Part shown: positions 1-64,000 of the stretch, in pieces | Layout: each line of letters begins with the position of its first letter | How positions within the stretch are numbered: the stretch's first letter is position 1 | NCBI RefSeq assembly: GCF_001861355.1 | Contig: NZ_MASN01000060.1 | Location: forward strand, 372,001 to 436,000 | DNA length: 64,000 nt | Direction: 5' to 3' | Source: Natrialba sp. SSL1 | GTDB lineage: Archaea; Halobacteriota; Halobacteria; Halobacteriales; Natrialbaceae | Position numbers and translations under genes: made by a program | Notes under the pieces: model-generated | Told to the model about the DNA's origin: nothing | The model's database searches: none | What the model saw: only the letters and a program-made list of their open reading frames with translations

Positions 1-3000
1 CGAACTCGAATTCGGCGAGTGACGGCGCTTCATCGTCGCTGGCCTGTGCCTGTGCCATTGAAACCGTACCGTTCTCGTTGTCGATGTTTGTCACGGGATC
101 ATCGAAGTCGACACCCTCGATTCCTTCAACCTGAACGACATCGGGATCGAAGTGAACTTCAGTTTCGTAGCCTGCAACGTCTTCCGTCGTGTTGATCTCG
201 ATGTCAATCGTCTCTTCGACAATACCGACGTGGTCGCCATCACCGAACGTTAGTTGGTTGTCCGGTAGTTCGTCGACTGTTACCTCGTGAGTGTCGGCGT
301 CGTCGTCACTCTCGACGGTAACGTTGCCGTCGCCGGCGTCGCTGGATTCGGTTTCCCACGTCAGCGATACGTTCGAACTTTCGCTCTCGCCGAGACCGAC
401 GTTGGTGCTGTCGACGACGTCGCCGTCGAAGTCAGCGAGCGTGACAGTCTGCGTGTCACCCTCTTCGCCAGCATTGCTCACCATCGCGTCGACAGTCAGC
501 GTTTCACCTTCGGTTACTGGCTCGTTCGTGTCCGTGATTTCGACCTGGAAGTCGACACCGTCTTCGGCGTCGTCAGACAGGTATTCGACCGAGTTCGCCA
601 GAATTGTATCGGCGTTCTCGGTGTAGTCGCCGTCAGTGACGAACGTCGAGTAGCCGAGGCTCGATGCGAGGATCGTCGAACTGTCGTCGTCGACGGCGAA
701 GCCGTCTCCGGCTGGTACGCCGAATGCGACGGTGTCCGCGATCGAATCGAATTCGGTCCCGTCGAACCAGGTATGATCTCCGTAGATGGCGGCGTGAATA
801 TCGACAATGTCGCCTTCCTCACCGACGCCGTCGAAGACCTCGTGGTCGGCAGTTAGCTCGTATTCGATCGGTGGTGCAACGAGGTCAGCTTCGCCCGTGG
901 ATTCCGGTTCACCCGTCTCGTCGGAGTGAACTGGGATCGCATTGCTGTCGGAACCCCACTGATCGAGGTAGACAACACCGGTGTCGCCGCCCTCGGTCGC
1001 ATCGATGAAGTCGCCAGCGTTCGCACTGTCGAGGTTCTGCACAACGATTACGTCGTAGTCATCCATCGCGTCTTCAGACGACATCACGACGGGATCGTAC
1101 ATCTCATCGAGCGAGTCCTCGAGTGTGTCAGCGACACTGTCACCGAACCCACCGGCGTCGTCGACGACAGCAACGGGGATGAACTCATCGAAGACGGTCG
1201 TTGGACCGGTGCTTACCGTTTCTTCGTCGCCTACGCCGGCGACGGTGTGCTCGAGTGCGAGTTCGCCTGCGGTGTCTTCAGTCGTTTCGACGGTGACCGT
1301 CACGTCCTCCGAGACTCCACCGTCGACATCGACGGGTTCGCCGAAGGATGCGGCGTCGCCGTTGACGTACAGCGTTGCGTACTCCTCGTCGTAGTCGCTG
1401 ACGAGGTCGACGGTGACCGTGTCGGCGTTCGCGGTCGTGATCGTCGCGTCGACTTCGTCACCGCCTTCGACGCCGTCTGGCTGGTCGGCAGCCAGTTCGA
1501 CGCCGAGTGCGTCAGCCAGTTCGAAGTCCTGTTCCGTGGTTTCTTCTTCTTCAATCGTCACGTCGGTGCTTTCGGCCTCGAAGCCGAACGCATCAGCAGT
1601 GACGGTGTGCTCGCCAGGTGCGGCAAGCGTGCTGTAGTAGCCGTCTGCGTCCGTGTCAGTACTCCCACCGTCTTCGACATCAACGGTTGCGCCGTCGACT
1701 GGCGTCCCGTCCGTGTCCGTTACGGTCCCCTCGATTCCGCTATCGAGTGCGACCATGTCCGTTGCGGCGGCAGCGTCAATGATTCCCATCCCGTAGCGGG
1801 TGTCGTACTCGTTGTCCGGTTCGTCCCAGTCAGATGGCTTCCAGGCGGTCTCCTCCACGGCGTCAGTGAGGAGTTCGCGGTCAGCGTCACCACCGGAAGC
1901 GGAGACCATCAGTGCGAAGGTTCCGGCCTTGTGCGGTGCGGACATCGAGGTTCCGGTGTAGCTGTCGTCGTATTCGCCCTGGTCAACGGGAACAGCGCTC
2001 AGGACATCGACACCGGGTGCGGCCGCGTTCGGCACCGTGTACTCGTCTGGCCAGTACTCAGGTGCGTCCGGGTAGGCCGCCGACGTCGTGATCTCTTCGC
2101 CGCTAGAGAGAGCGTGGACGTCGTGGCTCTCGTCAACCATTCCACTCGCAAAGTTCGGATACACGTTGCCAGGCGTGCCGCTTACACCGTCGCCGGAGTT
2201 ACCGGCGGAGGTGACGAGCACTACTCCTGCATCGCGTGCGTTCTCGGACGGCTCGATCATCTCGCTGTCGTAGCCGTCACCGCCGAGGCTCATCGAGACG
2301 ATATCAGCGTCGGTGTCGTCGACTGCCCATTCCATACCACCAATGATCTGCGCGAACGTTCCGCCGCCGTCGTCCGCCAGAACCTTGCCATGGTAGAGTT
2401 CAGCGCCAGGTGCAACACCGTAGGCTGGCACGTCACCGTCTGGATCTTCCGGTCCAACAACGGTGCCACTCACGTGCGTCCCGTGTCCGCTCCCGTCGTT
2501 CGGGTCGGTGTCGATCGGTTCGCCAGTGCTATCGAACTCCTGCCAGTTGTCGTCGTCGATCTCGAGGTCAGGGTGCTCGTCGTCGACACCCGTGTCGAGG
2601 ATCGCGACGCTCGCACCTTCGCCCTGGGTACCGTGTTCGTCCCAGACCTCGGTTGCGTTGATCATATCGAGACCGTACGTCGTGTCTGACGTATTGTTGT
2701 CAGCCGTCTCTCCCTCGGAGTCGGCTTCTCGGTCCTTGTCTTCGGCACCATCGTCGGTGCCGAGATCGTCGACAAGTTCTACTTCGTAGTTCTTGTGGAG
2801 CTCTTCGGCACCGGTGTGTCGCATGACCTCTACAGGCGATACGTCGTCGGTGTCAACATCGAGAAGGACTGCGTTTGCAATCCAGAAGCTCTCCTTGAAC
2901 TCGACGCCGTCAGTCGTTTCTGCCCACTTAACTGCTTCAGCTTGCGACTGTTCGGCGTGCGTCTGCATCGTATTGACCGCCTCCGCTGAGCTCGTCGCAG

Positions 3001-3244
3001 CCGACGTGTCAGCCGAGCCGAATCGTACGATCATCTCTGTTGTTCCATCCGCTTCGGATAGGTTATCGTCGATTGCATCAGATACATGCTCACCGACATC
3101 CGAAACGTCGATATCCCCCTCGTCCGCCATCCCAGCGTTGAGATTCGTCGCACCGGCCATTGCCGGAAGCGACGCGATCATTATGAGGGTAAATACCACT
3201 GCCATACTCCGTACGAGTCTTGACTTCGATGTACGTCTACTCAT
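1..3244 (-). CDS. Secreted subtilisin-like (S8) serine protease with cohesin-like module, C-terminus beyond window
   Basis: Extracellular serine endopeptidase. The 1081 visible residues begin with a basic N-terminus (RR at 3-4) and a hydrophobic segment at 14-30, which is a signal peptide. A propeptide-like region runs to about 185. The S8 domain (about 188-480) keeps the triad: Asp217 in ILDTGVD, His254 in GHGTHVSG and Ser433 in GTSMSAPHKAG, with Asn349 (SAGNS) as the oxyanion residue. After it come a carboxypeptidase-regulatory-like beta domain (about 500-575), a flavodoxin/amidotransferase-like segment (about 660-860), a CARDB-like beta region and a cohesin-like domain at the edge. The architecture resembles bacillopeptidase F-type proteases rather than compact halolysins. 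The start is the only ATG before the signal peptide. The gene leaves the window, so its sorting signal is not visible. Confidence 0.9.
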   Translation of the reverse strand, partial: MSRRTSKSRLVRSMAVVFTLIMIASLPAMAGATNLNAGMADEGDIDVSDVGEHVSDAIDDNLSEADGTTEMIVRFGSADTSAATSSAEAVNTMQTHAEQSQAEAVKWAETTDGVEFKESFWIANAVLLDVDTDDVSPVEVMRHTGAEELHKNYEVELVDDLGTDDGAEDKDREADSEGETADNNTSDTTYGLDMINATEVWDEHGTQGEGASVAILDTGVDDEHPDLEIDDDNWQEFDSTGEPIDTDPNDGSGHGTHVSGTVVGPEDPDGDVPAYGVAPGAELYHGKVLADDGGGTFAQIIGGMEWAVDDTDADIVSMSLGGDGYDSEMIEPSENARDAGVVLVTSAGNSGDGVSGTPGNVYPNFASGMVDESHDVHALSSGEEITTSAAYPDAPEYWPDEYTVPNAAAPGVDVLSAVPVDQGEYDDSYTGTSMSAPHKAGTFALMVSASGGDADRELLTDAVEETAWKPSDWDEPDNEYDTRYGMGIIDAAAATDMVALDSGIEGTVTDTDGTPVDGATVDVEDGGSTDTDADGYYSTLAAPGEHTVTADAFGFEAESTDVTIEEEETTEQDFELADALGVELAADQPDGVEGGDEVDATITTANADTVTVDLVSDYDEEYATLYVNGDAASFGEPVDVDGGVSEDVTVTVETTEDTAGELALEHTVAGVGDEETVSTGPTTVFDEFIPVAVVDDAGGFGDSVADTLEDSLDEMYDPVVMSSEDAMDDYDVIVVQNLDSANAGDFIDATEGGDTGVVYLDQWGSDSNAIPVHSDETGEPESTGEADLVAPPIEYELTADHEVFDGVGEEGDIVDIHAAIYGDHTWFDGTEFDSIADTVAFGVPAGDGFAVDDDSSTILASSLGYSTFVTDGDYTENADTILANSVEYLSDDAEDGVDFQVEITDTNEPVTEGETLTVDAMVSNAGEEGDTQTVTLADFDGDVVDSTNVGLGESESSNVSLTWETESSDAGDGNVTVESDDDADTHEVTVDELPDNQLTFGDGDHVGIVEETIDIEINTTEDVAGYETEVHFDPDVVQVEGIEGVDFDDPVTNIDNENGTVSMAQAQASDDEAPSLAEFEF

Positions 3245-3477
3245 GTCTCAGTGTGTGGCACTACCAGTCAATTCGCATCACATTCTCTATCGAGTGAATG
3301 TATTGTTAAACAACACCAAGCATTATTCGCGCCAGAAATCGGCCAAAAGGTATATCAATAACTTCGTCAATTCGGGTGCGCAAATCAATTATATTACTGT
3401 CTGGTGTACTGCGTCTCTCCGTGGACGCCACTTTCGAAGGAGTTGATGGCTGCCACGGAATCTGCGAAAACGTAGCG
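3245..3477. other. AT-rich intergenic region, promoter side of the S8 protease
   Basis: This gap separates the protease start from the 3' end of the Taw2-like gene. It is clearly more AT-rich than its surroundings. On the minus strand it holds TATA-like stretches (near 3300-3310 and 3350-3360). A 6-bp inverted repeat ACATTC/GAATGT (3280-3285 and 3296-3301) lies about 40 bp before the protease ATG. This looks like a promoter with a 5' leader. No coding potential was recognised. Confidence 0.5.
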
Positions 3478-4713
3478 CTATTCGACCGTCACGTCGAGAA
3501 CCACGTGAGCGACGCCGGCACTATGACTCTTTACGCGCCGACGTTCGACGTCAGTGACTGTTCGACCAACATCGTCGACGGTTGTTTCGACGCGCCGAAC
3601 TGGTCTCTCCCACAGTCGCGACTCCGGGGTCGCCTCGTGGTAGTGGAGCACGCCGCCGGGGACGAGCGCGTCGAGAGCGTCCGCGAGGAAGGTGTGGGCC
3701 GCTTCATCGCGCGTCTCTGGCTGTGCTGTCTCTGTCGCTCGCTCGTCGTCACCGTCGGGTTTGGGTCCGTTCTCGGTTCCACTTTCGCTCTCGCTGCCGC
3801 TCCCGTAGTACCCCATCACGATCCGATCTGCCGCCACCTCGCTCGTCAGGTCTCGACAGTCGCTCATGTAGGCATCTACCCGGTCACCCACGTCGTTCAG
3901 CATCGCGTTCTCGAGTAGGTACCGGAACGCGGTCGGGTTGATTTCCGTCGCCGTCACCTGCGCACCGGCGCGGGCCATCGGCAGCGTGAAGTAACCGATA
4001 CCCGCGAACATGTCGAAGACGCGCTCGTCCGGTTCGCACACGTCGCCCATCCGGACGCGTTCGGCCTGATTCCCCGGCGAGAACATCACCTTCGTCGGAT
4101 CGAGTCCGTATCGCGTCCCGTGTTCAGTGTGGACCGTCTCCGTATCGCGCTCGCCGGCGAGCAGTCTCGTCTGTGGCTCGCGCATGCGACCCGCCTCCCC
4201 CTCGTTCGCGATTCCCTCGTCCGCGAGCACGCTCTCCGCTTCGCCGTGCAACTCGAGTAGCGCCTCGCCTAGTTCGCGCTCCCGGTCTGCGGGGAAGTCC
4301 GCCGGCAGCGTCACCAGGATCACTGAGCCGACGACCGCCCACGAGTTCGGGGTGGACTCGAGTGCGTCGTCGCTCCAGCCGCGGTCCGCGAGGAGGGCCG
4401 CCAGATCGCGGTTGCGGTACTCGGGATCGAGTTGGCGGACGATGTCGAGGACATCGGTGTCTGTAGGCGGTGCGGTGACGGGCAATGCCACTCGTTCTGG
4501 ACTGTCTTCCTGTACGTGTCGCGAGTCGTCGTAGACGCCTTCGGTTCGGAGCGATTCGATCGCGGTTTCGGCGCGTGGCTTTTCGACGATGACTGCGAGC
4601 GGGCCGTCCGCGCTCGCTTGCTGGAGGATGTCTGTTACGCGCTCTGCAGTGGCTGTCTCTTCCCTGCTGTCTGTCTGTTCCGCGTCGTCTCCGTCCGTCG
4701 GCTCGTCCGACAT
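3478..4713 (-). CDS. taw2: Class I SAM-dependent tRNA-modifying enzyme, Taw2-like (Trm5/Tyw2 family)
   Basis: Probable tRNA(Phe) 4-demethylwyosine aminocarboxypropyltransferase, which transfers the alpha-amino-alpha-carboxypropyl group of SAM during wybutosine synthesis at G37. The 411-aa protein has the Trm5/Tyw2 layout: an N-terminal region with a repeated VEKPRAET-type segment, then a Rossmann domain with DMFAGIGYF (234-242) and a NPTAF motif (259-263). At 300-302 it reads MGY, where Trm5 methylases have NLP; that favours Taw2 over Trm5. The end RVKSHSAGVAHVVLDV fits the Tyw2 group. Residues 304-338 are an acidic low-complexity insertion. It starts 3 nt after the NMD3 stop, so the two are co-transcribed. 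A Trm5-type G37 methylase remains the alternative. Confidence 0.72.
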   Translation of the reverse strand: MSDEPTDGDDAEQTDSREETATAERVTDILQQASADGPLAVIVEKPRAETAIESLRTEGVYDDSRHVQEDSPERVALPVTAPPTDTDVLDIVRQLDPEYRNRDLAALLADRGWSDDALESTPNSWAVVGSVILVTLPADFPADRERELGEALLELHGEAESVLADEGIANEGEAGRMREPQTRLLAGERDTETVHTEHGTRYGLDPTKVMFSPGNQAERVRMGDVCEPDERVFDMFAGIGYFTLPMARAGAQVTATEINPTAFRYLLENAMLNDVGDRVDAYMSDCRDLTSEVAADRIVMGYYGSGSESESGTENGPKPDGDDERATETAQPETRDEAAHTFLADALDALVPGGVLHYHEATPESRLWERPVRRVETTVDDVGRTVTDVERRRVKSHSAGVAHVVLDVTVE

Positions 4714-4716
4714 GGG

Positions 4717-5874
4717 TTACTCCTCCGCGGATCCGGATGCAGACTCGTCGGGGAGAATGTGCAGCCCCGCGCGACTCTTCAGGACGGGAACCGTCTCGGC
4801 GTCCGGATCGAAGTAGTCCGGTCGGGCGACGGTCTTCGCCTGGTACGTCTCGGGGTCGAGCACTTGCACGGCGTTCTCGTCCTCGACGGTGACGACAGTT
4901 GTCTCGTCGGCGTCCTCGTGCTCGCCGAGTTTGCGCGCGTCGGGCGAGTTCCCCTCCTCGTAGCCCGCCTCGTAGCGTTCGCCGGTCGTCACGCGGATTC
5001 CCTTCAGGTTGCCGCGAGCGCTGCGGACCAGAACCGGCCCGTCGTCGTCGGCGTCGTCCGCGAGGTCGATCACGTCGCCGGGGGTGTACGGCGGGAGGCG
5101 GACGGCGAAGGTGACGCGGTAGACCTCGTTGCCGTCCGAGTCCTCGGTGACGAGGGTTTCGGCGTCGTTGACGGTGCCGCCGAACTCTTCGACCATCTTG
5201 TTCGAGATCTTCTTGCCGATCTTGTTGGTCGAGACCTTGATGTTCAGTCCGTCGTCGGTCTCGCCGACCTCGGTGACGAAGGCGTTGCGGTCGCCCGTGG
5301 CTTCCATGTCGGCGACGATATCGTGGGCGATTTCCTTGGCGCGGTCGGTCTCCTCGCTCGTCGGCGTGCGTCCCTCCGCGCGGATCTGGACGATGCTGGC
5401 GTAGTAGTCGCCGGCGATGCGGCCACAGCGCTGGCAGGTCTGGCGGGCGATCTTGACCGGCACCGTCACCTGTTCTTCGACCGGCGTGCCGCGGACGACA
5501 CCCGTAAAGAAACAGTGCATCCGGATCGTGTTCTGGTCGACCTGCTCGGGTTCGACCTGCCAGGCGACATCCTCGACGTCGACGTGGACCGAGAGCGCCT
5601 CGCTCACCTCCTCAATCGCAATGTCCGTGTAGTCCTGTGCGCCGACGTCGACCCAGCGGTTGCCCCGATAGACCGCACCACAGCGGGCGCAGACGCGGAC
5701 GTCGATTCGATTCGGCGCGTCCACGAAGTCGAAATCCTCGAAGTAACACGAATCACAGAGGTCGACCTCGCTGCCGGGACGCAGCGGGTCGGCGGCGTCG
5801 CCCGACTCGTCGTCGGCCGATCGCTCGGGAACGGGGTCCCCACATCGGGGACAGAACGCGCGAGACTCACTCAT
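4717..5874 (-). CDS. Archaeal NMD3-family protein
   Basis: Homologue of eukaryotic NMD3, the 60S-subunit export adaptor. In archaea it probably has a ribosome-biogenesis or 50S-binding role. The 385-aa protein has the diagnostic N-terminal series of CxxC zinc knuckles (CPRC at 8-11, CDSC near 40, CARC near 62, CQRC near 155) followed by the conserved NMD3 core (TNKIGKKISNKMVEEFGG). It ends in a beta-rich OB/SH3-like half. It is the first gene of a pair with the Taw2-like gene, 3 nt apart, which links ribosome assembly and tRNA modification. Confidence 0.9.
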   Translation of the reverse strand: MSESRAFCPRCGDPVPERSADDESGDAADPLRPGSEVDLCDSCYFEDFDFVDAPNRIDVRVCARCGAVYRGNRWVDVGAQDYTDIAIEEVSEALSVHVDVEDVAWQVEPEQVDQNTIRMHCFFTGVVRGTPVEEQVTVPVKIARQTCQRCGRIAGDYYASIVQIRAEGRTPTSEETDRAKEIAHDIVADMEATGDRNAFVTEVGETDDGLNIKVSTNKIGKKISNKMVEEFGGTVNDAETLVTEDSDGNEVYRVTFAVRLPPYTPGDVIDLADDADDDGPVLVRSARGNLKGIRVTTGERYEAGYEEGNSPDARKLGEHEDADETTVVTVEDENAVQVLDPETYQAKTVARPDYFDPDAETVPVLKSRAGLHILPDESASGSAEE

Positions 5875-5966
5875 TATCCCCGATTGGTGGCTGAAAGAGT
5901 TAAACGGCGCGCTCTGAACCCGGTTCGGAACGCGTCGATCGGGCGAGTAGCGGTACAGCCGTTCCG

Positions 5967-7679
5967 TTACTTGCTCGGCTCAGTTGCGCCGCTCCCATCG
6001 CTTCCACCGTCGGCCTGTCGACGGAGCCACTCGAGTGTCGCTCCGGCACCGAGGACGCCCGCGCCGGCAGTGAAGCCGGGCGTGCCGTCGTCGTTGTTGT
6101 CGTTGTCGTTCGAGTCGGCTTCCGATTCGGTGGGTTCGTCGGCGGTTTCGTTCGCTCCGCCGTTTCCGTCGGCCGATCCGGTCGAGTTGTTTTCGGTGTT
6201 TGTGTCGTTGTCGTTGTCAGTGTCAGCGTCCGTGTCCGCGTCATTGCCGGTGTCCGTCTCATTCTCCTCACTGGAGTTGTCCTCGCTCTCCTCGTCACCC
6301 GCTGCCTCGTCTGTCGCATCGTCGGATTCGCTCTCACCCTCGTCGTCCGCCGCATCTGTCTCCTCCTCGCTCCAGTCGTCGTTCTCCGAACGGATCGCGA
6401 CGAGCGTTTCCGAACTGGCGTAGACCGTATCGTTCGCGAGTGCGATATGCGGAATGCCGTCCGTTCCGATCGACCACTCGATCTCGCCGGTGTCCGCGTC
6501 GAAGGCGTACACGCCGTCGTAGTGCTCTGGAACGTCGTCCTCGTCCGGATCGTACCCAGCCCCGTCGAGTGTCAGCCCTGCGTAGACGATTCCGTCGCCG
6601 ACGGCTATCGAGGGGACGCGATACGTGATACCGCTTGGATCCCAGCTTTCCTCGCCGCTGTCCCGGTCGTAGCCCCTGACATTGTGCGAGTCGAGGCCGT
6701 AGAACCGCTCGTCGGTGATCGCCCCCGGATCGAACGTCGAGCGCTCGCTCGTGACCAGCCGCTCGCCGGTCTCTACGTCGTACAGCGTCGTGTAGCCAAG
6801 CGGCCACATCGACGCGTCATCCGTGTCCGCGCTGCCGATCGCCACGACCTCGTCCGTTGCAACCGGGTAGCTCGTCTGGCGCGGGTTCGGTTCCATGAAC
6901 CGGCTGTGCTCGTCGTCGCCGACGGGATCGTCGACCCGCCAGCGCTCGGCACCGTCCTCGAGTTCGAGTGCGAACGCGTCGCTCTCGCTGACGGCGACGA
7001 CGGCCCCGCCGCCGACGGCGACGGGCTGTTCGTACAGCGGTTCGTGCTCGTCAGTGTCGGCTGTGGGTGTAAACTCCCAGGCGACCTCGCGCGCGTCGAT
7101 GTCGAACGCGAACAGGGTCCCGTCACCGACCGTGAACGCGTAGTCGCCCGCGACGACGGGCGAGGCCAGCGCCTCGTCGTAACCGAGGTCGTGCTGACAG
7201 CAAATCTCGCCGTCGGCAGCGTCGATCAGCGTCAGGCGCTCGCCGCCGACCAGGACGGTGTCGCCTCGCACCGCGGGCGTCCCGCTCGCACCGATGTTGT
7301 GGGTGGCCCACTCGAGTGCCCCGTCGGCCGCGTCGAGGGCGTGGACCTCGCCGCCGGTGGTGAGATAGACGGTGTCGTCGACGATCGCCGTCGGGCCGGC
7401 GTGTTCGTACTCCCAGGCGACGTGTACCGGCGGCTCGGGTTCGGTTGCCGGCTCGACGACCGGGTTGTTTCCGGGGGTGCCGCCGATCGACGGCCAGCCA
7501 GCTGTCTCGGTGCCAGCCGTGCCAGCACCGACGGTTGGGTGAGTATCTGTCGCCGGCTCTCCTGTCGTGTCGCTGCTGCTATCGGCACTGACACTCGACG
7601 TGCTCGCCGCTGCGAGTGTCGCACCGACTGCTGCGAGTCCAGTTCGCTTCAGCACGCGCCGCCGATCGTGTTCGACCAT
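5967..7679 (-). CDS. Exported PQQ-like beta-propeller protein with Tat signal and PGF-CTERM-like tail
   Basis: Cell-surface beta-propeller of unknown substrate. The 570-aa protein starts with a twin-arginine signal (DRRRVLKRTGLAAVGA) and has no lipobox Cys. Residues about 45-430 carry repeated PQQ-enzyme blades (for example VYLTTGGEVHALDAADG and VYAFDADTGEIEWS). A roughly 100-residue Asp/Glu/Asn/Ser/Thr linker follows, typical of proteins that span the S-layer. The C-terminus reads TPGFTAGAGVLGAGATLEWL, resembling the PGF-CTERM archaeosortase signal, but a hydrophilic tail of about 18 residues follows. It lies 92 bp upstream of the NMD3 gene on the same strand; a functional link is doubtful. 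Confidence 0.85.
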   Translation of the reverse strand: MVEHDRRRVLKRTGLAAVGATLAAASTSSVSADSSSDTTGEPATDTHPTVGAGTAGTETAGWPSIGGTPGNNPVVEPATEPEPPVHVAWEYEHAGPTAIVDDTVYLTTGGEVHALDAADGALEWATHNIGASGTPAVRGDTVLVGGERLTLIDAADGEICCQHDLGYDEALASPVVAGDYAFTVGDGTLFAFDIDAREVAWEFTPTADTDEHEPLYEQPVAVGGGAVVAVSESDAFALELEDGAERWRVDDPVGDDEHSRFMEPNPRQTSYPVATDEVVAIGSADTDDASMWPLGYTTLYDVETGERLVTSERSTFDPGAITDERFYGLDSHNVRGYDRDSGEESWDPSGITYRVPSIAVGDGIVYAGLTLDGAGYDPDEDDVPEHYDGVYAFDADTGEIEWSIGTDGIPHIALANDTVYASSETLVAIRSENDDWSEEETDAADDEGESESDDATDEAAGDEESEDNSSEENETDTGNDADTDADTDNDNDTNTENNSTGSADGNGGANETADEPTESEADSNDNDNNDDGTPGFTAGAGVLGAGATLEWLRRQADGGSDGSGATEPSK

Positions 7680-8017
7680 GGTCGTGACGTGTTCGGCTGG
7701 ATCCCTTCGCTATCCGGATGGTAGCACGGTTTCACAGGGTAGAACGACAACGTCGCTGCGCGGATCTCTGTTTCACGCACTGAAAACTCGACACGAAACG
7801 AGGGGGTTCGATGAGAGCCGAAATCCCGTCTGACGGGCGTCAGACATCAACTGGCTGTGAAATCACGGTCTCTCAGTCGGGGGGTTTCCATGCGAAACGG
7901 AGGGGGTCGAGCGGCGGGGACGCCCGGTCAGTTTCCGACAGAGGCACGGTTCGACTCGACACGACAGTTGACCGTGGGGTCAGGATACTTATTTCCACTG
8001 AGCACTTACAACGGCGT
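7680..8017. other. Intergenic region between divergent PQQ-protein and htpX genes
   Basis: The 338 bp hold the two promoters. On the plus side a TATA-like ACTTATTT (about 7988-7995) lies roughly 27 bp before the htpX ATG, consistent with a leaderless transcript. I saw no credible small gene or strong inverted repeat. Confidence 0.5.
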
Positions 8018-8911
8018 ATGAACTGGCAGCCGGATTGGGGTCTTCGCGGCCGGATGTTCGTAACGATGTTCCTGCTGTTTGCGCTGTACATCGTCTTCGC
8101 CGGCGTCCTCACGCTGTACATTGGTGGCGGACCGTTGATGATTGTGGTGCTGTTTGGTGGGTTCTCGCTCGTCCAGTACTTCTTCAGCGACACGCTCACG
8201 CTTCGCAGCATGGGCGCAAAGGAGGTCTCGGCCGACGAGTACCCACAGCTTCACTCCTCGGTCGAACGGCTCTCACAGCAGGCGGACCTCCCGAAGCCAA
8301 CGGTCGCCGTCGTCGACTCAAACGTGCCGAACGCGTTCGCGACGGGGCGCAACCAGCGCAACGCTGCTGTCGCAGTGACGAGTGGCCTGATGAACACGCT
8401 CGACCGCGAGGAACTCGACGGCGTCATCGCCCACGAACTCGCCCACGTCAAGAATCGCGACATGATGGTGATGACCATCGCGTCGTTCCTCTCGACGATC
8501 GCCTTCATGATCGTCCGCTGGGGCGCGTTCTTCGGCGGCGGTCACAGCCGCGGCGGTGGCGGCGGGAAAGGCGGTGCCGGAATCCTCGTCGCGATCCTCG
8601 TCTCGCTCGTGGTCTGGATCATCAGCTACGTCCTCATTCGCGCGCTCTCGCGCTACCGCGAGTTCGCGGCCGACCGCGGGGCCGCAGCGATCACCGGCAA
8701 CCCCTCGGCGCTCGCCTCTGCGCTCCTGAAGATTTCGGGCGAGGTCGACAAGGTTCCGGACAAAGACATGCGCGAGGAGGCCGAGATGAACGCCTTCTTC
8801 ATCATCCCGCTGAAGTCTGGTGTCGTCGGTCGGCTGTTCAGTACCCACCCTTCGACGGAACGGCGCGTCGAGCAACTCCGCGAACTCGAACAGGAACTAA
8901 CCATGGCCTGA
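8018..8911 (+). CDS. htpX: HtpX-family membrane zinc metalloprotease
   Basis: Integral-membrane M48 endopeptidase that degrades misfolded membrane proteins. The 297-aa protein has two N-terminal transmembrane helices (about 13-32 and 39-56) and the zinc site HELAH at 139-143. Two more helices follow (about 150-170 and 190-210), then the third-ligand motif EFAADRGAA and a C-terminal STHPSTERRVEQL block typical of HtpX. The ATG at 8018 is chosen because a TATA box sits 25-30 bp upstream and the N-terminus matches the family. The open frame extends about 200 nt further upstream but would run through the promoter. Confidence 0.93.
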   Translation: MNWQPDWGLRGRMFVTMFLLFALYIVFAGVLTLYIGGGPLMIVVLFGGFSLVQYFFSDTLTLRSMGAKEVSADEYPQLHSSVERLSQQADLPKPTVAVVDSNVPNAFATGRNQRNAAVAVTSGLMNTLDREELDGVIAHELAHVKNRDMMVMTIASFLSTIAFMIVRWGAFFGGGHSRGGGGGKGGAGILVAILVSLVVWIISYVLIRALSRYREFAADRGAAAITGNPSALASALLKISGEVDKVPDKDMREEAEMNAFFIIPLKSGVVGRLFSTHPSTERRVEQLRELEQELTMA

Positions 8912-9023
8912 GGTCCCTGCCTCGCCCTCTTCCTGTCCTCTCATCGTTTCCGCCCTTTCGTTCGCTTGGTCCATCCGACCCCTTCGAAGCGCTTTTGACG
9001 CGTCCGGCGAAACGTTCGCTATA

Positions 9024-9296
9024 ATGCTCGAGCGTGAGCGACTCATCGAACTGGTCGTCGCCGTCTCCTCCGTTCTCCTGATGCTCGGCGTCATGGCCAG
9101 CATCGGCACGAACTACGGTGGCGACGACGGAATTCTCACCCCTGACGGCGCACAGCTGCTCGTCGGGGCGATCATCGGCTTCGTCTTCCTTCTGACTATC
9201 GTCGGCATCGCCCTGGCGTTCGTCCTGAACGACCCCGAAGACGGACTCGAAAGCGACGACGACAACGTCGAGACGGACACGCCGGACGCGGTCTGA
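9024..9296 (+). CDS. Small two-helix membrane protein
   Basis: Unrecognised 90-residue haloarchaeal protein. Two transmembrane segments (about 8-27 and 44-66) are joined by a short acidic loop. The C-terminal tail is Asp/Glu-rich (EDGLESDDDNVETD), as expected for a cytosol-exposed halophilic tail. It lies 112 bp after htpX on the same strand. The next gene encodes another small membrane protein, so a loose envelope cluster is possible. Function unknown. Confidence 0.75.
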   Translation: MLERERLIELVVAVSSVLLMLGVMASIGTNYGGDDGILTPDGAQLLVGAIIGFVFLLTIVGIALAFVLNDPEDGLESDDDNVETDTPDAV

Positions 9297-9415
9297 CTGT
9301 CACGACGCGCTCCGCTACTATTTGCCGTCGCCTCGCTGTCTCTCCTCCCGTTCCTGTGCACTATTTCGTCTGCCTTCGCCGGCACGCTTTTCAGTCACTG
9401 CGCTGAAGTATTTGT

Positions 9416-9901
9416 ATGACCAGTTCCGACACCGCGGCTGAGACGACCACAGCATCGCCACAGCCATCGCTGCTCGGCCAACTGGCCGTCCTCGCCGTCT
9501 TCGTACTGGTCGGGACCTCTGCCTTCGTCCGCTCGGCAGGGACCGTCTCACCGGGGTCTGCGGTCGGATTCACCGCTATTCTCGCCGGCTTCGGCGTCGT
9601 CCTCCTCTGGCGACGCGCGGCCAGAACAACCGATCGAGACGCTCACATCGATTACGACGCTCACTCCGCAGCGCAGACACAGGACACAGACGCCACTGAG
9701 GGCGACGCGCCCGCTCCCGATATGGACGGAGACGTGCCGGCGGACGAGTCGAACTCGAGTGTCTGGGATGCAATCCCCACCTGGCAGTACGAGGGTCGCC
9801 ACGTCGAGTCGGGCGGCTTAGCTCGCAGCGAGCAGGAGAAAGCGTTGCAGGATATTCAACAGCAGGCGGCCGAGTTAGAAGCGGAACACGAGGAGAAGTA
9901 G
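9416..9901 (+). CDS. Membrane-anchored acidic protein of unknown function
   Basis: A 161-residue protein. A Ser/Thr/Ala-rich N-terminus is followed by two transmembrane helices (about 20-40 and 48-65) and a Trp-Arg-Arg stop-transfer sequence. A long acidic cytoplasmic tail follows and ends in a helical, charge-rich stretch (EKALQDIQQQAAELEAEHEEK) that could form a short coiled coil. An AT-rich TATTTG lies directly before the ATG. It converges with the primase gene 21 bp away. Not recognised as a named family. Confidence 0.72.
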   Translation: MTSSDTAAETTTASPQPSLLGQLAVLAVFVLVGTSAFVRSAGTVSPGSAVGFTAILAGFGVVLLWRRAARTTDRDAHIDYDAHSAAQTQDTDATEGDAPAPDMDGDVPADESNSSVWDAIPTWQYEGRHVESGGLARSEQEKALQDIQQQAAELEAEHEEK

Positions 9902-9922
9902 CCCTTCTTCCCGGCTGTCTCT

Positions 9923-11197
9923 CTATTCCTGCTCGTTGGCGGGAGTGTCGCTGCTGGTGTCGGTCTCACCGCTGCTGTCGCTCTCCGTATCGTCGCTATC
10001 ATCATCATCATCATCACTATCCCCTTCCCGCCAGTCCTCGAGTTCGTCGTCGTCAGCGTCGTCGACACGCTGCTCGTAGTAGGCCATCGGGTGCGGAATC
10101 CGCTCACAGAGGTCGTCCTTGTTCACACAGTCGCCGTACGACTGCATCGTCGCACACGAGGGGGGAGAGTACTCCGTCGGTGAGGTCTCGCCCCGAATGT
10201 GGTCCGTCTGGTAGCGCGTCATCTCCTCGCCGAACGAGGAGTTCACCCGATAGAGGTCGACGATTTCGTCCGTCGTCATGCCGATACTCGAGAGGAAGGC
10301 CGTGATGGCAAACCGGGAGTGATGGGGCAGGTGCTCGCCCTTCTGGACCTGGTCCAGCAGTGACTTCATACACGGCGGGAAAAGTTCAGGAACGACAGTG
10401 TCGATCTCGCGCGTGAGGTCGAGATTGGCGAGCACCTCCCGGACATCGTCGGCGGCGTCCTCGAGTGGGTCGCCGATCGTGGTGGGGACCTCGAAGGGGA
10501 GGCCGTCTTCGATTCGGTCGCGGATGGCTTCGCGCAGGAGGAGCAGGAGGTCGTCTTTCTCGACGGGGACCTCGCCGTCGGTCAGGGGTTGGTTGACGAG
10601 TCCCCACTTGTCGTCCCAGAGGTCGGCGGCGAGCGGGATGTAGGTGCCGACATCGATTCTGAACCGGTCAGCGTTGTCGGGGTCGGTTGCTGTGGTTGTG
10701 CCGGTTGTGCCGGCTGTGGCTGTGTTGGTGCCGGTGCTGGTCCCGGATCCGGAACCGGGTCCGGCCCCGGTCCCGGTACTCGCACTCGCCGACACGGACT
10801 CGGCAGTGACCGTCTCCTCGAGGTCGAACTCCGCGAGGAGTTCTGCGAGCTCAAGCCCCGTCGACTCGACGCTCTTGAGTTCGGTTGTACTCTCGAGGTC
10901 GGCGGTGAATCGTTCGTGGGCGGTCTCAGCCTCGGCGCGGGCGTACCGGCGCACGAGGACGCGTTCCTCAACCATCGAGACGAGGACGCGCGCGACCGGA
11001 TAGGAGAGCAGTTCGGTGCGGGGGTCCCGGTGGGGCTCGCCAATCTCGCCGTCTTCGAGCGCGGTAATCACTCGTTGTCGCGCGCGCTCGACGACTGCTC
11101 GCTCCTGCTCGACGACGGTAGCCAGATCGACCGTCTCCGTCGCCACGGTCTCGCGGGCGGCTTCGAGAAACGGGTACCGAGCGTGCAGTCGCTGCAT
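9923..11197 (-). CDS. priL: DNA primase large subunit PriL
   Basis: Regulatory Fe-S subunit of the archaeal/eukaryotic-type primase, acting with PriS to make RNA primers. The start is the ATG giving MQRLHARYPFLEAARE; a GTG 36 nt earlier is open but the family N-terminus begins here. The C-terminal domain has four conserved cysteines for the 4Fe-4S cluster: in FPPCMKSLL, in PPSCATMQSYGDC (two) and in DDLCERIPHP. The protein is about 424 aa, longer than usual, because a Ser/Gly/Thr-rich linker of about 40 residues is inserted in the middle and an Asp/Ser tail ends it. priS is not in the window. Confidence 0.93.
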   Translation of the reverse strand: MQRLHARYPFLEAARETVATETVDLATVVEQERAVVERARQRVITALEDGEIGEPHRDPRTELLSYPVARVLVSMVEERVLVRRYARAEAETAHERFTADLESTTELKSVESTGLELAELLAEFDLEETVTAESVSASASTGTGAGPGSGSGTSTGTNTATAGTTGTTTATDPDNADRFRIDVGTYIPLAADLWDDKWGLVNQPLTDGEVPVEKDDLLLLLREAIRDRIEDGLPFEVPTTIGDPLEDAADDVREVLANLDLTREIDTVVPELFPPCMKSLLDQVQKGEHLPHHSRFAITAFLSSIGMTTDEIVDLYRVNSSFGEEMTRYQTDHIRGETSPTEYSPPSCATMQSYGDCVNKDDLCERIPHPMAYYEQRVDDADDDELEDWREGDSDDDDDDSDDTESDSSGETDTSSDTPANEQE

Positions 11198-11395
11198 CGG
11201 TAATGGGAAGCTACTCTGATGGATTAAGTCCACTGATTGTCGCTGGCTCGCGACGGTGTCGGTAACTAATGATTACGGCTCTGTCTGACCGCGCTGTCTG
11301 ATCGCGTTTTCCGCCTTTCGCACAGGCGTGTCCCGCCGTCGCACGGGCCGAAGACGAGCCCCCAATTCAAGAGGATCCGACCCGTTGTCTCGCCT

Positions 11396-12331
11396 ATGCC
11401 ACGGGCGACGCGGGACGGCGTGTCGATCTACTACGAGTTCGACGAGCGACCGATGGACGAGCGACGAACCGCGACACCCGTCGTCTTCCTCCAGGATCTG
11501 GGATACGGCCGGTGGATGTGGCGCTGGCAGCGCGAGGCCGTCGCACGCGAGTTCGGTGCCCCCGTAATCGCGCCCGATCTGCGCGGCACCGGCCGTTCGG
11601 ACGCCGGCCTCCCGCCGCTCGTTCCTCGTCTCCCCGGTCGACTCCGAACTCCACTGCTCCAAAACGTAGCGGGCTACTCGGTGTCTGGGCTGGCGGCCGA
11701 CCTGGAGGCCGTCCTCGACGACGCCGGCGTCCACAGCGTCCACCTCGTCGGCTCAGGTCTCGGCGGAATGATCGCCCAGCAGTACGCCATCGACCACGAC
11801 CGTGCAGCCTCGCTGACGCTCTGCGGGACGACCCACGGCGGGGCGGACGCCGGTCCAATCACCGACGAAATACCCAGCCGGCTGCTCGCCGCCTCCGCCG
11901 GCGGGAGCGAGCGCGAACGCCTCCGCGAGCAACTGCGTCCCGTTTTTACCCCCGCGTTCACCAACCGGAACCCGCATCTGATCGACCAGGTACTCGAGTG
12001 GCGACTCGAACAGGATGCGAGCCGGCCGGCACTCGAGGCACAACTCGGTGCGTTCCTCGGGTTCGACAGTAGCGCCGAGTTGGACAAGATCGATGTGCCG
12101 ACGCTGATCGTTCACGGGACGAACGACGAGGTTGTTCCCTGGCTGAACGCCAGGTTGCTAGAAGAGGCGATCCCAGATACCCGTCTCGAGGTGATCGAAG
12201 GAGGGCCACATCTGCTCGGTGTCGAGCGCGCGGACGAAGTAACGGACGCACTCCTGTCGTTCGTAGCGGCCCAGGAGGATGAAGATGCGTTCGCCGCTAC
12301 AAGGACGCCTCGAGTTACCGACTCGAGGTAG
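11396..12331 (+). CDS. Alpha/beta-hydrolase-fold protein lacking the canonical nucleophile
   Basis: A 311-aa protein with the full alpha/beta hydrolase outline: DLRGTGRSD (61-69), the nucleophile-elbow region HLVGSGLGGMIAQQYA (116-131), the acid-bearing HGTNDEVVPW (Asp244) and the final EGGPHLLGVE (His272). The elbow normally reads G-H-S-M-G-G; here it is G-S-G-L-G-G, so Gly121 replaces the serine. Either the protein is a pseudoenzyme or it uses non-canonical chemistry like cofactor-independent oxygenases and lyases of this fold. It is divergent from priL and monocistronic. Confidence 0.88.
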   Translation: MPRATRDGVSIYYEFDERPMDERRTATPVVFLQDLGYGRWMWRWQREAVAREFGAPVIAPDLRGTGRSDAGLPPLVPRLPGRLRTPLLQNVAGYSVSGLAADLEAVLDDAGVHSVHLVGSGLGGMIAQQYAIDHDRAASLTLCGTTHGGADAGPITDEIPSRLLAASAGGSERERLREQLRPVFTPAFTNRNPHLIDQVLEWRLEQDASRPALEAQLGAFLGFDSSAELDKIDVPTLIVHGTNDEVVPWLNARLLEEAIPDTRLEVIEGGPHLLGVERADEVTDALLSFVAAQEDEDAFAATRTPRVTDSR

Positions 12332-12403
12332 CTCGGATCTGTTCGATCGACGGTTGCGTTTGTACTGATTGTACGGTGTGCTTGTGCTGGGGTGAGTGTT
12401 GTC

Positions 12404-12865
12404 TCAGGCGGTTGCTGTATCGGTTTCGTCGGTATCGGTGTCAGTGTCAGTATCGGCCCCAGTTGCACGCCGCACCGTGACCGTTCCGGCACTGTGCAGT
12501 CCGACATCGAACCCAGCGTAGGTGAACCAGAGTTCCTGCTCGCCAGCATCCGCTTTCGCCGCCGCGTGTTCGAACACCCGATCCAGCGCGTCCGGATCGA
12601 TGACGTGTGCCAGTGCTGGCAGTTCAGCCGGACGGGTGTCCGTGAGCGCAGCAATTGTGAGAACGACGCGCTCGCTTACGCTGTCTGTTGTTGGGTCGAA
12701 ACCGGTGGTGTACTCGAGTGGGTTTGAGTTTGGGTTCGAGTCAGCGTCTGAGTGTAGTTCTGATTGGCCATCTGTCTCCGCTCCCGAGTGGGTTCGCTGG
12801 TCCGGTTCATCCGCTGATTCCTGGTCCTCGAGGTCACCGTCGCACGTATCGTCGCTGGAGGGCAT
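12404..12865 (-). CDS. HalOD1 (halobacterial output domain 1) protein
   Basis: Haloarchaeal signalling-associated protein of 153 aa. Residues 1-50 are an acidic low-complexity stretch. Residues about 55-135 resemble the HalOD1 output domain found at the ends of response regulators (helix with SERVVLTIAALTD, then DPDALDRVFEH and a beta-rich TFAG-like end FTYAGFDVGLHSAGTVTV). No receiver domain is attached, so the input is unknown. The C-terminus is a run of TD repeats. It converges with the hydrolase gene and stands alone. Confidence 0.75.
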   Translation of the reverse strand: MPSSDDTCDGDLEDQESADEPDQRTHSGAETDGQSELHSDADSNPNSNPLEYTTGFDPTTDSVSERVVLTIAALTDTRPAELPALAHVIDPDALDRVFEHAAAKADAGEQELWFTYAGFDVGLHSAGTVTVRRATGADTDTDTDTDETDTATA

Positions 12866-13067
12866 GGTTGTATCCCTCCCACCAGTACTGGACAGGTAAC
12901 GACTGTCCTGTCTCTGTGCAGCCTTTATGTCAGGTCTGGCGGACTGTCAACGGTAGATCACGGTCACCGAACGAAGACAGCAGTGATCGGTGCTGGTCCG
13001 GCAGAAAAACAGTGTCAACTGCGATCACCCGCTCCTCTCTTCGAGACCGCCCGCGAAAACTCCGGAC
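12866..13067. other. Intergenic region upstream of the HalOD1 gene and downstream of PCNA
   Basis: The 200 bp contain the promoter side of the HalOD1 gene and the 3' flank of the PCNA gene. No gene, repeat or clear regulatory palindrome was seen. Confidence 0.4.
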
Positions 13068-13811
13068 TCAGTCGCTCTGGATACGCGGTGCGAGCATGTA
13101 GGTCACCTGGCCCTGCCCTTCCGCGAAGCCGAAGTAGATCTTGACCGGGAACTCCTCGCCGAGGTGCAGCGTGACCTCGGTGTTCGAGGGGATCGCCTTG
13201 TTCATATCCTTCAGGTAGTCCAGACTGAACAGCGAGTGGGCGGGACCGGCCTGCAGGTCGATCAGGTCTTCTTCGGTGAGTTCGAGGTGAACGTCGTCGG
13301 TGTCGCCCTCCGCATCGACGTAGAACGACTCCTCGCCCTCGTTGACACCCAGGGCGATGTGGTCGGAGACCATGTCCGCCGCCGTCACCGAGCGGTTGAC
13401 GTCCTTTCCTTCGAGGACGACCTCCGCCGGCAGGTCGAGTTCCGGAATGTCTGGCTCCTGACGGATGCTGTCCGGATCGATGAGCGCGAGGGTGTACTCG
13501 AGTCCGTCGATCTGGATGTGGAGCTTGCGGGTCTCTTCGTCGAGTTCGAACTGGATGAGCTGGCCGGATTCGGCCATGCCCGCGATGTCTTCGAGCCGGG
13601 AGAGGTCGACGCCGATCAGCCCGCCGTCGGCCTCGTAGGATTCGAAGGCGGCCGCGTCGAGCGAGAGGTCGACCATCCCGACGTTTGCGGGGTCGACGGC
13701 TCGAATTTCGAGTCCGTCTTCCTCCAGGTGGATCTTACACTCGTCGACCAGCACGCTAATCGAGTCGAGCGCGCTGGTGAGCGTTTCCGCGCTCACGATG
13801 GCCTTAAACAT
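13068..13811 (-). CDS. pcn: DNA polymerase sliding clamp PCNA
   Basis: Homotrimeric clamp that tethers the replicative polymerases, ligase and FEN1. The 247-aa product begins [11 protein letters not shown] and ends APRIQSD, with the usual two-domain clamp sequence, interdomain connector (GKDVNRSV region) and acidic face typical of haloarchaea. The start is fixed by the family N-terminus and by a TATA box centred about 29 bp upstream; an upstream open stretch of 31 codons is not used. Degenerate TGCAC repeats lie further upstream (13900-13962). Confidence 0.96.
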
Positions 13812-13835
13812 ATGAATCGGGCTACGGACGGTTGG

Positions 13836-13844
13836 CATAAAAAG
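13836..13844 (-). promoter_or_regulatory. TATA box of the PCNA gene
   Basis: On the minus strand this reads TTTTTATG, centred about 29 bp before the PCNA ATG. That is the usual spacing for a leaderless or nearly leaderless haloarchaeal transcript. Confidence 0.65.
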
Positions 13845-13899
13845 GCACCCTTTCGGACGAGAACCGTGCCGGAAGTGGTGGTTGCTACGGCGGCACTGA

Positions 13900-13962
13900 T
13901 GCACGGTCGTGAGTGGTGGTGCACCTCGCGTCGGTAGCGGTGCACGTCAGTAGTGATGCACG
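13900..13962. repeat. Four roughly 20-bp-phased TGCAC repeats upstream of PCNA
   Basis: The core TGCAC starts at 13900, 13920, 13941 and 13958, each within a similar context (TGATGCACGGTC, TGGTGCACCTCG, CGGTGCACGTCA, TGATGCACGTCG). The 17-21-bp spacing approximates two helical turns. It lies 60-120 bp before the PCNA TATA box and could be a cooperative regulator-binding array. Confidence 0.45.
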
Positions 13963-14006
13963 TCGGCAGCGCCGGACGCCACGCCGGCTGTCCGCTGTGG
14001 CCCATT

Positions 14007-15443
14007 TCAGTCAGTAGCGCCGTATACGTCCGTAATCTCGAAGCGAACTCCTCCGTCGTCGCTCTCGGTTGCAGTCACACTCCAGCCGTGGGCGTCGACG
14101 ATATCCTGGACGATTCGAAGACCGAGTCCGGTGCCGTCTGGGTTGGTCGTGTAGCCGGACTCGAAGACGGTCTCGCGCTTATCTGGCGGAATACCGGGCC
14201 CGTCGTCCGCGACGAAGAACCCGTCCTCGAGACGCCCGACTGTGATCGTCACCGTCTCTGTTCCGTCATCTTCGTGAACGCCGTGCTCGAGGCTGTTTCC
14301 GAGGAGGTTCTCGAACAGTTGCACGAGCCGATTCTGGTCCGCCTGAACCCGCACGTCGTTCGGTATCTGAATATCGAGCGTCGCTGCCAGATGAGGCGGC
14401 GGATTCCAGGCGTTCTCGACGGTTTCCACGATCGAGATCGGTTCGCTGTCGTCGATAACGTTCCCGGCTCGAGCGAGCACCAGCAGGTCGTCGATAAGGG
14501 TCTCCATTCGCCGGTGTGCGGCTGCAACGTCGTCGAGAAACGGGACGTCGTCGGCTTCTGCCCGCGCCAGTTCGAGATAGCCCGTTGCGGCGGCAAGCGG
14601 TCCGCGGAGGTCGTGTGAGACGGTTCCCGTAAACTCCTTGAGTCGCTCGTTCTGCCGACTCAGCCGTTGCTCGGCGAGCTTCCGGAGCGTTATGTTGTGC
14701 TGGAAGCCGACGAAGTACGGTGTCTCGCTGTCGTCGATCGGTGCGATCGTCACCTCGTTCCAGAACATCGTCCCGTCGAGACGGTAGTTTCGAACTTCCG
14801 TTGTTATCGGCTCTCGCGCCTCGATTGCCGTTCGCATTCGATCGACCGGCTCCTGCTCGGTTCGTTCTCCCTGCAGAAACCGACAGTTTCGATCGAGTAC
14901 CTCCGCGGCGGGATAGCCGGTCAGGTCGTAAAACTCCTCGTTGGCGTAGACGATCGGATTATCGGGGAGACTCGAGTCGGTTAGTACGATCCCGACCGGT
15001 GCTTCGTCCATTGCGGCGTTCTTGCGCTGGAGTTCTTCGAAGGTACGATGGCGCTCGACTGCGGTTGTAATTCGTGACGCGAGCAGGTCGTACTGTGCCA
15101 TCCCGCGTTCTTTCCGGAGATAATCGGTGATGCCGCGCCGAATCGCCTCGCTTGCAACCTCCTCCGAACCAGCGCCGGTAAACAAAATAACCGGTATCGT
15201 GGGGTCTTCCTCACGAATTGCATCGTGTAGGTCGAGCCCCGACAGCCCCGGCATCTCGTAGTCACAGACGACACAGTCGTACTCTCGCGTTCGAAATCGC
15301 TCCAGTGCAGCCGCGGGATCCGTTTCCGTCTCGACGACGATGTCGTCCTCGAGTCGCTCGAGTACGGTCTCCGTGAGTCCGAGAATAACGCTATCGTCGT
15401 CGACACAGAGCACACGAATCTCGTCGTCCGCTGCCGCCGCCAT
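14007..15443 (-). CDS. Receiver-LOV-histidine kinase (blue-light sensor kinase)
   Basis: Cytosolic hybrid sensor of 478 aa. Residues 8-125 are a receiver domain (acid pocket DDD 15-17, phospho-acceptor Asp61, Lys near 111). Residues about 145-255 are a PAS domain of the LOV class: the photoactive Cys187 is in NCRFLQG, with flavin-contact residues Asn219 (NYR), Asn229 (FWN) and Gln248 (VGFQ). A HisKA helix with His277 (SHDLRGPL) and an HATPase_c domain (Asn383, DDGPGIP at 413-419, GTGLGL) follow. All residues for FMN adduct formation and kinase activity are present. It is the last gene of a three-gene signalling operon, 79 bp after the upstream gene. Confidence 0.92.
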   Translation of the reverse strand: MAAAADDEIRVLCVDDDSVILGLTETVLERLEDDIVVETETDPAAALERFRTREYDCVVCDYEMPGLSGLDLHDAIREEDPTIPVILFTGAGSEEVASEAIRRGITDYLRKERGMAQYDLLASRITTAVERHRTFEELQRKNAAMDEAPVGIVLTDSSLPDNPIVYANEEFYDLTGYPAAEVLDRNCRFLQGERTEQEPVDRMRTAIEAREPITTEVRNYRLDGTMFWNEVTIAPIDDSETPYFVGFQHNITLRKLAEQRLSRQNERLKEFTGTVSHDLRGPLAAATGYLELARAEADDVPFLDDVAAAHRRMETLIDDLLVLARAGNVIDDSEPISIVETVENAWNPPPHLAATLDIQIPNDVRVQADQNRLVQLFENLLGNSLEHGVHEDDGTETVTITVGRLEDGFFVADDGPGIPPDKRETVFESGYTTNPDGTGLGLRIVQDIVDAHGWSVTATESDDGGVRFEITDVYGATD

Positions 15444-15522
15444 ACCGATCCTACGCGGTCGAGATGCTTCAAGCTTCGAGCGCTGCTCTCGAGCTGGGAC
15501 GCCGATGTACTGCGCCCCCCAC

Positions 15523-16791
15523 TCACGCAGCAGCGTTCAATGCAACGCGGAGGACCGGCTCTCCGTCGCCATCAGCCGGGTTGACGACTCCTATCTCGCC
15601 GCCGTAGCGGTCGAGAAACGTCTGCACGAGCACCGACTCGATGTCGCTTCCCTCGTGTAGCTCATCGACCGTCGCTTCGAGCACCGGCTTCTCGAGTGCG
15701 GGGGCGACGAGATCAAACCCGGCGCTGATCCGGTCCCCGCCCCGTCCGTCGGTATTGGCGATGCGTCGGTCGCTTTCGGTGGCTGTTCGTTCGGACTCTG
15801 GCTCCGTCTCAGGCCCCGACCTCGACTCGACGCCCCCCTCCATCTCCTGCTCCGCTCGGAACGGCCGCAGAACGATTCGCTGCTGTGAGACACTGCTGCG
15901 CTCGACGAGCGTATGTACCACCGCTCTGACAACGATTCCGAGAAACCGATCTGCGTGCACCCGAACGTCGGCTTCCGATGTCACATCGCACTCGAACGTC
16001 ACGTCGCCGTAGCGCGTTTCGAGCCGGTCGATCGCAATCTCGAGTACCGGCTCCAGTGCGACGGACTCGAGTACCGGGTTCGGCGTCTCGATCGCCTGCA
16101 CCAGTGCGCTGATCGAGTCCGTGAGGTCGACGATGTGCTCTCCCGCGTCGATGATCCGTGAGACGGTCCGCTTCGTGTCGGGATCGCTCGGCGAGAGCTC
16201 CGCCGCCCAGCCCAGGATTACCGCGGCGTCGTCGCGATACTCGTGGCGGACGTGCCAGTGGAGCAACGCTAACTCGCGGCGCTGGCGTTCGATTTCGGCC
16301 CGCCGGCGCTGGCGCTCGATGGCGTAGCTCACGGTCTGTCCGAGCAGCCGCGGTGTTACGTGCTCTTTCATCAGAAAGTCCTGTGCGCCGTGCTCGACCG
16401 CCCGCTGGCCGAGTTTGGTGTCGTCCATTGCAGTCAGAACGACGACCGGTATCTCGTGCGTGTACTCGAGTACCGAGGTCAGTGTATCGAGGCGACTCGA
16501 GTCGGGGAGGTTCAGATCGAGGAGGATGAGGTCGAACGGGCGGCTGGTCTTCTCGGCTGCGGTCGTGTCGTCTGTTTCGGGCGTGCCGGGCGTGCCGGGT
16601 GTGTCGGGTGTGTCGATCGCGTTTCGAGCCTCCGCCAGCGTTTCGACGTGTTCGACGGCGACCGACTCGAGCGGTGCGTCCTTCAGTTTCGAGAGTTGCT
16701 GGAGCATCGTCTGATACAGCCGCGCCTGCAGGTCGTCGTCCTCGACGAGGAGGATCGACGGGCTGTCTGTTGGTGCGCTCGGTGCTGTCAT
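15523..16791 (-). CDS. Response regulator fused to a degenerate histidine-kinase-like region
   Basis: The 422-aa protein begins with a receiver domain (acid pocket EDDD at 17-20, phospho-acceptor Asp92 in LLDLNLPDS, Lys142). A 25-residue Thr/Pro/Gly insertion (about 60-84, TPGTPGTPE-type) interrupts it. Residues 150-260 resemble the dimerisation helices of a kinase (HWHVRHEYRDDAAVILGWA) but without a convincing H-box. The last 160 residues keep an HATPase-like outline without the N-G-x-G-I-P glycine boxes. It probably cannot bind ATP and acts as a phospho-relay scaffold. Its start overlaps the upstream HxlR gene's stop by 4 nt (ATGA). Confidence 0.82.
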   Translation of the reverse strand: MTAPSAPTDSPSILLVEDDDLQARLYQTMLQQLSKLKDAPLESVAVEHVETLAEARNAIDTPDTPGTPGTPETDDTTAAEKTSRPFDLILLDLNLPDSSRLDTLTSVLEYTHEIPVVVLTAMDDTKLGQRAVEHGAQDFLMKEHVTPRLLGQTVSYAIERQRRRAEIERQRRELALLHWHVRHEYRDDAAVILGWAAELSPSDPDTKRTVSRIIDAGEHIVDLTDSISALVQAIETPNPVLESVALEPVLEIAIDRLETRYGDVTFECDVTSEADVRVHADRFLGIVVRAVVHTLVERSSVSQQRIVLRPFRAEQEMEGGVESRSGPETEPESERTATESDRRIANTDGRGGDRISAGFDLVAPALEKPVLEATVDELHEGSDIESVLVQTFLDRYGGEIGVVNPADGDGEPVLRVALNAAA

Positions 16792-17861
16792 TCGTTTTCA
16801 TCACCGTCTCTGCCGTTGTCTGTGCTGGTGTCGTCAGTCGACTCTTCGGACACGTGGGTTCGGTTCTGGGTGTGATCGTGGTTGTGTTTCTGGTCCCGAT
16901 CGGAGTCGTGGTTGTTGTCCTGGTCCTGCCCGTGTTCGTACTCGTACTCGTACCCGTGCTCTTGCTCGCGGCGCTCTACGTGACTCGTACCCGCAGACTC
17001 CGGTGCCGCTGTCGATCGCAGCCGCCGCCAGGGCGCTCTCGCCTCGGCAGCCGCCGCTCGGTCCTGCTCGAGTGTCGCCAGTTCGCCCGCTACCTGCTGG
17101 TAGGCCTCCGTCGTCGGTGCCGTCGGTCCGAGGTGGCGCTCGACGAACGCCAGTCGGTGACGACGCGAACGAATGTCCCGTCCAATCGAGGACTCCGCTC
17201 TGAGTCGCGTCAACCGCCCAACGGCATCTCGGAGGGTAGTTTTCGAGAGCGGATCGCGGACCAACACGTCTGCCGGAATCGACACATCGTCGGGTGAGAC
17301 ATCGCCTGACGTCACGATCGCGACTGGTGTTCGCTGGCCGGCCGTCTCGAGTGCGGCTGCGATTGCGGGGCCGTCGAGTGTCGGCAGGTCGCTCGCGAGC
17401 ACCGCCACATCGATGCTCTCATCGAGCAAGCGGAGCGCCTCCTTGCCGTCTGCGGCCGTTACCACGTCGTAGTCGGTTTGCAACCACAGCGCGTACAGCT
17501 CCCGGAGCCGCGGATCGTCTTCGGCGAGCAGGACCGTCGGCACGCCGCGCTCGGTTGCGTACGTCGCGTCCCACTCTGCGAGCGCCTCGAGGAGTCCGTA
17601 CAGTTCACGCCCGGCACCGGTCAGTTCGTACTCGACGCGGCGGGGCTGTTCCTGCAGGACGTCACGCGAGACGACGCCGTGGTCGCGCAGTTCCTCCAGA
17701 TTCTCCGACAGCACCTTTCCCGAGATGCCCGCGAGTTCGCGCTTCAGATCGCCGAACCCGAGTCGACCGTTGGTCGCGAGGGCGACGATCAGCCGGGGCT
17801 TCCACTTGGTGCCGAGGATCGCCAGTGCGGTCGACTCCGCTGGGGTCGGGGGAGTGCTCAT
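16788..17861 (-). CDS. HxlR-type winged helix fused to a pseudo-receiver and HalX-like region
   Basis: DNA-binding regulator of 357 aa. Residues 8-100 are an HxlR/MarR-like winged helix (GTKWKPRLIVAL, GDLKRELAGISGKVLSENLEEL, YELTGAGREL). Residues 108-215 are a receiver fold with the acid pocket (EDD 114-116). The phospho-acceptor position is Ala156 (DVAVLASDLP, four before the conserved Pro), so phosphorylation is unlikely. Residues 215-275 look like a HalX helix. The tail is a His/Asp/Asn/Gln/Glu-rich polar repeat. First gene of the signalling operon and divergent from the polysaccharide pair, so it is the obvious candidate to bind the palindrome at 18010. Confidence 0.85.
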   Translation of the reverse strand: MSTPPTPAESTALAILGTKWKPRLIVALATNGRLGFGDLKRELAGISGKVLSENLEELRDHGVVSRDVLQEQPRRVEYELTGAGRELYGLLEALAEWDATYATERGVPTVLLAEDDPRLRELYALWLQTDYDVVTAADGKEALRLLDESIDVAVLASDLPTLDGPAIAAALETAGQRTPVAIVTSGDVSPDDVSIPADVLVRDPLSKTTLRDAVGRLTRLRAESSIGRDIRSRRHRLAFVERHLGPTAPTTEAYQQVAGELATLEQDRAAAAEARAPWRRLRSTAAPESAGTSHVERREQEHGYEYEYEHGQDQDNNHDSDRDQKHNHDHTQNRTHVSEESTDDTSTDNGRDGDENE

Positions 17862-18009
17862 AGGTTGTCAGTGTGGGTCGCGGTCGTGGGTGAGCGTTCG
17901 TCTGTGGGCCATCGGTTGTGGCCATCTCTGCGGGCCAGGCTGTCGATCAGTGGTTGCTGTCCTCGTCACCGATGATAAATAGCGGGCCCGTACGGAACGG
18001 AAAACTGGT

Positions 18010-18025
18010 GTTACCTCGAGGTAAC
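18010..18025. promoter_or_regulatory. Perfect 16-bp palindrome between the signalling and polysaccharide operons
   Basis: GTTACCTCGAGGTAAC is a perfect dyad, and outward CTGG/CCAG arms continue it with a 2-nt bulge. It lies 60 bp before the deacetylase ATG and about 30 bp after a TATA-like GATAAATAG (17974-17982), that is, at the expected transcription start. This position suits a repressor site; HxlR proteins bind such dyads. Confidence 0.6.
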
Positions 18026-18085
18026 CAGCCGAGGCTACATCCAGGTCGCTGACAGTACTGCCTGTCTCGGCTCTCTCCGTCTGGT

Positions 18086-19510
18086 ATGAGTTCACTTCCG
18101 TCCACCTGTCCTGTCTGCCGGTCGCGCACGCTCACTGCAGCGCACATCGACGAACACGACTGCGGCCACGTCGCGCCGGAAGACGACTTTGCGGACGGCT
18201 GTGAGAAGTGCAACCGACAGGTGTCGGCGGACGAGCTCACGCGGCTCCAGACAGTCGGTCGGTGTCTCGAGTGCGATTCGCTGGCAACCGACGATTTCGA
18301 CCTCAATCTGGATGTCGCGCCGCCGCTCCCGACGGTGACGTTTCCGACGCTCCCGTCGCGAGCGGACAACCTGAACTGGCTACCGGCGCGCTACGTCCCC
18401 GAGTCGCGGCTGGCTCGGCAACTGCTGAGTTCGGCGCTCGTCGTGATGGTGCTCCTGGCCGGGATCACGGGGGCGATATCGGTGATGCCGATGCTCGAGA
18501 GCGAGCCGGCGACGGTTGCAGCGGGCGAACCGGAGTGGGAGGAGTACGACTCCATCGTGCTGTTCAGAAACGACGACGTGCAGGCCTGGTACAATCAGGA
18601 CGAACTCCGGGACGTGAATCAGGTGTTCATCGACGAGGAGGTGCCGGTGACGTTGGGAATCATCCCCGATACGAACGGCGAGGCACCGTTGACCGACGAC
18701 CCCGACCTCTGTACGTACCTGCAGTCGCTCGAGACCGACTACCCCGGCCAGTTCGAGATGGCACTGCACGGCTACACCCACGAGCCGGTGACGGAGTTCT
18801 ACGGTGCGAGCGAGTTCGGCGACCTCCCGGCTGACGAGCAACGCGAGCGGCTCGAAGCCGGCGAGGAACTGCTCGATGAGTGTGTTCACTCGCCGTCCTC
18901 GACGTTCATCCCGCCGATGAATACCTACGACGAGACGACGGTGTCGGTTCTCGAGGACGCGAACTACACCACCGTTTCGGGTGGCTCGTGGTTTACTGAT
19001 GCGCATTTCGATGGGAACGAGACTGTCTTCGAAGACGGTGACCTCGTCCACATCCCCGAAACCCAGCCGTTCGAGAACTGGACAGCCTACGAGGAACGGG
19101 TGCTCGAGGCGGAGGAGTCGGCTGATAACAACGAATCCGACGAAATAGTCGTCCCGTTCGAGGACCTCGAAACACTCACCGACTCGTTCGACGAGGCCCA
19201 CGCGGCGAACGACGTCCACGTCGTGATGTTCCACTACCAGTACTTCACGACCGACGAGCGCGTCGAGCAACTCGAGTTACTCGTCCAGCACACGAAAGAC
19301 GAGGACGCGGGCTTTCTGACCATCGAGCAGTTCGCACTCGGACTCGAGACGGGGACGGTCGAGCAGACGGACGACGGCTGGCGCGTCCTCGAGCCCGCTC
19401 ACGTCGCGATTGCGGCGGAGCAAGCCGAGGCGGCCGCTGCGGACCGCGGTACCGAGGACGGAGATGCTGAACAATCGCTTGCCAACATAACACAGAGGGT
19501 GGGCCGATGA
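18086..19510 (+). CDS. Membrane-anchored polysaccharide-deacetylase-like protein (DUF2334/NodB-like) with N-terminal zinc ribbons
   Basis: Probable carbohydrate-modifying enzyme. The 474-aa protein starts with two cysteine pairs (CPVC 8-11 with Cys26; CEKC 39-42 with CLEC 60-63), that is, zinc ribbons. One transmembrane helix follows at about 110-135, then a NodB/DUF2334-like domain: catalytic-Asp motif RNDDVQAW (161-168), metal-binding HGYTHE (228-233), the STFIPPMNTY substrate loop and a late MFHYQYFT. The ribbons should stay cytosolic and the enzyme domain extracellular. It overlaps the GT2 gene by 4 nt, matching the PgaB/IcaB plus PgaC/IcaA pairing. Deacetylase activity is inferred; the exact substrate is unknown. 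Confidence 0.82.
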   Translation: MSSLPSTCPVCRSRTLTAAHIDEHDCGHVAPEDDFADGCEKCNRQVSADELTRLQTVGRCLECDSLATDDFDLNLDVAPPLPTVTFPTLPSRADNLNWLPARYVPESRLARQLLSSALVVMVLLAGITGAISVMPMLESEPATVAAGEPEWEEYDSIVLFRNDDVQAWYNQDELRDVNQVFIDEEVPVTLGIIPDTNGEAPLTDDPDLCTYLQSLETDYPGQFEMALHGYTHEPVTEFYGASEFGDLPADEQRERLEAGEELLDECVHSPSSTFIPPMNTYDETTVSVLEDANYTTVSGGSWFTDAHFDGNETVFEDGDLVHIPETQPFENWTAYEERVLEAEESADNNESDEIVVPFEDLETLTDSFDEAHAANDVHVVMFHYQYFTTDERVEQLELLVQHTKDEDAGFLTIEQFALGLETGTVEQTDDGWRVLEPAHVAIAAEQAEAAAADRGTEDGDAEQSLANITQRVGR

Positions 19511-21156
19511 ACCCCATCGTGATCGCGCCGGTCGCCCTCGGCCGCGACCGCGCACGGTTCGCCGTCCGACGGATCCAGTCGGTCAAGTGGCGCTCGGTCG
19601 CGCTGTTTCTCTCCGCACTGGTGCCGTTCTGGCTCCTGATCGACGTGATGGCCCCACAGACGCTGTACGCCATCGCACTCCTCGTCGTCCTGTTACTGCT
19701 CTATCTCGGCTGGTCGTACTACGTGGTCGAACGCGCCACACGGTTCAGAGCGGTCTTCGGAACGCGCGGGTTGGCAGTCGCCGTCACCTGCTACATCGGA
19801 CTCATCATCTGGCTGGGCTGGCTCAGGCCATCACTGCTTGCGCTCGTCCACCTCGGGGCCGTCGTGTTGATTTTCGTCTACTACTGGTTCATCGCGTTCA
19901 TCGCGTTCTTCCACGACCAGGTCGGCCGCTCGAAGTACGTCCCAAAACCGCCCTACCCACAGCTCACCGTCCTCATTCCGGCTTACAACGAGGAAGGCTA
20001 CGTCGGCCGAACGATCCAGTCACTGCTCGATACTGACTACCCCGCAGACGCACTCGAGATTGTCGCGGTCGACGACGGTAGCACCGACGGCACGTTCGCC
20101 GAGGCGAGCGCCTTCGCCGCCGCGAGCGAGCGGGTCTCGGTCGTCAGCAAGACGAACGGCGGCAAGTACTCCGCGCTAAACTACGGCCTCCTGTTTGCCT
20201 CCGGCGACATCATCGTCACCGTCGACGCCGACAGTATCGTCGACCCAGACGCCCTGAAACACATCGTCGCACCGTTCGCCGCCGACGAGGACATCGGTGC
20301 CGTCGCGAGCAACGTCACCATCTGGAACCGCGACTCGCTCGTCACTCGCTGCCAGCAACTCGAGTACACCATCGGTGTGAACATCTACCGGCGCGCGCTC
20401 GATTACTTCGGCATCGTGATGGTCGTCCCCGGCTGTCTGGGTGCGTACCGCCGCGAGGTGCTCTCGGAGGTGTTCGCCTACGATCCGGATACCCTCACGG
20501 AGGACTTCGACGTGACGATGAAGGTGCTTCGGGCCGGCTACCGCGTCTCTGTGAGTGATGCGCGGGTCTACACCGAAGCGCCGGCGACGTGGCACGACCT
20601 CTACCGTCAGCGCCTGCGCTGGTACCGCGGCAACTACATGACGATTATCAAGCACTGGTCGGTCGTGACGGACTCGTCGTACGGCTACTTGAACCGGATC
20701 GCGCTCCCGTTCCGGCTGGTCGAGATGTTCTTCCTGCCGCTTGCGAGTTTCGTCGTGCTGGCGTACATCGCCTGGCTGATCGCTGCCGGTCACGTGCTCA
20801 CCGTGCTCGCGGTGTTCGTTTTCTTCACGAGCATCGTCTTCCTGATCGCGGCGCTCGGCATCCAGATCGAGGGCGAGGACTGGCGGTTGCTCGTCTACGC
20901 GCCGCTGCTCGTCGTCGGCTACAAGCAGTTTCACGACGCGCTCAACGTCAAGTGTCTGCTCGACGTGCTCACGGCCCCAGAACTCGGCTGGACGCGCGCA
21001 GCCCGTATCGAGCAGGTTGTGGCAAGCCCGGACGCAGGTGCGATCCCAGAGCCGACTGCGAGTGCATCGCCGTCTCCAGCCCCGACTCCTGAGGCAGGAC
21101 CACCGACAGAAACGGAGACAGAGAGCGAGACCGTCGCCGATACGGACTCGAAGTAA
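19507..21156 (+). CDS. Processive family-2 glycosyltransferase (polysaccharide synthase, IcaA/PgaC/HasA type)
   Basis: Membrane synthase of 549 aa that should polymerise a UDP-sugar and extrude the chain. Several transmembrane helices (about 32-48, 52-72, 90-106, 115-135) precede the GT-A domain with DDGS (189-192), DAD (240-242), TEDFD (331-335) and QRLRW (368-372), the D,D,D,Q(Q/R)xRW signature of processive enzymes. More helices follow (about 395-455), then a Pro/Glu/Thr tail. Start codon and stop codon of the preceding deacetylase-like gene overlap (ATGA), so they are translationally coupled. Likely product: an N-acetylhexosamine exopolysaccharide. Confidence 0.9.
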   Translation: MNPIVIAPVALGRDRARFAVRRIQSVKWRSVALFLSALVPFWLLIDVMAPQTLYAIALLVVLLLLYLGWSYYVVERATRFRAVFGTRGLAVAVTCYIGLIIWLGWLRPSLLALVHLGAVVLIFVYYWFIAFIAFFHDQVGRSKYVPKPPYPQLTVLIPAYNEEGYVGRTIQSLLDTDYPADALEIVAVDDGSTDGTFAEASAFAAASERVSVVSKTNGGKYSALNYGLLFASGDIIVTVDADSIVDPDALKHIVAPFAADEDIGAVASNVTIWNRDSLVTRCQQLEYTIGVNIYRRALDYFGIVMVVPGCLGAYRREVLSEVFAYDPDTLTEDFDVTMKVLRAGYRVSVSDARVYTEAPATWHDLYRQRLRWYRGNYMTIIKHWSVVTDSSYGYLNRIALPFRLVEMFFLPLASFVVLAYIAWLIAAGHVLTVLAVFVFFTSIVFLIAALGIQIEGEDWRLLVYAPLLVVGYKQFHDALNVKCLLDVLTAPELGWTRAARIEQVVASPDAGAIPEPTASASPSPAPTPEAGPPTETETESETVADTDSK

Positions 21157-21322
21157 TACTGCCGGACAGAACTATTCGCAGATCGGTCGCGCTACTGCGG
21201 CCGTTCCCTTCGGGGATGGCCGCGACTTCGCGATCGACTGTTCACTGACCGTTTGCCGGACCATGCGGGTCCCGTGCTGTGCAGGCACGATACCCTTCCC
21301 GCCACTCCCACTACGCCCGGCT

Positions 21323-22243
21323 ATGAGCCCCACATTCACGGACGACGATGTCGGGAAGGCCGTCGAGAGCGCGAACGGCGACTCGCTCGGCATCGTGGTC
21401 TCCGTCGAGCCGGAAACCGCGTACGTCGACCCGGATCCGGAAACCACCGACTCGATCAAGGCCGTCCTCGACTGGGGGAGCGAGTCGGAGGGCGCGGTGC
21501 CGGTGACGGACGACGCAGTCGAGCAGGTGACGGAGGACGCGATTCGACTGACTCCCGCTGTTCCAGAGGAGAGCATCACGAGCGACGAGCCTCGAGACGC
21601 CGGCCGAACCGCTGAGCGGCGAGCGGACCGACAGGCGGCGACGGGCGCTGAGCGCGGCAACGACGAGTACACGCCCGGCGAACCGGTTTCGGGCGACACT
21701 ACCGAATCCGAAACCGGTATCGACGGCACCGAGGAGGGCCCCGGCACGACGGCGGGCGACACCTCAGAGCCGATGATCGGCGACGAGCACTACGACGATC
21801 TGGAGGACGAGCCACGCGTGGATCCGGACGAGCAACTGGAAGCGAAACCGGAAGCGGGTGAGACGGAACCAGCAGAGCGAGGCGAGACTGACGCTTCCGA
21901 ACTGTCGGCTGACGAGCCACAACCCGACGAACTAGACGCCGTCGAGGACGAGGCCAGCCGCGGACTCGAGGTCGACCCCACCGAGCTGACGGACCGCGAT
22001 GCAGACGCCGAAATCGACCCCAGCGAAGATCTGGGCCAGCGAACGGATGCGGAAGTCGAACCCGAAATGGACCTCGAAGAGCGCTCGGATGCCGACGTCG
22101 CGCCGGGTCATATGGACGAACGCCGCCGTGACGACGCCGAGGTAGATCCGGAGCGAATCGATTCCGAAGTCGGTGAGGGGGCTGGCGCCGATGATGAGCG
22201 GGCAAGCGAAGAGGAAGATGACGACACGTCGTCTTCACAGTAA
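21323..22243 (+). CDS. Acidic protein with N-terminal PRC-barrel-like domain
   Basis: Cytosolic protein of 306 aa. Residues 1-75 look like a small beta-barrel of the PRC type (DDDVGKAVESANGDSLGIVV, then DDAVEQVTEDAIRLTP). The remaining 230 residues are extremely acidic low-complexity sequence with a loose repeat DAEV-DP-x-(D/E)-(L/I). The ATG at 21323 was chosen because it begins the recognisable domain; the frame is open for 300 nt upstream but runs into the glycosyltransferase gene. PRC barrels in haloarchaea occur in RNA-processing and partitioning proteins; no specific role is evident. Confidence 0.72.
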   Translation: MSPTFTDDDVGKAVESANGDSLGIVVSVEPETAYVDPDPETTDSIKAVLDWGSESEGAVPVTDDAVEQVTEDAIRLTPAVPEESITSDEPRDAGRTAERRADRQAATGAERGNDEYTPGEPVSGDTTESETGIDGTEEGPGTTAGDTSEPMIGDEHYDDLEDEPRVDPDEQLEAKPEAGETEPAERGETDASELSADEPQPDELDAVEDEASRGLEVDPTELTDRDADAEIDPSEDLGQRTDAEVEPEMDLEERSDADVAPGHMDERRRDDAEVDPERIDSEVGEGAGADDERASEEEDDDTSSSQ

Positions 22244-22384
22244 CTCGTAGTAACGCCACAGCGCCGGCACACGTCCTCTGAACGTCTACCACAGAACGCC
22301 CTCCGTCGAACACCGGCAGTCGAACGCCGAAAGTCGCGACACCTATCCGTCTTCACCCGCTAGTACGACCAACTGAATACCCGC

Positions 22385-23206
22385 ATGGCACGAAAGGACC
22401 ACTACTACAACAAAGCAAAGCAGGAAGGCTACCGCAGCCGGGCAGCCTACAAGCTCAAACAGCTCGACCAACTCGAGAACGTCATCTCCGGCGGCGACAC
22501 CGTCGTCGACCTCGGTGCCGCCCCCGGCGGCTGGCTCGAGGTCGCCGCCGAAGCCGTCGGCCCCCAGGGCCAGGTGATCGGCGTCGACCTCCAGCGCATC
22601 CGAGACTTCGACGACCACGACACCATCGAAACCCTTCGCGGGGACATGACCGAAGAACGAACTCGCGAGCGCGTTATCGAGGCTGCAGGCGGCGACGCCG
22701 AGTCAGCAGAGACCGGCACGGCCACCGGAACCGGCGGCCCCGTCGACGTCGTCATCTCCGACATGGCACCCAACATGTCGGGCGAGTACTCCCTCGACCA
22801 GGCCCGCTCGCTCCACCTCGCCCGACAGGCGTTCGAGACTGCACTCGAGTTACTCGACACGGACGGCGACTTCATCGTCAAGGTGTTCGAGGGGCCGGAC
22901 GTTGACGACTTCCGTGCGGATGTCGAGGAGGAGTTCCAGTACGTGCGTGCGACGAGTCCGAAGGCGTCGCGCGATGAGTCCTCGGAGATCTACTTCATCG
23001 GGAAGGGGCGACTCACTGCGCCGGTGAACTCGGGTGATGAACTCGAAGTGGAAATCGTCGACACGGGGACGGAAGGTGACGGAATCGCCTCGGTCGAGGG
23101 CTATCGGCTGTTCGTGCCGGGAACTGCGGAGGGTGATGTTGTGACGGTTCGTGTCGGTGACGTGAAGCCGAACTTCGGGTTCGCAGAGCGGATTGACGAG
23201 GAGTAG
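22385..23206 (+). CDS. rlmE: 23S rRNA (uridine-2'-O)-methyltransferase RlmE with C-terminal TRAM domain
   Basis: FtsJ/RlmE-type enzyme that 2'-O-methylates a uridine in the peptidyl-transferase A-loop. The 273-aa protein has the N-terminal Lys (ARKDHYYNKAK, SRAAYKLKQL), SAM motif DLGAAPGGWLEVA (about 40-52), the catalytic Asp in VISDMAPNMSG and the Lys in FIVKVFEG: the K-D-K-E tetrad. Residues 215-273 form a TRAM RNA-binding domain (EVEIVDTGTEGDGIA..GYRLFVPG), the usual archaeal extension. Downstream sequence (23210-23300) is T-rich on the coding strand, suggesting termination. Confidence 0.94.
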   Translation: MARKDHYYNKAKQEGYRSRAAYKLKQLDQLENVISGGDTVVDLGAAPGGWLEVAAEAVGPQGQVIGVDLQRIRDFDDHDTIETLRGDMTEERTRERVIEAAGGDAESAETGTATGTGGPVDVVISDMAPNMSGEYSLDQARSLHLARQAFETALELLDTDGDFIVKVFEGPDVDDFRADVEEEFQYVRATSPKASRDESSEIYFIGKGRLTAPVNSGDELEVEIVDTGTEGDGIASVEGYRLFVPGTAEGDVVTVRVGDVKPNFGFAERIDEE

Positions 23207-23373
23207 AGTCGGGTTCTGTCTTTCATCTGGTTTCTTCGCGTTTCGGCTCTTGTCTCCCGGTGTTCGCTCCTGTTTTGCCGGTTTGCTGTTTCTGGCCGTT
23301 ATCGTTCTAGTATTGTACTGCCCATTGCCATCTCTGCGTGACCGGCTCGCGACCCGCTGTCTCCCCGCCTCCC

Positions 23374-23553
23374 TTACTCCTCGTCGGTGTCGAGCCGGTC
23401 GTGTCGGTCGTCGATTTCGTCGAGCAGATCGAGCGTTTTCCGGATCGAGGCGCGGATCGCGTCGCTTCGGTTGACGAACTTGCCGTCGTCGCCGACGTGG
23501 CCGTCTAAGTCGTCGAGCAGTTCCTGTGGGATTTCCACGCTGATTTTGGGCAT
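23374..23553 (-). CDS. CopG/ribbon-helix-helix DNA-binding protein
   Basis: Small 59-aa regulator beginning MPKISVEIPQELLDDLD, the beta-strand plus first helix of a ribbon-helix-helix. FVNRSDAIRASIRKTLDLLDEID follows as the turn and second helix, and an acidic tail ends it. It would act as a dimer. The internal ATG is chosen because the fold starts there; the 28 upstream codons are not protein-like. It lies 140 bp downstream of the double-TatC gene on the same strand. Targets unknown. Confidence 0.85.
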   Translation of the reverse strand: MPKISVEIPQELLDDLDGHVGDDGKFVNRSDAIRASIRKTLDLLDEIDDRHDRLDTDEE

Positions 23554-23693
23554 CAGTCTAGCAGCCCGTTTCGTAGCCTCCTCCCTTAAGTCGTGGGACA
23601 GCGGTGCCGTGGTTGGCGAATGTCGGCGTTGCTGCAAGGTGGGGACCAGGAAGTAGCAGTGTTGCTGCGAGAACAGCCGTGTGTGGTGGCGAT

Positions 23694-26063
23694 TTACGTC
23701 GTCGCTTCGGGTTCTGGCTCCGGACCGGTCTCGTCACCGCCGCGGCCGCCACCGCCGAAGAGCCGGCCGCCGCCGGTGAGCAGGTACAACACGCCGAGCC
23801 CCAGCATGTAGGTCAGTGCGATCGGGATCGCGAACAGGAGCATCGTCAGGATCCCTTTCGGGCTGGCGATGGCCGCGATGGCGAAGATACCGACCACGAC
23901 CGGCCGCCAGCGTTTGAGCATCGTCCGGTAGCTGATGATGCCGCCGACGTGGAACAGCGCCATCGTGACGACGATGTTGAACAGGAAGCCGATGCCGATG
24001 GTCGTGAAGATTACCAGCCAGAAGAAGCTGCTGATCCGGTAAGAGACCACCATGCCGTTGGTGATCGCGTCCGAGACGAGGTACGAGATGACCGCGGGTG
24101 CGACCCAGAAGAACCCGAGGTAGGTCCCGAACGCGAAGCCGCCCAGCAGCGAGCCGCCCCAGACGACGAAGACGCGCCGGTCACCGCGGACCAGTCCGCG
24201 CTCTTTCATCGCCGGCCAGCCGTAGTACAGCACCATCGGAAGGATGGCGACGATGGCTGCGAGCACACTCACCTTCACCTCGAAGATCAGCACTTCGACC
24301 GGGTGGAGCGCGATGACGATGTCCATCTCCATGATGAGTTCGTCGAGGGTCATCCCGGCCGGATCGACGTCGTTGCGGACGGCGACCTCGTGGAGGATGT
24401 GCTCTGGAACGCGGTCGAGGAACATCGTAAGGATCCAGCCGAGTCCGCCCTGGTAGAGCCAGAAGAACGTCCCGCCCATGACGACCATGAAGACGGCCAC
24501 GATGCGGAACATCTTCGACGTGAGGCTGTTGAGGATGAACGCGATGTCGTAGGCGTAGCCGCCGATGTCGTCTTCGTCCGTCTCTTCCTCGGTGAACGGA
24601 TCGAGCATGCCGGCGGCCGTACTCGCGAAGAGGCCGCCTTCCTCCTCCTCGTCGGCGTCGGCCTGGCTCAGCCCTTCGCCCTGGATCTCGGTCCCGCCTT
24701 CGCCTTCTTCGGACTCGGCCCCGGCCTCAGCCTCAGCTTGCGCCTGCTGTTCGTGCAGCGTATCGAACCGGTCCAGAATCGCCTGTGCTTTCTCCCGGTT
24801 GTCGTCGTACATCGCCTTCCGAGCCGTCTCCATCGCCCGGTCCTCGTCCATCTTGAGGAACACCGTCGCCGGCACCTCCTCGATGTCTTCGGGCATGAGC
24901 ATCTCGAAGTCGACGTCGTCCGGATCGCTCGCCGATCGAATGTCGCCCTCGCGCGGGTACACCGGTGCCTGCAGTACCTTGATCGTATAGAGGAACAGGA
25001 CGGCTACTCCCAGCCCGAGGGCGACCACGAGCCCCACCGCGACATCTCCAAGCAGGCCGTACTCCACGGCGACCGACTCGAGTCCGAGCGGGCCATCGGG
25101 ACCGGGGTGTGCCCACTCAGGGAGCGACGGGTAGATTGCTTGCTCGAGGTAGTCGAAAGCACCCTGATTGACGGCTGCGGCGATGGCGGCCGCAGCGACG
25201 ACTAATACGCCGACGAACTGGATGACGAGCCGTTTGAGGTGGTCGGTTCCGGTGCCGTCGGTTTCGGCTGCGCCGCGCCGGCGGATGTTCGAGACGACTT
25301 TGGCGAGGCCGAGACTGAAGATGTAGAGTGCGACCATCGGCATCGCCCACATGATGAGTGTGAACGGGTCCGGTGGGGAGAACAGCGCGCCGAAGACGGT
25401 GACGCCGACGATGGCGTGGCGCCACTTGTCCCGGAACGTCTCGTAGGGGACGATTTCGGTGTACGAGAGGACGCCCATAAAGAGCGGCAACTGTGCCGCA
25501 AGGCCGAACGAAAGCGTCAGTAGCGCCATGAACTCGGTGAACTCGGTAATTCCGAAGCTCGGCTTGACGCCGGCGTTGACGGCGTTGCCCGCGAGGAAGT
25601 CGAACGCGTACGGGAAGAAGATCGAGTAGGCGTAGGTGATCCCGATACAGAAGAGGACGACCGACGTGAGGCCGAAACCGGCCATATACTTTCGCGAGAT
25701 GGGGACGACGCTCTTGTAGCCGCGGCGGCGAAGCGCGTCGCGGGAGAGATACAGCAGGGCGGGGATCGCGAGGAGGATCCCGACGAGCATCCCGATTTTC
25801 GCCTGTAAGAGGATCACTTCGAACGGTGTCCGTGTGATGAGGTCCGTCGAACTCGCCACGTACGGCGACATCTCCGCTTTCGCCGTCGCTTCGAGAAAGT
25901 CCCAGATGAAGACGCGCAACGCATAGAAGGAGCCGATAAAGCCGATAACGAAGACGATAAACACCTTCTGCAGATGCGTCTGCGCGCTCGAGAACATCGC
26001 GCCGAGGGTTTCACGCCCACTGTTTATCGCGCGGGCGGTATCCTCATCGACGGCAGAACTCAT
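23694..26063 (-). CDS. tatC: Double-domain TatC (TatCt-type) twin-arginine translocase subunit
   Basis: Membrane component of the twin-arginine translocase that recognises Tat signal peptides. About 789 aa, roughly three times a normal TatC, because two TatC units are fused: the first within about 25-290, the second beginning near 500 after an acidic Glu/Gln/Ala linker. Extra helices make about 14 transmembrane segments. This is the haloarchaeal TatCt arrangement known from Haloferax. The start is the ATG giving MSSAVDEDTARAINS; upstream ATGs would run into the promoter. It is divergent from the single tatC, so both are controlled from one 175-bp gap. The many Tat-type signals in this window fit. 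Confidence 0.92.
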   Translation of the reverse strand: MSSAVDEDTARAINSGRETLGAMFSSAQTHLQKVFIVFVIGFIGSFYALRVFIWDFLEATAKAEMSPYVASSTDLITRTPFEVILLQAKIGMLVGILLAIPALLYLSRDALRRRGYKSVVPISRKYMAGFGLTSVVLFCIGITYAYSIFFPYAFDFLAGNAVNAGVKPSFGITEFTEFMALLTLSFGLAAQLPLFMGVLSYTEIVPYETFRDKWRHAIVGVTVFGALFSPPDPFTLIMWAMPMVALYIFSLGLAKVVSNIRRRGAAETDGTGTDHLKRLVIQFVGVLVVAAAAIAAAVNQGAFDYLEQAIYPSLPEWAHPGPDGPLGLESVAVEYGLLGDVAVGLVVALGLGVAVLFLYTIKVLQAPVYPREGDIRSASDPDDVDFEMLMPEDIEEVPATVFLKMDEDRAMETARKAMYDDNREKAQAILDRFDTLHEQQAQAEAEAGAESEEGEGGTEIQGEGLSQADADEEEEGGLFASTAAGMLDPFTEEETDEDDIGGYAYDIAFILNSLTSKMFRIVAVFMVVMGGTFFWLYQGGLGWILTMFLDRVPEHILHEVAVRNDVDPAGMTLDELIMEMDIVIALHPVEVLIFEVKVSVLAAIVAILPMVLYYGWPAMKERGLVRGDRRVFVVWGGSLLGGFAFGTYLGFFWVAPAVISYLVSDAITNGMVVSYRISSFFWLVIFTTIGIGFLFNIVVTMALFHVGGIISYRTMLKRWRPVVVGIFAIAAIASPKGILTMLLFAIPIALTYMLGLGVLYLLTGGGRLFGGGGRGGDETGPEPEPEATT

Positions 26064-26222
26064 TTCGTGTGCTGGGGTAACTGACATCCAGTTATCAACC
26101 TTTCGAGTCAGGGACCCCTTGATCACGGAAGTGTCCGTGAGACGGCCCGAATTTCCGACCGGTCACACGGCTTGTCACTCTCTCCCGGTGCTCGTAAGAA
26201 AAAGGCCTATAACTGGCGGCCT

Positions 26223-26240
26223 ATCTATATCCCGATAGAT
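26223..26240. promoter_or_regulatory. Inverted repeat covering the start codon of the single tatC gene
   Basis: ATCTAT (26223-26228) and ATAGAT (26235-26240) are exact inverted repeats with a 6-nt spacer; the second arm includes the first two bases of the ATG at 26239. A TATA-like CCTATAAC (26205-26212) sits about 30 bp before the ATG. The repeat could be an operator or a weak hairpin masking the start. Confidence 0.4.
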
Positions 26241-27276
26241 GTCGGACGAGTCGGCGGACGCGGGGGAGAGTGTGGACCCCGATGAGGACCCTGCGAACGG
26301 AGACGAGGAGCCGTCGCCATCGTCTGGGTCGGACGCGCCGGAGACGCCAGCGGACTCAGAGGCGGAGGCGGAGGCGGAAGCGGAAGCAGAAACAGACGCG
26401 GACGCCGACACTGACACTGACACTGACGCTGACGCCGACCACCCAGTCGAAACCGACGGCGAAGGCGTCGTTGGCGGCCACGAACCCGGCTCGGAGTCAG
26501 ACGATCCGTCATATCCCGACCCTGACGAGGATGTCGGCGGTATTTCGACGCCGCCGGACGACCAGGAGATGCCTCTCGCAGACCACATCGAGGAGATGAT
26601 CCTCCGGGTCGCGGTCGTCTTGCTCTTCGCGTCGGCCGGGACGGCAATCGGACTGCTCGGGGCCTCCCAGGCGATCGAGCACATCTGGTTCAACGTCTTC
26701 CCGTACGAAATCGAGAACGTCCCGCCGCCACACGTCTACCACCCACTCGAGCTGTGGCTGACCCGAATCAAGGTCTCGGCACTGCTCGGCATCATGGTCG
26801 GGCTGCCGGTGTTCGTCTACCAGTGTTACCGGTTCATGAAGCCGGGCCTGTACCCGCATGAGCGCAAGTACTACCTCGCAGCCGTGCCGACGAGCGTCAT
26901 CCTCGCAGGGATCGGAATGCTGTTCTCCTACGTGCTCGTCCTTCCGATTCTCTTCGAGTACTTCACGTTCTACGCAGAGGGCAGTGCGGACATCGCCTAC
27001 GCGCTCGGCGACACCTTCGATCTGATCATCACGCTGATCGGCTTCCTCGCCATCGTCTTCCAGATTCCGCTGTTCATCATGCTCGCGATCATGATGGGCG
27101 TGACGACCCGGCGCTGGCTCGCGGACAAGCGCCTGTACTTCTGGGCGGCCTTCTTCGGGCTGGCGTTCATGTTCACGTTCGACCCGACCGCGATGGCCCC
27201 GATCCTCGTGGGAATCACGATGATCCTGCTGTTCGAGGGCACACTGCTGATCCTGAAGTGGGTCGGCGTGGACTGA
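26239..27276 (+). CDS. tatC: Single-domain TatC (TatCo-type) twin-arginine translocase subunit
   Basis: Sec-independent translocase core subunit of 345 aa. The first 115 residues are an acidic, repetitive cytosolic extension (runs of EAEAEA and DTDTDAD). From MPLADHIEEMILRVAVVL onward it is a standard six-helix TatC with the conserved pre-TM Glu (HIEEM), a P-rich first periplasmic loop and FMKPGLYPHERKYY. It is the partner of the divergent double TatC; haloarchaea characteristically carry both. The ATG at 26239 is preferred for its TATA spacing, although an internal start at the core domain cannot be excluded. Confidence 0.92.
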   Translation: MSDESADAGESVDPDEDPANGDEEPSPSSGSDAPETPADSEAEAEAEAEAETDADADTDTDTDADADHPVETDGEGVVGGHEPGSESDDPSYPDPDEDVGGISTPPDDQEMPLADHIEEMILRVAVVLLFASAGTAIGLLGASQAIEHIWFNVFPYEIENVPPPHVYHPLELWLTRIKVSALLGIMVGLPVFVYQCYRFMKPGLYPHERKYYLAAVPTSVILAGIGMLFSYVLVLPILFEYFTFYAEGSADIAYALGDTFDLIITLIGFLAIVFQIPLFIMLAIMMGVTTRRWLADKRLYFWAAFFGLAFMFTFDPTAMAPILVGITMILLFEGTLLILKWVGVD

Positions 27277-27926
27277 CTTCATTCGCCTTCCTGCCCGCAG
27301 CCAGTGTCGTGAACGATGCTCTCACTCACGCGTTTGCTCTCTCTGAGTAGCCCACTCGAGTAGCCGTCCGATCGCACGCACTCGTTGGTGGGTTGTCCGT
27401 GCTCGACGGCGTGCTTGTGGCTGCTCAACAGCGGGTGCACGTGCTCCACGACGGCTTGTGATCGTACTGGAGTACCCACACGGATGCGTCCTCACACCGT
27501 CTTCGCTCGGCTGTGCTGATTCCAGCTACGCTCGGCGTTGCTTCGATGTGATCTGGTATCGTTGAGCACCCTTGTATCTCGAGTACCCGCATCGTCGTTG
27601 CGTGGCCTTCCTGCCAGGAACACCGTCACCGTCGAACGAGTTCGTCAGTACATGCTTGGCAGACGAAACGCCGAGTGTGGTCCGACACCTGCACGTGGCG
27701 TCCGTCAGGACTCGCGAGAAAACAGTCTGGAGGCAACTAGCGAACGAAACAGGCCCGTTAGGGTTAGTGGTTTTTGTCGACGAAAGCTTCGCACTCGCTG
27801 CTGCTGTGCGTTGTGGGGGATTGTCGACGTGCCGTGATTCCGGAGCAGAAAACAGGTGTTGGAGCCGGCTGTGACCACCATTCAAAACACAACAGGAACG
27901 GACAGCCGTCCAGCATCCGTGGCCGA
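27277..27926. other. 650-bp region without a recognisable gene
   Basis: Between the tatC gene and the small membrane protein gene. Short open frames exist on both strands (for example 27279-27479 and 27526-27885 minus, 27572-27874 plus), but none has halophile-like composition, a promoter or a family I recognise. They are Cys-, Trp- and His-rich where haloarchaeal proteins are Asp/Glu-rich. The sequence could be the decayed remains of a gene or mobile element. Confidence 0.5.
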
Positions 27927-28331
27927 TCAGTCAGCCGACTGCTGGTGACCGGACTGGTGCTCTGTCTGGGACTGTGCCTGTGCCTGCTCGTGCCCGCCGT
28001 CGGTGGTTGGCAGTGCGATCTGAACGATGTCTCGTGTCTGTCGGCCCAGATCGGTCGCAAAGCGCAGTACGTTTTTCATTCCCTGCTCACCGGGTGCGCG
28101 GTAACACGCGATCAGCGACCACATGACCGCGACGCCGATCGAACCGGCGGCCGAGAACGTCATGCCCATCGTGCCGTAGGTGAACGCGTAGATGCCACCG
28201 ATCGTCATCGAGGGGACACTCGAGCCGAGAGGGACGCGAGCCGAGGCGTCTTTGATCGTTGGTGCGAGGAAGACGATCGAGAGAACGCTTCCAGCGAGAA
28301 AGACCAGATCTTGCCACATCATTTCCATCAT
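27927..28331 (-). CDS. Small three-helix membrane protein, possibly SemiSWEET-like
   Basis: A 134-residue protein with three hydrophobic segments (about 5-22, 38-58, 63-83), a cationic segment and a Gln/Ser/His-rich tail. The pattern LSIVFLAPTIKDA, then YAFTYGTMG, then AAGSIGVAVMWSLIACYR resembles the three-helix SemiSWEET sugar-transporter fold (FLPQ and WxxYG motifs), but identity is weak and this is only a suggestion. The ATG at 28331 is used. A TrmB-like operator lies 11-26 bp upstream, which fits a gene controlled by sugar status. Confidence 0.7.
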   Translation of the reverse strand: MMEMMWQDLVFLAGSVLSIVFLAPTIKDASARVPLGSSVPSMTIGGIYAFTYGTMGMTFSAAGSIGVAVMWSLIACYRAPGEQGMKNVLRFATDLGRQTRDIVQIALPTTDGGHEQAQAQSQTEHQSGHQQSAD

Positions 28332-28341
28332 CAAAACTGCT

Positions 28342-28357
28342 TACTCGGTAGTGAGTA
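28342..28357. promoter_or_regulatory. TrmB-like operator, TACT-N7-GAGTA
   Basis: The sequence is TACT, seven bases, GAGTA; with flanking bases it is the dyad TTACTC-N6-GAGTAA. It matches the consensus TACT-N7/8-GAGTA published for TrmB, the sugar-responsive regulator of Halobacterium. It lies between a TATA-like TTTTTAC (centred about 28 bp upstream) and the start codon of the minus-strand gene, a position expected for repression. Confidence 0.6.
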
Positions 28358-28493
28358 AAAAGTCTCTCGGTGTCGAAAACCGCACGGAAACAGGACTCTC
28401 GCGCAAACGTGGTTGTCTGAGAGCAGATAGTGACACTGGGTATTGACAGTCGTCCGATAGTGGGTGTCCGAACAACTCCGCGGCGTCCACGGC

Positions 28494-28853
28494 TCAGCGA
28501 TGCGACCGCGTCCGCACCGCCGCGTACTCTCGGGCCGCCTCGAGTGAGCCCGCACCGTCGTACCGGGCCGAAAAGAGCAGCATAAACCGGCGCGCGAGTT
28601 CGTCACAGCGCTCGAACGTCAACACCGTTCGTACCCGCTGGCGCTCGCTGCACTCGAGTTCCGGGTAGCTCGTGACGGTCAGTGCATAGCCGGGCCGGTC
28701 GCTGTCATCCAGCGAGGCGGGGGCGACTTTCAGCCGCAGGTCTTTGGAGACGTGGTCGTAGAGGCGGTACTGGTGCTCTCGTTCGTGGTCGGCGGGCGTG
28801 TACGCTCGGGCGGTGTGGACGGCCCACTCGGGCGGCAGATCGGCGTCGTCCAT
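28494..28853 (-). CDS. Uncharacterised haloarchaeal protein
   Basis: A 119-residue soluble protein starting MDDADLPPEWAVHTARAYTP. It has no transmembrane segment or Cys pair and shows an alternating beta/alpha pattern (YRLYDHVSKDLRLKVAPAS, VTSYPELECSERQRVRTVLTF, CDELARRFMLLFSARY). I do not recognise the family. The open frame extends 31 codons upstream, but the ATG at 28853 begins the halophile-like part. It is transcribed toward the small membrane protein gene, 160 bp away. Confidence 0.7.
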   Translation of the reverse strand: MDDADLPPEWAVHTARAYTPADHEREHQYRLYDHVSKDLRLKVAPASLDDSDRPGYALTVTSYPELECSERQRVRTVLTFERCDELARRFMLLFSARYDGAGSLEAAREYAAVRTRSHR

Positions 28854-29035
28854 CGGGTACTGGTACTCGATCTGTTGTGACGTTCGTGTCGTCTCGTGCA
28901 ATATTGTCGGACACTGTGGCGGCTGCTGCGCCAGTAGCGTGTTCAAGGGGCAAAATCACGTTATATTTTGACCGAACGGTCACTTCTGTCCGGTCGATTC
29001 GAACGAACGAAAATCGAGAATCGGCGGAGCGGCGG

Positions 29036-29875
29036 TCAGTCATCCGACTCGGTCGCAACCGTTTCGTCCGACTCCGGACTGACGCTCCCCGTTCGGTAGC
29101 CGTGGAGATCGAGCGTGACGTGGTCGAAACCCAGGTCCGAGAGTTCGTCGCGAACGGTCTCGACGAACTCGCGCTGGAGGGCGCGCTCGAGTTCCGCGGG
29201 CGAGACTTCGATGCGGGCGAGGCCGTCGTGATCGCGCACGCGGAACTGGTCGAACCCCCACTGTCGCAGCAGTGCTTCGGCCCGCTCGACGCGCGTCAGT
29301 CGTTCTTCGGTGACCTCGAGTCCGGTCGGGATGCGCGAGGAGAGACACGCCATCGAGGGTTTGTCCGCCACCGAGAGGTCGTACTGGTCGGCGATCGCCC
29401 GCACCTCGTCTTTCGTGATGTCGTGGGCTAACAGCGGCGAGTGGATCTCGAGTTCCTCGACGGCCTGCAGCCCTGGTCGATGGCCCGCGCCCGGGTCGTC
29501 GGCGTTGGTCCCGTCGCAGACGGTTTCGATGCCGAGATCCCGGGCGGTCTCGATCATCTCGCCGAGGCGCATCGTCCGACAGTGATAGCAGCGCTCGTCG
29601 TCGTTCTCGACGAACTGGTCGCTCTCGAGTTCGGAGAAGGAGACGATTTCGTGACGGATGCCGATTTCGTCGGCGACGCGCGCTGCGTCCTCGAGTTCGG
29701 CTTCGGGGAGCGTCTCGCTCTTTGCGGTGCAGGCGACGGCGTCGTCACCGAGCGCGTCGTGGGCGAGTGCGGCGACGACACTCGAGTCGACGCCGCCGGA
29801 GAAGGCGACGAGGACGCCGTCGTGGGTGGCCAGTTCGTCGCGGGCGGCCTCGCGTTTCGCCTCGACCGTTGTCAT
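29036..29875 (-). CDS. larE: ATP-dependent sacrificial sulfur transferase LarE
   Basis: PP-loop enzyme that adenylates a carboxylated nicotinate-derived cofactor and donates sulfur during synthesis of the nickel-pincer nucleotide. The 279-aa protein has the N-type ATP-pyrophosphatase loop FSGGVDSSVV (near residue 27-36), ERCYHCRT, CDGTNADDPG and the sacrificial-cysteine motif SMACLSSRIPTG. The start MTTVEAKREAARDEL is preferred to an ATG nine codons earlier. larB, larC and a lactate-racemase-like gene are not adjacent here. Close haloarchaeal relatives may serve other sulfur-transfer pathways, so the biological substrate is inferred. Confidence 0.9.
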   Translation of the reverse strand: MTTVEAKREAARDELATHDGVLVAFSGGVDSSVVAALAHDALGDDAVACTAKSETLPEAELEDAARVADEIGIRHEIVSFSELESDQFVENDDERCYHCRTMRLGEMIETARDLGIETVCDGTNADDPGAGHRPGLQAVEELEIHSPLLAHDITKDEVRAIADQYDLSVADKPSMACLSSRIPTGLEVTEERLTRVERAEALLRQWGFDQFRVRDHDGLARIEVSPAELERALQREFVETVRDELSDLGFDHVTLDLHGYRTGSVSPESDETVATESDD

Positions 29876-29974
29876 GGCCCCTGGTTCGGACTGCGCGGGC
29901 AAAAGCGCGTTGTCGTCGTCGTGTGCTGCCGGTCCCCAGAATTCGCTCGTGGGAATCGCGTTCGGACGGTCGCG

Positions 29975-31258
29975 TCAGTCGTCGAGTGACTCGTTGATGC
30001 CACCGCGCAGTCGCGTTGCGGGGAGCAACATGCCGGTTTCCCGGTAGACGCCGCCGAGCAGGATTGCACCGGCGACCAGCGGCATGACCGCGCAGGCGGC
30101 GTACACCGGTGCGAAGCCGACGACTTCGACGATCGGGACCGAAATCAGCGGCCCGAGTCCGCCGCCGATGTCGCCGAGGACGTTGTTGGTCCCGGCGGCG
30201 CGTCCCATCTCGTCGTTCGGCGTGAGGTCGGCGAGCAGCGCCATGAGCGGGCCGCTCGTCCCACCTTGACCGGCGCCGATGAAGAGACACGCGAGGGTGA
30301 GTGTTTCGACCGAGTCGGCTCCAGCGAGGAGGATGAAGCCGACGAACGAGACGATCAGGAAGACGAGCAGCGTCGGGATACGCGAGTCCGTTCGGTCGCT
30401 CACGAAGCCGCCGAGGAACATGAAGACGGCCGCGGCGAGCACGGTGATGGCCATGAAGATACCCGACGAGCCCTGCGCGTTGAAGCCGAGCACGCCGATG
30501 CCGTGTTCGTCGAGGAAGAGGACGAGCGTCGCGAACAGCGCGCCGATGTAGGCGAACAGGACGGCGAAGTTGACCAATCCGACGGTGACAGTGGTCAGGC
30601 TCGTATCGATGTTCCACGGGGAGACGGTCTGTCGGTTCTCGCCCTCGACGTGGGTCTCCGGGACGGTCGCGTAGGCCATCGCGCTCGCGACCAGTGCGAA
30701 CGCCGTGGCGACGATGAACGCGGCGTTGATGCCGGCGACTTCGCTGACGATGCCGCCGAGGACGAGCCCCGTCGGGAAGCCGAAGATGCTCCCGCCGCGG
30801 ATGAGGCCCATACTGGTCCCTCGGGAACCGCCCTGGCTCACGTCGGCGGCGATGGTGTAGGCCGTCGCGAAGACGAGCGCGCTGCCGATTCCCCAGACGA
30901 GCCGTGCGAGAAGGAACCAGGCCTCGGGAAGCGGCGCGATCATCGCGATGACGTACCCGAACGTCCCGACGCTCTGGATGAGCAGGCCGGCGATGAACGG
31001 CGTTCGGGTGCCGATACGGTCGACGAGGCTGCCGGCGGGCGCGTTCGCAACGAGCCGCGAGAACCGGTTCGCACTCAGGATGAAGCCGACGAGAAACGGC
31101 GAAATTCCGAGGAGTTCACCGAGGTTTGGCAGAATCGGGAAGATAACGCCGCCGCCGAAACCGACGAAGAAGGTACTGGCGACGACGGAGCCGATAATCA
31201 AATATCGCCGTCTCGAACTGTATTCCGAAGAGCCGTTCGTAGTCGTCTTGTCGTCCAC
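29975..31258 (-). CDS. Major facilitator superfamily transporter
   Basis: Twelve-helix secondary transporter of about 427 aa. The N-terminal half has the MFS loop motif AGSLVDRIGTRTPFIAG between helices 2 and 3 and the GSALVFATAYTIAAD helix; the C-terminal half repeats it (GGFVSDRTDSRIPTLL). The pattern suggests a drug or organic-solute exporter, but the substrate cannot be read from sequence. There is no ATG at the N-terminus: the best start is GTG at 31258 (VDDKTTTNGSSEYSS), with a TTG 30 codons upstream as the alternative. It faces larE 99 bp downstream on the same strand. Confidence 0.88.
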   Translation of the reverse strand: MDDKTTTNGSSEYSSRRRYLIIGSVVASTFFVGFGGGVIFPILPNLGELLGISPFLVGFILSANRFSRLVANAPAGSLVDRIGTRTPFIAGLLIQSVGTFGYVIAMIAPLPEAWFLLARLVWGIGSALVFATAYTIAADVSQGGSRGTSMGLIRGGSIFGFPTGLVLGGIVSEVAGINAAFIVATAFALVASAMAYATVPETHVEGENRQTVSPWNIDTSLTTVTVGLVNFAVLFAYIGALFATLVLFLDEHGIGVLGFNAQGSSGIFMAITVLAAAVFMFLGGFVSDRTDSRIPTLLVFLIVSFVGFILLAGADSVETLTLACLFIGAGQGGTSGPLMALLADLTPNDEMGRAAGTNNVLGDIGGGLGPLISVPIVEVVGFAPVYAACAVMPLVAGAILLGGVYRETGMLLPATRLRGGINESLDD

Positions 31259-31398
31259 GCGTCCGTTCTCACTGACTTCTCGGTCAGTTCGACGTAATGG
31301 TCTGTCGGTTCCGGCAGGCCGGACCGAGCAGTTCCGACCAGCAGTCAAACGCGCGCCGGAGCGTTAAGGGGCCGCTCGTGGTACCACACCGAACCCCA

Positions 31399-32001
31399 AT
31401 GTCCGTACTCGATCGGTTATCGTCGCTGTCGCCTCGCTCCTCGCGAGCGGCGGACGCGGCCGACGCAGCGGAGCAATCCGCCCAGTCCCCCTCACACGCC
31501 GACCGTTCGCGCGCAGCACACGTTCTCAACGCGTCAGTCCGCGGCTTGCAGGCTGGCTTCGTCGCGACGCTCATCATGACCGCGTTCCGACTGCCGATTC
31601 TGCGGTCGCTGCCACCCTCCGCGAACTTCTGGACGCAGTACGTCGCTCGCGACGACTCCGACCCGGGTGACCACCCGGTTGCGGGACTCGTCTTACATCT
31701 CCTCTACGGCGTCCAGGCCGGTGCCGTCTTCGGCGGCCTCTTCGCGCTCCAGGACGCCGAGCGCTCGATCGAACCCGAACAGCGCGGCATCGTCTGGGGG
31801 AGCGTCTTCGGCATGGCGCTCTCGGCCTTTGGCTCGCAGTTCATGCTGAAAGAGTTACTCGACATCCGTCTCGAGAACGACGAACTCGCGTTGTTCCACG
31901 CCAGTCACCTCGTCTACGGCATCGCACTCGGGGCCTGGGTCGGCTCGCGCACGGAAGGTGTCGAGGATCCAGAGCAGGAGTACGGCTACAACGACGAGTG
32001 A
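31399..32001 (+). CDS. Uncharacterised membrane protein with four predicted helices
   Basis: A 200-aa protein. The first 45 residues are Ser/Ala-rich and soluble. Hydrophobic segments then follow at about 50-66, 98-120, 135-155 and 165-185, including GLVLHLLYGVQAGAVFGGLFA and HLVYGIALGAWVGSR. The repeated H-LVYG pattern in two helices suggests internal duplication. It resembles the DUF6789/YagU-like group of small membrane proteins, but I would not assign a function. It diverges from the MFS gene. The ATG at 31399 gives the only Asp/Ser-rich halophile-type N-terminus. Confidence 0.75.
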   Translation: MSVLDRLSSLSPRSSRAADAADAAEQSAQSPSHADRSRAAHVLNASVRGLQAGFVATLIMTAFRLPILRSLPPSANFWTQYVARDDSDPGDHPVAGLVLHLLYGVQAGAVFGGLFALQDAERSIEPEQRGIVWGSVFGMALSAFGSQFMLKELLDIRLENDELALFHASHLVYGIALGAWVGSRTEGVEDPEQEYGYNDE

Positions 32002-32074
32002 GCGGTTCTGCGCTGACACACCGTCCGGCTTCACGCCGGTGCCCGACCTGCCACCCTGAGACACCACTGATCAG

Positions 32075-33016
32075 ATGACGCGTCCACACACCGGTCAACT
32101 GCTCGCTCGGTTCGCTCGACCCACCGCAGCCGAGCCGACGCGCATCGCCATCCTCTCGGATGTCCACCTCGCGACCGATGCGACCGGCACCTGGAAGGTC
32201 TTTCACCGCACCGAACGCCACCTCCGGGCCGCTGTGTCGGCGGTCAACGACCGCGCGTTCGACGGCGTCGTCGTCGCGGGCGACCTGACACGAAACGGAA
32301 CGCCGCCCGAGTTTGACCTGTTCGACGACCTCGCGGACTTCGAGCCGCCCGCGGTCGCGGTTCCCGGCAACCACGACTTCCCGACGACGTTCGACGAACA
32401 CGAGTCACTGCCCGTCCGGACGTTCGAGGACCGATACACGCCCGACGGACTACCGTTTCACGTCCAGTTCGGCGACCTCGACGTCTTCGGCCTCGACAGC
32501 CACGCCGCGACCCCTGGCTCGCCCGCCGAGACCTGGGACGGCCGCATCGATTCGGCACAACTGATGTGGCTCGACGAGGCCCTGTCCGCCGCGGACCCTG
32601 ACACGTCCATCGTCGTCGTCCACCACAACCTGCCCGCGACGGGCGAACTGTACGAACGTTACCGTGCCGAACTCCCCGTCGAGGGCAGCGTCCCCGGCTT
32701 CACCAACCCCGACCCGCTGGTCAAACTGCTCGCCCAGCACGACGTCTCGCTCGTCGTCACCGGTCACCTCCACTTCCCCGCCGTCGAACGGGCCGACGGC
32801 GTCACCGAACTCACCGTTCCTGCCGTCTCCTCGTTCCCTCACGCGCTCGTCGCACTCGAGTCCGACCCGCGCGGGACGACAGCACGATTGGTGCCGTTGA
32901 CCGACGGGGAAGGAATGGTCGAGTCGATTGCTCACGGCTGGGAGAAGGATCGAGTGCTGTTGTCGGCGGCGCAGTTGGCGACGCTGCCGCTGGTCGAGGA
33001 CGATGTACTCGAGTAG
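32075..33016 (+). CDS. Calcineurin-like metallophosphoesterase
   Basis: Dinuclear-metal phosphoesterase of 313 aa. All signature blocks are present: ILSDVHLA (metal Asp and His), VVAGDLTRNG, VPGNHDFP, VVVHHNLPA and VVTGHLHFP. This is the Icc/cyclic-nucleotide-phosphodiesterase-like subgroup; substrates range from cAMP to phospholipids and proteins and cannot be told from the sequence. No signal peptide, so it should be cytosolic. The preceding gene is 73 bp upstream on the same strand. Confidence 0.9.
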   Translation: MTRPHTGQLLARFARPTAAEPTRIAILSDVHLATDATGTWKVFHRTERHLRAAVSAVNDRAFDGVVVAGDLTRNGTPPEFDLFDDLADFEPPAVAVPGNHDFPTTFDEHESLPVRTFEDRYTPDGLPFHVQFGDLDVFGLDSHAATPGSPAETWDGRIDSAQLMWLDEALSAADPDTSIVVVHHNLPATGELYERYRAELPVEGSVPGFTNPDPLVKLLAQHDVSLVVTGHLHFPAVERADGVTELTVPAVSSFPHALVALESDPRGTTARLVPLTDGEGMVESIAHGWEKDRVLLSAAQLATLPLVEDDVLE

Positions 33017-33168
33017 TCGGGCTCTGCTTTATTGGATTTATTGAAACACTCATAACATGATAGGAGTTGGCTGCTGAATATAGAGGATGAGTGTAGCACG
33101 ACAGCCCCAATTGTCTCACCATGGAATCGTTGAACCATATCCTCACTACACGTCCTTATTGTACACTC

Positions 33169-33175
33169 TTTTATT
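33169..33175 (+). promoter_or_regulatory. TATA box of the 55-aa membrane protein gene
   Basis: TTTTATT, centred 25 bp before the ATG at 33197, inside an AT-rich stretch (33030-33200). The spacing indicates a leaderless transcript and supports the small gene downstream. Confidence 0.6.
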
Positions 33176-33196
33176 GTGTCAAACGTACGAATAGAT

Positions 33197-33364
33197 ATGC
33201 TCTGGACGATAATCATCGGATTTCTGATTGTCGTGATTGGAACGTATTTCGGCGCAAAGATGGCACTTCGGTCGTTCTTTGGTCGGGACTTCATAGACCC
33301 CGAGACGGGTGAATTCGCCCTACCTGAGTCAGTTTTTGACGATTCGGTGGAAGAAGATCGGTAA
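33197..33364 (+). CDS. 55-aa single-helix membrane protein
   Basis: Starts MLWTIIIGFLIVVIGTYFGA, one transmembrane helix with almost no N-terminal tail. A basic stop-transfer (KMALRSFFGR) and an acidic end (ESVFDDSVEEDR) follow. The well-placed TATA box and an otherwise gene-free, AT-rich surrounding support a real gene. It converges with the Yip1-like gene 22 bp away. Function unknown. Confidence 0.7.
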   Translation: MLWTIIIGFLIVVIGTYFGAKMALRSFFGRDFIDPETGEFALPESVFDDSVEEDR

Positions 33365-33386
33365 GTATCGGTTCTATCTTGTTCTG

Positions 33387-34118
33387 CTAGGCCAGACTGA
33401 GCAGCAACACGATCACGAGCGGGACACCGACTGCGACGCCGGCAGCCGCTCGCGACAGGTCGGCGTCTTGCTGGAGACCGCCGGTAAGCAGGACCCACTG
33501 CCAGATGGTGGTCGCGACGGTGGCGAGGACGAGCACCGGTTCGACGGACGCGAGCGCCACTTCGATCACGTCCGGCGCCTGTTCGAACTGGGTTATAGTC
33601 ACGTCCGAGAGCGCAACTGTGATCGCGAGCAGACCGGCCGCCAGCCGGGCGAACTCCGGGACGGCTGCCCAGCCGGCCAGTGCGAACGTGCCGCCGAGCG
33701 AGGGCGATCCGTTCGCGAGTCTGCCGGCGGCGAACAGGACGAGGCCACCGACGACCCACATGAGGAACGGAAGGACGGCCGCGTAGCCGACGTAGTTAGT
33801 CGCCGCCTCGTAGAAGAGCGACCCGCCATCGCGTTCGATGGTTTCCGGTTCATCGCAGCTGCTCGTCTCGTGCATCTCGCCAGTTGGACTATCGCACACC
33901 CACTCCGGTGGCCGATCCGGGTTATCGACGGTGACCGTTCCCTCGATCGTCCCGCCGAGAACCGACGCGATGAAATAGACCGAGAGGACGAGCGCAATCG
34001 CGAACGTGACGACGATGCCAATAGCCACCGGGAGCGTTGTCGCCGGGTCGTGTTCCTCGAAGAATTTCGACGGGCTCCGGAGGAACAGGTGGAGGGAGTG
34101 CAGCAGGGACCGTTCCAT
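33387..34118 (-). CDS. Yip1-domain membrane protein
   Basis: A 243-aa polytopic protein with five hydrophobic segments. A large extracytoplasmic loop (about 60-105) holds two cysteines (EWVCDSPTG, TSSCDEPE) that could form a disulfide. The FARLAAGLLAITVAL region and overall helix spacing follow the Yip1 family, which is widespread in haloarchaea with no known function. The N-terminus LRSPSKFFEEHDPATT is the conserved Yip1 pre-helix motif. Confidence 0.8.
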   Translation of the reverse strand: MERSLLHSLHLFLRSPSKFFEEHDPATTLPVAIGIVVTFAIALVLSVYFIASVLGGTIEGTVTVDNPDRPPEWVCDSPTGEMHETSSCDEPETIERDGGSLFYEAATNYVGYAAVLPFLMWVVGGLVLFAAGRLANGSPSLGGTFALAGWAAVPEFARLAAGLLAITVALSDVTITQFEQAPDVIEVALASVEPVLVLATVATTIWQWVLLTGGLQQDADLSRAAAGVAVGVPLVIVLLLSLA

Positions 34119-34248
34119 ACTGCCTGCCGTTTCACGGCAAACAGTTAGCTCTGTTGATCAGTTCACGGATTCGTCGGTGAGAACGAGGTCGCTTTCGGGT
34201 TGGCTACGAACCGGCCGATCGCTCAGGTGGACGCTTTTGCAGACGGAC

Positions 34249-34485
34249 TCAGGCTGGCTGGGAACTCGAGTGCGCTGACTCCTCGCGCCGGATCAAACTC
34301 GCGAGTCCGTGTGCGACCAGCCCGATTACGGCCCACTTCCAGGCGAGCACTGCGACGGCGAGCAGCAAAATCGCGCGGGCGTTGTGTCCGCGGTCGAGTG
34401 CGCGTTTCATCTCCGCGAGAACGGAGACGACGGTGAACGACCGCGTCGCCTTCGATCCGAGGAATCGTTTGAGTACCATGCCCAT
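34249..34485 (-). CDS. Small membrane protein with one helix
   Basis: A 78-residue protein, MGMVLKRFLGSKATRS at the start, with a basic N-terminus, one strong hydrophobic segment (about 38-62, with two Trp) and a Ser-rich tail (REESAHSSSQPA). It lies between the Yip1-like gene and the large PAS kinase on the same strand. No family recognised. The frame is open further upstream, but that part is antisense to the kinase's 3' region and not protein-like. Confidence 0.65.
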   Translation of the reverse strand: MGMVLKRFLGSKATRSFTVVSVLAEMKRALDRGHNARAILLLAVAVLAWKWAVIGLVAHGLASLIRREESAHSSSQPA

Positions 34486-34565
34486 CGTTGCGCCGCCCGC
34501 CGGATAACGACGGTCCCGGAGACCGCAAGCGCCAGTCGCCGCCCGTCGCGCTCTCACAGCCGGTC

Positions 34566-37388
34566 TCACTCCGCCGCTGGGATCGTAAACGAAACGGTCG
34601 TCCACTCGCCCGGTTCGCTCTCGAGCCACATCTCGCCGCCGTGGCGCTCGACGATCCGCTGACAGAGCGCTAGCCCGATGCCCGTTCCCGGATGCTCCTC
34701 GCGGGTGTGCACCCGTTCGAACACCTCGAACACTCGCTCCTGATCCGACGGCTCGATTCCGATCCCCTCGTCGTGCACCGAAATCACCCACTCACGGCGT
34801 CGATTGCGGACACGAGACTCGGCATCGACGTGTATCCGCGGCCGGTCGTCGCCGCTGTACTCGAGTGCGTTCTCGAGTAGGTTCTGGAAGACCTGTCGCA
34901 ACTGGTTGGCGTCGCCCTGGACGCGAGGGAGGCCGTCCTCGGTCACCGTGAGTTCGGCGTTCGTCTCACCGATCTGTAGCTGGAGGTCTTCCCGGACGTT
35001 TGCGAAGACGTTCTCGAGGTCGACTGGCTCGAGGGGGTCACCGCGCGTTTCGACGCGGGAGTAGGCGAGCAGGCCGTCGATCATCCGGCGCATTCGATCC
35101 GCGCCGTCGATGGCGTACTCGATGAACTCCTCGCCATCCTCGTCGAACGCGTCGCCGTAGCGTCGCTCGATCAACTGGAGGTAGCTCGAGACCATCCGCA
35201 GCGGCTCCTGGAGGTCGTGGGAGGCCGCGTACGCGAACTGCTCGAGGCGGTGGTTCGATTCCTCGAGTCGAGCGATCGTCTCCTCGAGTTTGCGCTGATT
35301 TTCCTTGCGCTCGGTGATATCGTGGGCCATCGTCATGCCGGCGAAGACGGCCCCCTCGCTGTCGGTTACCGGAACCGCGTACAGCACCCATTCCCTGCCG
35401 TCGTGCCAGAGCTCGATCGATCGTTCTTCGCCCTCGAGTGCACTCCGAAGGACGGGCTCGAGCGTCTCGCGCGTGTCCGGACTCCAGACCTCCTCGAAGC
35501 TCGCCCCTTCGATTTCGGCGGGGTCTTCGGTGACTTTTTCGAAGCCCTGTCCCGCCGCGAGAGTGTACTCGAGATCGTGGTCGAACAGGGTGACGATGCC
35601 GTTCGGAAGGTACTCTGCAATGGTCCGGTACCGCTGCTTTGACTCCTCTAAGGCCTGTTCGCGCTGCTTTCGTTCGCTGACGTCCCGGAAGTAGACCGAG
35701 ATTCCCGTTTCGGAGGGATAGAGGTTCGCCTCGACCCAGAAGCCGAGCCGAGGGTAGTAGAGTTCGTAGTCCGTTGGGACCTGTTCGTCTCGGGCCGTGT
35801 AGAACGCGTCTCGGACATCCTCTATTTCAGCGGCCGACGGGAAGACGTCCCAGAGAGACTCTCCGAGGAGGTCCGCTTCGGGGTAGCCGAGCAACTCTTC
35901 GGCGCGGTCGTTGACGAGCGTGAATCGGAACTCGTTGTCGAGCGCGTACAGCGCGTCGGACACGCGGTTGAAGACACGCTGCAGTTCGGTCTCGAGTTCC
36001 CGCTCACGATTCCGCCGGTCGGTCATATCGCGCGTTACCTTCAGGAATCCCTGATGCGTGCCGTCGTCGTCCCGGACGGGTGTGATCGTGACGTTCGCCC
36101 AGAACTGTGAGCCGTCCCGTCTGACGCGCCACCCCTCGTCCTCGACCGACCCCGTCTCGAGTGCAATCCCGAGATTCCGTTCGGGAACGTTCGCTTCCCG
36201 GTCCTCGTCGGTGTAGAACGTCGAGAAGTGCTCGCCGAGAATCTCCGCTCTGTCGTACCCCTTGATTTGGCGTGCGCCCTCGTTCCAGCTGACGACGTAG
36301 CCGTCCTCGTCGAGTCGGAAGATCGCGTACTCCTCGACGGTGTCGACGAGGGTGTTGAACGCTTCCTGGCTCTTCCTGAGCTTTCCTTCCGAACGCTTTC
36401 GGTCGGTAATGTCGTCGTAGAACTCGACACGACCGCCGGCGTAGGGACCGGTCTCGATCGGTTTGCTCTGGTACTCGAGCCAGCGCTCGCCGTGTTCGTC
36501 GACGAGTTTGAACTCGAGATAGTCGTCGACTGCTGTGTCATCGGTTGCGTGGCCGCCCGTGCGATCACCCTCGGTTTCGTGTGGGTTGTCGCCTACTTTA
36601 GCGCCGATTTCACCGTCGTTCTTGCTCCCGTTTTCGCTTTCACGAGACCTAACTCGACTGACGAACGAGGCGGGTTCGACGATCCGGTCAGCAAGCTGGT
36701 CTTCGATGACGGTGCGTTTTGACTGGCCGAGAACTGACTCGCGATCGAGATCGAGGAACGCTTCGGCGGTTTCGTCGAGCCACCTGATCGTCCGGGACTC
36801 GTCGAGGACGATTGCACCGATGTTGGCGCCGTTCAGAGCGCTTCTGATCGAGTCTGCCGAGGCGCGATCCGTGTTCGAAGCGGCCGATGCAGAGCCCCGT
36901 TCTTCATCCTGGCTCGTTTCCGGGTCGGCCGCAGACGCGTCACGGTAGTCACGGATGAAACAGAGTACGCTCTCCCCCTCGCCCTCGCTCTCAGCCTCGC
37001 CTTCGTCCTCGTGCGTCTCTCCTATCGGTGGGACTCGCGTAACCCGCACGGTACAGGATACGTCGTCCCCGTTGGCGGTTCGGATGTCGACTGTGGTTTC
37101 GACGACCGGGTCGTCCTCGGGAGTGGACCCGAGAACGTCGTCGATCGCCGCGATACCTGCATCGTCGAAAAGTGTCGAAATGTGGATGTTCGTAAGTTCC
37201 TCGCCTGGGTAGCCGGTAAGCGACCGAAAGCCGTCGTCGACGAGTTCGATACACCCCTGTTCGTCACACTGACAGAGTCCGCCGTCGACCATCCGCGCGA
37301 GAGAACGGTAGCGTTCCAACTCCCGTTGTTCATCCCCACCCTCGGCAGTTCCCCAGAGCGTCTCGGGCGCCCCCAATCGACGCGACAT
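34566..37388 (-). CDS. Multi-PAS sensor histidine kinase (five PAS domains)
   Basis: Soluble sensor kinase of about 940 aa. It has five consecutive PAS repeats: the first ends at FIRDYRDA, the second at FYDDITDRKR, the third at VTRDMTDRRN, the fourth at YFRDVSERKQ and the fifth at MAHDITERKE. A HisKA helix follows with phospho-acceptor His in AASHDLQEPLRM, then HATPase_c with an N-box (LLENALEYSG), DEGIGIE and GTGIGLALC. No transmembrane helix. A Glu/Gly linker and a long Arg/Gly/Asn-rich insertion interrupt the first two PAS units. The start is the ATG giving MSRRLGAPETLW; an ATG 6 nt earlier is equally possible. No cognate receiver is adjacent. Confidence 0.92.
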   Translation of the reverse strand: MSRRLGAPETLWGTAEGGDEQRELERYRSLARMVDGGLCQCDEQGCIELVDDGFRSLTGYPGEELTNIHISTLFDDAGIAAIDDVLGSTPEDDPVVETTVDIRTANGDDVSCTVRVTRVPPIGETHEDEGEAESEGEGESVLCFIRDYRDASAADPETSQDEERGSASAASNTDRASADSIRSALNGANIGAIVLDESRTIRWLDETAEAFLDLDRESVLGQSKRTVIEDQLADRIVEPASFVSRVRSRESENGSKNDGEIGAKVGDNPHETEGDRTGGHATDDTAVDDYLEFKLVDEHGERWLEYQSKPIETGPYAGGRVEFYDDITDRKRSEGKLRKSQEAFNTLVDTVEEYAIFRLDEDGYVVSWNEGARQIKGYDRAEILGEHFSTFYTDEDREANVPERNLGIALETGSVEDEGWRVRRDGSQFWANVTITPVRDDDGTHQGFLKVTRDMTDRRNRERELETELQRVFNRVSDALYALDNEFRFTLVNDRAEELLGYPEADLLGESLWDVFPSAAEIEDVRDAFYTARDEQVPTDYELYYPRLGFWVEANLYPSETGISVYFRDVSERKQREQALEESKQRYRTIAEYLPNGIVTLFDHDLEYTLAAGQGFEKVTEDPAEIEGASFEEVWSPDTRETLEPVLRSALEGEERSIELWHDGREWVLYAVPVTDSEGAVFAGMTMAHDITERKENQRKLEETIARLEESNHRLEQFAYAASHDLQEPLRMVSSYLQLIERRYGDAFDEDGEEFIEYAIDGADRMRRMIDGLLAYSRVETRGDPLEPVDLENVFANVREDLQLQIGETNAELTVTEDGLPRVQGDANQLRQVFQNLLENALEYSGDDRPRIHVDAESRVRNRRREWVISVHDEGIGIEPSDQERVFEVFERVHTREEHPGTGIGLALCQRIVERHGGEMWLESEPGEWTTVSFTIPAAE

Positions 37389-37572
37389 ACACATCCGAAA
37401 GTCACCGAGGAGGATAAGCGCCGTGGCATCTCCTGCAGCGTGGCCCCTATTCCCGTTCTGAGGGCTGAAACTGCACAATTCGGCTGTCTGCCTATCATTG
37501 CTGGGTGATACCACACCGTCTCCGTCGGGCGGGAGCTTTTTCTCGCTCCGGTTGGATACGACCGTCGAGAAC

Positions 37573-39687
37573 ATGGACCTCGAGTCGATTCCGGGTGTCG
37601 GCGAGAAGACCGCCCGGGCGCTGTCGGATCTCGACGATCCCGAGCGAGCGCTTCGCGCGGGTGACGTTGCGACGATCGCGTCCGCCCCCGGTATCACGCA
37701 GGGGCGGGCCGCCCGGATCGCACGCGGTGCAATCCGGCGCGAACACGACGACCCCGGCGGCTTCCTCGCGACCGACCGCGCCAGAGAGATCTACCGCGAG
37801 GTCCTCTCGCTGCTCAAAGCACGGACGGTCACGGCTTACGCCGCCCAGCGCGTCGAGACGTTCTATCCGAGCCCACGGCGCTCGCGAATCGAAGAGGTCC
37901 AGACGTTCGCGCGCGAGGCAATCTCGCGCGAGACCGACCCCGCCATCCTCGAGGCACTCGAGGGCGTCGAACCGCTCCGAACGCCCGGCGACGTTCGCGT
38001 CCGCGAGCGCTGTCTCGCGACGACCGACGCCGAGCGCTACTCCGCGGCCCGCAAGGAAATCCCCGAACTCTCGGTCGAAGTCGTCGAGGATGCTCAGGGA
38101 CTCGCCGAACTCGCTCGCGGTTACTCGACCGTCATCGCGCTCGACGAATCCTTCGCCGGCGTCACCGTCGAGGGCGACGTGCAGGTCAGGCCGGACGCAC
38201 TCGAGTCCCCCGCCGAAATCGTCCCCGAGCGCCCGCTCGCGTTCTTCGCGCGAAACCGGGATCGCATCACCGCCGCAATCGGCGTTCATCGAACCGCTGG
38301 CCTCACAGACGAGGTCGAGTGTGATCTCGACGCACTCGAGGACGGCCTCTCGCGACTCGAACCGGACGGCACCGTCGCCGGTGACGACGAACTCGACCGG
38401 CTGACGGTCGCCGCGGATGACTTGGACACTGCAGTTGGGACCGCCGAAACCGTCGCGAACGACCACCTTCGGGACGCGATCCGCGAGGAGGACGTGACCA
38501 TCGAGGGCTCGGACCTCCTCTCGCTGGTCGAACGCGGCGCTGGCGTCGACTCACTGCTCTCTCGGGAACTCGCAGACGAGTTCGCCGCGGCCGTTGCCGC
38601 CGCACGTGAGCACCTGATCGACTCACTCGACCTCGACGCGGGCGAGGCGGAACTCGCACGACGCATCTTCGGCGACGAACCGACGTTCCCGGTCGAGCGC
38701 GACGAGGACGCAACCGCTCGACTGCGTGAGGAACTCGTCGCAGCCAAGGAGCGCCGCGCGGGCAAACTCAAGCGCGAACTGGCGGCCGACCTCGCCGATC
38801 AGCGCGACGGCGCGCGGGAACTCGTTCGGGCTGCACTCGAGTTAGATGTCGAACTCGCGATCGCCCGCTTTGCCGAGGACTTTGGGTGTACGATGCCGGA
38901 GTTCGTCTGGGACGCTGACGACGGTGGTCGCGGTGACGGTGGCGGTGGTGGTGGGGGTAGCGGTGACGGTGGCGGTGATGGCACCACGAACGCCAACACC
39001 GGCTTCACTATCGAGGCCGGCCGCTCGCCCCTACTCGACGAGCCACTCGAGGCCATCGACCCGGTCGACTACGAAGTGTCGGGTGTCGCGCTCCTCTCGG
39101 GGGTCAACAGCGGCGGAAAGACCTCGCTGCTCGACCTCGCCGCGAGCGTCGTCGTCCTCGCGCACATGGGGCTTCCTGTCCCCACCGAGCGCGCGGAACT
39201 GCGTCGGTTCGACGACTTACACTACCATGCAAAGACCCAGGGCACCCTCGACGCAGGCGCGTTCGAGTCCACCGTCCGCGAGTTCGCCGACCTCGCCCAG
39301 GGCGGCGAAGGCTCGCTCGTGCTCGTCGACGAACTCGAGAGCATCACCGAGCCGGGCGCGTCGGCGAAGATCATCGCCGGGATTCTGGAAGCCTTGCACG
39401 AAAACGGCGCGACGGCGGTCTTCGTCTCCCACCTGGCGGACGAGATCCGCGAGATGGCCGGCTTCACGGTGACCGTCGACGGCATCGAAGCCGTCGGACT
39501 GGTCGAGGGGGAACTCGAGGTGAACCGCTCGCCGGTGAAGAACCACCTCGCGCGCTCGACGCCGGAGCTGATCGTCGAGAAGCTGGCGACCGAGGCTGGG
39601 ACTGACGAGTCGGTGCGCGCGAACGGCGGCACTGAGACCGTGTCGGAGCCGCAGTTCTACGACCGGCTACTCGAGAAGTTTGACTGA
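37573..39687 (+). CDS. MutS-family (MutS2/MutS5-like) ATPase with N-terminal helix-hairpin-helix
   Basis: Structure-specific DNA-binding ATPase of 704 aa. The N-terminus MDLESIPGVGEKTARALSDL is a helix-hairpin-helix. A long helical region resembles the MutS core and clamp. After a poly-Gly linker (about residues 450-475) the ABC-type MutS ATPase follows, with Walker A SGVNSGGKTSLL, Walker B SLVLVDELES and the AVFVSHLADE switch. No mismatch-recognition domain and no C-terminal Smr nuclease, so a role in recombination or branched-DNA handling is likelier than mismatch repair. Divergent from the PAS kinase. The ATG before the HhH is used. Confidence 0.9.
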   Translation: MDLESIPGVGEKTARALSDLDDPERALRAGDVATIASAPGITQGRAARIARGAIRREHDDPGGFLATDRAREIYREVLSLLKARTVTAYAAQRVETFYPSPRRSRIEEVQTFAREAISRETDPAILEALEGVEPLRTPGDVRVRERCLATTDAERYSAARKEIPELSVEVVEDAQGLAELARGYSTVIALDESFAGVTVEGDVQVRPDALESPAEIVPERPLAFFARNRDRITAAIGVHRTAGLTDEVECDLDALEDGLSRLEPDGTVAGDDELDRLTVAADDLDTAVGTAETVANDHLRDAIREEDVTIEGSDLLSLVERGAGVDSLLSRELADEFAAAVAAAREHLIDSLDLDAGEAELARRIFGDEPTFPVERDEDATARLREELVAAKERRAGKLKRELAADLADQRDGARELVRAALELDVELAIARFAEDFGCTMPEFVWDADDGGRGDGGGGGGGSGDGGGDGTTNANTGFTIEAGRSPLLDEPLEAIDPVDYEVSGVALLSGVNSGGKTSLLDLAASVVVLAHMGLPVPTERAELRRFDDLHYHAKTQGTLDAGAFESTVREFADLAQGGEGSLVLVDELESITEPGASAKIIAGILEALHENGATAVFVSHLADEIREMAGFTVTVDGIEAVGLVEGELEVNRSPVKNHLARSTPELIVEKLATEAGTDESVRANGGTETVSEPQFYDRLLEKFD

Positions 39688-39782
39688 TTGGTCGGCGCAT
39701 TCGCAGTTGTCCCATTGGCAGACCAGCGCTCGCGTTTGCCGCCTCGTGATCGTTTTTGCATCTCCTGTTCGTGGGCCGACGT

Positions 39783-41213
39783 ATGACCAGAGACCTCGCG
39801 ATTACGAACGCGCTCGCACTCACAATGCGTGACGGCCGGCTCGGAATCGTCGACGACGCGACAATCGCCGCCGAGGACGGCGACCTCACCTACGTCGGTC
39901 CCGCCGACGAGTTCGACGGCGACCCGGCGCGAACCATCGACGGCAGCGGTCGGGTCGTCCTTCCGGGACTGGTGAACGTCCACGCCCACACCGGCCTGAC
40001 GCTGCTTCGCGGCGGCGCGCAGGACGTGCCCGAAATCGAGTGGATGAACCGCGCGCTCGGCCCGCTCTCGGAGGCGATGACGACCGATGACGAGGTCGCC
40101 GGCGCGCGACTCGGCGTTCTCGAGGCGCTGCGCTCGGGCGTGACCACCGTCGGCGAGTACGCAGCGGACGTTTCGGACCTCGTCGACGCGGTCTACGATC
40201 CGATGGGCGTCCGCGTCGTCGCCGCGGAGACGATCAACGCCGTCGACGACGCCGCAGCCGACCTCGGCCCGGACGAGCCGTACCCGCTCGACGCCGAGCA
40301 GGGCTGGGCGGGACTCGAGCGCAACGAGGACCTGTTCGACACCTACGCCGACCACGAGCGCGTCTCGTGTCTCTACGGACCACAGGCACTCGACATGGTG
40401 CCGCCCGAACTACTCGAGACGATCCGCGACCGCGCCGTCGAGCACGACCGGGGCATCCACATGCACGTCGCGCAGGGCGAGCGCGAGCACCGCCAGATTC
40501 AGGCCCGCTACGGCGCGGACGAGACGACCGTCAGCGTTCTCGACGACCTCGACATTGTCTCGGAGCGCTTGCTCGCCGCGCACCTCCACAACGCTACGCC
40601 CGCAGAACGCGAGCACCTCGCCGACGCCGGCGTACGGATGGCCGCGAACCCGAGTTCGATCGCGGCTATCGATGGCATCACCCCGCCGATCGCCGAGTAC
40701 CGCGAGTACGGCGGCGTCGCCGGCATCGGAACGGATCAGGCCCCCGGTCCGGGCGGGCACGACTTCCTGCGAGAGTTGCGAACCACGGCGCTGCTCGCGA
40801 AGACCAAGCGAACCGATCCGACCGCCTTCCCCGCGTGGGAAGCGCTTCGCGTCGCGACCATCGAGGGCGCGAAGACGCTGGGGATCGACGACCGCGTCGG
40901 CTCACTCGCGGTCGGCAAACGCGCCGACCTCGTCGTGCTCGACCTCGACCACCCCTCGACCGCACCCGTCGTCTCCGAGCCGCTGCAGACGGTGGTCCCG
41001 AATCTAGTCTACGGCGCGAACGCCGGCCTCGTCGACACGGTCGTCGTCGACGGCGAGGTGGTACTCGAGAACGGTGCGGTCACGACGGTCGACGAAGGAG
41101 AGGTACTCGAGTCGGCGAACGAGCGCGCTGGGGCTGTGTTCGATCGTGCGGGTGATGCGTGGCGCGCGGCTGATTCCGAACTCGTGGCTCGAGTGGAGGA
41201 TGGTTGGCTCTGA
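39783..41213 (+). CDS. Amidohydrolase, ATZ/TRZ and MTA/SAH-deaminase-like
   Basis: Metal-dependent deaminase of 476 aa. It has VNVHAHTG (metal ligands), a middle HMHVAQGE, AHLHNATPAE where most relatives have AHCVH, and GIGTDQAPGPGGHD where the family usually has GTDG. The C-terminus (GIDDRVGSLAVGKRADLVVLDLD) is the standard composite beta domain. Likely substrates are methylthioadenosine/S-adenosylhomocysteine-type or other amino-purines, but the altered loops make this uncertain. The last 20 codons are duplicated 1.4 kb downstream (42615-42676). Confidence 0.9.
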   Translation: MTRDLAITNALALTMRDGRLGIVDDATIAAEDGDLTYVGPADEFDGDPARTIDGSGRVVLPGLVNVHAHTGLTLLRGGAQDVPEIEWMNRALGPLSEAMTTDDEVAGARLGVLEALRSGVTTVGEYAADVSDLVDAVYDPMGVRVVAAETINAVDDAAADLGPDEPYPLDAEQGWAGLERNEDLFDTYADHERVSCLYGPQALDMVPPELLETIRDRAVEHDRGIHMHVAQGEREHRQIQARYGADETTVSVLDDLDIVSERLLAAHLHNATPAEREHLADAGVRMAANPSSIAAIDGITPPIAEYREYGGVAGIGTDQAPGPGGHDFLRELRTTALLAKTKRTDPTAFPAWEALRVATIEGAKTLGIDDRVGSLAVGKRADLVVLDLDHPSTAPVVSEPLQTVVPNLVYGANAGLVDTVVVDGEVVLENGAVTTVDEGEVLESANERAGAVFDRAGDAWRAADSELVARVEDGWL

Positions 41214-41215
41214 AC
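41154..41215 (+). repeat. 3' end of the amidohydrolase gene, copy 1 of a 62-bp direct repeat
   Basis: This segment encodes DAWRAADSELVARVEDGWL plus the stop. It matches 42615-42676 at 55 of 62 positions with no gaps. Together the two copies bracket the wHTH-nucleotidyltransferase/HEPN-like pair. Confidence 0.8.
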
Positions 41216-41282
41216 GGTGATACCTGAGAATCGACAGCTGACGTTGGTGTCGGTACCGATATCGGCGTCGTGTGGGTTGGGA

Positions 41283-41783
41283 TTATGAACCTGTCTCGGC
41301 GCACAGACACTCGTGGCCCTGCGACGAGCGACCGATGACGAAGGCATGGATCACAGTGGCGAGTGTATACATCGCCTGGGCCCGTTCTGCTGAGGCGAGT
41401 CCGTCCTGATAGTACGTTTTTGCCCGGTGGTCGCGCCAGAGGTCGGCGAGATCTGCAGCCATGGATTCAGCAACGATGCCGACTGCAGCCGCTTCTCGAT
41501 ACACACCCGGGTGTGTTCCGGGAAGATCGTTCGGCTCCATCGTTCCGCGCTCGAGGAGTCGGAACTCGACCGTTCGTTCGATTGCGACGAACGAAGCTTC
41601 GATAACGAGTGTGTAGTATCCCGCCTCACGCAGGGCGTCGGCACCGGCGAGCAGTCGGCACGCCTTCCGTAGCTGGAGGAGCGCTGCGTCCGTCACATCG
41701 AGCCCGGATTCGATCGCTGTCGGCCGCCGGTCGAACGCTGCCTGTGCGTCGGCGATGAACTGTTCGATTCGCGTACTACTCAC
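41283..41783 (-). CDS. HEPN-like protein, partner of the MNT nucleotidyltransferase
   Basis: A 166-residue all-helical protein predicted to be the HEPN member of an MNT/HEPN pair, a group that includes toxin-antitoxin modules with an RNase-like HEPN toxin. Helices include LLQLRKACRLLAGADALRE and VIEASFVAIERTVEFRLLE. The usual R-x4-6-H catalytic motif is not obvious: the equivalent stretch reads LWRDHRAKTYYQD, so activity is uncertain. Start is GTG at 41783, overlapping the nucleotidyltransferase stop (TAG at 41776-41778) by 8 nt, so the two are translationally coupled. Confidence 0.75.
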   Translation of the reverse strand: MSSTRIEQFIADAQAAFDRRPTAIESGLDVTDAALLQLRKACRLLAGADALREAGYYTLVIEASFVAIERTVEFRLLERGTMEPNDLPGTHPGVYREAAAVGIVAESMAADLADLWRDHRAKTYYQDGLASAERAQAMYTLATVIHAFVIGRSSQGHECLCAETGS

Positions 41784-42456
41784 CGCCAATCACCGCTTTC
41801 CGGAGCGATTGCAGTTGCTCACTGCCGTACACCGTGACGCCCTCCGTGAAAATCTCGCGGAGCTTCGGCCCTGCTCGACGTGCACTCGCTGTGGATTCGA
41901 CGTACGGTTCGAAGTCGAACCGGTCCCCATTGAACCGTTGCTCCTGGAGGCCGGCAACAACGTCGGCGATCATGCGACGAGCCGTTGTCCGGTCGCCGTC
42001 GACCACGACGAACAGGTCGATGTCGCTCTGTCGGTCGGCCTCGCCTCGAGCGACGCTTCCAAACACGACGATGCCGACAACGTCGTCGATCTCATCGGCA
42101 TCACCGGCTGCCTCACGGATGCGCGTCACGACAGTCCGAATCGGCGCGTGGAACTCCGATTGCTCGATCGCGAGTATCGGGTCGTCCTTCTGGAGCCGAT
42201 CCGGATCAATCGAGACGTAGTTTCGCCGCGCTGTTTTTCGGACTCGAACGGCACCGATACTCTCGAGGAGATTGACGGCCCGCCAGACCGTCGACCGAGT
42301 GACGTCCGTTGCGTCGACGAGATCGGGGATCGCAAACTCCGTCTCGTGAGCATCGGCCAACAGCCGGAGGATATCGTCCGCCGCTCCGATACGAAACACG
42401 TCGGTCTCTGCATCCGGATACGCATCGATGCAGATTGTCACGTTTTGTTGCGCCAT
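41776..42456 (-). CDS. Winged-helix plus MNT-type nucleotidyltransferase
   Basis: A 226-aa protein. Residues 20-90 form a winged helix (ADDILRLLADAHETEFAIPD, TDVTRSTVWRAVNLLES), followed by a minimal nucleotidyltransferase with GSVARGEADRQSDIDL: Gly133-Ser134 and the metal Asp145/Asp147. MNT partners of HEPN toxins act by AMPylating the toxin; the fused winged helix would give the unit its own operator-binding domain. A TATA-like TTTATTTACC lies about 33 bp upstream and a 13-bp palindrome (42459-42471) abuts the start, pointing to autoregulation. Confidence 0.86.
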   Translation of the reverse strand: MAQQNVTICIDAYPDAETDVFRIGAADDILRLLADAHETEFAIPDLVDATDVTRSTVWRAVNLLESIGAVRVRKTARRNYVSIDPDRLQKDDPILAIEQSEFHAPIRTVVTRIREAAGDADEIDDVVGIVVFGSVARGEADRQSDIDLFVVVDGDRTTARRMIADVVAGLQEQRFNGDRFDFEPYVESTASARRAGPKLREIFTEGVTVYGSEQLQSLRKAVIGGE

Positions 42457-42458
42457 TT

Positions 42459-42471
42459 CAGACAGTGTCTG
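42459..42471. promoter_or_regulatory. Palindrome CAGACAGTGTCTG next to the MNT gene start
   Basis: A perfect 6-1-6 dyad, 3 bp before the ATG and downstream of the TATA-like element at 42484-42496. It is the likely operator for the winged-helix domain of the gene it precedes. Confidence 0.6.
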
Positions 42472-42770
42472 ATTTTGTGCAACGGTAAATAAATAGATAC
42501 TGTGCTTTCCTCGCAGCACGTGTGTACTGTGCCGACGTTGGCGTCTGAACAATTTCGGATTTGAGCCGGATCGCCGGCATTGGTAGCGGGGGCACGGTAC
42601 TCGAGAGCCGCGACGATGCGTGGCGCGCGGCTGACTCCGAACTCGTGGGTCGAGAGCCGGACGGCTGGCTCTGAACACTGTGCGCGATTGGTGTGGATCA
42701 CGGTTGTCGAACGGGTCAGAACCCGATAGACAGCAAACAACTAAGTAACTTGGACAGCGTGGTGAAAGTG
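42472..42770. other. Intergenic region between the MNT gene and Orc1/Cdc6
   Basis: About 300 bp holding the MNT promoter (TATA-like, 42484-42496), the degenerate 62-bp repeat copy (42615-42676) and the Orc promoter side. I looked for the long G-rich ORB repeats of haloarchaeal origins and did not see any, so the gap is not obviously a replication origin. Confidence 0.45.
42615..42676 (+). repeat. Degenerate copy of the amidohydrolase 3' end, copy 2 of the 62-bp repeat
   Basis: Reads DAWRAADSELVGREPDGWL plus stop in the amidohydrolase frame, but no open frame leads into it. Seven mismatches to 41154-41215. A shorter GGTACTCGAG match just upstream suggests that more of the gene's 3' end once lay here. 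Confidence 0.75.
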
Positions 42771-43901
42771 ATGGCAGACGACCCCGAGGAGGGGATGTTG
42801 TCGTGGGACGAGTCCGTGTTTCGGGACGAGCACGTCTTCGAAATCGACTACGTACCCGAGACGTTCCAGCACCGCGAGGGCCAGATGCGGAACCTGACGT
42901 ACGCGCTGCGGCCAGCGGTGCGTGGTTCGCGCCCGCTCAACGTCGTGGTTCGTGGCCCCCCGGGAACTGGCAAAACGACCTCAATTCAGAAACTGTTCGA
43001 CGAGGTCGGTGCACAAACCAGCGACGTGCGGACCATCCGCGTCAACTGTCAGGTCAACGCGACCCGCTACTCGGTGTTCTCGCGGCTGTTCGAGGGAACG
43101 TTCGACTACGAACCACCGTCGTCGGGGATCTCCTTCAAGAAGCTATTCAGCCAGATCGCGGAGAAACTCGTCGAGGACGACCGCGTCCTCGTCGTCGCCT
43201 TAGACGACGTCAACTACCTCTTCTACGAGAACGAGGCCTCCGACACCCTCTACTCGCTGCTTCGCGCCCACGAGGAACACCCCGGCGCAAAGATCGGCGT
43301 TGTCGTCGTCTCTTCCGATCCTTCCCTCGATGTCATCGACGAACTCGACTCCCGCGTCCAGAGCGTCTTCCGCCCCGAAGACGTCTACTTCCCGGTCTAC
43401 GACCAGCCCGAAATCGTCGACATCCTCGACGAGCGCGTCCGCCGGGGCTTCCACGACGGCGTCATCGGCAGAGAGACACTCGAGTACGTTGCCGAACTCA
43501 CGGCCGACAGCGGCGACCTTCGGGTGGGGATCGATCTCCTGCGACGGGCGGGGCTCAACGCGGAGATGCGTGCGAGTCGCAGCGTCGAGCGCCAGGACGT
43601 CGAGGAGTCATACGAGCAGTCGAAGTACATTAACCTCTCGCGGTCGCTGTCGGGGTTGACCGACACCGAGCAGACCTTACTGGAGGTTATTGCACACCAC
43701 GACGGCGAGCAGGCGGGCGAAGTGTACGAGGCGTTCCGCGAACAGACGGACCTCGGCTACACCCGGTACTCGGAAATCGTCAACAAGCTCGACCAGCTCG
43801 GACTGATCGACGCCGAGTACGCGGAGGTCGACGGCCGCGGCCGCTCGCGCTCGCTGTCGTTATCCTACGAGAAGGACGCCGTGCTGGATCGACTCGAGTA
43901 G
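42771..43901 (+). CDS. Orc1/Cdc6-family replication initiator-like ATPase
   Basis: AAA+ protein of 376 aa with Walker A RGPPGTGKTTSIQ, Walker B VLVVALDDVNYLF, sensor-1 VVVSSDPSL, sensor-2 GDLRVGIDLLRRAG and a C-terminal winged helix (about 310-376). The start MADDPEEGMLSWDESVF matches the conserved haloarchaeal N-terminus of this subgroup. Haloarchaea encode many Orc paralogues and several are not next to an origin; no ORB repeats are visible here, so this one may be an accessory or regulatory paralogue. Confidence 0.92.
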   Translation: MADDPEEGMLSWDESVFRDEHVFEIDYVPETFQHREGQMRNLTYALRPAVRGSRPLNVVVRGPPGTGKTTSIQKLFDEVGAQTSDVRTIRVNCQVNATRYSVFSRLFEGTFDYEPPSSGISFKKLFSQIAEKLVEDDRVLVVALDDVNYLFYENEASDTLYSLLRAHEEHPGAKIGVVVVSSDPSLDVIDELDSRVQSVFRPEDVYFPVYDQPEIVDILDERVRRGFHDGVIGRETLEYVAELTADSGDLRVGIDLLRRAGLNAEMRASRSVERQDVEESYEQSKYINLSRSLSGLTDTEQTLLEVIAHHDGEQAGEVYEAFREQTDLGYTRYSEIVNKLDQLGLIDAEYAEVDGRGRSRSLSLSYEKDAVLDRLE

Positions 43902-44031
43902 TCGAGTAATCGTGCGAGGTTTGGGTCTGGGCTGGGTTTTCGGTCGCTGTGTCTCTGTCAGGTTCCACCGCGCCTGACAGACCGGCATTCGCTGGCCCAA
44001 TCCCCACGGGACGCTCGGGCGAACGTCCGCT

Positions 44032-44415
44032 ATGACAGTTTCCGAAGGCGAGTTCTACGAATCGGTTACACAGCGCGCCGATCTCACCGACGAGGCCGAC
44101 GCCAGGGACGCAACTCAGGCTGTGCTCTCTGCGCTCGGCGAGCGACTCGACGAACACCGCTCGCACCAGCTCGCGGACGACCTCCCCAAGGAGATCGCCG
44201 ATCACCTCACCGACGGCGCCTCCGGCCGTCGGTTCTCGTCCGAGGAGTTCATCGAGCGAGTTACCGAGCGGACGGACCGAGCCGACATCGGCGAGCCAGA
44301 GTTGCTCTCGGAGGCTGTGATCGGGACGGTACTCGACTCCGTCGACGACGAGACATCGACCGAGCTTCGGGAGCGGTTGGGGGAACTCGAGTACGACGCG
44401 TTCGTTCCGGAGTGA
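44032..44415 (+). CDS. DUF2267 protein (first of a tandem pair)
   Basis: A 127-aa acidic helical protein with the DUF2267 pattern: EFYESVTQRADLTDEADAR, AVLSALGERLDEHRSHQLADDLP, a FSSEEFIERVTERTD centre and a final helix TELRERLGELEY. The family is common in haloarchaea and bacteria and of unknown function. A paralogue follows 154 bp downstream on the same strand. Confidence 0.83.
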   Translation: MTVSEGEFYESVTQRADLTDEADARDATQAVLSALGERLDEHRSHQLADDLPKEIADHLTDGASGRRFSSEEFIERVTERTDRADIGEPELLSEAVIGTVLDSVDDETSTELRERLGELEYDAFVPE

Positions 44416-44569
44416 GCGTGCGAGTTGGTAGGGGTTCGGGTACGGGTACGGGTCGGTGGGACTGGTACGAGTTGCTGCCAACTGGGACGAGTTAGGAGAG
44501 GACACGTACGACTCCATGCCAGCACGTGCCACCCCAACCGTGAGGCCGTCTGCTCCTGTGCTGACGGCT

Positions 44570-44986
44570 ATGGACCAGGAAACGATCACCCAGACCGTGA
44601 GCGACCGCACCGACGTCGACGAAGACAGCGCCGCCGACGCGATCCGAGCCGTGCTGACGACGCTCGGTGAACGACTGAGCGAGGATCAGGCAACCGATCT
44701 GGCGGCACAGCTCCCGGAAGAGTTCGGACAGCACCTCACGGAGGGCGAGTCCGGACAGCGCTTCTCGGAGGAAGAATTCGTCTCCCGCGTCGGGCAGCGC
44801 ATGGAGACGATCGAACTCACGGACGACCGTGCCGTCCCCGCCGTACTGGCGACGGTACTCGAGTCCGTCGACGAGCGCGAACGGGCGGCCGTCGTCGACC
44901 AGTTCGAACACTACGGCTTCGAGGAACTGCTCGCAGAGACGGACATGGATGTCGACGTGACGGATCGGTCGCCGCGAGAACGGTAG
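44570..44986 (+). CDS. DUF2267 protein (second of a tandem pair)
   Basis: A 138-aa protein with the same helical architecture as its upstream neighbour: TITQTVSDRTDVDEDSAADA, AIRAVLTTLGERLSEDQATDLAAQLP, QRFSEEEFVSRVGQRME and a C-terminal helix. Its second half is longer, ending DVTDRSPRER. The ATG at 44570 (MDQETITQ) aligns with the upstream paralogue; an ATG at 44516 is possible. The two probably arose by local duplication. Confidence 0.83.
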   Translation: MDQETITQTVSDRTDVDEDSAADAIRAVLTTLGERLSEDQATDLAAQLPEEFGQHLTEGESGQRFSEEEFVSRVGQRMETIELTDDRAVPAVLATVLESVDERERAAVVDQFEHYGFEELLAETDMDVDVTDRSPRER

Positions 44987-45067
44987 CTGGGCGGAACGGT
45001 CGCTTCCTGTTGTATTCGTGTGACGGCCGTGTTCTCGAATCAGATCAGTGGATCGGCAGGAGCAGCG

Positions 45068-45334
45068 TCAGGCCTGATCGAGCTGTTCGCGGTAGTCTTC
45101 GGCGACTTCGAGTGCGTTGTCGATCCGATCCTTCGTACCGGCGCTCGTCCGCTCGCTGAGCTGTCGGAGCTGATTGAGGTGTTCGTCGAGGATCGCGTGA
45201 TCCGGCTCGTGATCGCCGACGGTGTAATCTTTGAACGCATCGGCGACCTCGCGGATGTCCTCGCGTGCGTCGTCGTCGGCCGTTTTCGCCGCCTGCTCGA
45301 GTTCGTCGCGCGCCTGCTTCAGTTCCTGTGCCAT
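45068..45334 (-). CDS. Small helical (coiled-coil-like) acidic protein
   Basis: An 88-aa protein starting MAQELKQARDELEQAAKTAD. It is almost entirely predicted helix with a heptad-like pattern (EDIREVADAFKDY, DEHLNQLRQLSERTS, NALEVAEDYREQLDQA) and no transmembrane segment. It resembles small haloarchaeal proteins of unknown function. The internal ATG is chosen because the codons before it overlap a neighbouring frame of the PQQ pseudogene. Confidence 0.72.
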   Translation of the reverse strand: MAQELKQARDELEQAAKTADDDAREDIREVADAFKDYTVGDHEPDHAILDEHLNQLRQLSERTSAGTKDRIDNALEVAEDYREQLDQA

Positions 45335-45398
45335 ACGCGGGGCCACAACGACGCGACCCATAACGGTTCGCGTGGCAGGTGAGCGGGAGGGCCGTCGG

Positions 45399-46325
45399 TC
45401 AGCCGTAGGCGACGACCTGTCCGTGCTCCGTTCCGACGACGAGCAGCCCGTCGACCGCCCCCTCCGAACCGACGGCGACCAGCTTGCTCGAGTCGTCAGT
45501 ATCGTTCCAGTCGCCGCGCCCGGCGTGGAACACTGCCCGATCGCTGACGATAACTGGCGGGACGATATGCGTGTCCTGATGCTCGCGCTCCCACTCGAGT
45601 GCACCGCTGTGGCGCGTTGTCGGCTGTGTCGTACGCCTGCAGTCGCTCGGTGTCACCGATTGGATCGTACCTGGACCCCGAGAGGACGGTATCCTCCCAG
45701 ACGACTGGCGGGTGACCGGTACCACTTCCGCGACCGTCCCTCTGGTTCTCAGGCAGGTCCTCGGAGTCAAGACTGAACCAGGAGTCTGCGGGGTCGTACG
45801 CGGCTAACCTCCCACTCCCCCGAAAGAGCCATCCGTCGGCGATGGCACAGCCGCCGTAACCGGACAGCTCCCACAGTTCGTCACCCGACTCGGGGCTGTA
45901 CGCGGTCAGTCCGTAGTGATCGCCGTAGTAGGCGGTGTCGCCGTCGAAAAGCACGGTCGCGCCGAACGTCCGTGCGCTCGATTGGTCGTCGTCGGCCCAC
46001 TGCTGCTCGCCGGTTTCGCGGTCGAGGGCGACGAGGCTGGTGCTCGCTGCCCGCTCGCTACCGGCGATCACGACATCCTTGCCGACGGCCAGCCTGTTGA
46101 CGTCTCGAACCGTCGATTCTGGCTTGAAGCGCCAGCGCTCGTCGGGCTCCTCGGGGACGCCTGCGTCGGTGTTGGCGGCTGCATTCTGTAGATCGTACCG
46201 TGATTGTTTTCAGGTGTTCGCGTCCGTCTCGAGTGCACCGAACGAGTGACCGCTTCCGAGCAGCCGGCAACTGTGGCGAGCCCGGCCGCTGCTCCCGCGC
46301 CGAGGACGGATCGTCTGGAGGGCAT
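45399..46325 (-). pseudogene. Frameshifted PQQ-repeat lipoprotein gene
   Basis: Once an exported beta-propeller lipoprotein, now broken. The start (MPSRRSVLGAGAAAGLATVAGC) gives a Tat signal with a lipobox Cys. The frame is lost near 46241, where the correct frame would read SGALETDANT and then a TGA stop, and resumes as YDLQNAAANTDAGVPEEPDE. It runs through propeller blades (TSLVALDRETGEQQW, DTAYYGDHYGLTAY) and is lost again near 45610, where NAPQ joins SGALEWEREHQD in another frame to the end. Two shifts plus a premature stop suggest decay rather than sequencing error. Confidence 0.82.
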
Positions 46326-46487
46326 GGCTTGCTACGCGGTCCAGATGTGAGTGGCATAGTTCTTCTGGTGTTCTGTCACGTCAACGGAACCGATCCGGTG
46401 GCCTAGAGCGGATCGTGGCAGCCCAGGCCGGGGCCCACGGCCCGCATATGCGAGCGCGTAAAGTAGCTCCAGTCCTTGATCCCGATG

Positions 46488-48548
46488 ATGAGTAATTCTC
46501 GAGGTCCCCTGCAGCCGGACCGACCGGACGCCGACCATCCGTTCGAGGTCGACGCACCCTTCGAGCCCGCCGGCGACCAGCCCGAGGCGATCGAGCAGCT
46601 AGCCGACGGGTTCAACTCGGGCATGGAGAAACAGACGCTCCTCGGCGTCACAGGCTCGGGAAAGACGAATACCGTCTCCTGGACCATCGAGGAGGTCCAG
46701 CAGCCGACGCTCGTGATCGCACACAACAAGACGCTCGCGGCCCAACTCTACGAGGAGTTCCGCAACCTCTTCCCGCAAAACGCCGTTGAGTACTTCGTCT
46801 CCTACTACGACTACTACCAACCCGAGGCCTACGTCGAACAGACGGACACCTACATCGACAAGGACGCCTCGATCAACGACGAAATCGACCGCCTCCGCCA
46901 CAGCGCGACCCGCTCGCTGCTGACGCGAGAGGACGTCATCGTCGTCGCAAGCGTCTCCGCAATCTACGGCCTCGGTGACCCGCGAAACTACATCGACATG
47001 TCGCTGCGACTCGAGGTTGGCGAGGAGATCGGGCGCGACGACCTCCTGAAACAGCTCGTGGACCTGAACTACGAGCGCAACGACGTCGACTTCACGCAGG
47101 GTACGTTCCGCGTCCGGGGCGACACCGTCGAAATCTACCCGATGTACGGCCGCTACGCCGTCCGCGTCGAACTCTGGGGCGACGAAATCGACCGCATGGT
47201 GAAAGTGGACCCACTCGAGGGCACCACCCAGGGCGAACAGCAGGCCGTCCTCGTTCACCCGGCGGAGCACTACTCGATTCCGGAGCCCAAACTCGAGCGC
47301 GCGATGGACGAGATTCGCGACGACCTCGACTCCCGAATCTCGTACTTCGATCGCAAGGGAGACATGATTGCCGGCCAGCGTATCGAGGAGCGCACGACGT
47401 TCGACCTCGAGATGATGCAGGAGACGGGCTACTGTTCGGGGATCGAGAACTACTCGGTCTACCTCTCGGATCGCGAGTCCGGCGAGGCACCGTACACGCT
47501 GCTCGATTACTTCCCGGACGATTTCCTGACGGTGATCGACGAGTCCCATCAGACGATTCCCCAGATTCGCGGGCAGTACGCCGGCGACAAGTCCCGGAAG
47601 GACTCGCTCGTCGAGAACGGGTTCCGGCTCCCGACCGCCTACGACAACCGCCCGCTCACGTTCGAGGAGTTCGAGGAGAAGACCGACCAGACGCTGTACG
47701 TGTCGGCAACGCCGAGCGATTACGAGCGCGAACACTCCGAGCGCATCGCAGAACAGATCGTTCGGCCAACGCACCTCGTCGACCCCGAAATCTCGGTCTC
47801 GCCGGCAAGCGGACAGATCGACGACCTCATGGACCGCATCGACGACCGGATCGACCGCGACGAGCGCACCCTCGTGACGACTCTGACAAAACGGATGGCC
47901 GAGGACCTCACGGAGTACCTCGAGGAGGCCGGTGTCAACGTCGAGTACATGCACGACGAGACGGACACCCTGGAGCGCCACGAGATTATCCGCTCGCTTC
48001 GGTTGGGGGAGATCGACGTGCTCGTCGGGATCAACCTCCTGCGAGAGGGGCTCGACATCCCCGAAGTCTCGCTCGTGGCGATTCTCGACGCCGACCAGGA
48101 GGGCTTCCTCCGCTCCGAAACGACGCTCGTCCAGACGATGGGCCGCGCGGCGCGAAACGTCAACGGCGAAGTCGTCCTCTACGCCGACGACCCCTCGAAC
48201 GCGATGGAGTCCGCAATCGAGGAAACCCAGCGCCGCCGCCGCATCCAGCAGGAGTACAACGAGGAACACGGTCTCGAACCGACCACGATTGATAAGGACG
48301 TCAGCGAGACGAACCTGCCCGGCAGCAAGACCGACACCACGCAGGTCTCCGGCCGGGAACTCGAGGACGAGGACGAAGCCGCCCGCTACATCGACGAACT
48401 CGAGACGCGGATGGACGAAGCCGCGAGCAATCTCGAGTTCGAACTCGCCGCGGATATCCGCGACCGGATTCGGGAGGTCCGCGAGGAGTTCGAACTCGCA
48501 GGCGGTGCCGAAGACGAGGGTGTCGCGCCGCCGGCCGAGGAGTTTTGA
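46488..48548 (+). CDS. uvrB: Excinuclease ABC subunit UvrB
   Basis: Damage-verifying helicase of nucleotide-excision repair; with UvrA it opens the DNA and then recruits UvrC. The 686-aa protein has Walker [11 protein letters not shown], the beta-hairpin region [11 protein letters not shown], helicase motifs [11 protein letters not shown] and [12 protein letters not shown], and the C-terminal UVR motif ([19 protein letters not shown]) that docks UvrC. The start [14 protein letters not shown] was chosen; an ATG 3 nt and a TTG 12 nt upstream are open. Bacterial-type, as in other haloarchaea. uvrC lies 2.2 kb downstream on the other strand; uvrA is not in the window. Confidence 0.97.
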
Positions 48549-48645
48549 CCTAGATTGCCACTGATTCGTTCTCTACGCTCAAACGGTGCGCGTATTGGAA
48601 TTTCCGAAAAAGTCTGTTTGTTTGTTCGGATTTCTCTCACGCTGT

Positions 48646-48837
48646 TTACTGACTGGGTGGAACATCGGAACTCGGGTCCACTAAAAAAGAGCTGAAAGTG
48701 ATGACCAACCCTCCCAGAAGCATAGCCAGATCTATGGCATTATTACTATTCCCGGAGATTAACTCCGAATGGATCATCAATATTCCTCCAACAAACGAAA
48801 TATGGAACCCTACAAGTGCGATGTGGTTCTTATTCAT
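48646..48837 (-). CDS. 63-aa two-helix membrane protein in an AT-rich islet
   Basis: Starts MNKNHIALVGFHISFVGGIL, one helix, then a second (AIDLAMLLGGLVITFSSFLV) and a short acidic end. Its composition (Asn, Ile and Ser, few Glu) and AT content differ from neighbouring genes. A TATA-like TTACTTATTT (48858-48868) lies about 26 bp upstream, supporting a leaderless gene. No family recognised; probably recently acquired. Confidence 0.55.
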   Translation of the reverse strand: MNKNHIALVGFHISFVGGILMIHSELISGNSNNAIDLAMLLGGLVITFSSFLVDPSSDVPPSQ

Positions 48838-49139
48838 ACTAGGATCATCAACCCCTCAAATAAGTAAGTACTGGGTTTAATTATATTAGAGATCATTACC
48901 ATATGGGAAATGCGTGGTATAATTATAGCTCTTAGATAGCTCCGTGGTATTCATTCACTGACCTTGTAACTGTAGGCCATATTTAAAGTCAACATTCATG
49001 GCGATAACACAGTCGTGTGGTGTGTCAGCTTCTCGCTTGTCCACTACGTTTTCAGAGCGTGCCTCTGCTTGACCAGCACTCTGTCTCTGGAGAGCAACCC
49101 ACGGTAGCGCCCGAGCACAAATCAAACTACAGACCGCTA
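48838..49139. other. AT-rich intergenic region
   Basis: About 300 bp with long A/T runs (48880-48940) contrasting with the GC-rich surroundings. It contains the promoter of the 63-aa gene at one end and the 3' flank of the acetyltransferase gene at the other. No gene, inverted repeats or element ends were recognised. Confidence 0.45.
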
Positions 49140-49628
49140 CTACAACTCGAGTGTGTAGACGACTTCCTCGTACTCCTCGTCGCCCATCTCGACCGTGCCG
49201 CCGCCCGTCTCCTCGAAGCCCAACTCCTCGTAGAAGGTTCGCCCGCCCTCGTTCGAGGCGAGGTCGATTGCCCGCATTCGGTTCATGTTGAAATCCGCGA
49301 GATCGTCGCGTAGGCGCTCGTGGAGCGCGGTCCCGATTCCTTCGCGCTGGTGGTCCGGGTGAACGTACATCCGCAGCACGTTGCCCTCGTCTTCCTGCAC
49401 GACGCCGTGGGTGAAGCCGACGACGCCGTCGTCGGTTTCGGCGACCAGCACTGCGGTGCCGGGTTTCGAGAGCGCGCGCTCGAGTTCGTCGTCGGCGTAC
49501 CAGTCGTCGACCGTTTCGTCGATGATGTCGCTCTCGAGTTCGTTGTAGGTGTCGTGCCAGGTGTCGCGGGCGACTTCGCGGATCGCCTCGCGGTCGTCGG
49601 CGGTTGCTGGCCGAATTGCTCCCTCCAT
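49140..49628 (-). CDS. GNAT-family N-acetyltransferase
   Basis: Acetyl-CoA-dependent acetyltransferase of 162 aa, starting MEGAIRPATADDREAIRE. The acetyl-CoA-binding motif A is RMYVHPDHQREGIGTALHERL (Q/R-x-x-G-x-G/A), followed by motif B with LASNEGGRTFYEELGFEETG. The substrate is unknown; neighbours do not help. A start nine codons upstream is less likely because the family pattern begins here. Confidence 0.9.
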   Translation of the reverse strand: MEGAIRPATADDREAIREVARDTWHDTYNELESDIIDETVDDWYADDELERALSKPGTAVLVAETDDGVVGFTHGVVQEDEGNVLRMYVHPDHQREGIGTALHERLRDDLADFNMNRMRAIDLASNEGGRTFYEELGFEETGGGTVEMGDEEYEEVVYTLEL

Positions 49629-49750
49629 ACTGTGGCCTACGCTATCGAGGAACAAAGAGGGGCGCTCAACGCGGATTGTGTTAGTGCAATCTGCGTTACG
49701 CTCGGTCGGGGACAGCGTCGGTCGGCAGTTGGTTTGGACAGGTGCGAACG

Positions 49751-50047
49751 CTACGCCTGCACGTCGAACCCGCGGTCACGAAGCAGGTCCGGTACTCTGT
49801 CGCGGTGGTCGCCCTGCAGTTCAATTCGTCCGTCGTCGACGGTGCCGCCGGTGCCGAGCGACGATTTGAGATCGGAGGCGATCGACTCGATCTCGGATTT
49901 CGAGAGGTCGAAGCCCTCGACGATCGTCACTGGCTTGCCGTACCGCCGGGATTCCATGCGAATCGACAGCACCTGCTCTGCGGTTTCGAGGTCACTTTGG
50001 CTATCTAGTTCGTCGAGCAGGTCGTCGAGTGGGTCGTCTGCGGGCAC
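49751..50047 (-). CDS. Translation initiation factor 1 (SUI1/eIF1 family)
   Basis: Archaeal aIF1 of about 98 aa, which promotes accurate start-site selection on the 30S subunit. It has the SUI1 fold: VLSIRMESRRYGKPVTIVEGFD, then SDLKSSLGTGGTVDDGRIELQGDH and RVPDLLRDRGF. The start is GTG at 50047 (VPADDPLDDLLDELD), because relatives begin there; another GTG 13 codons upstream is open. Adjacent to a membrane protein gene on the same strand. Confidence 0.92.
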   Translation of the reverse strand: MPADDPLDDLLDELDSQSDLETAEQVLSIRMESRRYGKPVTIVEGFDLSKSEIESIASDLKSSLGTGGTVDDGRIELQGDHRDRVPDLLRDRGFDVQA

Positions 50048-50089
50048 GGTAGCACACAGGTGGCCCAGGGCAATAGCCCTAGGCACCGA

Positions 50090-50623
50090 TCAGATTTCCG
50101 GACCGCCATCCGTCCGCCACCGCCCCACGAGTTCGGTGGTGCCGACCGAGAGGACCGACAGCCAGAGGGCGCAGGCGACGAGGCCGACCGTCGTCGCGAC
50201 CGCGGAGTGGATCGCGAGCGGTGCGAGAACGAGTAGCGGGAGGCCGGGGAGGATCATCACGAACGTCAGCGCGTCGCCGAGAATTGCTGGTCCGATCCCG
50301 GCGAAGACGACCAGCGCCCAGAGCGTACAGAGTCCGACCAGCGCGAGGAAGACGGTAAGTGAGGCTGTGTCGGGCTGAAACACCCGCTGTCGGAACGGCA
50401 ACTCTTCGGCCGCGACGGACTGGTTTCGCCCAACGGCTGCGAGAAGGGCGGCAACAGCGGCCGAACCGACGACCGCGCCAGCCAACCCGAGCAGGATCAG
50501 CCCTGCACTCGGTTCGACCGTTGGCGGAAGCTGGGCGGTTGTCAGGTTCCGATTGACGAACCAGACAGTCGGAAAGAGTGCCATGAAGAAGGGGACCACC
50601 ATGGCGCGAACGAAGTCGTTCAT
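50090..50623 (-). CDS. Multi-helix membrane protein of unknown function
   Basis: A 177-aa protein starting MNDFVRAMVVPFFMAL with about five hydrophobic segments (residues 8-22, 42-66, 95-118, 120-140, 150-168). Polar connectors include NRNLTTAQLPPTVEPSAG. A TATA-like TATTTGTATTG lies about 30 bp upstream, suggesting a leaderless transcript. It lies immediately upstream of the aIF1 gene (43 bp) on the same strand. No family recognised. Confidence 0.72.
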   Translation of the reverse strand: MNDFVRAMVVPFFMALFPTVWFVNRNLTTAQLPPTVEPSAGLILLGLAGAVVGSAAVAALLAAVGRNQSVAAEELPFRQRVFQPDTASLTVFLALVGLCTLWALVVFAGIGPAILGDALTFVMILPGLPLLVLAPLAIHSAVATTVGLVACALWLSVLSVGTTELVGRWRTDGGPEI

Positions 50624-50719
50624 CACCGAACGGTTCAACCCGACAATACAAATACGTTAGCGAACTGTGACAAATCGATCTGCTGTGGTTTTTGTAGGTC
50701 TCCTCACTGCACATCGATG

Positions 50720-52561
50720 CTACAGCCGCTCCTTCACCGTTTGAGCCGTCTTCTTGCCCACGCCAGCAACGCTCTGGAGATCCTCCACGCTCGCCTCGCG
50801 GACGTTCTCCACGCTCCCGAAGCGCCCGAGCAGCCGTTTTCGTGTCTCCGGACCGATACCCGGAACGTCGTCTAACACCGTCTTCACGTCGTCACGCAGC
50901 GTCTGGTGGTACTGGACGGCGAAGCGGTGGGACTCGTCGCGAACACGCTGGAGGAGGTGCAGGTGCGGCGCGTCCGAGGGCCAGGAGAGCTGTCGATCGG
51001 GGGTGATGACCGTCTCTTCGGCCTTCGCGAGCGCGATCGTAGGCACATCCCAGCCGACTGCACTCAGGGCGTCCCGGGCCGCCTCGAGTTGCCCCTCGCC
51101 GCCGTCGATCAGCAGGAGGTCCGGATCCGGCCTGTCGTCGCGGCCTTCGACGGCCCGGCTGGCGCGCCACTCGAGTAGCGCGCGCATGTTGTCGTAGTCG
51201 TCGTTCTGGTCGGTGAGTTTCTTCCGGCGGTAGTCGGCTGTTTCGGCGCTGCCGTCGACGAAGGTGACGTTGCTGCCCACGGCGGCTGTTCCCTGGGCGT
51301 GGCTCACGTCGAAGCCCTCGATTCGCCGGACAGCGTCGAGGTCGAGCGCGTCGGCGAGCATACCGCATTCGTCGCGGCGGCCGACGTTTCGCCGGGCGTT
51401 CTTGAGCGCGAGGTCGACGAGTTTGGCCTCGCGACCGGCACCGGGGACGCGGACGGCGACGCCTTCGGCGTCGAGCCAGGCGCTGACTTCGTCGTCGCCG
51501 TGGCGTTCGGGGAGAAGGAGTGCGTCGGGGAGGTCGCGCTCGGCGTAGTACTGGACGATGAAGGCGGCGAGGACGGCGGGGACGCCGCCCCGGCTGTCCG
51601 CTGTCTCCGTCCCCTGTGCGAGGCCGCCATCGACCGCAGCTGCTGTCGCGTTTGCGTCTGTGCCTGCGTCGCCGTCCGTGTTCGCGTCCGTTTCTGTTCC
51701 TGCACCCGGCGCTTCGAGCGTGTGGCGCTCCCGATCCACGAGCTTTCCACTCTCGGCGCGCAGCCGGGCCACCGTCGCGTCCTCGCCCTCGATGGCGACG
51801 CCGAGCACGTCGACCGCGCGCTCGTCGCCGACCGATTGAACCGCCTCGCCGCCCTCGCCGTGGAAGGCTTCGACCGTCTCGAGTCGGTCCCGGAGATTCG
51901 CCGCGCGTTCGAAGTGCTGTTCCTGGGCGGCGGCTTCCATCTCCCGACGCAGCGGGTCCGTGAGGATCCCTGTTTCGCCCTCGAAGAAGCGCTCGATGGC
52001 GGTCACGTCCTCGGCGTACGCCTCGAGTTCGATCTCTCGCGTGCAGGGGGCAGTACAGAGCCCCATCTCGTAGTCGAGGCAGGGTCGGTCCCGACCGGAG
52101 TACTTGTGGTCCGAACAGCCGCGGACGCCGTAGGTCTCGCGCAGGGCCTTCACGACAGTCTCGACCTGCCGTTTGTTGGTGTAGGGGCCGAAGACGGTCG
52201 CGGACTCGCTCGGATCGCGGGTGATCTCGATCTGCGGGGCGGGGTGATCCGTCAACTGGACCATCGGGTACGATTTGTCGTCCTTGAGCCGGACGTTGTA
52301 CCGCGGCTGGTGGCGCTTGATCAGGTTGGCCTCGAGCAAGAGCGCCTGTGTTTCGGTGTCTGTGACGGCGATCTCGACCGCGTCCGCGCGGTCGATCATC
52401 CGACTGATGCGGGCGCTTCGCGGATCGGCGTAGGAGCCGACGCGACTCCGAAGGTCGACCGCCTTGCCGACGTAGAGGGTCGTGCCGTCGGCCTGGAACT
52501 GGTAGACACCCGGCTCTCGCGGCAGCGATCGGGCACGCTCGCGAACCGCGTCTGCGTTCAT
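50720..52561 (-). CDS. uvrC: Excinuclease ABC subunit UvrC
   Basis: Dual-incision nuclease of nucleotide-excision repair, 613 aa. The N-terminus is a GIY-YIG nuclease ([18 protein letters not shown]), then [25 protein letters not shown] with the conserved Cys cluster. A UVR motif follows ([22 protein letters not shown]), then an acidic Ala/Thr insertion, the RNase-H-like endonuclease ([31 protein letters not shown]) and tandem helix-hairpin-helix repeats ([30 protein letters not shown]) at the end. Complete by family standards and probably functional with the nearby UvrB. Confidence 0.97.
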
Positions 52562-52655
52562 CGGGCGCGCTAGGAGGTGGACGGCTTTCAGCCTGACTCA
52601 TCGGATCCGTGATTTCGTGGTCGTCGCCGTCGTTTTCGCTGACCGTCCCCGTGAC

Positions 52656-53528
52656 TCACCACCCGTTCCCCGGACCGAACTCGTCGTTTAGCGAATTTCC
52701 GTCTCTGCCTCTATCGGAAATACCGCCGCTCGTCGCCGCGATCGACTGTCCACCCACCGGTCCCGGCTGAATCGCCTCGCGGAGACTGAGTGCAGTCGCC
52801 CTCCCGTCGTCCGTTCGACCGAGCGGCAGTTCGATGTCTGCCTCGCCCGCGACTTCGATCCGCAACCGCTCACCGCGGGAGCGGACGTACAGTGTCGCGA
52901 ATACGGCTGTCAGTCCGAGCGAGAGCAGCCCACCCACGAGCACCGCCAGATCGAGTGCCTGAAACACCAACCCGAACGTCTCGAAGAGTCCGTCGACGGC
53001 GGCCGTCGTCGCAATATCCGTTCCGGGATCTGCTCCGGCTGCTGTTTCCGCACCCGTACCGCCTGTTTCCGATGCAGCACCTGGACTGGTTTCGTCTCCG
53101 CTCGTCTCGCCGCTCTCGAGTGCCACCGCTGGAACCATGGCCGCGAACGAGGTCGCCAGCGAAATCGTCAGGAGTGTGAGCCCGAGCGCACCAGTGAGCA
53201 ACGCCCGGTAGAGGTGTGTCGGTGCCCCACCCGTGCTAACGTCGACGCGCTGGACGTTCGGCCGGTCTGCGTACCGATAGGGACGGTTCCCGGTGCCGGC
53301 GGTTCCTCGACCGCTGCTACCATCGTGATCGACCGCCAGCACGCGGTGGCTGGTGACGACGACCGTCGCCGACTCGAGTGCGACGCGTCGCTGCTCGGTC
53401 TCGCCGTCGTAGCGAAGGCGGTCGAGAGGGTCGAGCTGGTCGGTTTGGGGGTCGCCATCGCGGATGCCATCCCGACCGCCCCATCCGTCTCGACTGCTGG
53501 TGTCGTCTCCGTTCCTGCGCGTGGCCAT
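52656..53528 (-). CDS. Membrane protein with bPH-like domain
   Basis: A 290-aa protein. A charged, glycine-rich N-terminus (about 1-40) precedes a beta-rich stretch resembling the PH-like bPH domain (ESATVVVTSHRVLAVDHDG, RPNVQRVDVSTGG). A transmembrane helix (about 108-130), a Ser/Gly/Thr-rich loop, a second pair of helices (about 185-215) and a short beta segment follow. The arrangement recalls haloarchaeal PH-domain membrane proteins of unknown role. It is divergent from the next gene. Confidence 0.75.
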   Translation of the reverse strand: MATRRNGDDTSSRDGWGGRDGIRDGDPQTDQLDPLDRLRYDGETEQRRVALESATVVVTSHRVLAVDHDGSSGRGTAGTGNRPYRYADRPNVQRVDVSTGGAPTHLYRALLTGALGLTLLTISLATSFAAMVPAVALESGETSGDETSPGAASETGGTGAETAAGADPGTDIATTAAVDGLFETFGLVFQALDLAVLVGGLLSLGLTAVFATLYVRSRGERLRIEVAGEADIELPLGRTDDGRATALSLREAIQPGPVGGQSIAATSGGISDRGRDGNSLNDEFGPGNGW

Positions 53529-53665
53529 CGGTTCGTCTCGTCAGTGAGTCCATTAACTGGCCCCAAGTACGCTGTGGCGTTCTGCTGTACGTGCGAACGC
53601 TCGATTCTGCGACCGGCTACGACGGACGCGATACTTTCTCGGTGCTCCGCCGGAAACAGTCGGTT

Positions 53666-53935
53666 ATGACTGAGGCGACGGTTCAGTGCTGGCTGGTCGA
53701 ACGCGAGTTCGGGACGCGAAACATCGTGACGCTCGTGTACGCGACGCCCGATGGCTCACGATATCAGCAGCGCGAACGTTCCTCGACCGCACTGCAAACA
53801 GGATCAGCGGTGACTGCCGCAACGGCTGTCCCCGAGTCGGATCTCGAACCCGTCGAGGACGAACAGACTCGCGAGCGCTATGCGACGGAGGTCGAGCGCG
53901 TAACCGACCAGTACGAACCCGACGACCCGATCTGA
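53666..53935 (+). CDS. Uncharacterised haloarchaeal protein
   Basis: An 89-aa soluble protein starting MTEATVQCWLVEREFGTRNI. It has a beta-rich first half (VQCWLVEREFGTRNIVTLVYATPDGSRY) and a helical second half with an acidic end. No family recognised. It lies 92 bp upstream of the ABC transporter operon in the same direction, but I see no promoter unique to it. Confidence 0.7.
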   Translation: MTEATVQCWLVEREFGTRNIVTLVYATPDGSRYQQRERSSTALQTGSAVTAATAVPESDLEPVEDEQTRERYATEVERVTDQYEPDDPI

Positions 53936-54027
53936 CCGACTGCTGCGGTTTCTTCCTCGAAAATAGGTGGGTGTATTATCTCCCACAAGTGGCAACTCTT
54001 ATCGGTGAACGGGGAGATGACACAGCC

Positions 54028-54954
54028 ATGCCCGCACTCCGCGTCGACGACCTGACGAAATCATACGGTCAGACGCTCGCGCTCGACGACCTCTCCTTCG
54101 AGGTCCGCGAGGGCGAGGTCTTCGGCTTTCTCGGCCCGAACGGCGCAGGGAAGTCGACCACGATCAACGTCGTCCTCGACTTCATCCGTCCGACCGCCGG
54201 CCGCGTCGAGGTGCTCGGCCGCGACGCACAGGCTCACAGCCGCGACATCCGCTCGCGGACCGGCGTCCTCCCCGAGGGGTACCGAACCTACGATCGACTC
54301 ACTGCTCGCCAGCATCTCGAGTTCGCCATCGAATCGAAGGGGGCTGACGACGATCCGGAAGCCCTCCTCGAGCGGGTCGATCTGGCAGACGCCATCGACA
54401 AGAAGGCCGGCGGTTACTCGAAAGGGATGGCCCAGCGGCTCATGCTCGCGATGGCGCTGGTCGGTGAGCCAGACCTGTTGATCCTGGACGAACCCTCGAC
54501 GGGGCTCGACCCCAACGGCGCGCGCGAGATGCGCGAAATCGTTCGCGAGGAGAACGCCCGCGGCGCGACGGTGTTCTTCTCGAGTCACAGCATGGAGCAG
54601 GTAGAGGCGGTCTGTGACCGCGTCGGCATCCTCCGGAACGGCGAAATGGTCGCCGTCGACTCGGTCGAGGGGCTGCGAAACTCGATTAGCGGCGGAACGA
54701 CGCTTCGGATCACGGTCGACCGTATCGACGACGAGGCGGTGCAGGCCGTTCGCGCTCTCTCGGATGTCTCGAACGTCACCATTGGATCGGAACAGCCACC
54801 GACGATCACCGCACAGGTCGAGGGCTCGAAGACCGCTGTGCTCACTGCGCTGGAGGACCACGGCGTCGACGTTCAGGACTTCTCGACGGAGGAAGCCTCG
54901 CTCGAAGACGTCTTCCAGTCGTACACGACGGGAACGGAGGTGCACGCACAATGA
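54028..54954 (+). CDS. ABC transporter ATP-binding protein
   Basis: ATPase of an ABC-2 exporter, 308 aa. Walker A is LGPNGAGKSTTI, with signature GYSKGMAQRLML, Walker B LLILDEPSTGLDPNG and switch His in FFSSHSMEQVEAVC. The C-terminal extension (about 225-308) has the DrrA/NatA-like regulatory fold seen in drug-resistance exporters. A Shine-Dalgarno-like GGGGAGATGA lies 8 nt before the ATG. The permease gene overlaps it by 4 nt. Confidence 0.92.
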   Translation: MPALRVDDLTKSYGQTLALDDLSFEVREGEVFGFLGPNGAGKSTTINVVLDFIRPTAGRVEVLGRDAQAHSRDIRSRTGVLPEGYRTYDRLTARQHLEFAIESKGADDDPEALLERVDLADAIDKKAGGYSKGMAQRLMLAMALVGEPDLLILDEPSTGLDPNGAREMREIVREENARGATVFFSSHSMEQVEAVCDRVGILRNGEMVAVDSVEGLRNSISGGTTLRITVDRIDDEAVQAVRALSDVSNVTIGSEQPPTITAQVEGSKTAVLTALEDHGVDVQDFSTEEASLEDVFQSYTTGTEVHAQ

Positions 54955-55910
54955 GCACTGACGTTGGGTCCGGCGCTGGCTCTGATACGACCGCAACCGA
55001 CGCTGGGGCCGACGCAGCGACAGGCGGCTCTCCGAGCAGTTCGATCAACCCGGCGAGTGTCCGCGCGGTTGCGAAGAAAGACTTCCGGGATTCGATTCGT
55101 TCGTGGGTGTTCTGGGGGCTGAGCGTCTTTTTCTTCACCCTGCTGGTTGCGACGACCGGCGTCATCTCCTACTTCGGTGAAGATATCGCTGCACAGGGAG
55201 AGACGACGGAGGCGCTCGTAGCCATGGTCAACGGGATTACGCGGCTGATCATCCCACTGATCGCGCTGATCCTCGGCTGGAAGGCTATCGCCGGCGAGCG
55301 CGAGTCGGGGAGCATCAAGGTCCTGCTCTCGCTTCCCCACTCCCGGAAGGACGTGCTCCTCGGGAAGCTCATCGGTCGGGCCGCCGTGCTCACGGTCTCG
55401 CTCGTCGTTGGCTTCGCGCTCGCAGCGCTCGTTGTCGTCGCACTGCTCGGCAGCTTCGATATCGTCGACTACGGTGGGCTCCTCGTGATGTCGATCATCT
55501 ACGGGCTCGCCTACACGAGTATCGCGGTTGCCGTCTCGTCGCTGACGCGCTCGACGACCGTCGCCGGTGCGGGGATGATCGGCATCTTCGTCCTGTTCTA
55601 CATTCTCTGGGACACCATGCTCGTCGCGTTCATGACGTTGATGAACATGGGCTACCTGCCGGAGGGTGAGACGTCCGCACAGGTCATGCTGTTCTTCAAC
55701 AGCCTCGATCCGGGAATGGCCTACCAGAACGTCCTCTCGTTGGTGACATCGGTGGGCGACCTCGACGGACAGACGGTGATGATGCTCGAAAATATGTTCG
55801 GGAGCGTCCCGTTCTATCTGCAGGATTGGTTCGCGTTCGTCATCCTGCTGGGCTGGATCGTCGTGCCGATCGCGATTGCGCTCTTCCGGTTCGATCGGGT
55901 CGACCTGTAG
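54951..55910 (+). CDS. ABC-2 type permease
   Basis: Membrane half of the exporter, 319 aa. The N-terminal 35 residues are a Gly/Ala/Ser-rich linker. Six hydrophobic segments (about 55-75, 100-120, 140-170, 175-200, 205-225, 285-305) follow, with the family's ERESGSIKVLLSLPHSRKDV cytosolic loop. It resembles NosY- and NatB-type permeases. Start and preceding stop overlap (ATGA), so one mRNA makes both subunits. Substrate unknown; candidates include drugs, lipids and sodium. Confidence 0.9.
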   Translation: MSTDVGSGAGSDTTATDAGADAATGGSPSSSINPASVRAVAKKDFRDSIRSWVFWGLSVFFFTLLVATTGVISYFGEDIAAQGETTEALVAMVNGITRLIIPLIALILGWKAIAGERESGSIKVLLSLPHSRKDVLLGKLIGRAAVLTVSLVVGFALAALVVVALLGSFDIVDYGGLLVMSIIYGLAYTSIAVAVSSLTRSTTVAGAGMIGIFVLFYILWDTMLVAFMTLMNMGYLPEGETSAQVMLFFNSLDPGMAYQNVLSLVTSVGDLDGQTVMMLENMFGSVPFYLQDWFAFVILLGWIVVPIAIALFRFDRVDL

Positions 55911-55924
55911 AGCGGCTCTTTGGC

Positions 55925-56002
55925 GTCACTCTTCGTAGAGTTCCCTTTCGCATCACCCTTCGTAGAGCGCCCCTTCCGCATCACCCTTCGAAGTGACTCA
56001 CA
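55925..56002. repeat. Three imperfect 22-28-bp tandem copies of the 3' end of the PPOX gene
   Basis: The pattern (G/A)TCAC(T/C)CTTCGTAGAG-(T/C)TCC-CTTTCGC recurs at 55925-55951, 55952-55979 and, as the gene's own coding end, about 55980-56002. Two extra copies thus lie just downstream of the stop. Small-scale tandem duplication of a gene end. Confidence 0.5.
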
Positions 56003-56382
56003 CGCTCTGGTTCGATCGAGATAATGATGCGCTCGGTCTCGATCGGATTCGGATACTCCTCGACGTCCATATACCGCCGTGCGAGTTCGTCGATGTGTTC
56101 GCGAGCGTTCTCGGTCGTCACCTCGTCGACCGTTCCGGTCACTGAGAGCATCCGATACGGGTTGTCGGGATCGGTCATACTCACGGCGACGCGGGCATCG
56201 TTGCGGGCATTTTTCTCCTTGCGCCGGTCACGTTCGGTGTTCACCAGCAGTCGATCCGCGTCGGCATCGTAGTCAATCCACACCGGTGTCACGTGTGGTG
56301 CGCCGTCCGGTAGCAGCGTGGCGACGTGAGCGAACGTTTCCTTCTCGAACAGATCCTGGAAGTCGTCGGGAATCGAAGCCAT
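55981..56382 (-). CDS. PPOX-class, probably F420-dependent, flavin reductase family protein
   Basis: Split-barrel FMN/F420-binding protein of 133 aa, beginning MASIPDDFQDLFEKETFAHV. It carries the barrel strands LPDGAPHVTPVWIDYD, LLVNTERDRRKEKNARND and VAVSMTDPDNPYRM, ending EPERVSHFEG. The length fits single-domain PPOX-type reductases, which reduce cofactors or substrates using F420H2, a common cofactor in haloarchaea. The substrate is not predictable. Confidence 0.88.
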   Translation of the reverse strand: MASIPDDFQDLFEKETFAHVATLLPDGAPHVTPVWIDYDADADRLLVNTERDRRKEKNARNDARVAVSMTDPDNPYRMLSVTGTVDEVTTENAREHIDELARRYMDVEEYPNPIETERIIISIEPERVSHFEG

Positions 56383-56506
56383 AGGGTCCGTACACCGCGT
56401 TGGTACTAAGTCGCGTGCCCCACATTGGTAGGTAGGATTTACTACACAGCGGTCTTCTCCGGTGCGGTCGGTCTTTCGCTGAATGATTCCCCGGTGCAGC
56501 CGACCA

Positions 56507-56533
56507 GTTACCGATCGAAATATATTCGGTAAC
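56507..56533. promoter_or_regulatory. Inverted repeat bracketing the TATA box of the interrupted membrane gene
   Basis: GTTACCGA (56507-56514) and TCGGTAAC (56526-56533) are perfect inverted arms; the 11-bp spacer TCGAAATATAT is itself the TATA element, 17-28 bp before the ATG at 56550. A regulator bound here would exclude TBP, so this looks like a repressor operator. Confidence 0.55.
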
Positions 56534-56549
56534 GAACACATCTGATCTA

Positions 56550-56645
56550 ATGTCGGATAATCCAATCCTCCTGCGACTCAATCTGATTATCGCGCTGTTG
56601 AGCGGGCTCCTCGTTCTGGAGCTCATCTCTATACTAGAGAAACAA
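56550..56645 (+). pseudogene. 5' fragment of a two-helix membrane protein gene split by a TnpB element
   Basis: Begins MSDNPILLRLNLIIALLSGL, encoding one transmembrane helix, and loses its natural reading near 56640 where the insertion starts. It has a clean TATA box and operator. The remainder of the gene is at 58060-58169: the second helix (VFPLAVITLPLLFPVAVIAV) and the stop. Intact, the product would be a two-helix membrane protein of roughly 60-75 residues. Confidence 0.72.
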
Positions 56646-58063
56646 GGGCGAGTACCCCGACCCACCGAGGTCGGGGGTGAAGCCCGACACTCGGCCAACC
56701 TATCAACCGTATTCCATACCTTTACAAGACCGCAGTACGACGATTAGGGTATGCAGAAGTCGCTGACCAAAACACTCGTCTTCCAACTCCAACCCGACGA
56801 GGACGGTCAGCGACTTCTGGATGACGCCTTCCTTGAAGCCCGGCGCGTGTACAACGAAACGATCTGGCGAGCAAAGAACGGTGAGGACTGGGACGAGATT
56901 CGACAGGACTTGGAGTCTGACGCCAACCTCGTGAACAACACCGCACAACTCGTCGTACAGAAATCACTGGAAGCGATGGAGAACTACTACGAGTACGACG
57001 ACTATAACCAACCCAGCCACACCAAAGACGGCACATACCCGCTCTGGTCGAACTACGAAGAAGGCTACAACCTGTTCCTCAAAGACGACTGCATCCGCTA
57101 TCGGGTCAGTGCGAAACCGTACAACCCGGTGAAGGGGACACTCAGTGGCTCGCTCGACTCTCTTGAACAACTCCGCCAAGCAATCCAATCCGATGAGTGG
57201 CGTGTTGGAACGGCGGAAGCGATGCAGCGGAACGGAAACTACGAACTCCACATCAACATCACCCACACCGAAATCGAAGTCCAAGACAAAGCGGAGTCAC
57301 GAACAGTGGTTGGTGTGGATAGTAACGAGGACTGTATTGCTCTCGCTGCCCTCCACGAGAACGACATTGTTGACTCGGTGGTCATCGACTTCCCTGAAAT
57401 CAAGAAAGAACGGCATCGGTACTTCACGATGCGAAAGCGGATGCAGAACGCCGGGAAGTCGTCATTTGATCGGGCGTTCGAGCAGAAGGAGGAACGGTTC
57501 GTTCACGACCAACTCCACAAAGTCTCTCGACAAGTCGTGGAGTGGGTGTCACTGTTCGAAACTCCCGTCATCGTCTTTGAAGACCTCAAAGAGATGCGGG
57601 ACTCGATTGACTATGGCACCCGGATGAACCGTCGCCTCCACTCACTTCCGTTCCGTAAACTTCGGGACTTCATCACGTACAAAGCCGCGTTCCAAGGCAT
57701 CCCGAGCGAGGAGATCAAACCTGAATACACGAGTCAGGCGTGTTCACTTACCAAGTGTGAGCATACGACTCGTGCAAACCGGAACAAGAAGCGATTCAAG
57801 TGCGTAGAGTGTGGCCGCCAAGACCACGCTGACCGGAACGCGGCCATCAACATCGCCAAGAAAGAGTTGGAGAAACTGGATAGGAATGTGCCTGCTCTCA
57901 AGACGCTTCCCACTGTGCGGAAGTTGCGACGGCAGGCATCGGGCTGTGTGGACCAGCCGACCGTGACCCACGACACCGCCAGAGGTCATCATGCCGATGG
58001 TGTCGCGGGTGTGTCAGACTAATCCACGAGAAGCCACGGGCCACCGCGCCCGTGGCGGTTCAC
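56640..58063 (+). mobile_element. IS1341-type (IS200/IS605 group) element with a lone tnpB
   Basis: A short element without a transposase (tnpA), so it would need one in trans. Each end has a hairpin: left 56655-56662 paired with 56669-56676 (8 bp, loop CACCGA), right 58033-58041 paired with 58048-58056 (9 bp, loop CACCGC). Similar loops at both ends and the single tnpB inside define the group. GGTTCAC follows the right hairpin. Exact ends are uncertain by about 10 bp. It sits inside a membrane-protein gene. Confidence 0.8.
56751..58022 (+). CDS. tnpB: TnpB RNA-guided nuclease (IS200/IS605 OrfB)
   Basis: RNA-guided DNA endonuclease of 423 aa, ancestor of Cas12. RuvC residues are present: Asp190 (GVDSNED), Glu277 (VFEDLKEM) and Asp361 (DHADRNAAIN). 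The zinc-ribbon cysteines are Cys331, Cys336, Cys351 and Cys354; the first pair is C-x4-C rather than the usual C-x2-C. An N-terminal wedge/REC-like part (1-150) and the ESRTVVGVD start of RuvC are complete, so the nuclease could be active. Lower GC than its neighbours. The guide RNA should lie at the 3' end overlapping the right hairpin. Confidence 0.92.
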   Translation: MQKSLTKTLVFQLQPDEDGQRLLDDAFLEARRVYNETIWRAKNGEDWDEIRQDLESDANLVNNTAQLVVQKSLEAMENYYEYDDYNQPSHTKDGTYPLWSNYEEGYNLFLKDDCIRYRVSAKPYNPVKGTLSGSLDSLEQLRQAIQSDEWRVGTAEAMQRNGNYELHINITHTEIEVQDKAESRTVVGVDSNEDCIALAALHENDIVDSVVIDFPEIKKERHRYFTMRKRMQNAGKSSFDRAFEQKEERFVHDQLHKVSRQVVEWVSLFETPVIVFEDLKEMRDSIDYGTRMNRRLHSLPFRKLRDFITYKAAFQGIPSEEIKPEYTSQACSLTKCEHTTRANRNKKRFKCVECGRQDHADRNAAINIAKKELEKLDRNVPALKTLPTVRKLRRQASGCVDQPTVTHDTARGHHADGVAGVSD

Positions 58064-58169
58064 TCTTCCGTCAGACGTAGTGTTCCCGCTAGCTGTGATT
58101 ACGTTACCACTGCTCTTTCCAGTCGCCGTTATCGCGGTTGTCCGACTCGCAGTCGGTGCAACTACGTAG
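58060..58169 (+). pseudogene. 3' fragment of the membrane protein gene interrupted by the TnpB element
   Basis: After the right end of the element the sequence reads FTLPSDVVFPLAVITLPLLF, a hydrophobic helix, then RLAVGATT and a TAG stop at 58167-58169. No start codon or promoter precedes it, and it lies in the orientation expected to continue the fragment at 56550-56645. The remaining 130 bp to uspA hold nothing recognisable. Confidence 0.65.
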
Positions 58170-58300
58170 ATTTGACTTTGTCGAACATATCACTGAACGG
58201 TCTGTTCTAGTGGGAGTGCTGAATACAGAGAACAGTTCCATCGCTCATCAGTCGTTGGCTGTGAGCGACTCAGCGGGTGAGTTTCCCAGACAACAACTGG

Positions 58301-58723
58301 TCAGTCTTCGTTCGAGAGTGGTACGATAGTCAGCGGAATCTGCGTCTGTTCCGCGAGTTGCTCGGTCGTCCGTCCGAAGATTGTTGCCTCGAGTTGTCCT
58401 GCACCACTCTGTCCGACGAGAATTAGATCCGCATCAATTTCAGCAGCATACGCCAGCAAGGCATCAGCAGGGTCGCCTCGACGAACTTCGGCCGTGATGT
58501 CGTCATTCCCGGTTGTTTTTGTAATGTTTTCAATGAGGGTCGCCTTCGCCTGATTCAGTTCATCCACTTCGGTGACGCTGAACCGCATCGGGTTCGCCGT
58601 CGAATCGACAACCGTGATGACGTGGAGGGTCGCCCCAACAGCTTGCGACAGTTCGACAGCGTGTTCAAGCGCTTTCTGTGCGAAGTCACTCCCATCTACG
58701 CCAACCAGAAGCGTATCGTACAT
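58301..58723 (-). CDS. Universal stress protein UspA family
   Basis: Single-domain 140-aa USP, starting MYDTLLVGVDGSDFAQKALE, with the nucleotide-binding loop at the end: ILVGQSGAGQLEATIFGRTTEQL (G-x2-G-x9-G-S/T). It is likely an ATP-binding stress factor. The start is fixed by the family N-terminus. The same frame stays open through the minisatellite upstream (58755-58990), encoding TRTRTAT repeats; I regard that as non-coding because it would not be part of the fold. Confidence 0.9.
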   Translation of the reverse strand: MYDTLLVGVDGSDFAQKALEHAVELSQAVGATLHVITVVDSTANPMRFSVTEVDELNQAKATLIENITKTTGNDDITAEVRRGDPADALLAYAAEIDADLILVGQSGAGQLEATIFGRTTEQLAEQTQIPLTIVPLSNED

Positions 58724-59067
58724 GTGAAATCGTTGTACACCAATCCGCTTCGGCGTTCTGGTTGCCGTTCTCGTTCTCGTCCCCGTTCTGGTTGCCGTTC
58801 TCGTTCTCGTCCCCGTTCTGGTTGCCGTTCTCGTTCTCGTCCCCGTTCTGGTTGCCGTTCTCGTTCTCGTCCCCGTTCTGGTTGCCGTTCTCGTTCTCGT
58901 CCCCGTTCTGGTTGCCGTTCTCGTTCTCGTCCCCGTTCTGGTTGCCGTTCTCGTTCTCGTCCCCGTTCTGGTTGCCGTTCTCGTTCTCGTCCTCGTCCTC
59001 GTCCCCGTCTCCGTCCCCATTTTCGTCCCAATCCCCGTTCTAGACTCGCCACCACCGATCCACTCTA
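58724..59067. other. Intergenic region between uspA and the ligase gene
   Basis: Nearly the whole 344 bp is the minisatellite and its degenerate flanks. I could not place a convincing TATA box for uspA, so the repeat may lie in its leader or displace its promoter. No gene is recognised. Confidence 0.5.
58755..58990. repeat. 30-bp minisatellite, about eight copies, immediately upstream of uspA
   Basis: The unit GTTCTGGTTGCCGTTCTCGT plus TCTCGTCCCC is repeated almost perfectly with phase starts at 58755, 58785, 58815, 58845, 58875, 58905, 58935 and 58965. Within the unit a hexamer-like CGTTCT recurs. It ends about 32 bp before the uspA ATG (minus strand) and continues into an imperfect CGTCCC tract toward the ligase gene. 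The unit is a multiple of three, so all frames stay open. Confidence 0.92.
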
Positions 59068-61194
<2,127 letters not shown>

Positions 61195-61372
61195 TTAACG
61201 TTACTGTCGTGGCTTTCGTTCTGGCTCCGCTGGCTCTGGCTCCAGCTAGTGCGCCAGCGACATGCCGGCTGCTGTGCCAGCAGCTTCATCAGCACCGCGA
61301 TATCCCAGCTACCGGGCTGGTACGGTAACGACAGAGGTGATGATCACACAGGTGGCGATCGAGTACAGCGAC

Positions 61373-61756
61373 CTACCGCCAGGGACTATCACCAACTTCG
61401 GCACGCACCTGCGGCCCGGCCTCGATGCGACAATCGGCTTGTGGCAGCGCGATACACAGCAACACGTAGCCGTCGGCGCGCTCGTGTTCGTCGAGCGCCT
61501 GCGGCGGCCGTCGATAGTCGACGGCGAGCGCTGCGTCCGGCCTGGAATCGGTCGTCTCTCCATCGCCATCGCCTCCGTCATCGCCTTCGACCCCAACCAC
61601 TCGCCCCACACAGGTCGTGCACGTCCCTTTCAGGCAGTCCGCCGGGAGTCGAACACCGTCTCGGCGGGCCGCCTCGAGTATCGTCTCGCGTTCGCCGACC
61701 TCGAGCGTGTGGTCTGGCGAACCGGGGCGCTCGAGTACCACCTCGTAGCTGGTCAC
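61373..61756 (-). CDS. 2Fe-2S ferredoxin
   Basis: Plant-type ferredoxin of 127 aa. Cys ligands are in ADCLKGTCTTCVGRV (C-x4-C-x2-C) and in YVLLCIALPQADC. The first half has the beta-grasp N-terminus TSYEVVLERPGSPDHTLEVG, and an acidic Gly/Asp insertion follows the cluster, as in halophiles. Start is GTG at 61756, preceded by GGAGG 7 nt upstream. A 15-codon upstream ORF ends at this start with a TGA overlapping the GTG. Electron partners unknown. Confidence 0.9.
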   Translation of the reverse strand: MTSYEVVLERPGSPDHTLEVGERETILEAARRDGVRLPADCLKGTCTTCVGRVVGVEGDDGGDGDGETTDSRPDAALAVDYRRPPQALDEHERADGYVLLCIALPQADCRIEAGPQVRAEVGDSPWR

Positions 61757-61800
61757 GGCTGTCCCTCCGTCGTCGGCTGACTGCCAGTGAACTGGTCCAT
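61753..61800 (-). promoter_or_regulatory. Fifteen-codon upstream ORF coupled to the ferredoxin gene
   Basis: ATG at 61800 opens MDQFTGSQPTTEGQP and stops with TGA at 61753-61755, so GTGA overlaps the ferredoxin GTG. The Shine-Dalgarno-like GGAGG sits inside this ORF. Translation of the short ORF probably delivers ribosomes to the non-ATG start. Alternatively it is fortuitous. Confidence 0.45.
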
Positions 61801-61948
61801 ACCGGTGCTACGTTGCGACGCGAAAAAAGACGAGGTCGGCATACCGATTCAGACGGTCTCCTGTCCGTGCGATGATCCATCTCAGGCTGGTCGCTCGGGC
61901 AACGGATACCCAGTGCTTTACCCGCCTGCACCTCTTAGGAACGACTAG

Positions 61949-62824
61949 ATGGGACAGGGAACGGACGCGGAGTACGGGCTGGTCGACCTCGAGGAGGCCG
62001 AAACACCCGGGGACGAATGGGAAGAGATCGACGTGTCGGACACCGAAGCCGACCGGATCGCTCGCAAGCGCGACCGCGAGTTCGAGCAGTTCGAAGAGCG
62101 AATTACGGACGCAGACCAGTTCAAGGTCGAGCAGTCAGTGTTCGACGACGCGACCTTCGCCGCGCTCTACAAACTCGTCCAGGACGGCTACGTCGAGGCC
62201 TTCGGCGGCCCGCTCTCGACGGGCAAGGAGGCGAACGTCTATCACGCGCTCGGCGACGAGCGCGAGGTCGCGGTCAAGATCTACCGAATCAACGCCTCGA
62301 ACTTCCGGCACATGCGCGACTATCTCGAGGGCGACCCGCGCTTCGAGGGCCTGGGTGGCAAGAAGAAGGACGTCGTCCTCGCCTGGACGAAAAAGGAGTA
62401 CGCGAACCTCATGCGAGCCGAGAAGGCGGGCGTTCGCGTTCCCGAACCGATCGCCACCGAGCGAAACGTCCTCGTCATGGAGTACATCGGCAACGAGGAC
62501 GGCCGCGCAAAGCGTCTCGGCGAGGTCCACATCGAGAACCCCCAGACCGCCTACGAGGTCATGCGCGAGTACATGCGTCGCCTCTACGCGGCCGGCCTCA
62601 TCCACGGCGACCTGAGCGAGTACAACGTCGTCTTTCACGAGGGCCAACTCGTGGTCATCGACCTCGGACAGGCCGTCACCGTCCACCATCCCAACAGCCG
62701 CGACTTCTTAGAACGCGACTGCGAGAACGTCGCGAACTTCTTCTCCCGGCAGGGGCTCGAGACCGATGCCGACGAGCTACTCGAGTTCGTCACGGATCCG
62801 GAGCCGGATCCGTCCCGAGACTGA
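61949..62824 (+). CDS. rio1: RIO1-type atypical protein kinase
   Basis: RIO kinase of 291 aa, involved in small-subunit ribosome maturation in archaea and eukaryotes. It has the RIO1 flexible loop STGKEANVYHA, catalytic lysine VAVKIYRI, the N-terminal RNASNFRHMRDYL-like RIO helix, catalytic loop IHGDLSEYNVVF and metal loop VVIDLGQAV. The N-terminal acidic stretch DEWEEIDVSDTEAD is usual in haloarchaea. No substrate partner is adjacent; single gene with its own promoter (GCTTTACCC upstream). Confidence 0.95.
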   Translation: MGQGTDAEYGLVDLEEAETPGDEWEEIDVSDTEADRIARKRDREFEQFEERITDADQFKVEQSVFDDATFAALYKLVQDGYVEAFGGPLSTGKEANVYHALGDEREVAVKIYRINASNFRHMRDYLEGDPRFEGLGGKKKDVVLAWTKKEYANLMRAEKAGVRVPEPIATERNVLVMEYIGNEDGRAKRLGEVHIENPQTAYEVMREYMRRLYAAGLIHGDLSEYNVVFHEGQLVVIDLGQAVTVHHPNSRDFLERDCENVANFFSRQGLETDADELLEFVTDPEPDPSRD

Positions 62825-62902
62825 CCTGAGGGTAGCAGCTTCCTCAAAGAGACGTTTCACCTTCCTGAAGATACTTGTCCGGTCCTGGCGTACGTGTTCG
62901 TA

Positions 62903-63814
62903 ATGCACCGACGCCGCCTGCTGGCTGCTGCTGGACTGTCCACTGCGGTGGTTGCTGGTTGTCTCACCAGCGACGGCACTGACGGTGATGGTGACGAGAC
63001 CGGCGACGGAGATGGTGACGGCAACGGCGAGACCGTCGGCTCCGAGGAATCCCTTCCAGACCCACCCCGAAACGCACCGAGTAGCCATTGTCCCGCGACC
63101 GACGTTGACCCACCGACGGAGCTCTCGCGTGAGACCGTCGAATCGTTCGTCGACGCGTTCGAATCAGACTGGGTCGCTGCCTCGGCACCGGACAACGCGA
63201 CACGAAGCGGGTCCGTCTCGATCGAGGCGGTACGAGTCGTGGACGAGGGTGAGAGTGAGAATGAAGATGGAGATGGAGATGGAGATGAGGACGAAACCGG
63301 TGTCGACCGGGCACGCGTCGACGCGCACGTCGGTTTCACCGGCCGCGGCTGGGACGGGGAGATAACGATTCGGCCGTTCGAGGACGATGAGTCTGCTGCG
63401 GACAGCGACAAAGACGACACCGAATCCGCAGACTCGTCCGACCTCAAACGCGTCTCCACGACAGCGGACCCGATCGCTACCTCCGAACCGTTGCTCGACG
63501 CAATCGACCACGTCGCCGACACCGGCGAATCCCGGTCGATCACGAAGGCCGACTCGCTCGAGGCGCTCACCGAGGCCGGCGAGTACCTCGATGATTTCCT
63601 GATCGAGACTGAACACGACGACAAGGTCCTCTACGCCGACAACGACGCGGCCGTCTGGGAGAGCCACGGCGAGTGGTTCGCCGGCTACTTCCTCACGGCC
63701 GACGCCGTCTACCGAATCGAACACGACCCTGGCGAGTGGACCGACGACACCCGCTCCGATGAACCGCTCTCGGTTCCCGACGAGGATTGGCGGCGACTCG
63801 AGTGCTGGTCGTGA
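62903..63814 (+). CDS. Tat-exported lipoprotein of unknown function
   Basis: A 303-aa protein beginning MHRRRLLAAAGLSTAVVAGC: a twin-arginine signal followed by a lipobox with Cys20, so the mature protein is anchored at the outer membrane face. An Asp/Gly/Glu tract follows (about 22-55), then a folded domain with DAHVGFTGRGWDGEIT and a repeated acidic insert, ending YRIEHDPGEWTDDTRSDE. Cys residues at HCPATD and the terminal LECWS could pair. No recognised domain. The ATG three codons earlier is less likely. Confidence 0.8.
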   Translation: MHRRRLLAAAGLSTAVVAGCLTSDGTDGDGDETGDGDGDGNGETVGSEESLPDPPRNAPSSHCPATDVDPPTELSRETVESFVDAFESDWVAASAPDNATRSGSVSIEAVRVVDEGESENEDGDGDGDEDETGVDRARVDAHVGFTGRGWDGEITIRPFEDDESAADSDKDDTESADSSDLKRVSTTADPIATSEPLLDAIDHVADTGESRSITKADSLEALTEAGEYLDDFLIETEHDDKVLYADNDAAVWESHGEWFAGYFLTADAVYRIEHDPGEWTDDTRSDEPLSVPDEDWRRLECWS

Positions 63815-64000
63815 TCGGTCCCCCTGAATCTCCACACGGAATCGGAGAAACTGTTAGGTAGCCCGGGTGGCTACTGGATAGTGATGGCGACCGCTCTCGA
63901 GTGGCAGTGGCGCTGGCGCTGGCAGCCGTCCTCGAGAGCGGACAGTCTCGTCGCTGCGGCCGATGCGGCCTAACCCGCGGCTGCGGTGGCGGGTGCTCCC
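63815..64000. other. 3' flank with a perfect stem-loop, no gene seen
   Basis: GTAGCC (63858-63863) and GGCTAC (63869-63874) form a 6-bp stem with a 5-nt loop just after the lipoprotein stop; this could be a terminator or processing hairpin. The rest is Trp/Arg-rich in translation with a stop at 63971 and does not look like a gene. Confidence 0.4.

Follow-up and report, generated by a model that had tools for sequence, protein, structure and literature searches.

Three signalling genes and a divergently transcribed polysaccharide synthase pair in Natrialba are supported by sequence comparison as one functional unit with a dedicated putative operator. This reading draws on the presence or absence of the cassette as a whole at one site, on a dyad conserved at constant distance from the DUF2334 start, on the persistence of this dyad at the synthase side where the regulator gene lies far off, and on the restriction of the LOV kinase to this locus. 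Because the five genes come and go together with their own DNA switch site, light probably tunes a surface polymer here through a regulator that lacks the usual phosphate chemistry. We lean towards a model in which the five genes form a single regulated cassette, with the HxlR protein acting on the dyad to drive the DUF2334–GT2 operon and the LOV kinase as input in this genus.

Gene layout and domain composition

The window, the whole stretch of 64,000 nucleotides that was analysed, contains the following features:

14007–15443, minus strand: REC-LOV-HisKA-HATPase histidine kinase, predicted blue-light sensor (ORF, Pfam, structure-database match)
15523–16791, minus strand: REC-DHp protein with degenerate HATPase, a hybrid response regulator resembling LvrB that has become a pseudokinase (ORF, Pfam, fold match)
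16788–17861, minus strand: HxlR winged helix, pseudo-receiver and HalX-like C-terminal region, predicted DNA-binding regulator (ORF, Pfam)
17974–17980, minus strand: GATAAAT, with TTTATC on its minus strand; TATA-like box for the HxlR operon, conserved in 11 of 11 loci
18010–18025, no strand assigned: perfect 16-bp dyad GTTACCTCGAGGTAAC, putative operator, its centre 68 bp before the start codon of DUF2334
18036–18060, plus strand: conserved block TACATCCAGGTCGCTGACAGTACTG from the alignment, probable weak core promoter of the DUF2334–GT2 operon
18086–19510, plus strand: membrane-anchored DUF2334 protein with NodB-like domain (ORF, Pfam, motifs)
19507–21156, plus strand: processive GT2 synthase, closest NCBIfam model PgaC/IcaA (ORF, Pfam, motifs, NCBIfam)

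The initial annotation had described a three-gene signalling operon with ATGA overlap or short spacing and, divergent from it, a deacetylase-like and GT2 gene pair also overlapping by ATGA. Both descriptions agree with the ORF coordinates: the REC-DHp and HxlR genes share 4 bp (ATGA, 16788–16791), the two kinase-like genes are 79 bp apart, and the DUF2334 and GT2 genes again share 4 bp (ATGA, 19507–19510). Pfam recognises HxlR and receiver domains in the regulator, a receiver without HATPase match in the REC-DHp protein, receiver, PAS, HisKA and HATPase domains in the LOV kinase, and DUF2334 (with a weak Polysacc_deac_1 match) and GT2 in the synthase pair. The regulator had been described as HxlR–pseudoreceiver–HalX; HxlR and the receiver were thus recovered, whereas a Pfam search for HalX (PF08663) matched none of the 16 HxlR orthologues. 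We keep the HalX label because the C-terminal region resembles a REC-HalX-like paralogue and an HxlR-REC-HalX architecture has been published (PMC5847659).

Joint inheritance of the five genes

Among 125 genomes of the family, 16 carry an HxlR orthologue and 15 a DUF2334 orthologue; 14 have both, each time at the same locus. In three Natrialba genomes all five genes are missing together at the syntenic site, where the flanking genes PCNA and g21251 lie about 100 bp apart. Co-conservation of the two operons in relatives, a check set beforehand, was thus borne out. Fisher tests of these patterns take no account of relatedness and serve as description. Synteny alone could explain the adjacency, since the neighbours PCNA, PriL, RlmE and TatC are conserved as well, and the site might then hold two independent units, with the signalling operon regulating something else and the synthase pair a mere neighbour. 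Such independence would fit the genomes that carry only one half, whether the signalling genes without the synthase (G077 and G043) or the reverse (G101), and the two outgroups (G172 and G407) that have HxlR and REC-HK but no DUF2334–GT2 pair within 8 kb. We nevertheless consider it quite unlikely, given the joint absence of all five genes in three Natrialba genomes, the Salinadaptatus locus (L068), where the block lies away from PCNA and RlmE with its four core genes intact, and the putative operator, which accompanies DUF2334 promoters solely at loci with HxlR and remains beside DUF2334 even across a 3.8-kb separation.

The modules are separable, as G077, G043, G101, G172 and G407 illustrate, which is a point against explaining the locus as one cassette.

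A conserved dyad at the synthase promoter

The perfect dyad that had been reported at the promoter of the polysaccharide pair was located without mismatch, and GTTACCTCGAGGTAAC has no other match in the window at up to three mismatches (0.19 expected by chance at that tolerance). Its perfect 16-bp form is limited to Natrialba and does not hold in general, as relatives have an imperfect 18-bp near-dyad. In a held-out PWM test, the dyad was present in all 12 HxlR-linked DUF2334 promoters tested and absent from all five DUF2334–GT2 pairs without HxlR, so that the second check set beforehand, for the dyad in orthologous gaps, was likewise answered positively. The best genome-wide operator match is this locus in each of seven genomes. 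A regulon-wide operator was ruled out, with no comparably good matches elsewhere genome-wide.

The spacing of the dyad bears on which operon it serves. In all 11 compact loci, 44 bp separate its centre from the TATA-like box of HxlR, as might be expected if it were mainly autoregulatory for the HxlR operon and control of the synthase incidental. However, the distance to the DUF2334 start codon is fixed at 68–71 bp in the same loci, whereas that to the HxlR start varies, and in L070–L072, where the HxlR gene is 3.8 kb from DUF2334, the dyad lies on the DUF2334 side with none on the HxlR side. We thus regard a mainly autoregulatory dyad as very unlikely; on the best reading, the synthase pair would be under a UAS-like putative operator within a dedicated signalling module. 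GATAAAY was ruled out as TATA box of the synthase operon, as it is missing from the DUF2334 side in L070–L072; the HxlR side in these loci has AATAAGT.

Derived losses in the Natrialba regulator and pseudokinase

In the receiver of the Natrialba HxlR protein the phospho-accepting Asp is replaced by Ala and the Lys by Asp, leaving it without the canonical response-regulator residues. Both changes are confined to Natrialba (clade 100/100); Asp is kept in 13 of the 14 orthologues from elsewhere and Lys in all 14, the exception (G077) having Asn with the Lys kept. The regulator is thus non-phosphorylatable in Natrialba, as had been claimed, but this is a derived trait of the genus and not a rule of the system. 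With a dN/dS of 0.09–0.15 the domain is as constrained as the HTH, and it combines a receiver fold and conserved sequence with loss of the key phosphotransfer residues, as in a pseudo-receiver.

In the neighbouring REC-DHp protein, all 16 orthologues (REC-HK) keep REC Asp, Thr and Lys, and most of them, every Natrialba one among these, also keep the DHp His; the N and G boxes are lost in the Natrialba rows, and HATPase_c was found in 13 of the 16, the window protein (15523–16791) being among the misses. "Degenerate kinase" is apt here and not for the family at large: most relatives retain phosphorylatable forms, and the losses are derived Natrialba traits. A strict rule by which presence of the LOV kinase causes loss of this ATPase was ruled out by three loci with decay and no LOV kinase nearby (L064, L068 and L074) and by G077, which has a LOV kinase and intact REC-HK boxes; the former three also weaken the idea that the LOV kinase replaces the REC-HK ATPase.

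Loss of the phospho-Asp, the Lys and the HATPase boxes could alternatively mean that the Natrialba relay is decaying, the regulator being constitutively active and the light input lost. An insertion in the REC-DHp gene of N. chahannaoensis points the same way and indicates that this step may be dispensable in that species. Yet purifying selection still acts on the changed domains, with a dN/dS of about 0.25 for the ATPase remnant and values as low as that of the HTH for the pseudo-receiver, and the LOV kinase is fully intact, with its LOV domain strongly constrained. A real decay pattern is seen in G077, which lost the synthase: there the HxlR Asp is changed to Asn and the Asp of the LOV kinase receiver to Glu. 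We judge decay in Natrialba unlikely.

The LOV kinase as probable input

Assignment of the third signalling protein as a receiver-LOV-histidine kinase was confirmed by its domains and by its PAS domain, a true LOV domain with similarity in the flavin pocket, whose best PDB match is a YtvA-LOV chimera (4gcz, E=3e-50; YtvA LOV, 3e-37). The photoactive Cys motif NCRFLQ is present in six of seven orthologues (NCRLLQ in L060), the HisKA His and the N, G1 and G2 boxes are all intact, and the LOV domain, with a dN/dS of 0.03–0.12, is the most or nearly the most constrained part of the protein. Orthologues (E<1e-140) occur in seven of the 125 genomes, each with HxlR and each in this locus.

As the kinase is present at 7 of 16 loci, it is an optional input. 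Light is not what governs the system in general, because most relatives lack a LOV kinase at this locus and, in three, a large PAS-GAF kinase takes its place. Of the light-to-polymer logic proposed earlier, the part that stands is the single unit with its dedicated putative operator, and the input in Natrialba is probably blue light.

Some LOV proteins are redox-responsive, and the kinase could be a redox or oxygen sensor, or feed another response regulator, rather than gate this operon by light; its optional occurrence and its own receiver would allow other partners. Since its orthologues lie only beside this regulator among the 125 genomes and it belongs to the block that is gained and lost, we find this improbable.

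The synthase pair

The DUF2334 protein has two zinc-ribbon-like Cys motifs, one TM helix and a NodB-like domain whose metal motifs, a D-D pair (RNDD) and H-x3-H (HGYTHE, HGTTHE, HGFTHE and similar), are kept in 19 of 19 rows. On these motifs it is predicted to be deacetylase-like, of the NodB/CE4 superfamily; a sequence search for solved structures found no relative. The GT2 protein carries the processive motifs DDG, DAD, TED and QRLRW with flanking TM helices. PgaC/IcaA is the best of 31 NCBIfam families at 191 bits, far under the TIGR03937 cut-off of 422 bits. A GT2 model from a 14-row alignment was of low confidence (pLDDT 55) and was left out of the fold search, although its helices agree with the sequence. 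Exopolysaccharide-like material has been reported for Natrialba magadii (PMC3403918).

Proposed mechanism

From the gene content, co-inheritance, operator conservation, residue losses and constraint observed here, we propose that the HxlR-(pseudo)receiver-HalX protein would bind the dyad as a dimer and control the divergent DUF2334–GT2 operon, with activation the likeliest mode, given that the dyad lies just upstream of a promoter without a good TATA box. DUF2334 and GT2 would synthesise a surface polymer of N-acetylhexosamine, PNAG-like or similar, and remove part of its acetyl groups. Blue light would alter autophosphorylation of the LOV kinase, which would pass phosphate to the intact receiver of the REC-DHp pseudokinase, a transfer with precedent in LvrA/LvrB (PMC5863495), and the pseudokinase would relay the signal onward. 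In many relatives, REC-HK and the HxlR receiver look still capable of ordinary phosphotransfer; in Natrialba neither is, and the last step would probably be a regulated protein–protein contact.

More tentatively, and with considerable doubt, the locus might be an archaeal blue-light switch with final steps free of phosphotransfer, running from LOV kinase through receiver-pseudokinase and contact to a pseudo-receiver HxlR activator, and derived in Natrialba from a canonical phosphorelay still kept by relatives at almost the same operator.

Relation to known systems

The regulator shares with the HxlR-REC-HalX proteins of a haloarchaeal census (PMC5847659) the order of HxlR winged helix, receiver and alpha-helical C-terminus, and its orthologues keep a phosphorylatable receiver; it differs in the missing phospho-Asp and Lys and in a HalX region unseen by Pfam. 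For a regulator of this type, the locus now suggests a specific operator and a target operon. Other pseudo-receiver regulators likewise lack the phospho-Asp in a receiver fold and lie in operons with otherwise normal two-component proteins (cf. CmrRST; PMC12632262), but the present one is archaeal, and it has orthologues with a phosphorylatable receiver and almost the same operator.

In the fold search, the REC-DHp protein matched LvrA/LvrB (PDB 8vc9) best, with DivL and RetS also among the matches. LvrA and LvrB of Leptospira, a hybrid histidine kinase and a REC-HK hybrid response regulator, similarly pair a kinase with an N-terminal-REC histidine kinase in one operon, and LvrA phosphorylates the LvrB REC (PMC5863495). 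LvrB keeps kinase activity, whereas the ATP-binding boxes are missing from the Natrialba protein. DivL of Caulobacter and RetS of Pseudomonas are atypical histidine kinases, kinase-like folds that act by protein contact; they are bacterial and have other partners, whereas the Natrialba protein has its own N-terminal receiver.

YtvA-type LOV proteins, bacterial LOV histidine kinases and an archaeal LOV protein from Lake Diamante share the LOV core with NCRFLQ, and REC/PAS/HK architectures in haloarchaea have been noted before (PMC12202551). Unlike these earlier LOV proteins, the kinase described here is tied to a defined neighbouring predicted target operon, which gives a LOV photoreceptor of haloarchaea a concrete set of candidate target genes. 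Poly-N-acetylglucosamine synthesis by pgaABCD/icaADBC also couples a processive GT2 to a NodB-superfamily deacetylase; here, there are only two archaeal genes, with DUF2334 in place of PgaB/IcaB and a GT2 score under the PgaC/IcaA cut-off. The pair would be a regulated means of making an uncharacterised surface polymer in an archaeon.

The authors of a 2025 review call the mechanisms of bacterial pseudo-receivers a mystery and are aware of none from archaea with a published functional study (PMC12632262). The pseudo-receiver regulator of this locus has one predicted operator and a predicted target operon, and its phosphorylatable orthologues would act at almost the same site, which makes the question testable by orthologue swap or residue restoration. 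If the switch free of phosphotransfer is real, Natrialba and its relatives would provide a natural before-and-after series for the takeover of a regulator by a pseudo-receiver.

Gene content of the locus

The initial annotation described a candidate light-linked switch, and an ORF check of the window returned its five ORFs at the positions assigned to them, with 4-bp overlaps between the HxlR and REC-kinase genes and between the DUF2334 and GT2 genes. A gap of 79 bp separates the REC-kinase gene from the LOV-kinase gene. The dyad proposed at the synthase promoter (GTTACCTCGAGGTAAC) is perfect and has no second match in the window at up to three mismatches.

Features of the cassette, with Pfam domains
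14007-15443, minus strand: LOV-kinase; receiver, PAS, HisKA and HATPase
15523-16791, minus strand: REC-kinase (REC-HK/REC-DHp); receiver only
16788-17861, minus strand: HxlR protein; HxlR and receiver
18010-18025: 16-bp dyad, putative operator
18086-19510, plus strand: DUF2334 protein; DUF2334
19507-21156, plus strand: GT2 protein; GT2

The adjoining gene at 21251-22243 (g21251) encodes an acidic protein without a Pfam match; it lies outside the cassette, because it is present in three Natrialba genomes that lack the cassette.

Distribution and co-inheritance

HxlR orthologues occur in 16 of 125 family genomes and DUF2334 orthologues in 15 (121 of the 125 searched). The expected co-conservation of signalling and synthase genes was borne out: both genes share a single divergent locus in 14 genomes, and all five cassette genes are missing from three further Natrialba genomes examined (loci L167-L169). 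There, PCNA lies ~100 bp from g21251 and the flanks match both sides of the window block; the block is therefore gained or lost as one unit between PCNA and g21251/RlmE. Named HxlR carriers are Natrialba hulunbeirensis and N. chahannaoensis, of the same genus as the window, and Natronococcus spp., Natronorubrum texcoconense, Salinadaptatus halalkaliphilus and Halobiforma nitratireducens. Most of them are known from soda lakes or alkaline settings.

The Salinadaptatus locus (L068) groups the four core genes, with neither PCNA nor RlmE close by. Salinadaptatus and Natronorubrum texcoconense, although of different genera, cluster in both the HxlR tree (support 100/99) and the GT2 tree (92/93), which suggests joint transfer; they may share a transferred version of the cassette. 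At both loci, REC-HK has an additional, distantly related GT2 synthase gene beside it (27-30% identity; L063:5229-6665 in N. texcoconense, L068:11211-12806).

The two halves are nevertheless separable. Genome G077 keeps the signalling genes and operator with DUF2334 reduced to a ~90-base remnant (L073:8290-8480); its phospho-sites are Asn in HxlR and Glu in the LOV-HK receiver. G043 keeps the signalling genes alone. G101 retains the synthase pair, and the region upstream of that pair is rearranged. The more distant G172 and G407 carry HxlR and REC-HK with no synthase nearby. Another family has DUF2334-GT2 pairs whose neighbours include the gene of a conserved 216-aa protein and that of a single-domain receiver (L163:10801-11889, L164:11133-12218); the enzymes may have a different regulator there.

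A putative operator

The dyad recurs in orthologous gaps, as the initial annotation required of it: a held-out position-weight test found it in 12/12 HxlR-linked promoters (p<=0.001 each). Where a DUF2334-GT2 pair has no HxlR, the promoter scored negative in 5/5 cases, which is weaker evidence because those five are either more divergent or rearranged. In each of the 11 compact loci, 68-71 bp separate the dyad centre from the DUF2334 start, and a GATAAAY box stands exactly 44 bp from that centre; the box, assigned to the HxlR operon, stands at a variable 41-120 bp from the HxlR start. In Natrialba the dyad comprises eight pairs, perfect in three genomes and with one central mismatch in N. chahannaoensis. 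Outside the genus it reads GGTAACCTCGAGGTAACC, pairs at 8/9 positions at best and, since one pair is asymmetric, is also readable as a GGTAAC direct repeat. Locus L064 carries a compensating change in both arms (CTTCGAAG for CCTCGAGG).

When seven genomes were searched at up to two mismatches, the top match was the cassette locus; the nearest rival was a one-mismatch site elsewhere in Natronorubrum, whose own locus also has one mismatch to the pattern. In L070-L072, where HxlR and DUF2334 lie ~3.8 kb apart, the DUF2334 side carries the element and the HxlR side does not. Read most simply, the dyad would be a dedicated site for the HxlR protein, the sole DNA-binding protein of the cassette. Through this site the HxlR protein would act on the synthase promoter and perhaps, in compact loci, also on that of its own operon. 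Downstream of the dyad there is no TATA-like box, the conserved block TAC...CAGTACTG standing there alone; the HxlR protein would thus more likely be an activator than a repressor.

Sensor input and predicted output

The PAS domain of the LOV-kinase is a LOV domain (top solved-structure match the YtvA-LOV chimera 4gcz, E=3e-50) with the photoactive NCRFLQ motif, and the kinase boxes are intact. Orthologues (E<1e-140) occur in 7/125 genomes, all seven with the HxlR gene and at the cassette locus, adjoining REC-HK in six and ~4 kb off in L063. The remaining loci have no LOV-kinase, or other kinase genes and REC-PAS genes close by (L068), or a PAS-GAF kinase of >1,100 residues between HxlR and DUF2334.

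Large PAS-GAF histidine kinases, all on the HxlR strand
L070:12351-16205
L071:7532-10939
L072:6920-10480

Because the sensor kinase differs among loci, the claim that light sets the output narrows: in some lineages, Natrialba among them, light would be the input, but it would not be that of the module itself, the LOV-kinase being confined to seven loci. A small stand-alone receiver lies between HxlR and REC-HK in L072 and in outgroup loci L160/L161.

The GT2 protein bears a processive signature (DDG, DAD, TED, QRLRW), its top curated model being PgaC/IcaA at 191 bits, under the cut-off of 422. The DUF2334 protein has zinc-ribbon-like Cys motifs and one TM helix, and its NodB-like metal motif (D-D / H-x3-H) is kept in all aligned rows. 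Our best guess for the predicted product is a partly deacetylated N-acetylhexosamine polymer. Exopolysaccharide-like material has been reported on N. magadii (PMC3403918).

Loss of phospho-chemistry in Natrialba

The non-phosphorylatable regulator initially proposed holds for Natrialba but not for most relatives. All four Natrialba HxlR proteins, one clade with support 100/100, have Ala at the phospho-Asp position and Asp at the Lys position, whereas the 14 other orthologues keep the phospho-Asp in 13 cases, both outgroups included (the exception is G077), and the Lys in all 14. All 16 aligned REC-HK orthologues keep the receiver Asp, Thr and Lys; most of them, every Natrialba row included, also keep the DHp His. 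Pfam sees HATPase_c in 13/16. It misses the window protein and two more, most likely the two remaining Natrialba rows, since Natrialba rows alone lack any recognisable N or G box. By eye, kinase boxes are also damaged in several other REC-HKs (L063, L064, L068, L069, L074).

By fold match, the predicted structure of the Natrialba REC-DHp (pLDDT 76) resembles LvrB, a hybrid response regulator of Leptospira, as well as RetS and the pseudokinase DivL. The LvrB REC is phosphorylated by LvrA (PMC5863495), a precedent for a putative transfer from LOV-kinase to REC-DHp.

The altered domains are still under purifying selection: dN/dS is 0.09-0.15 for the pseudo-receiver versus 0.12-0.22 for the HTH, 0.03-0.12 for LOV and ~0.25 for the ATPase remnant. 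They look repurposed instead of decaying. Caution comes from N. chahannaoensis, in which a ~1-kb insertion (L061:11060-12090) interrupts the REC-DHp gene of an otherwise whole cassette; it looks like a transposable element, apparently encoding a transposase-like protein.

Relation to known systems

The HxlR-REC-HalX architecture (PMC5847659), archaeal LOV kinases (PMC12202551) and pseudo-receivers (PMC12632262) were already known; no earlier report of the cassette or operator was found in the open-access literature searched. What is new is a dedicated cassette with its own putative operator and a swappable sensor, together with a Natrialba-specific change by which a phosphorylatable regulator became non-phosphorylatable, both forms being predicted to act at nearly the same site.
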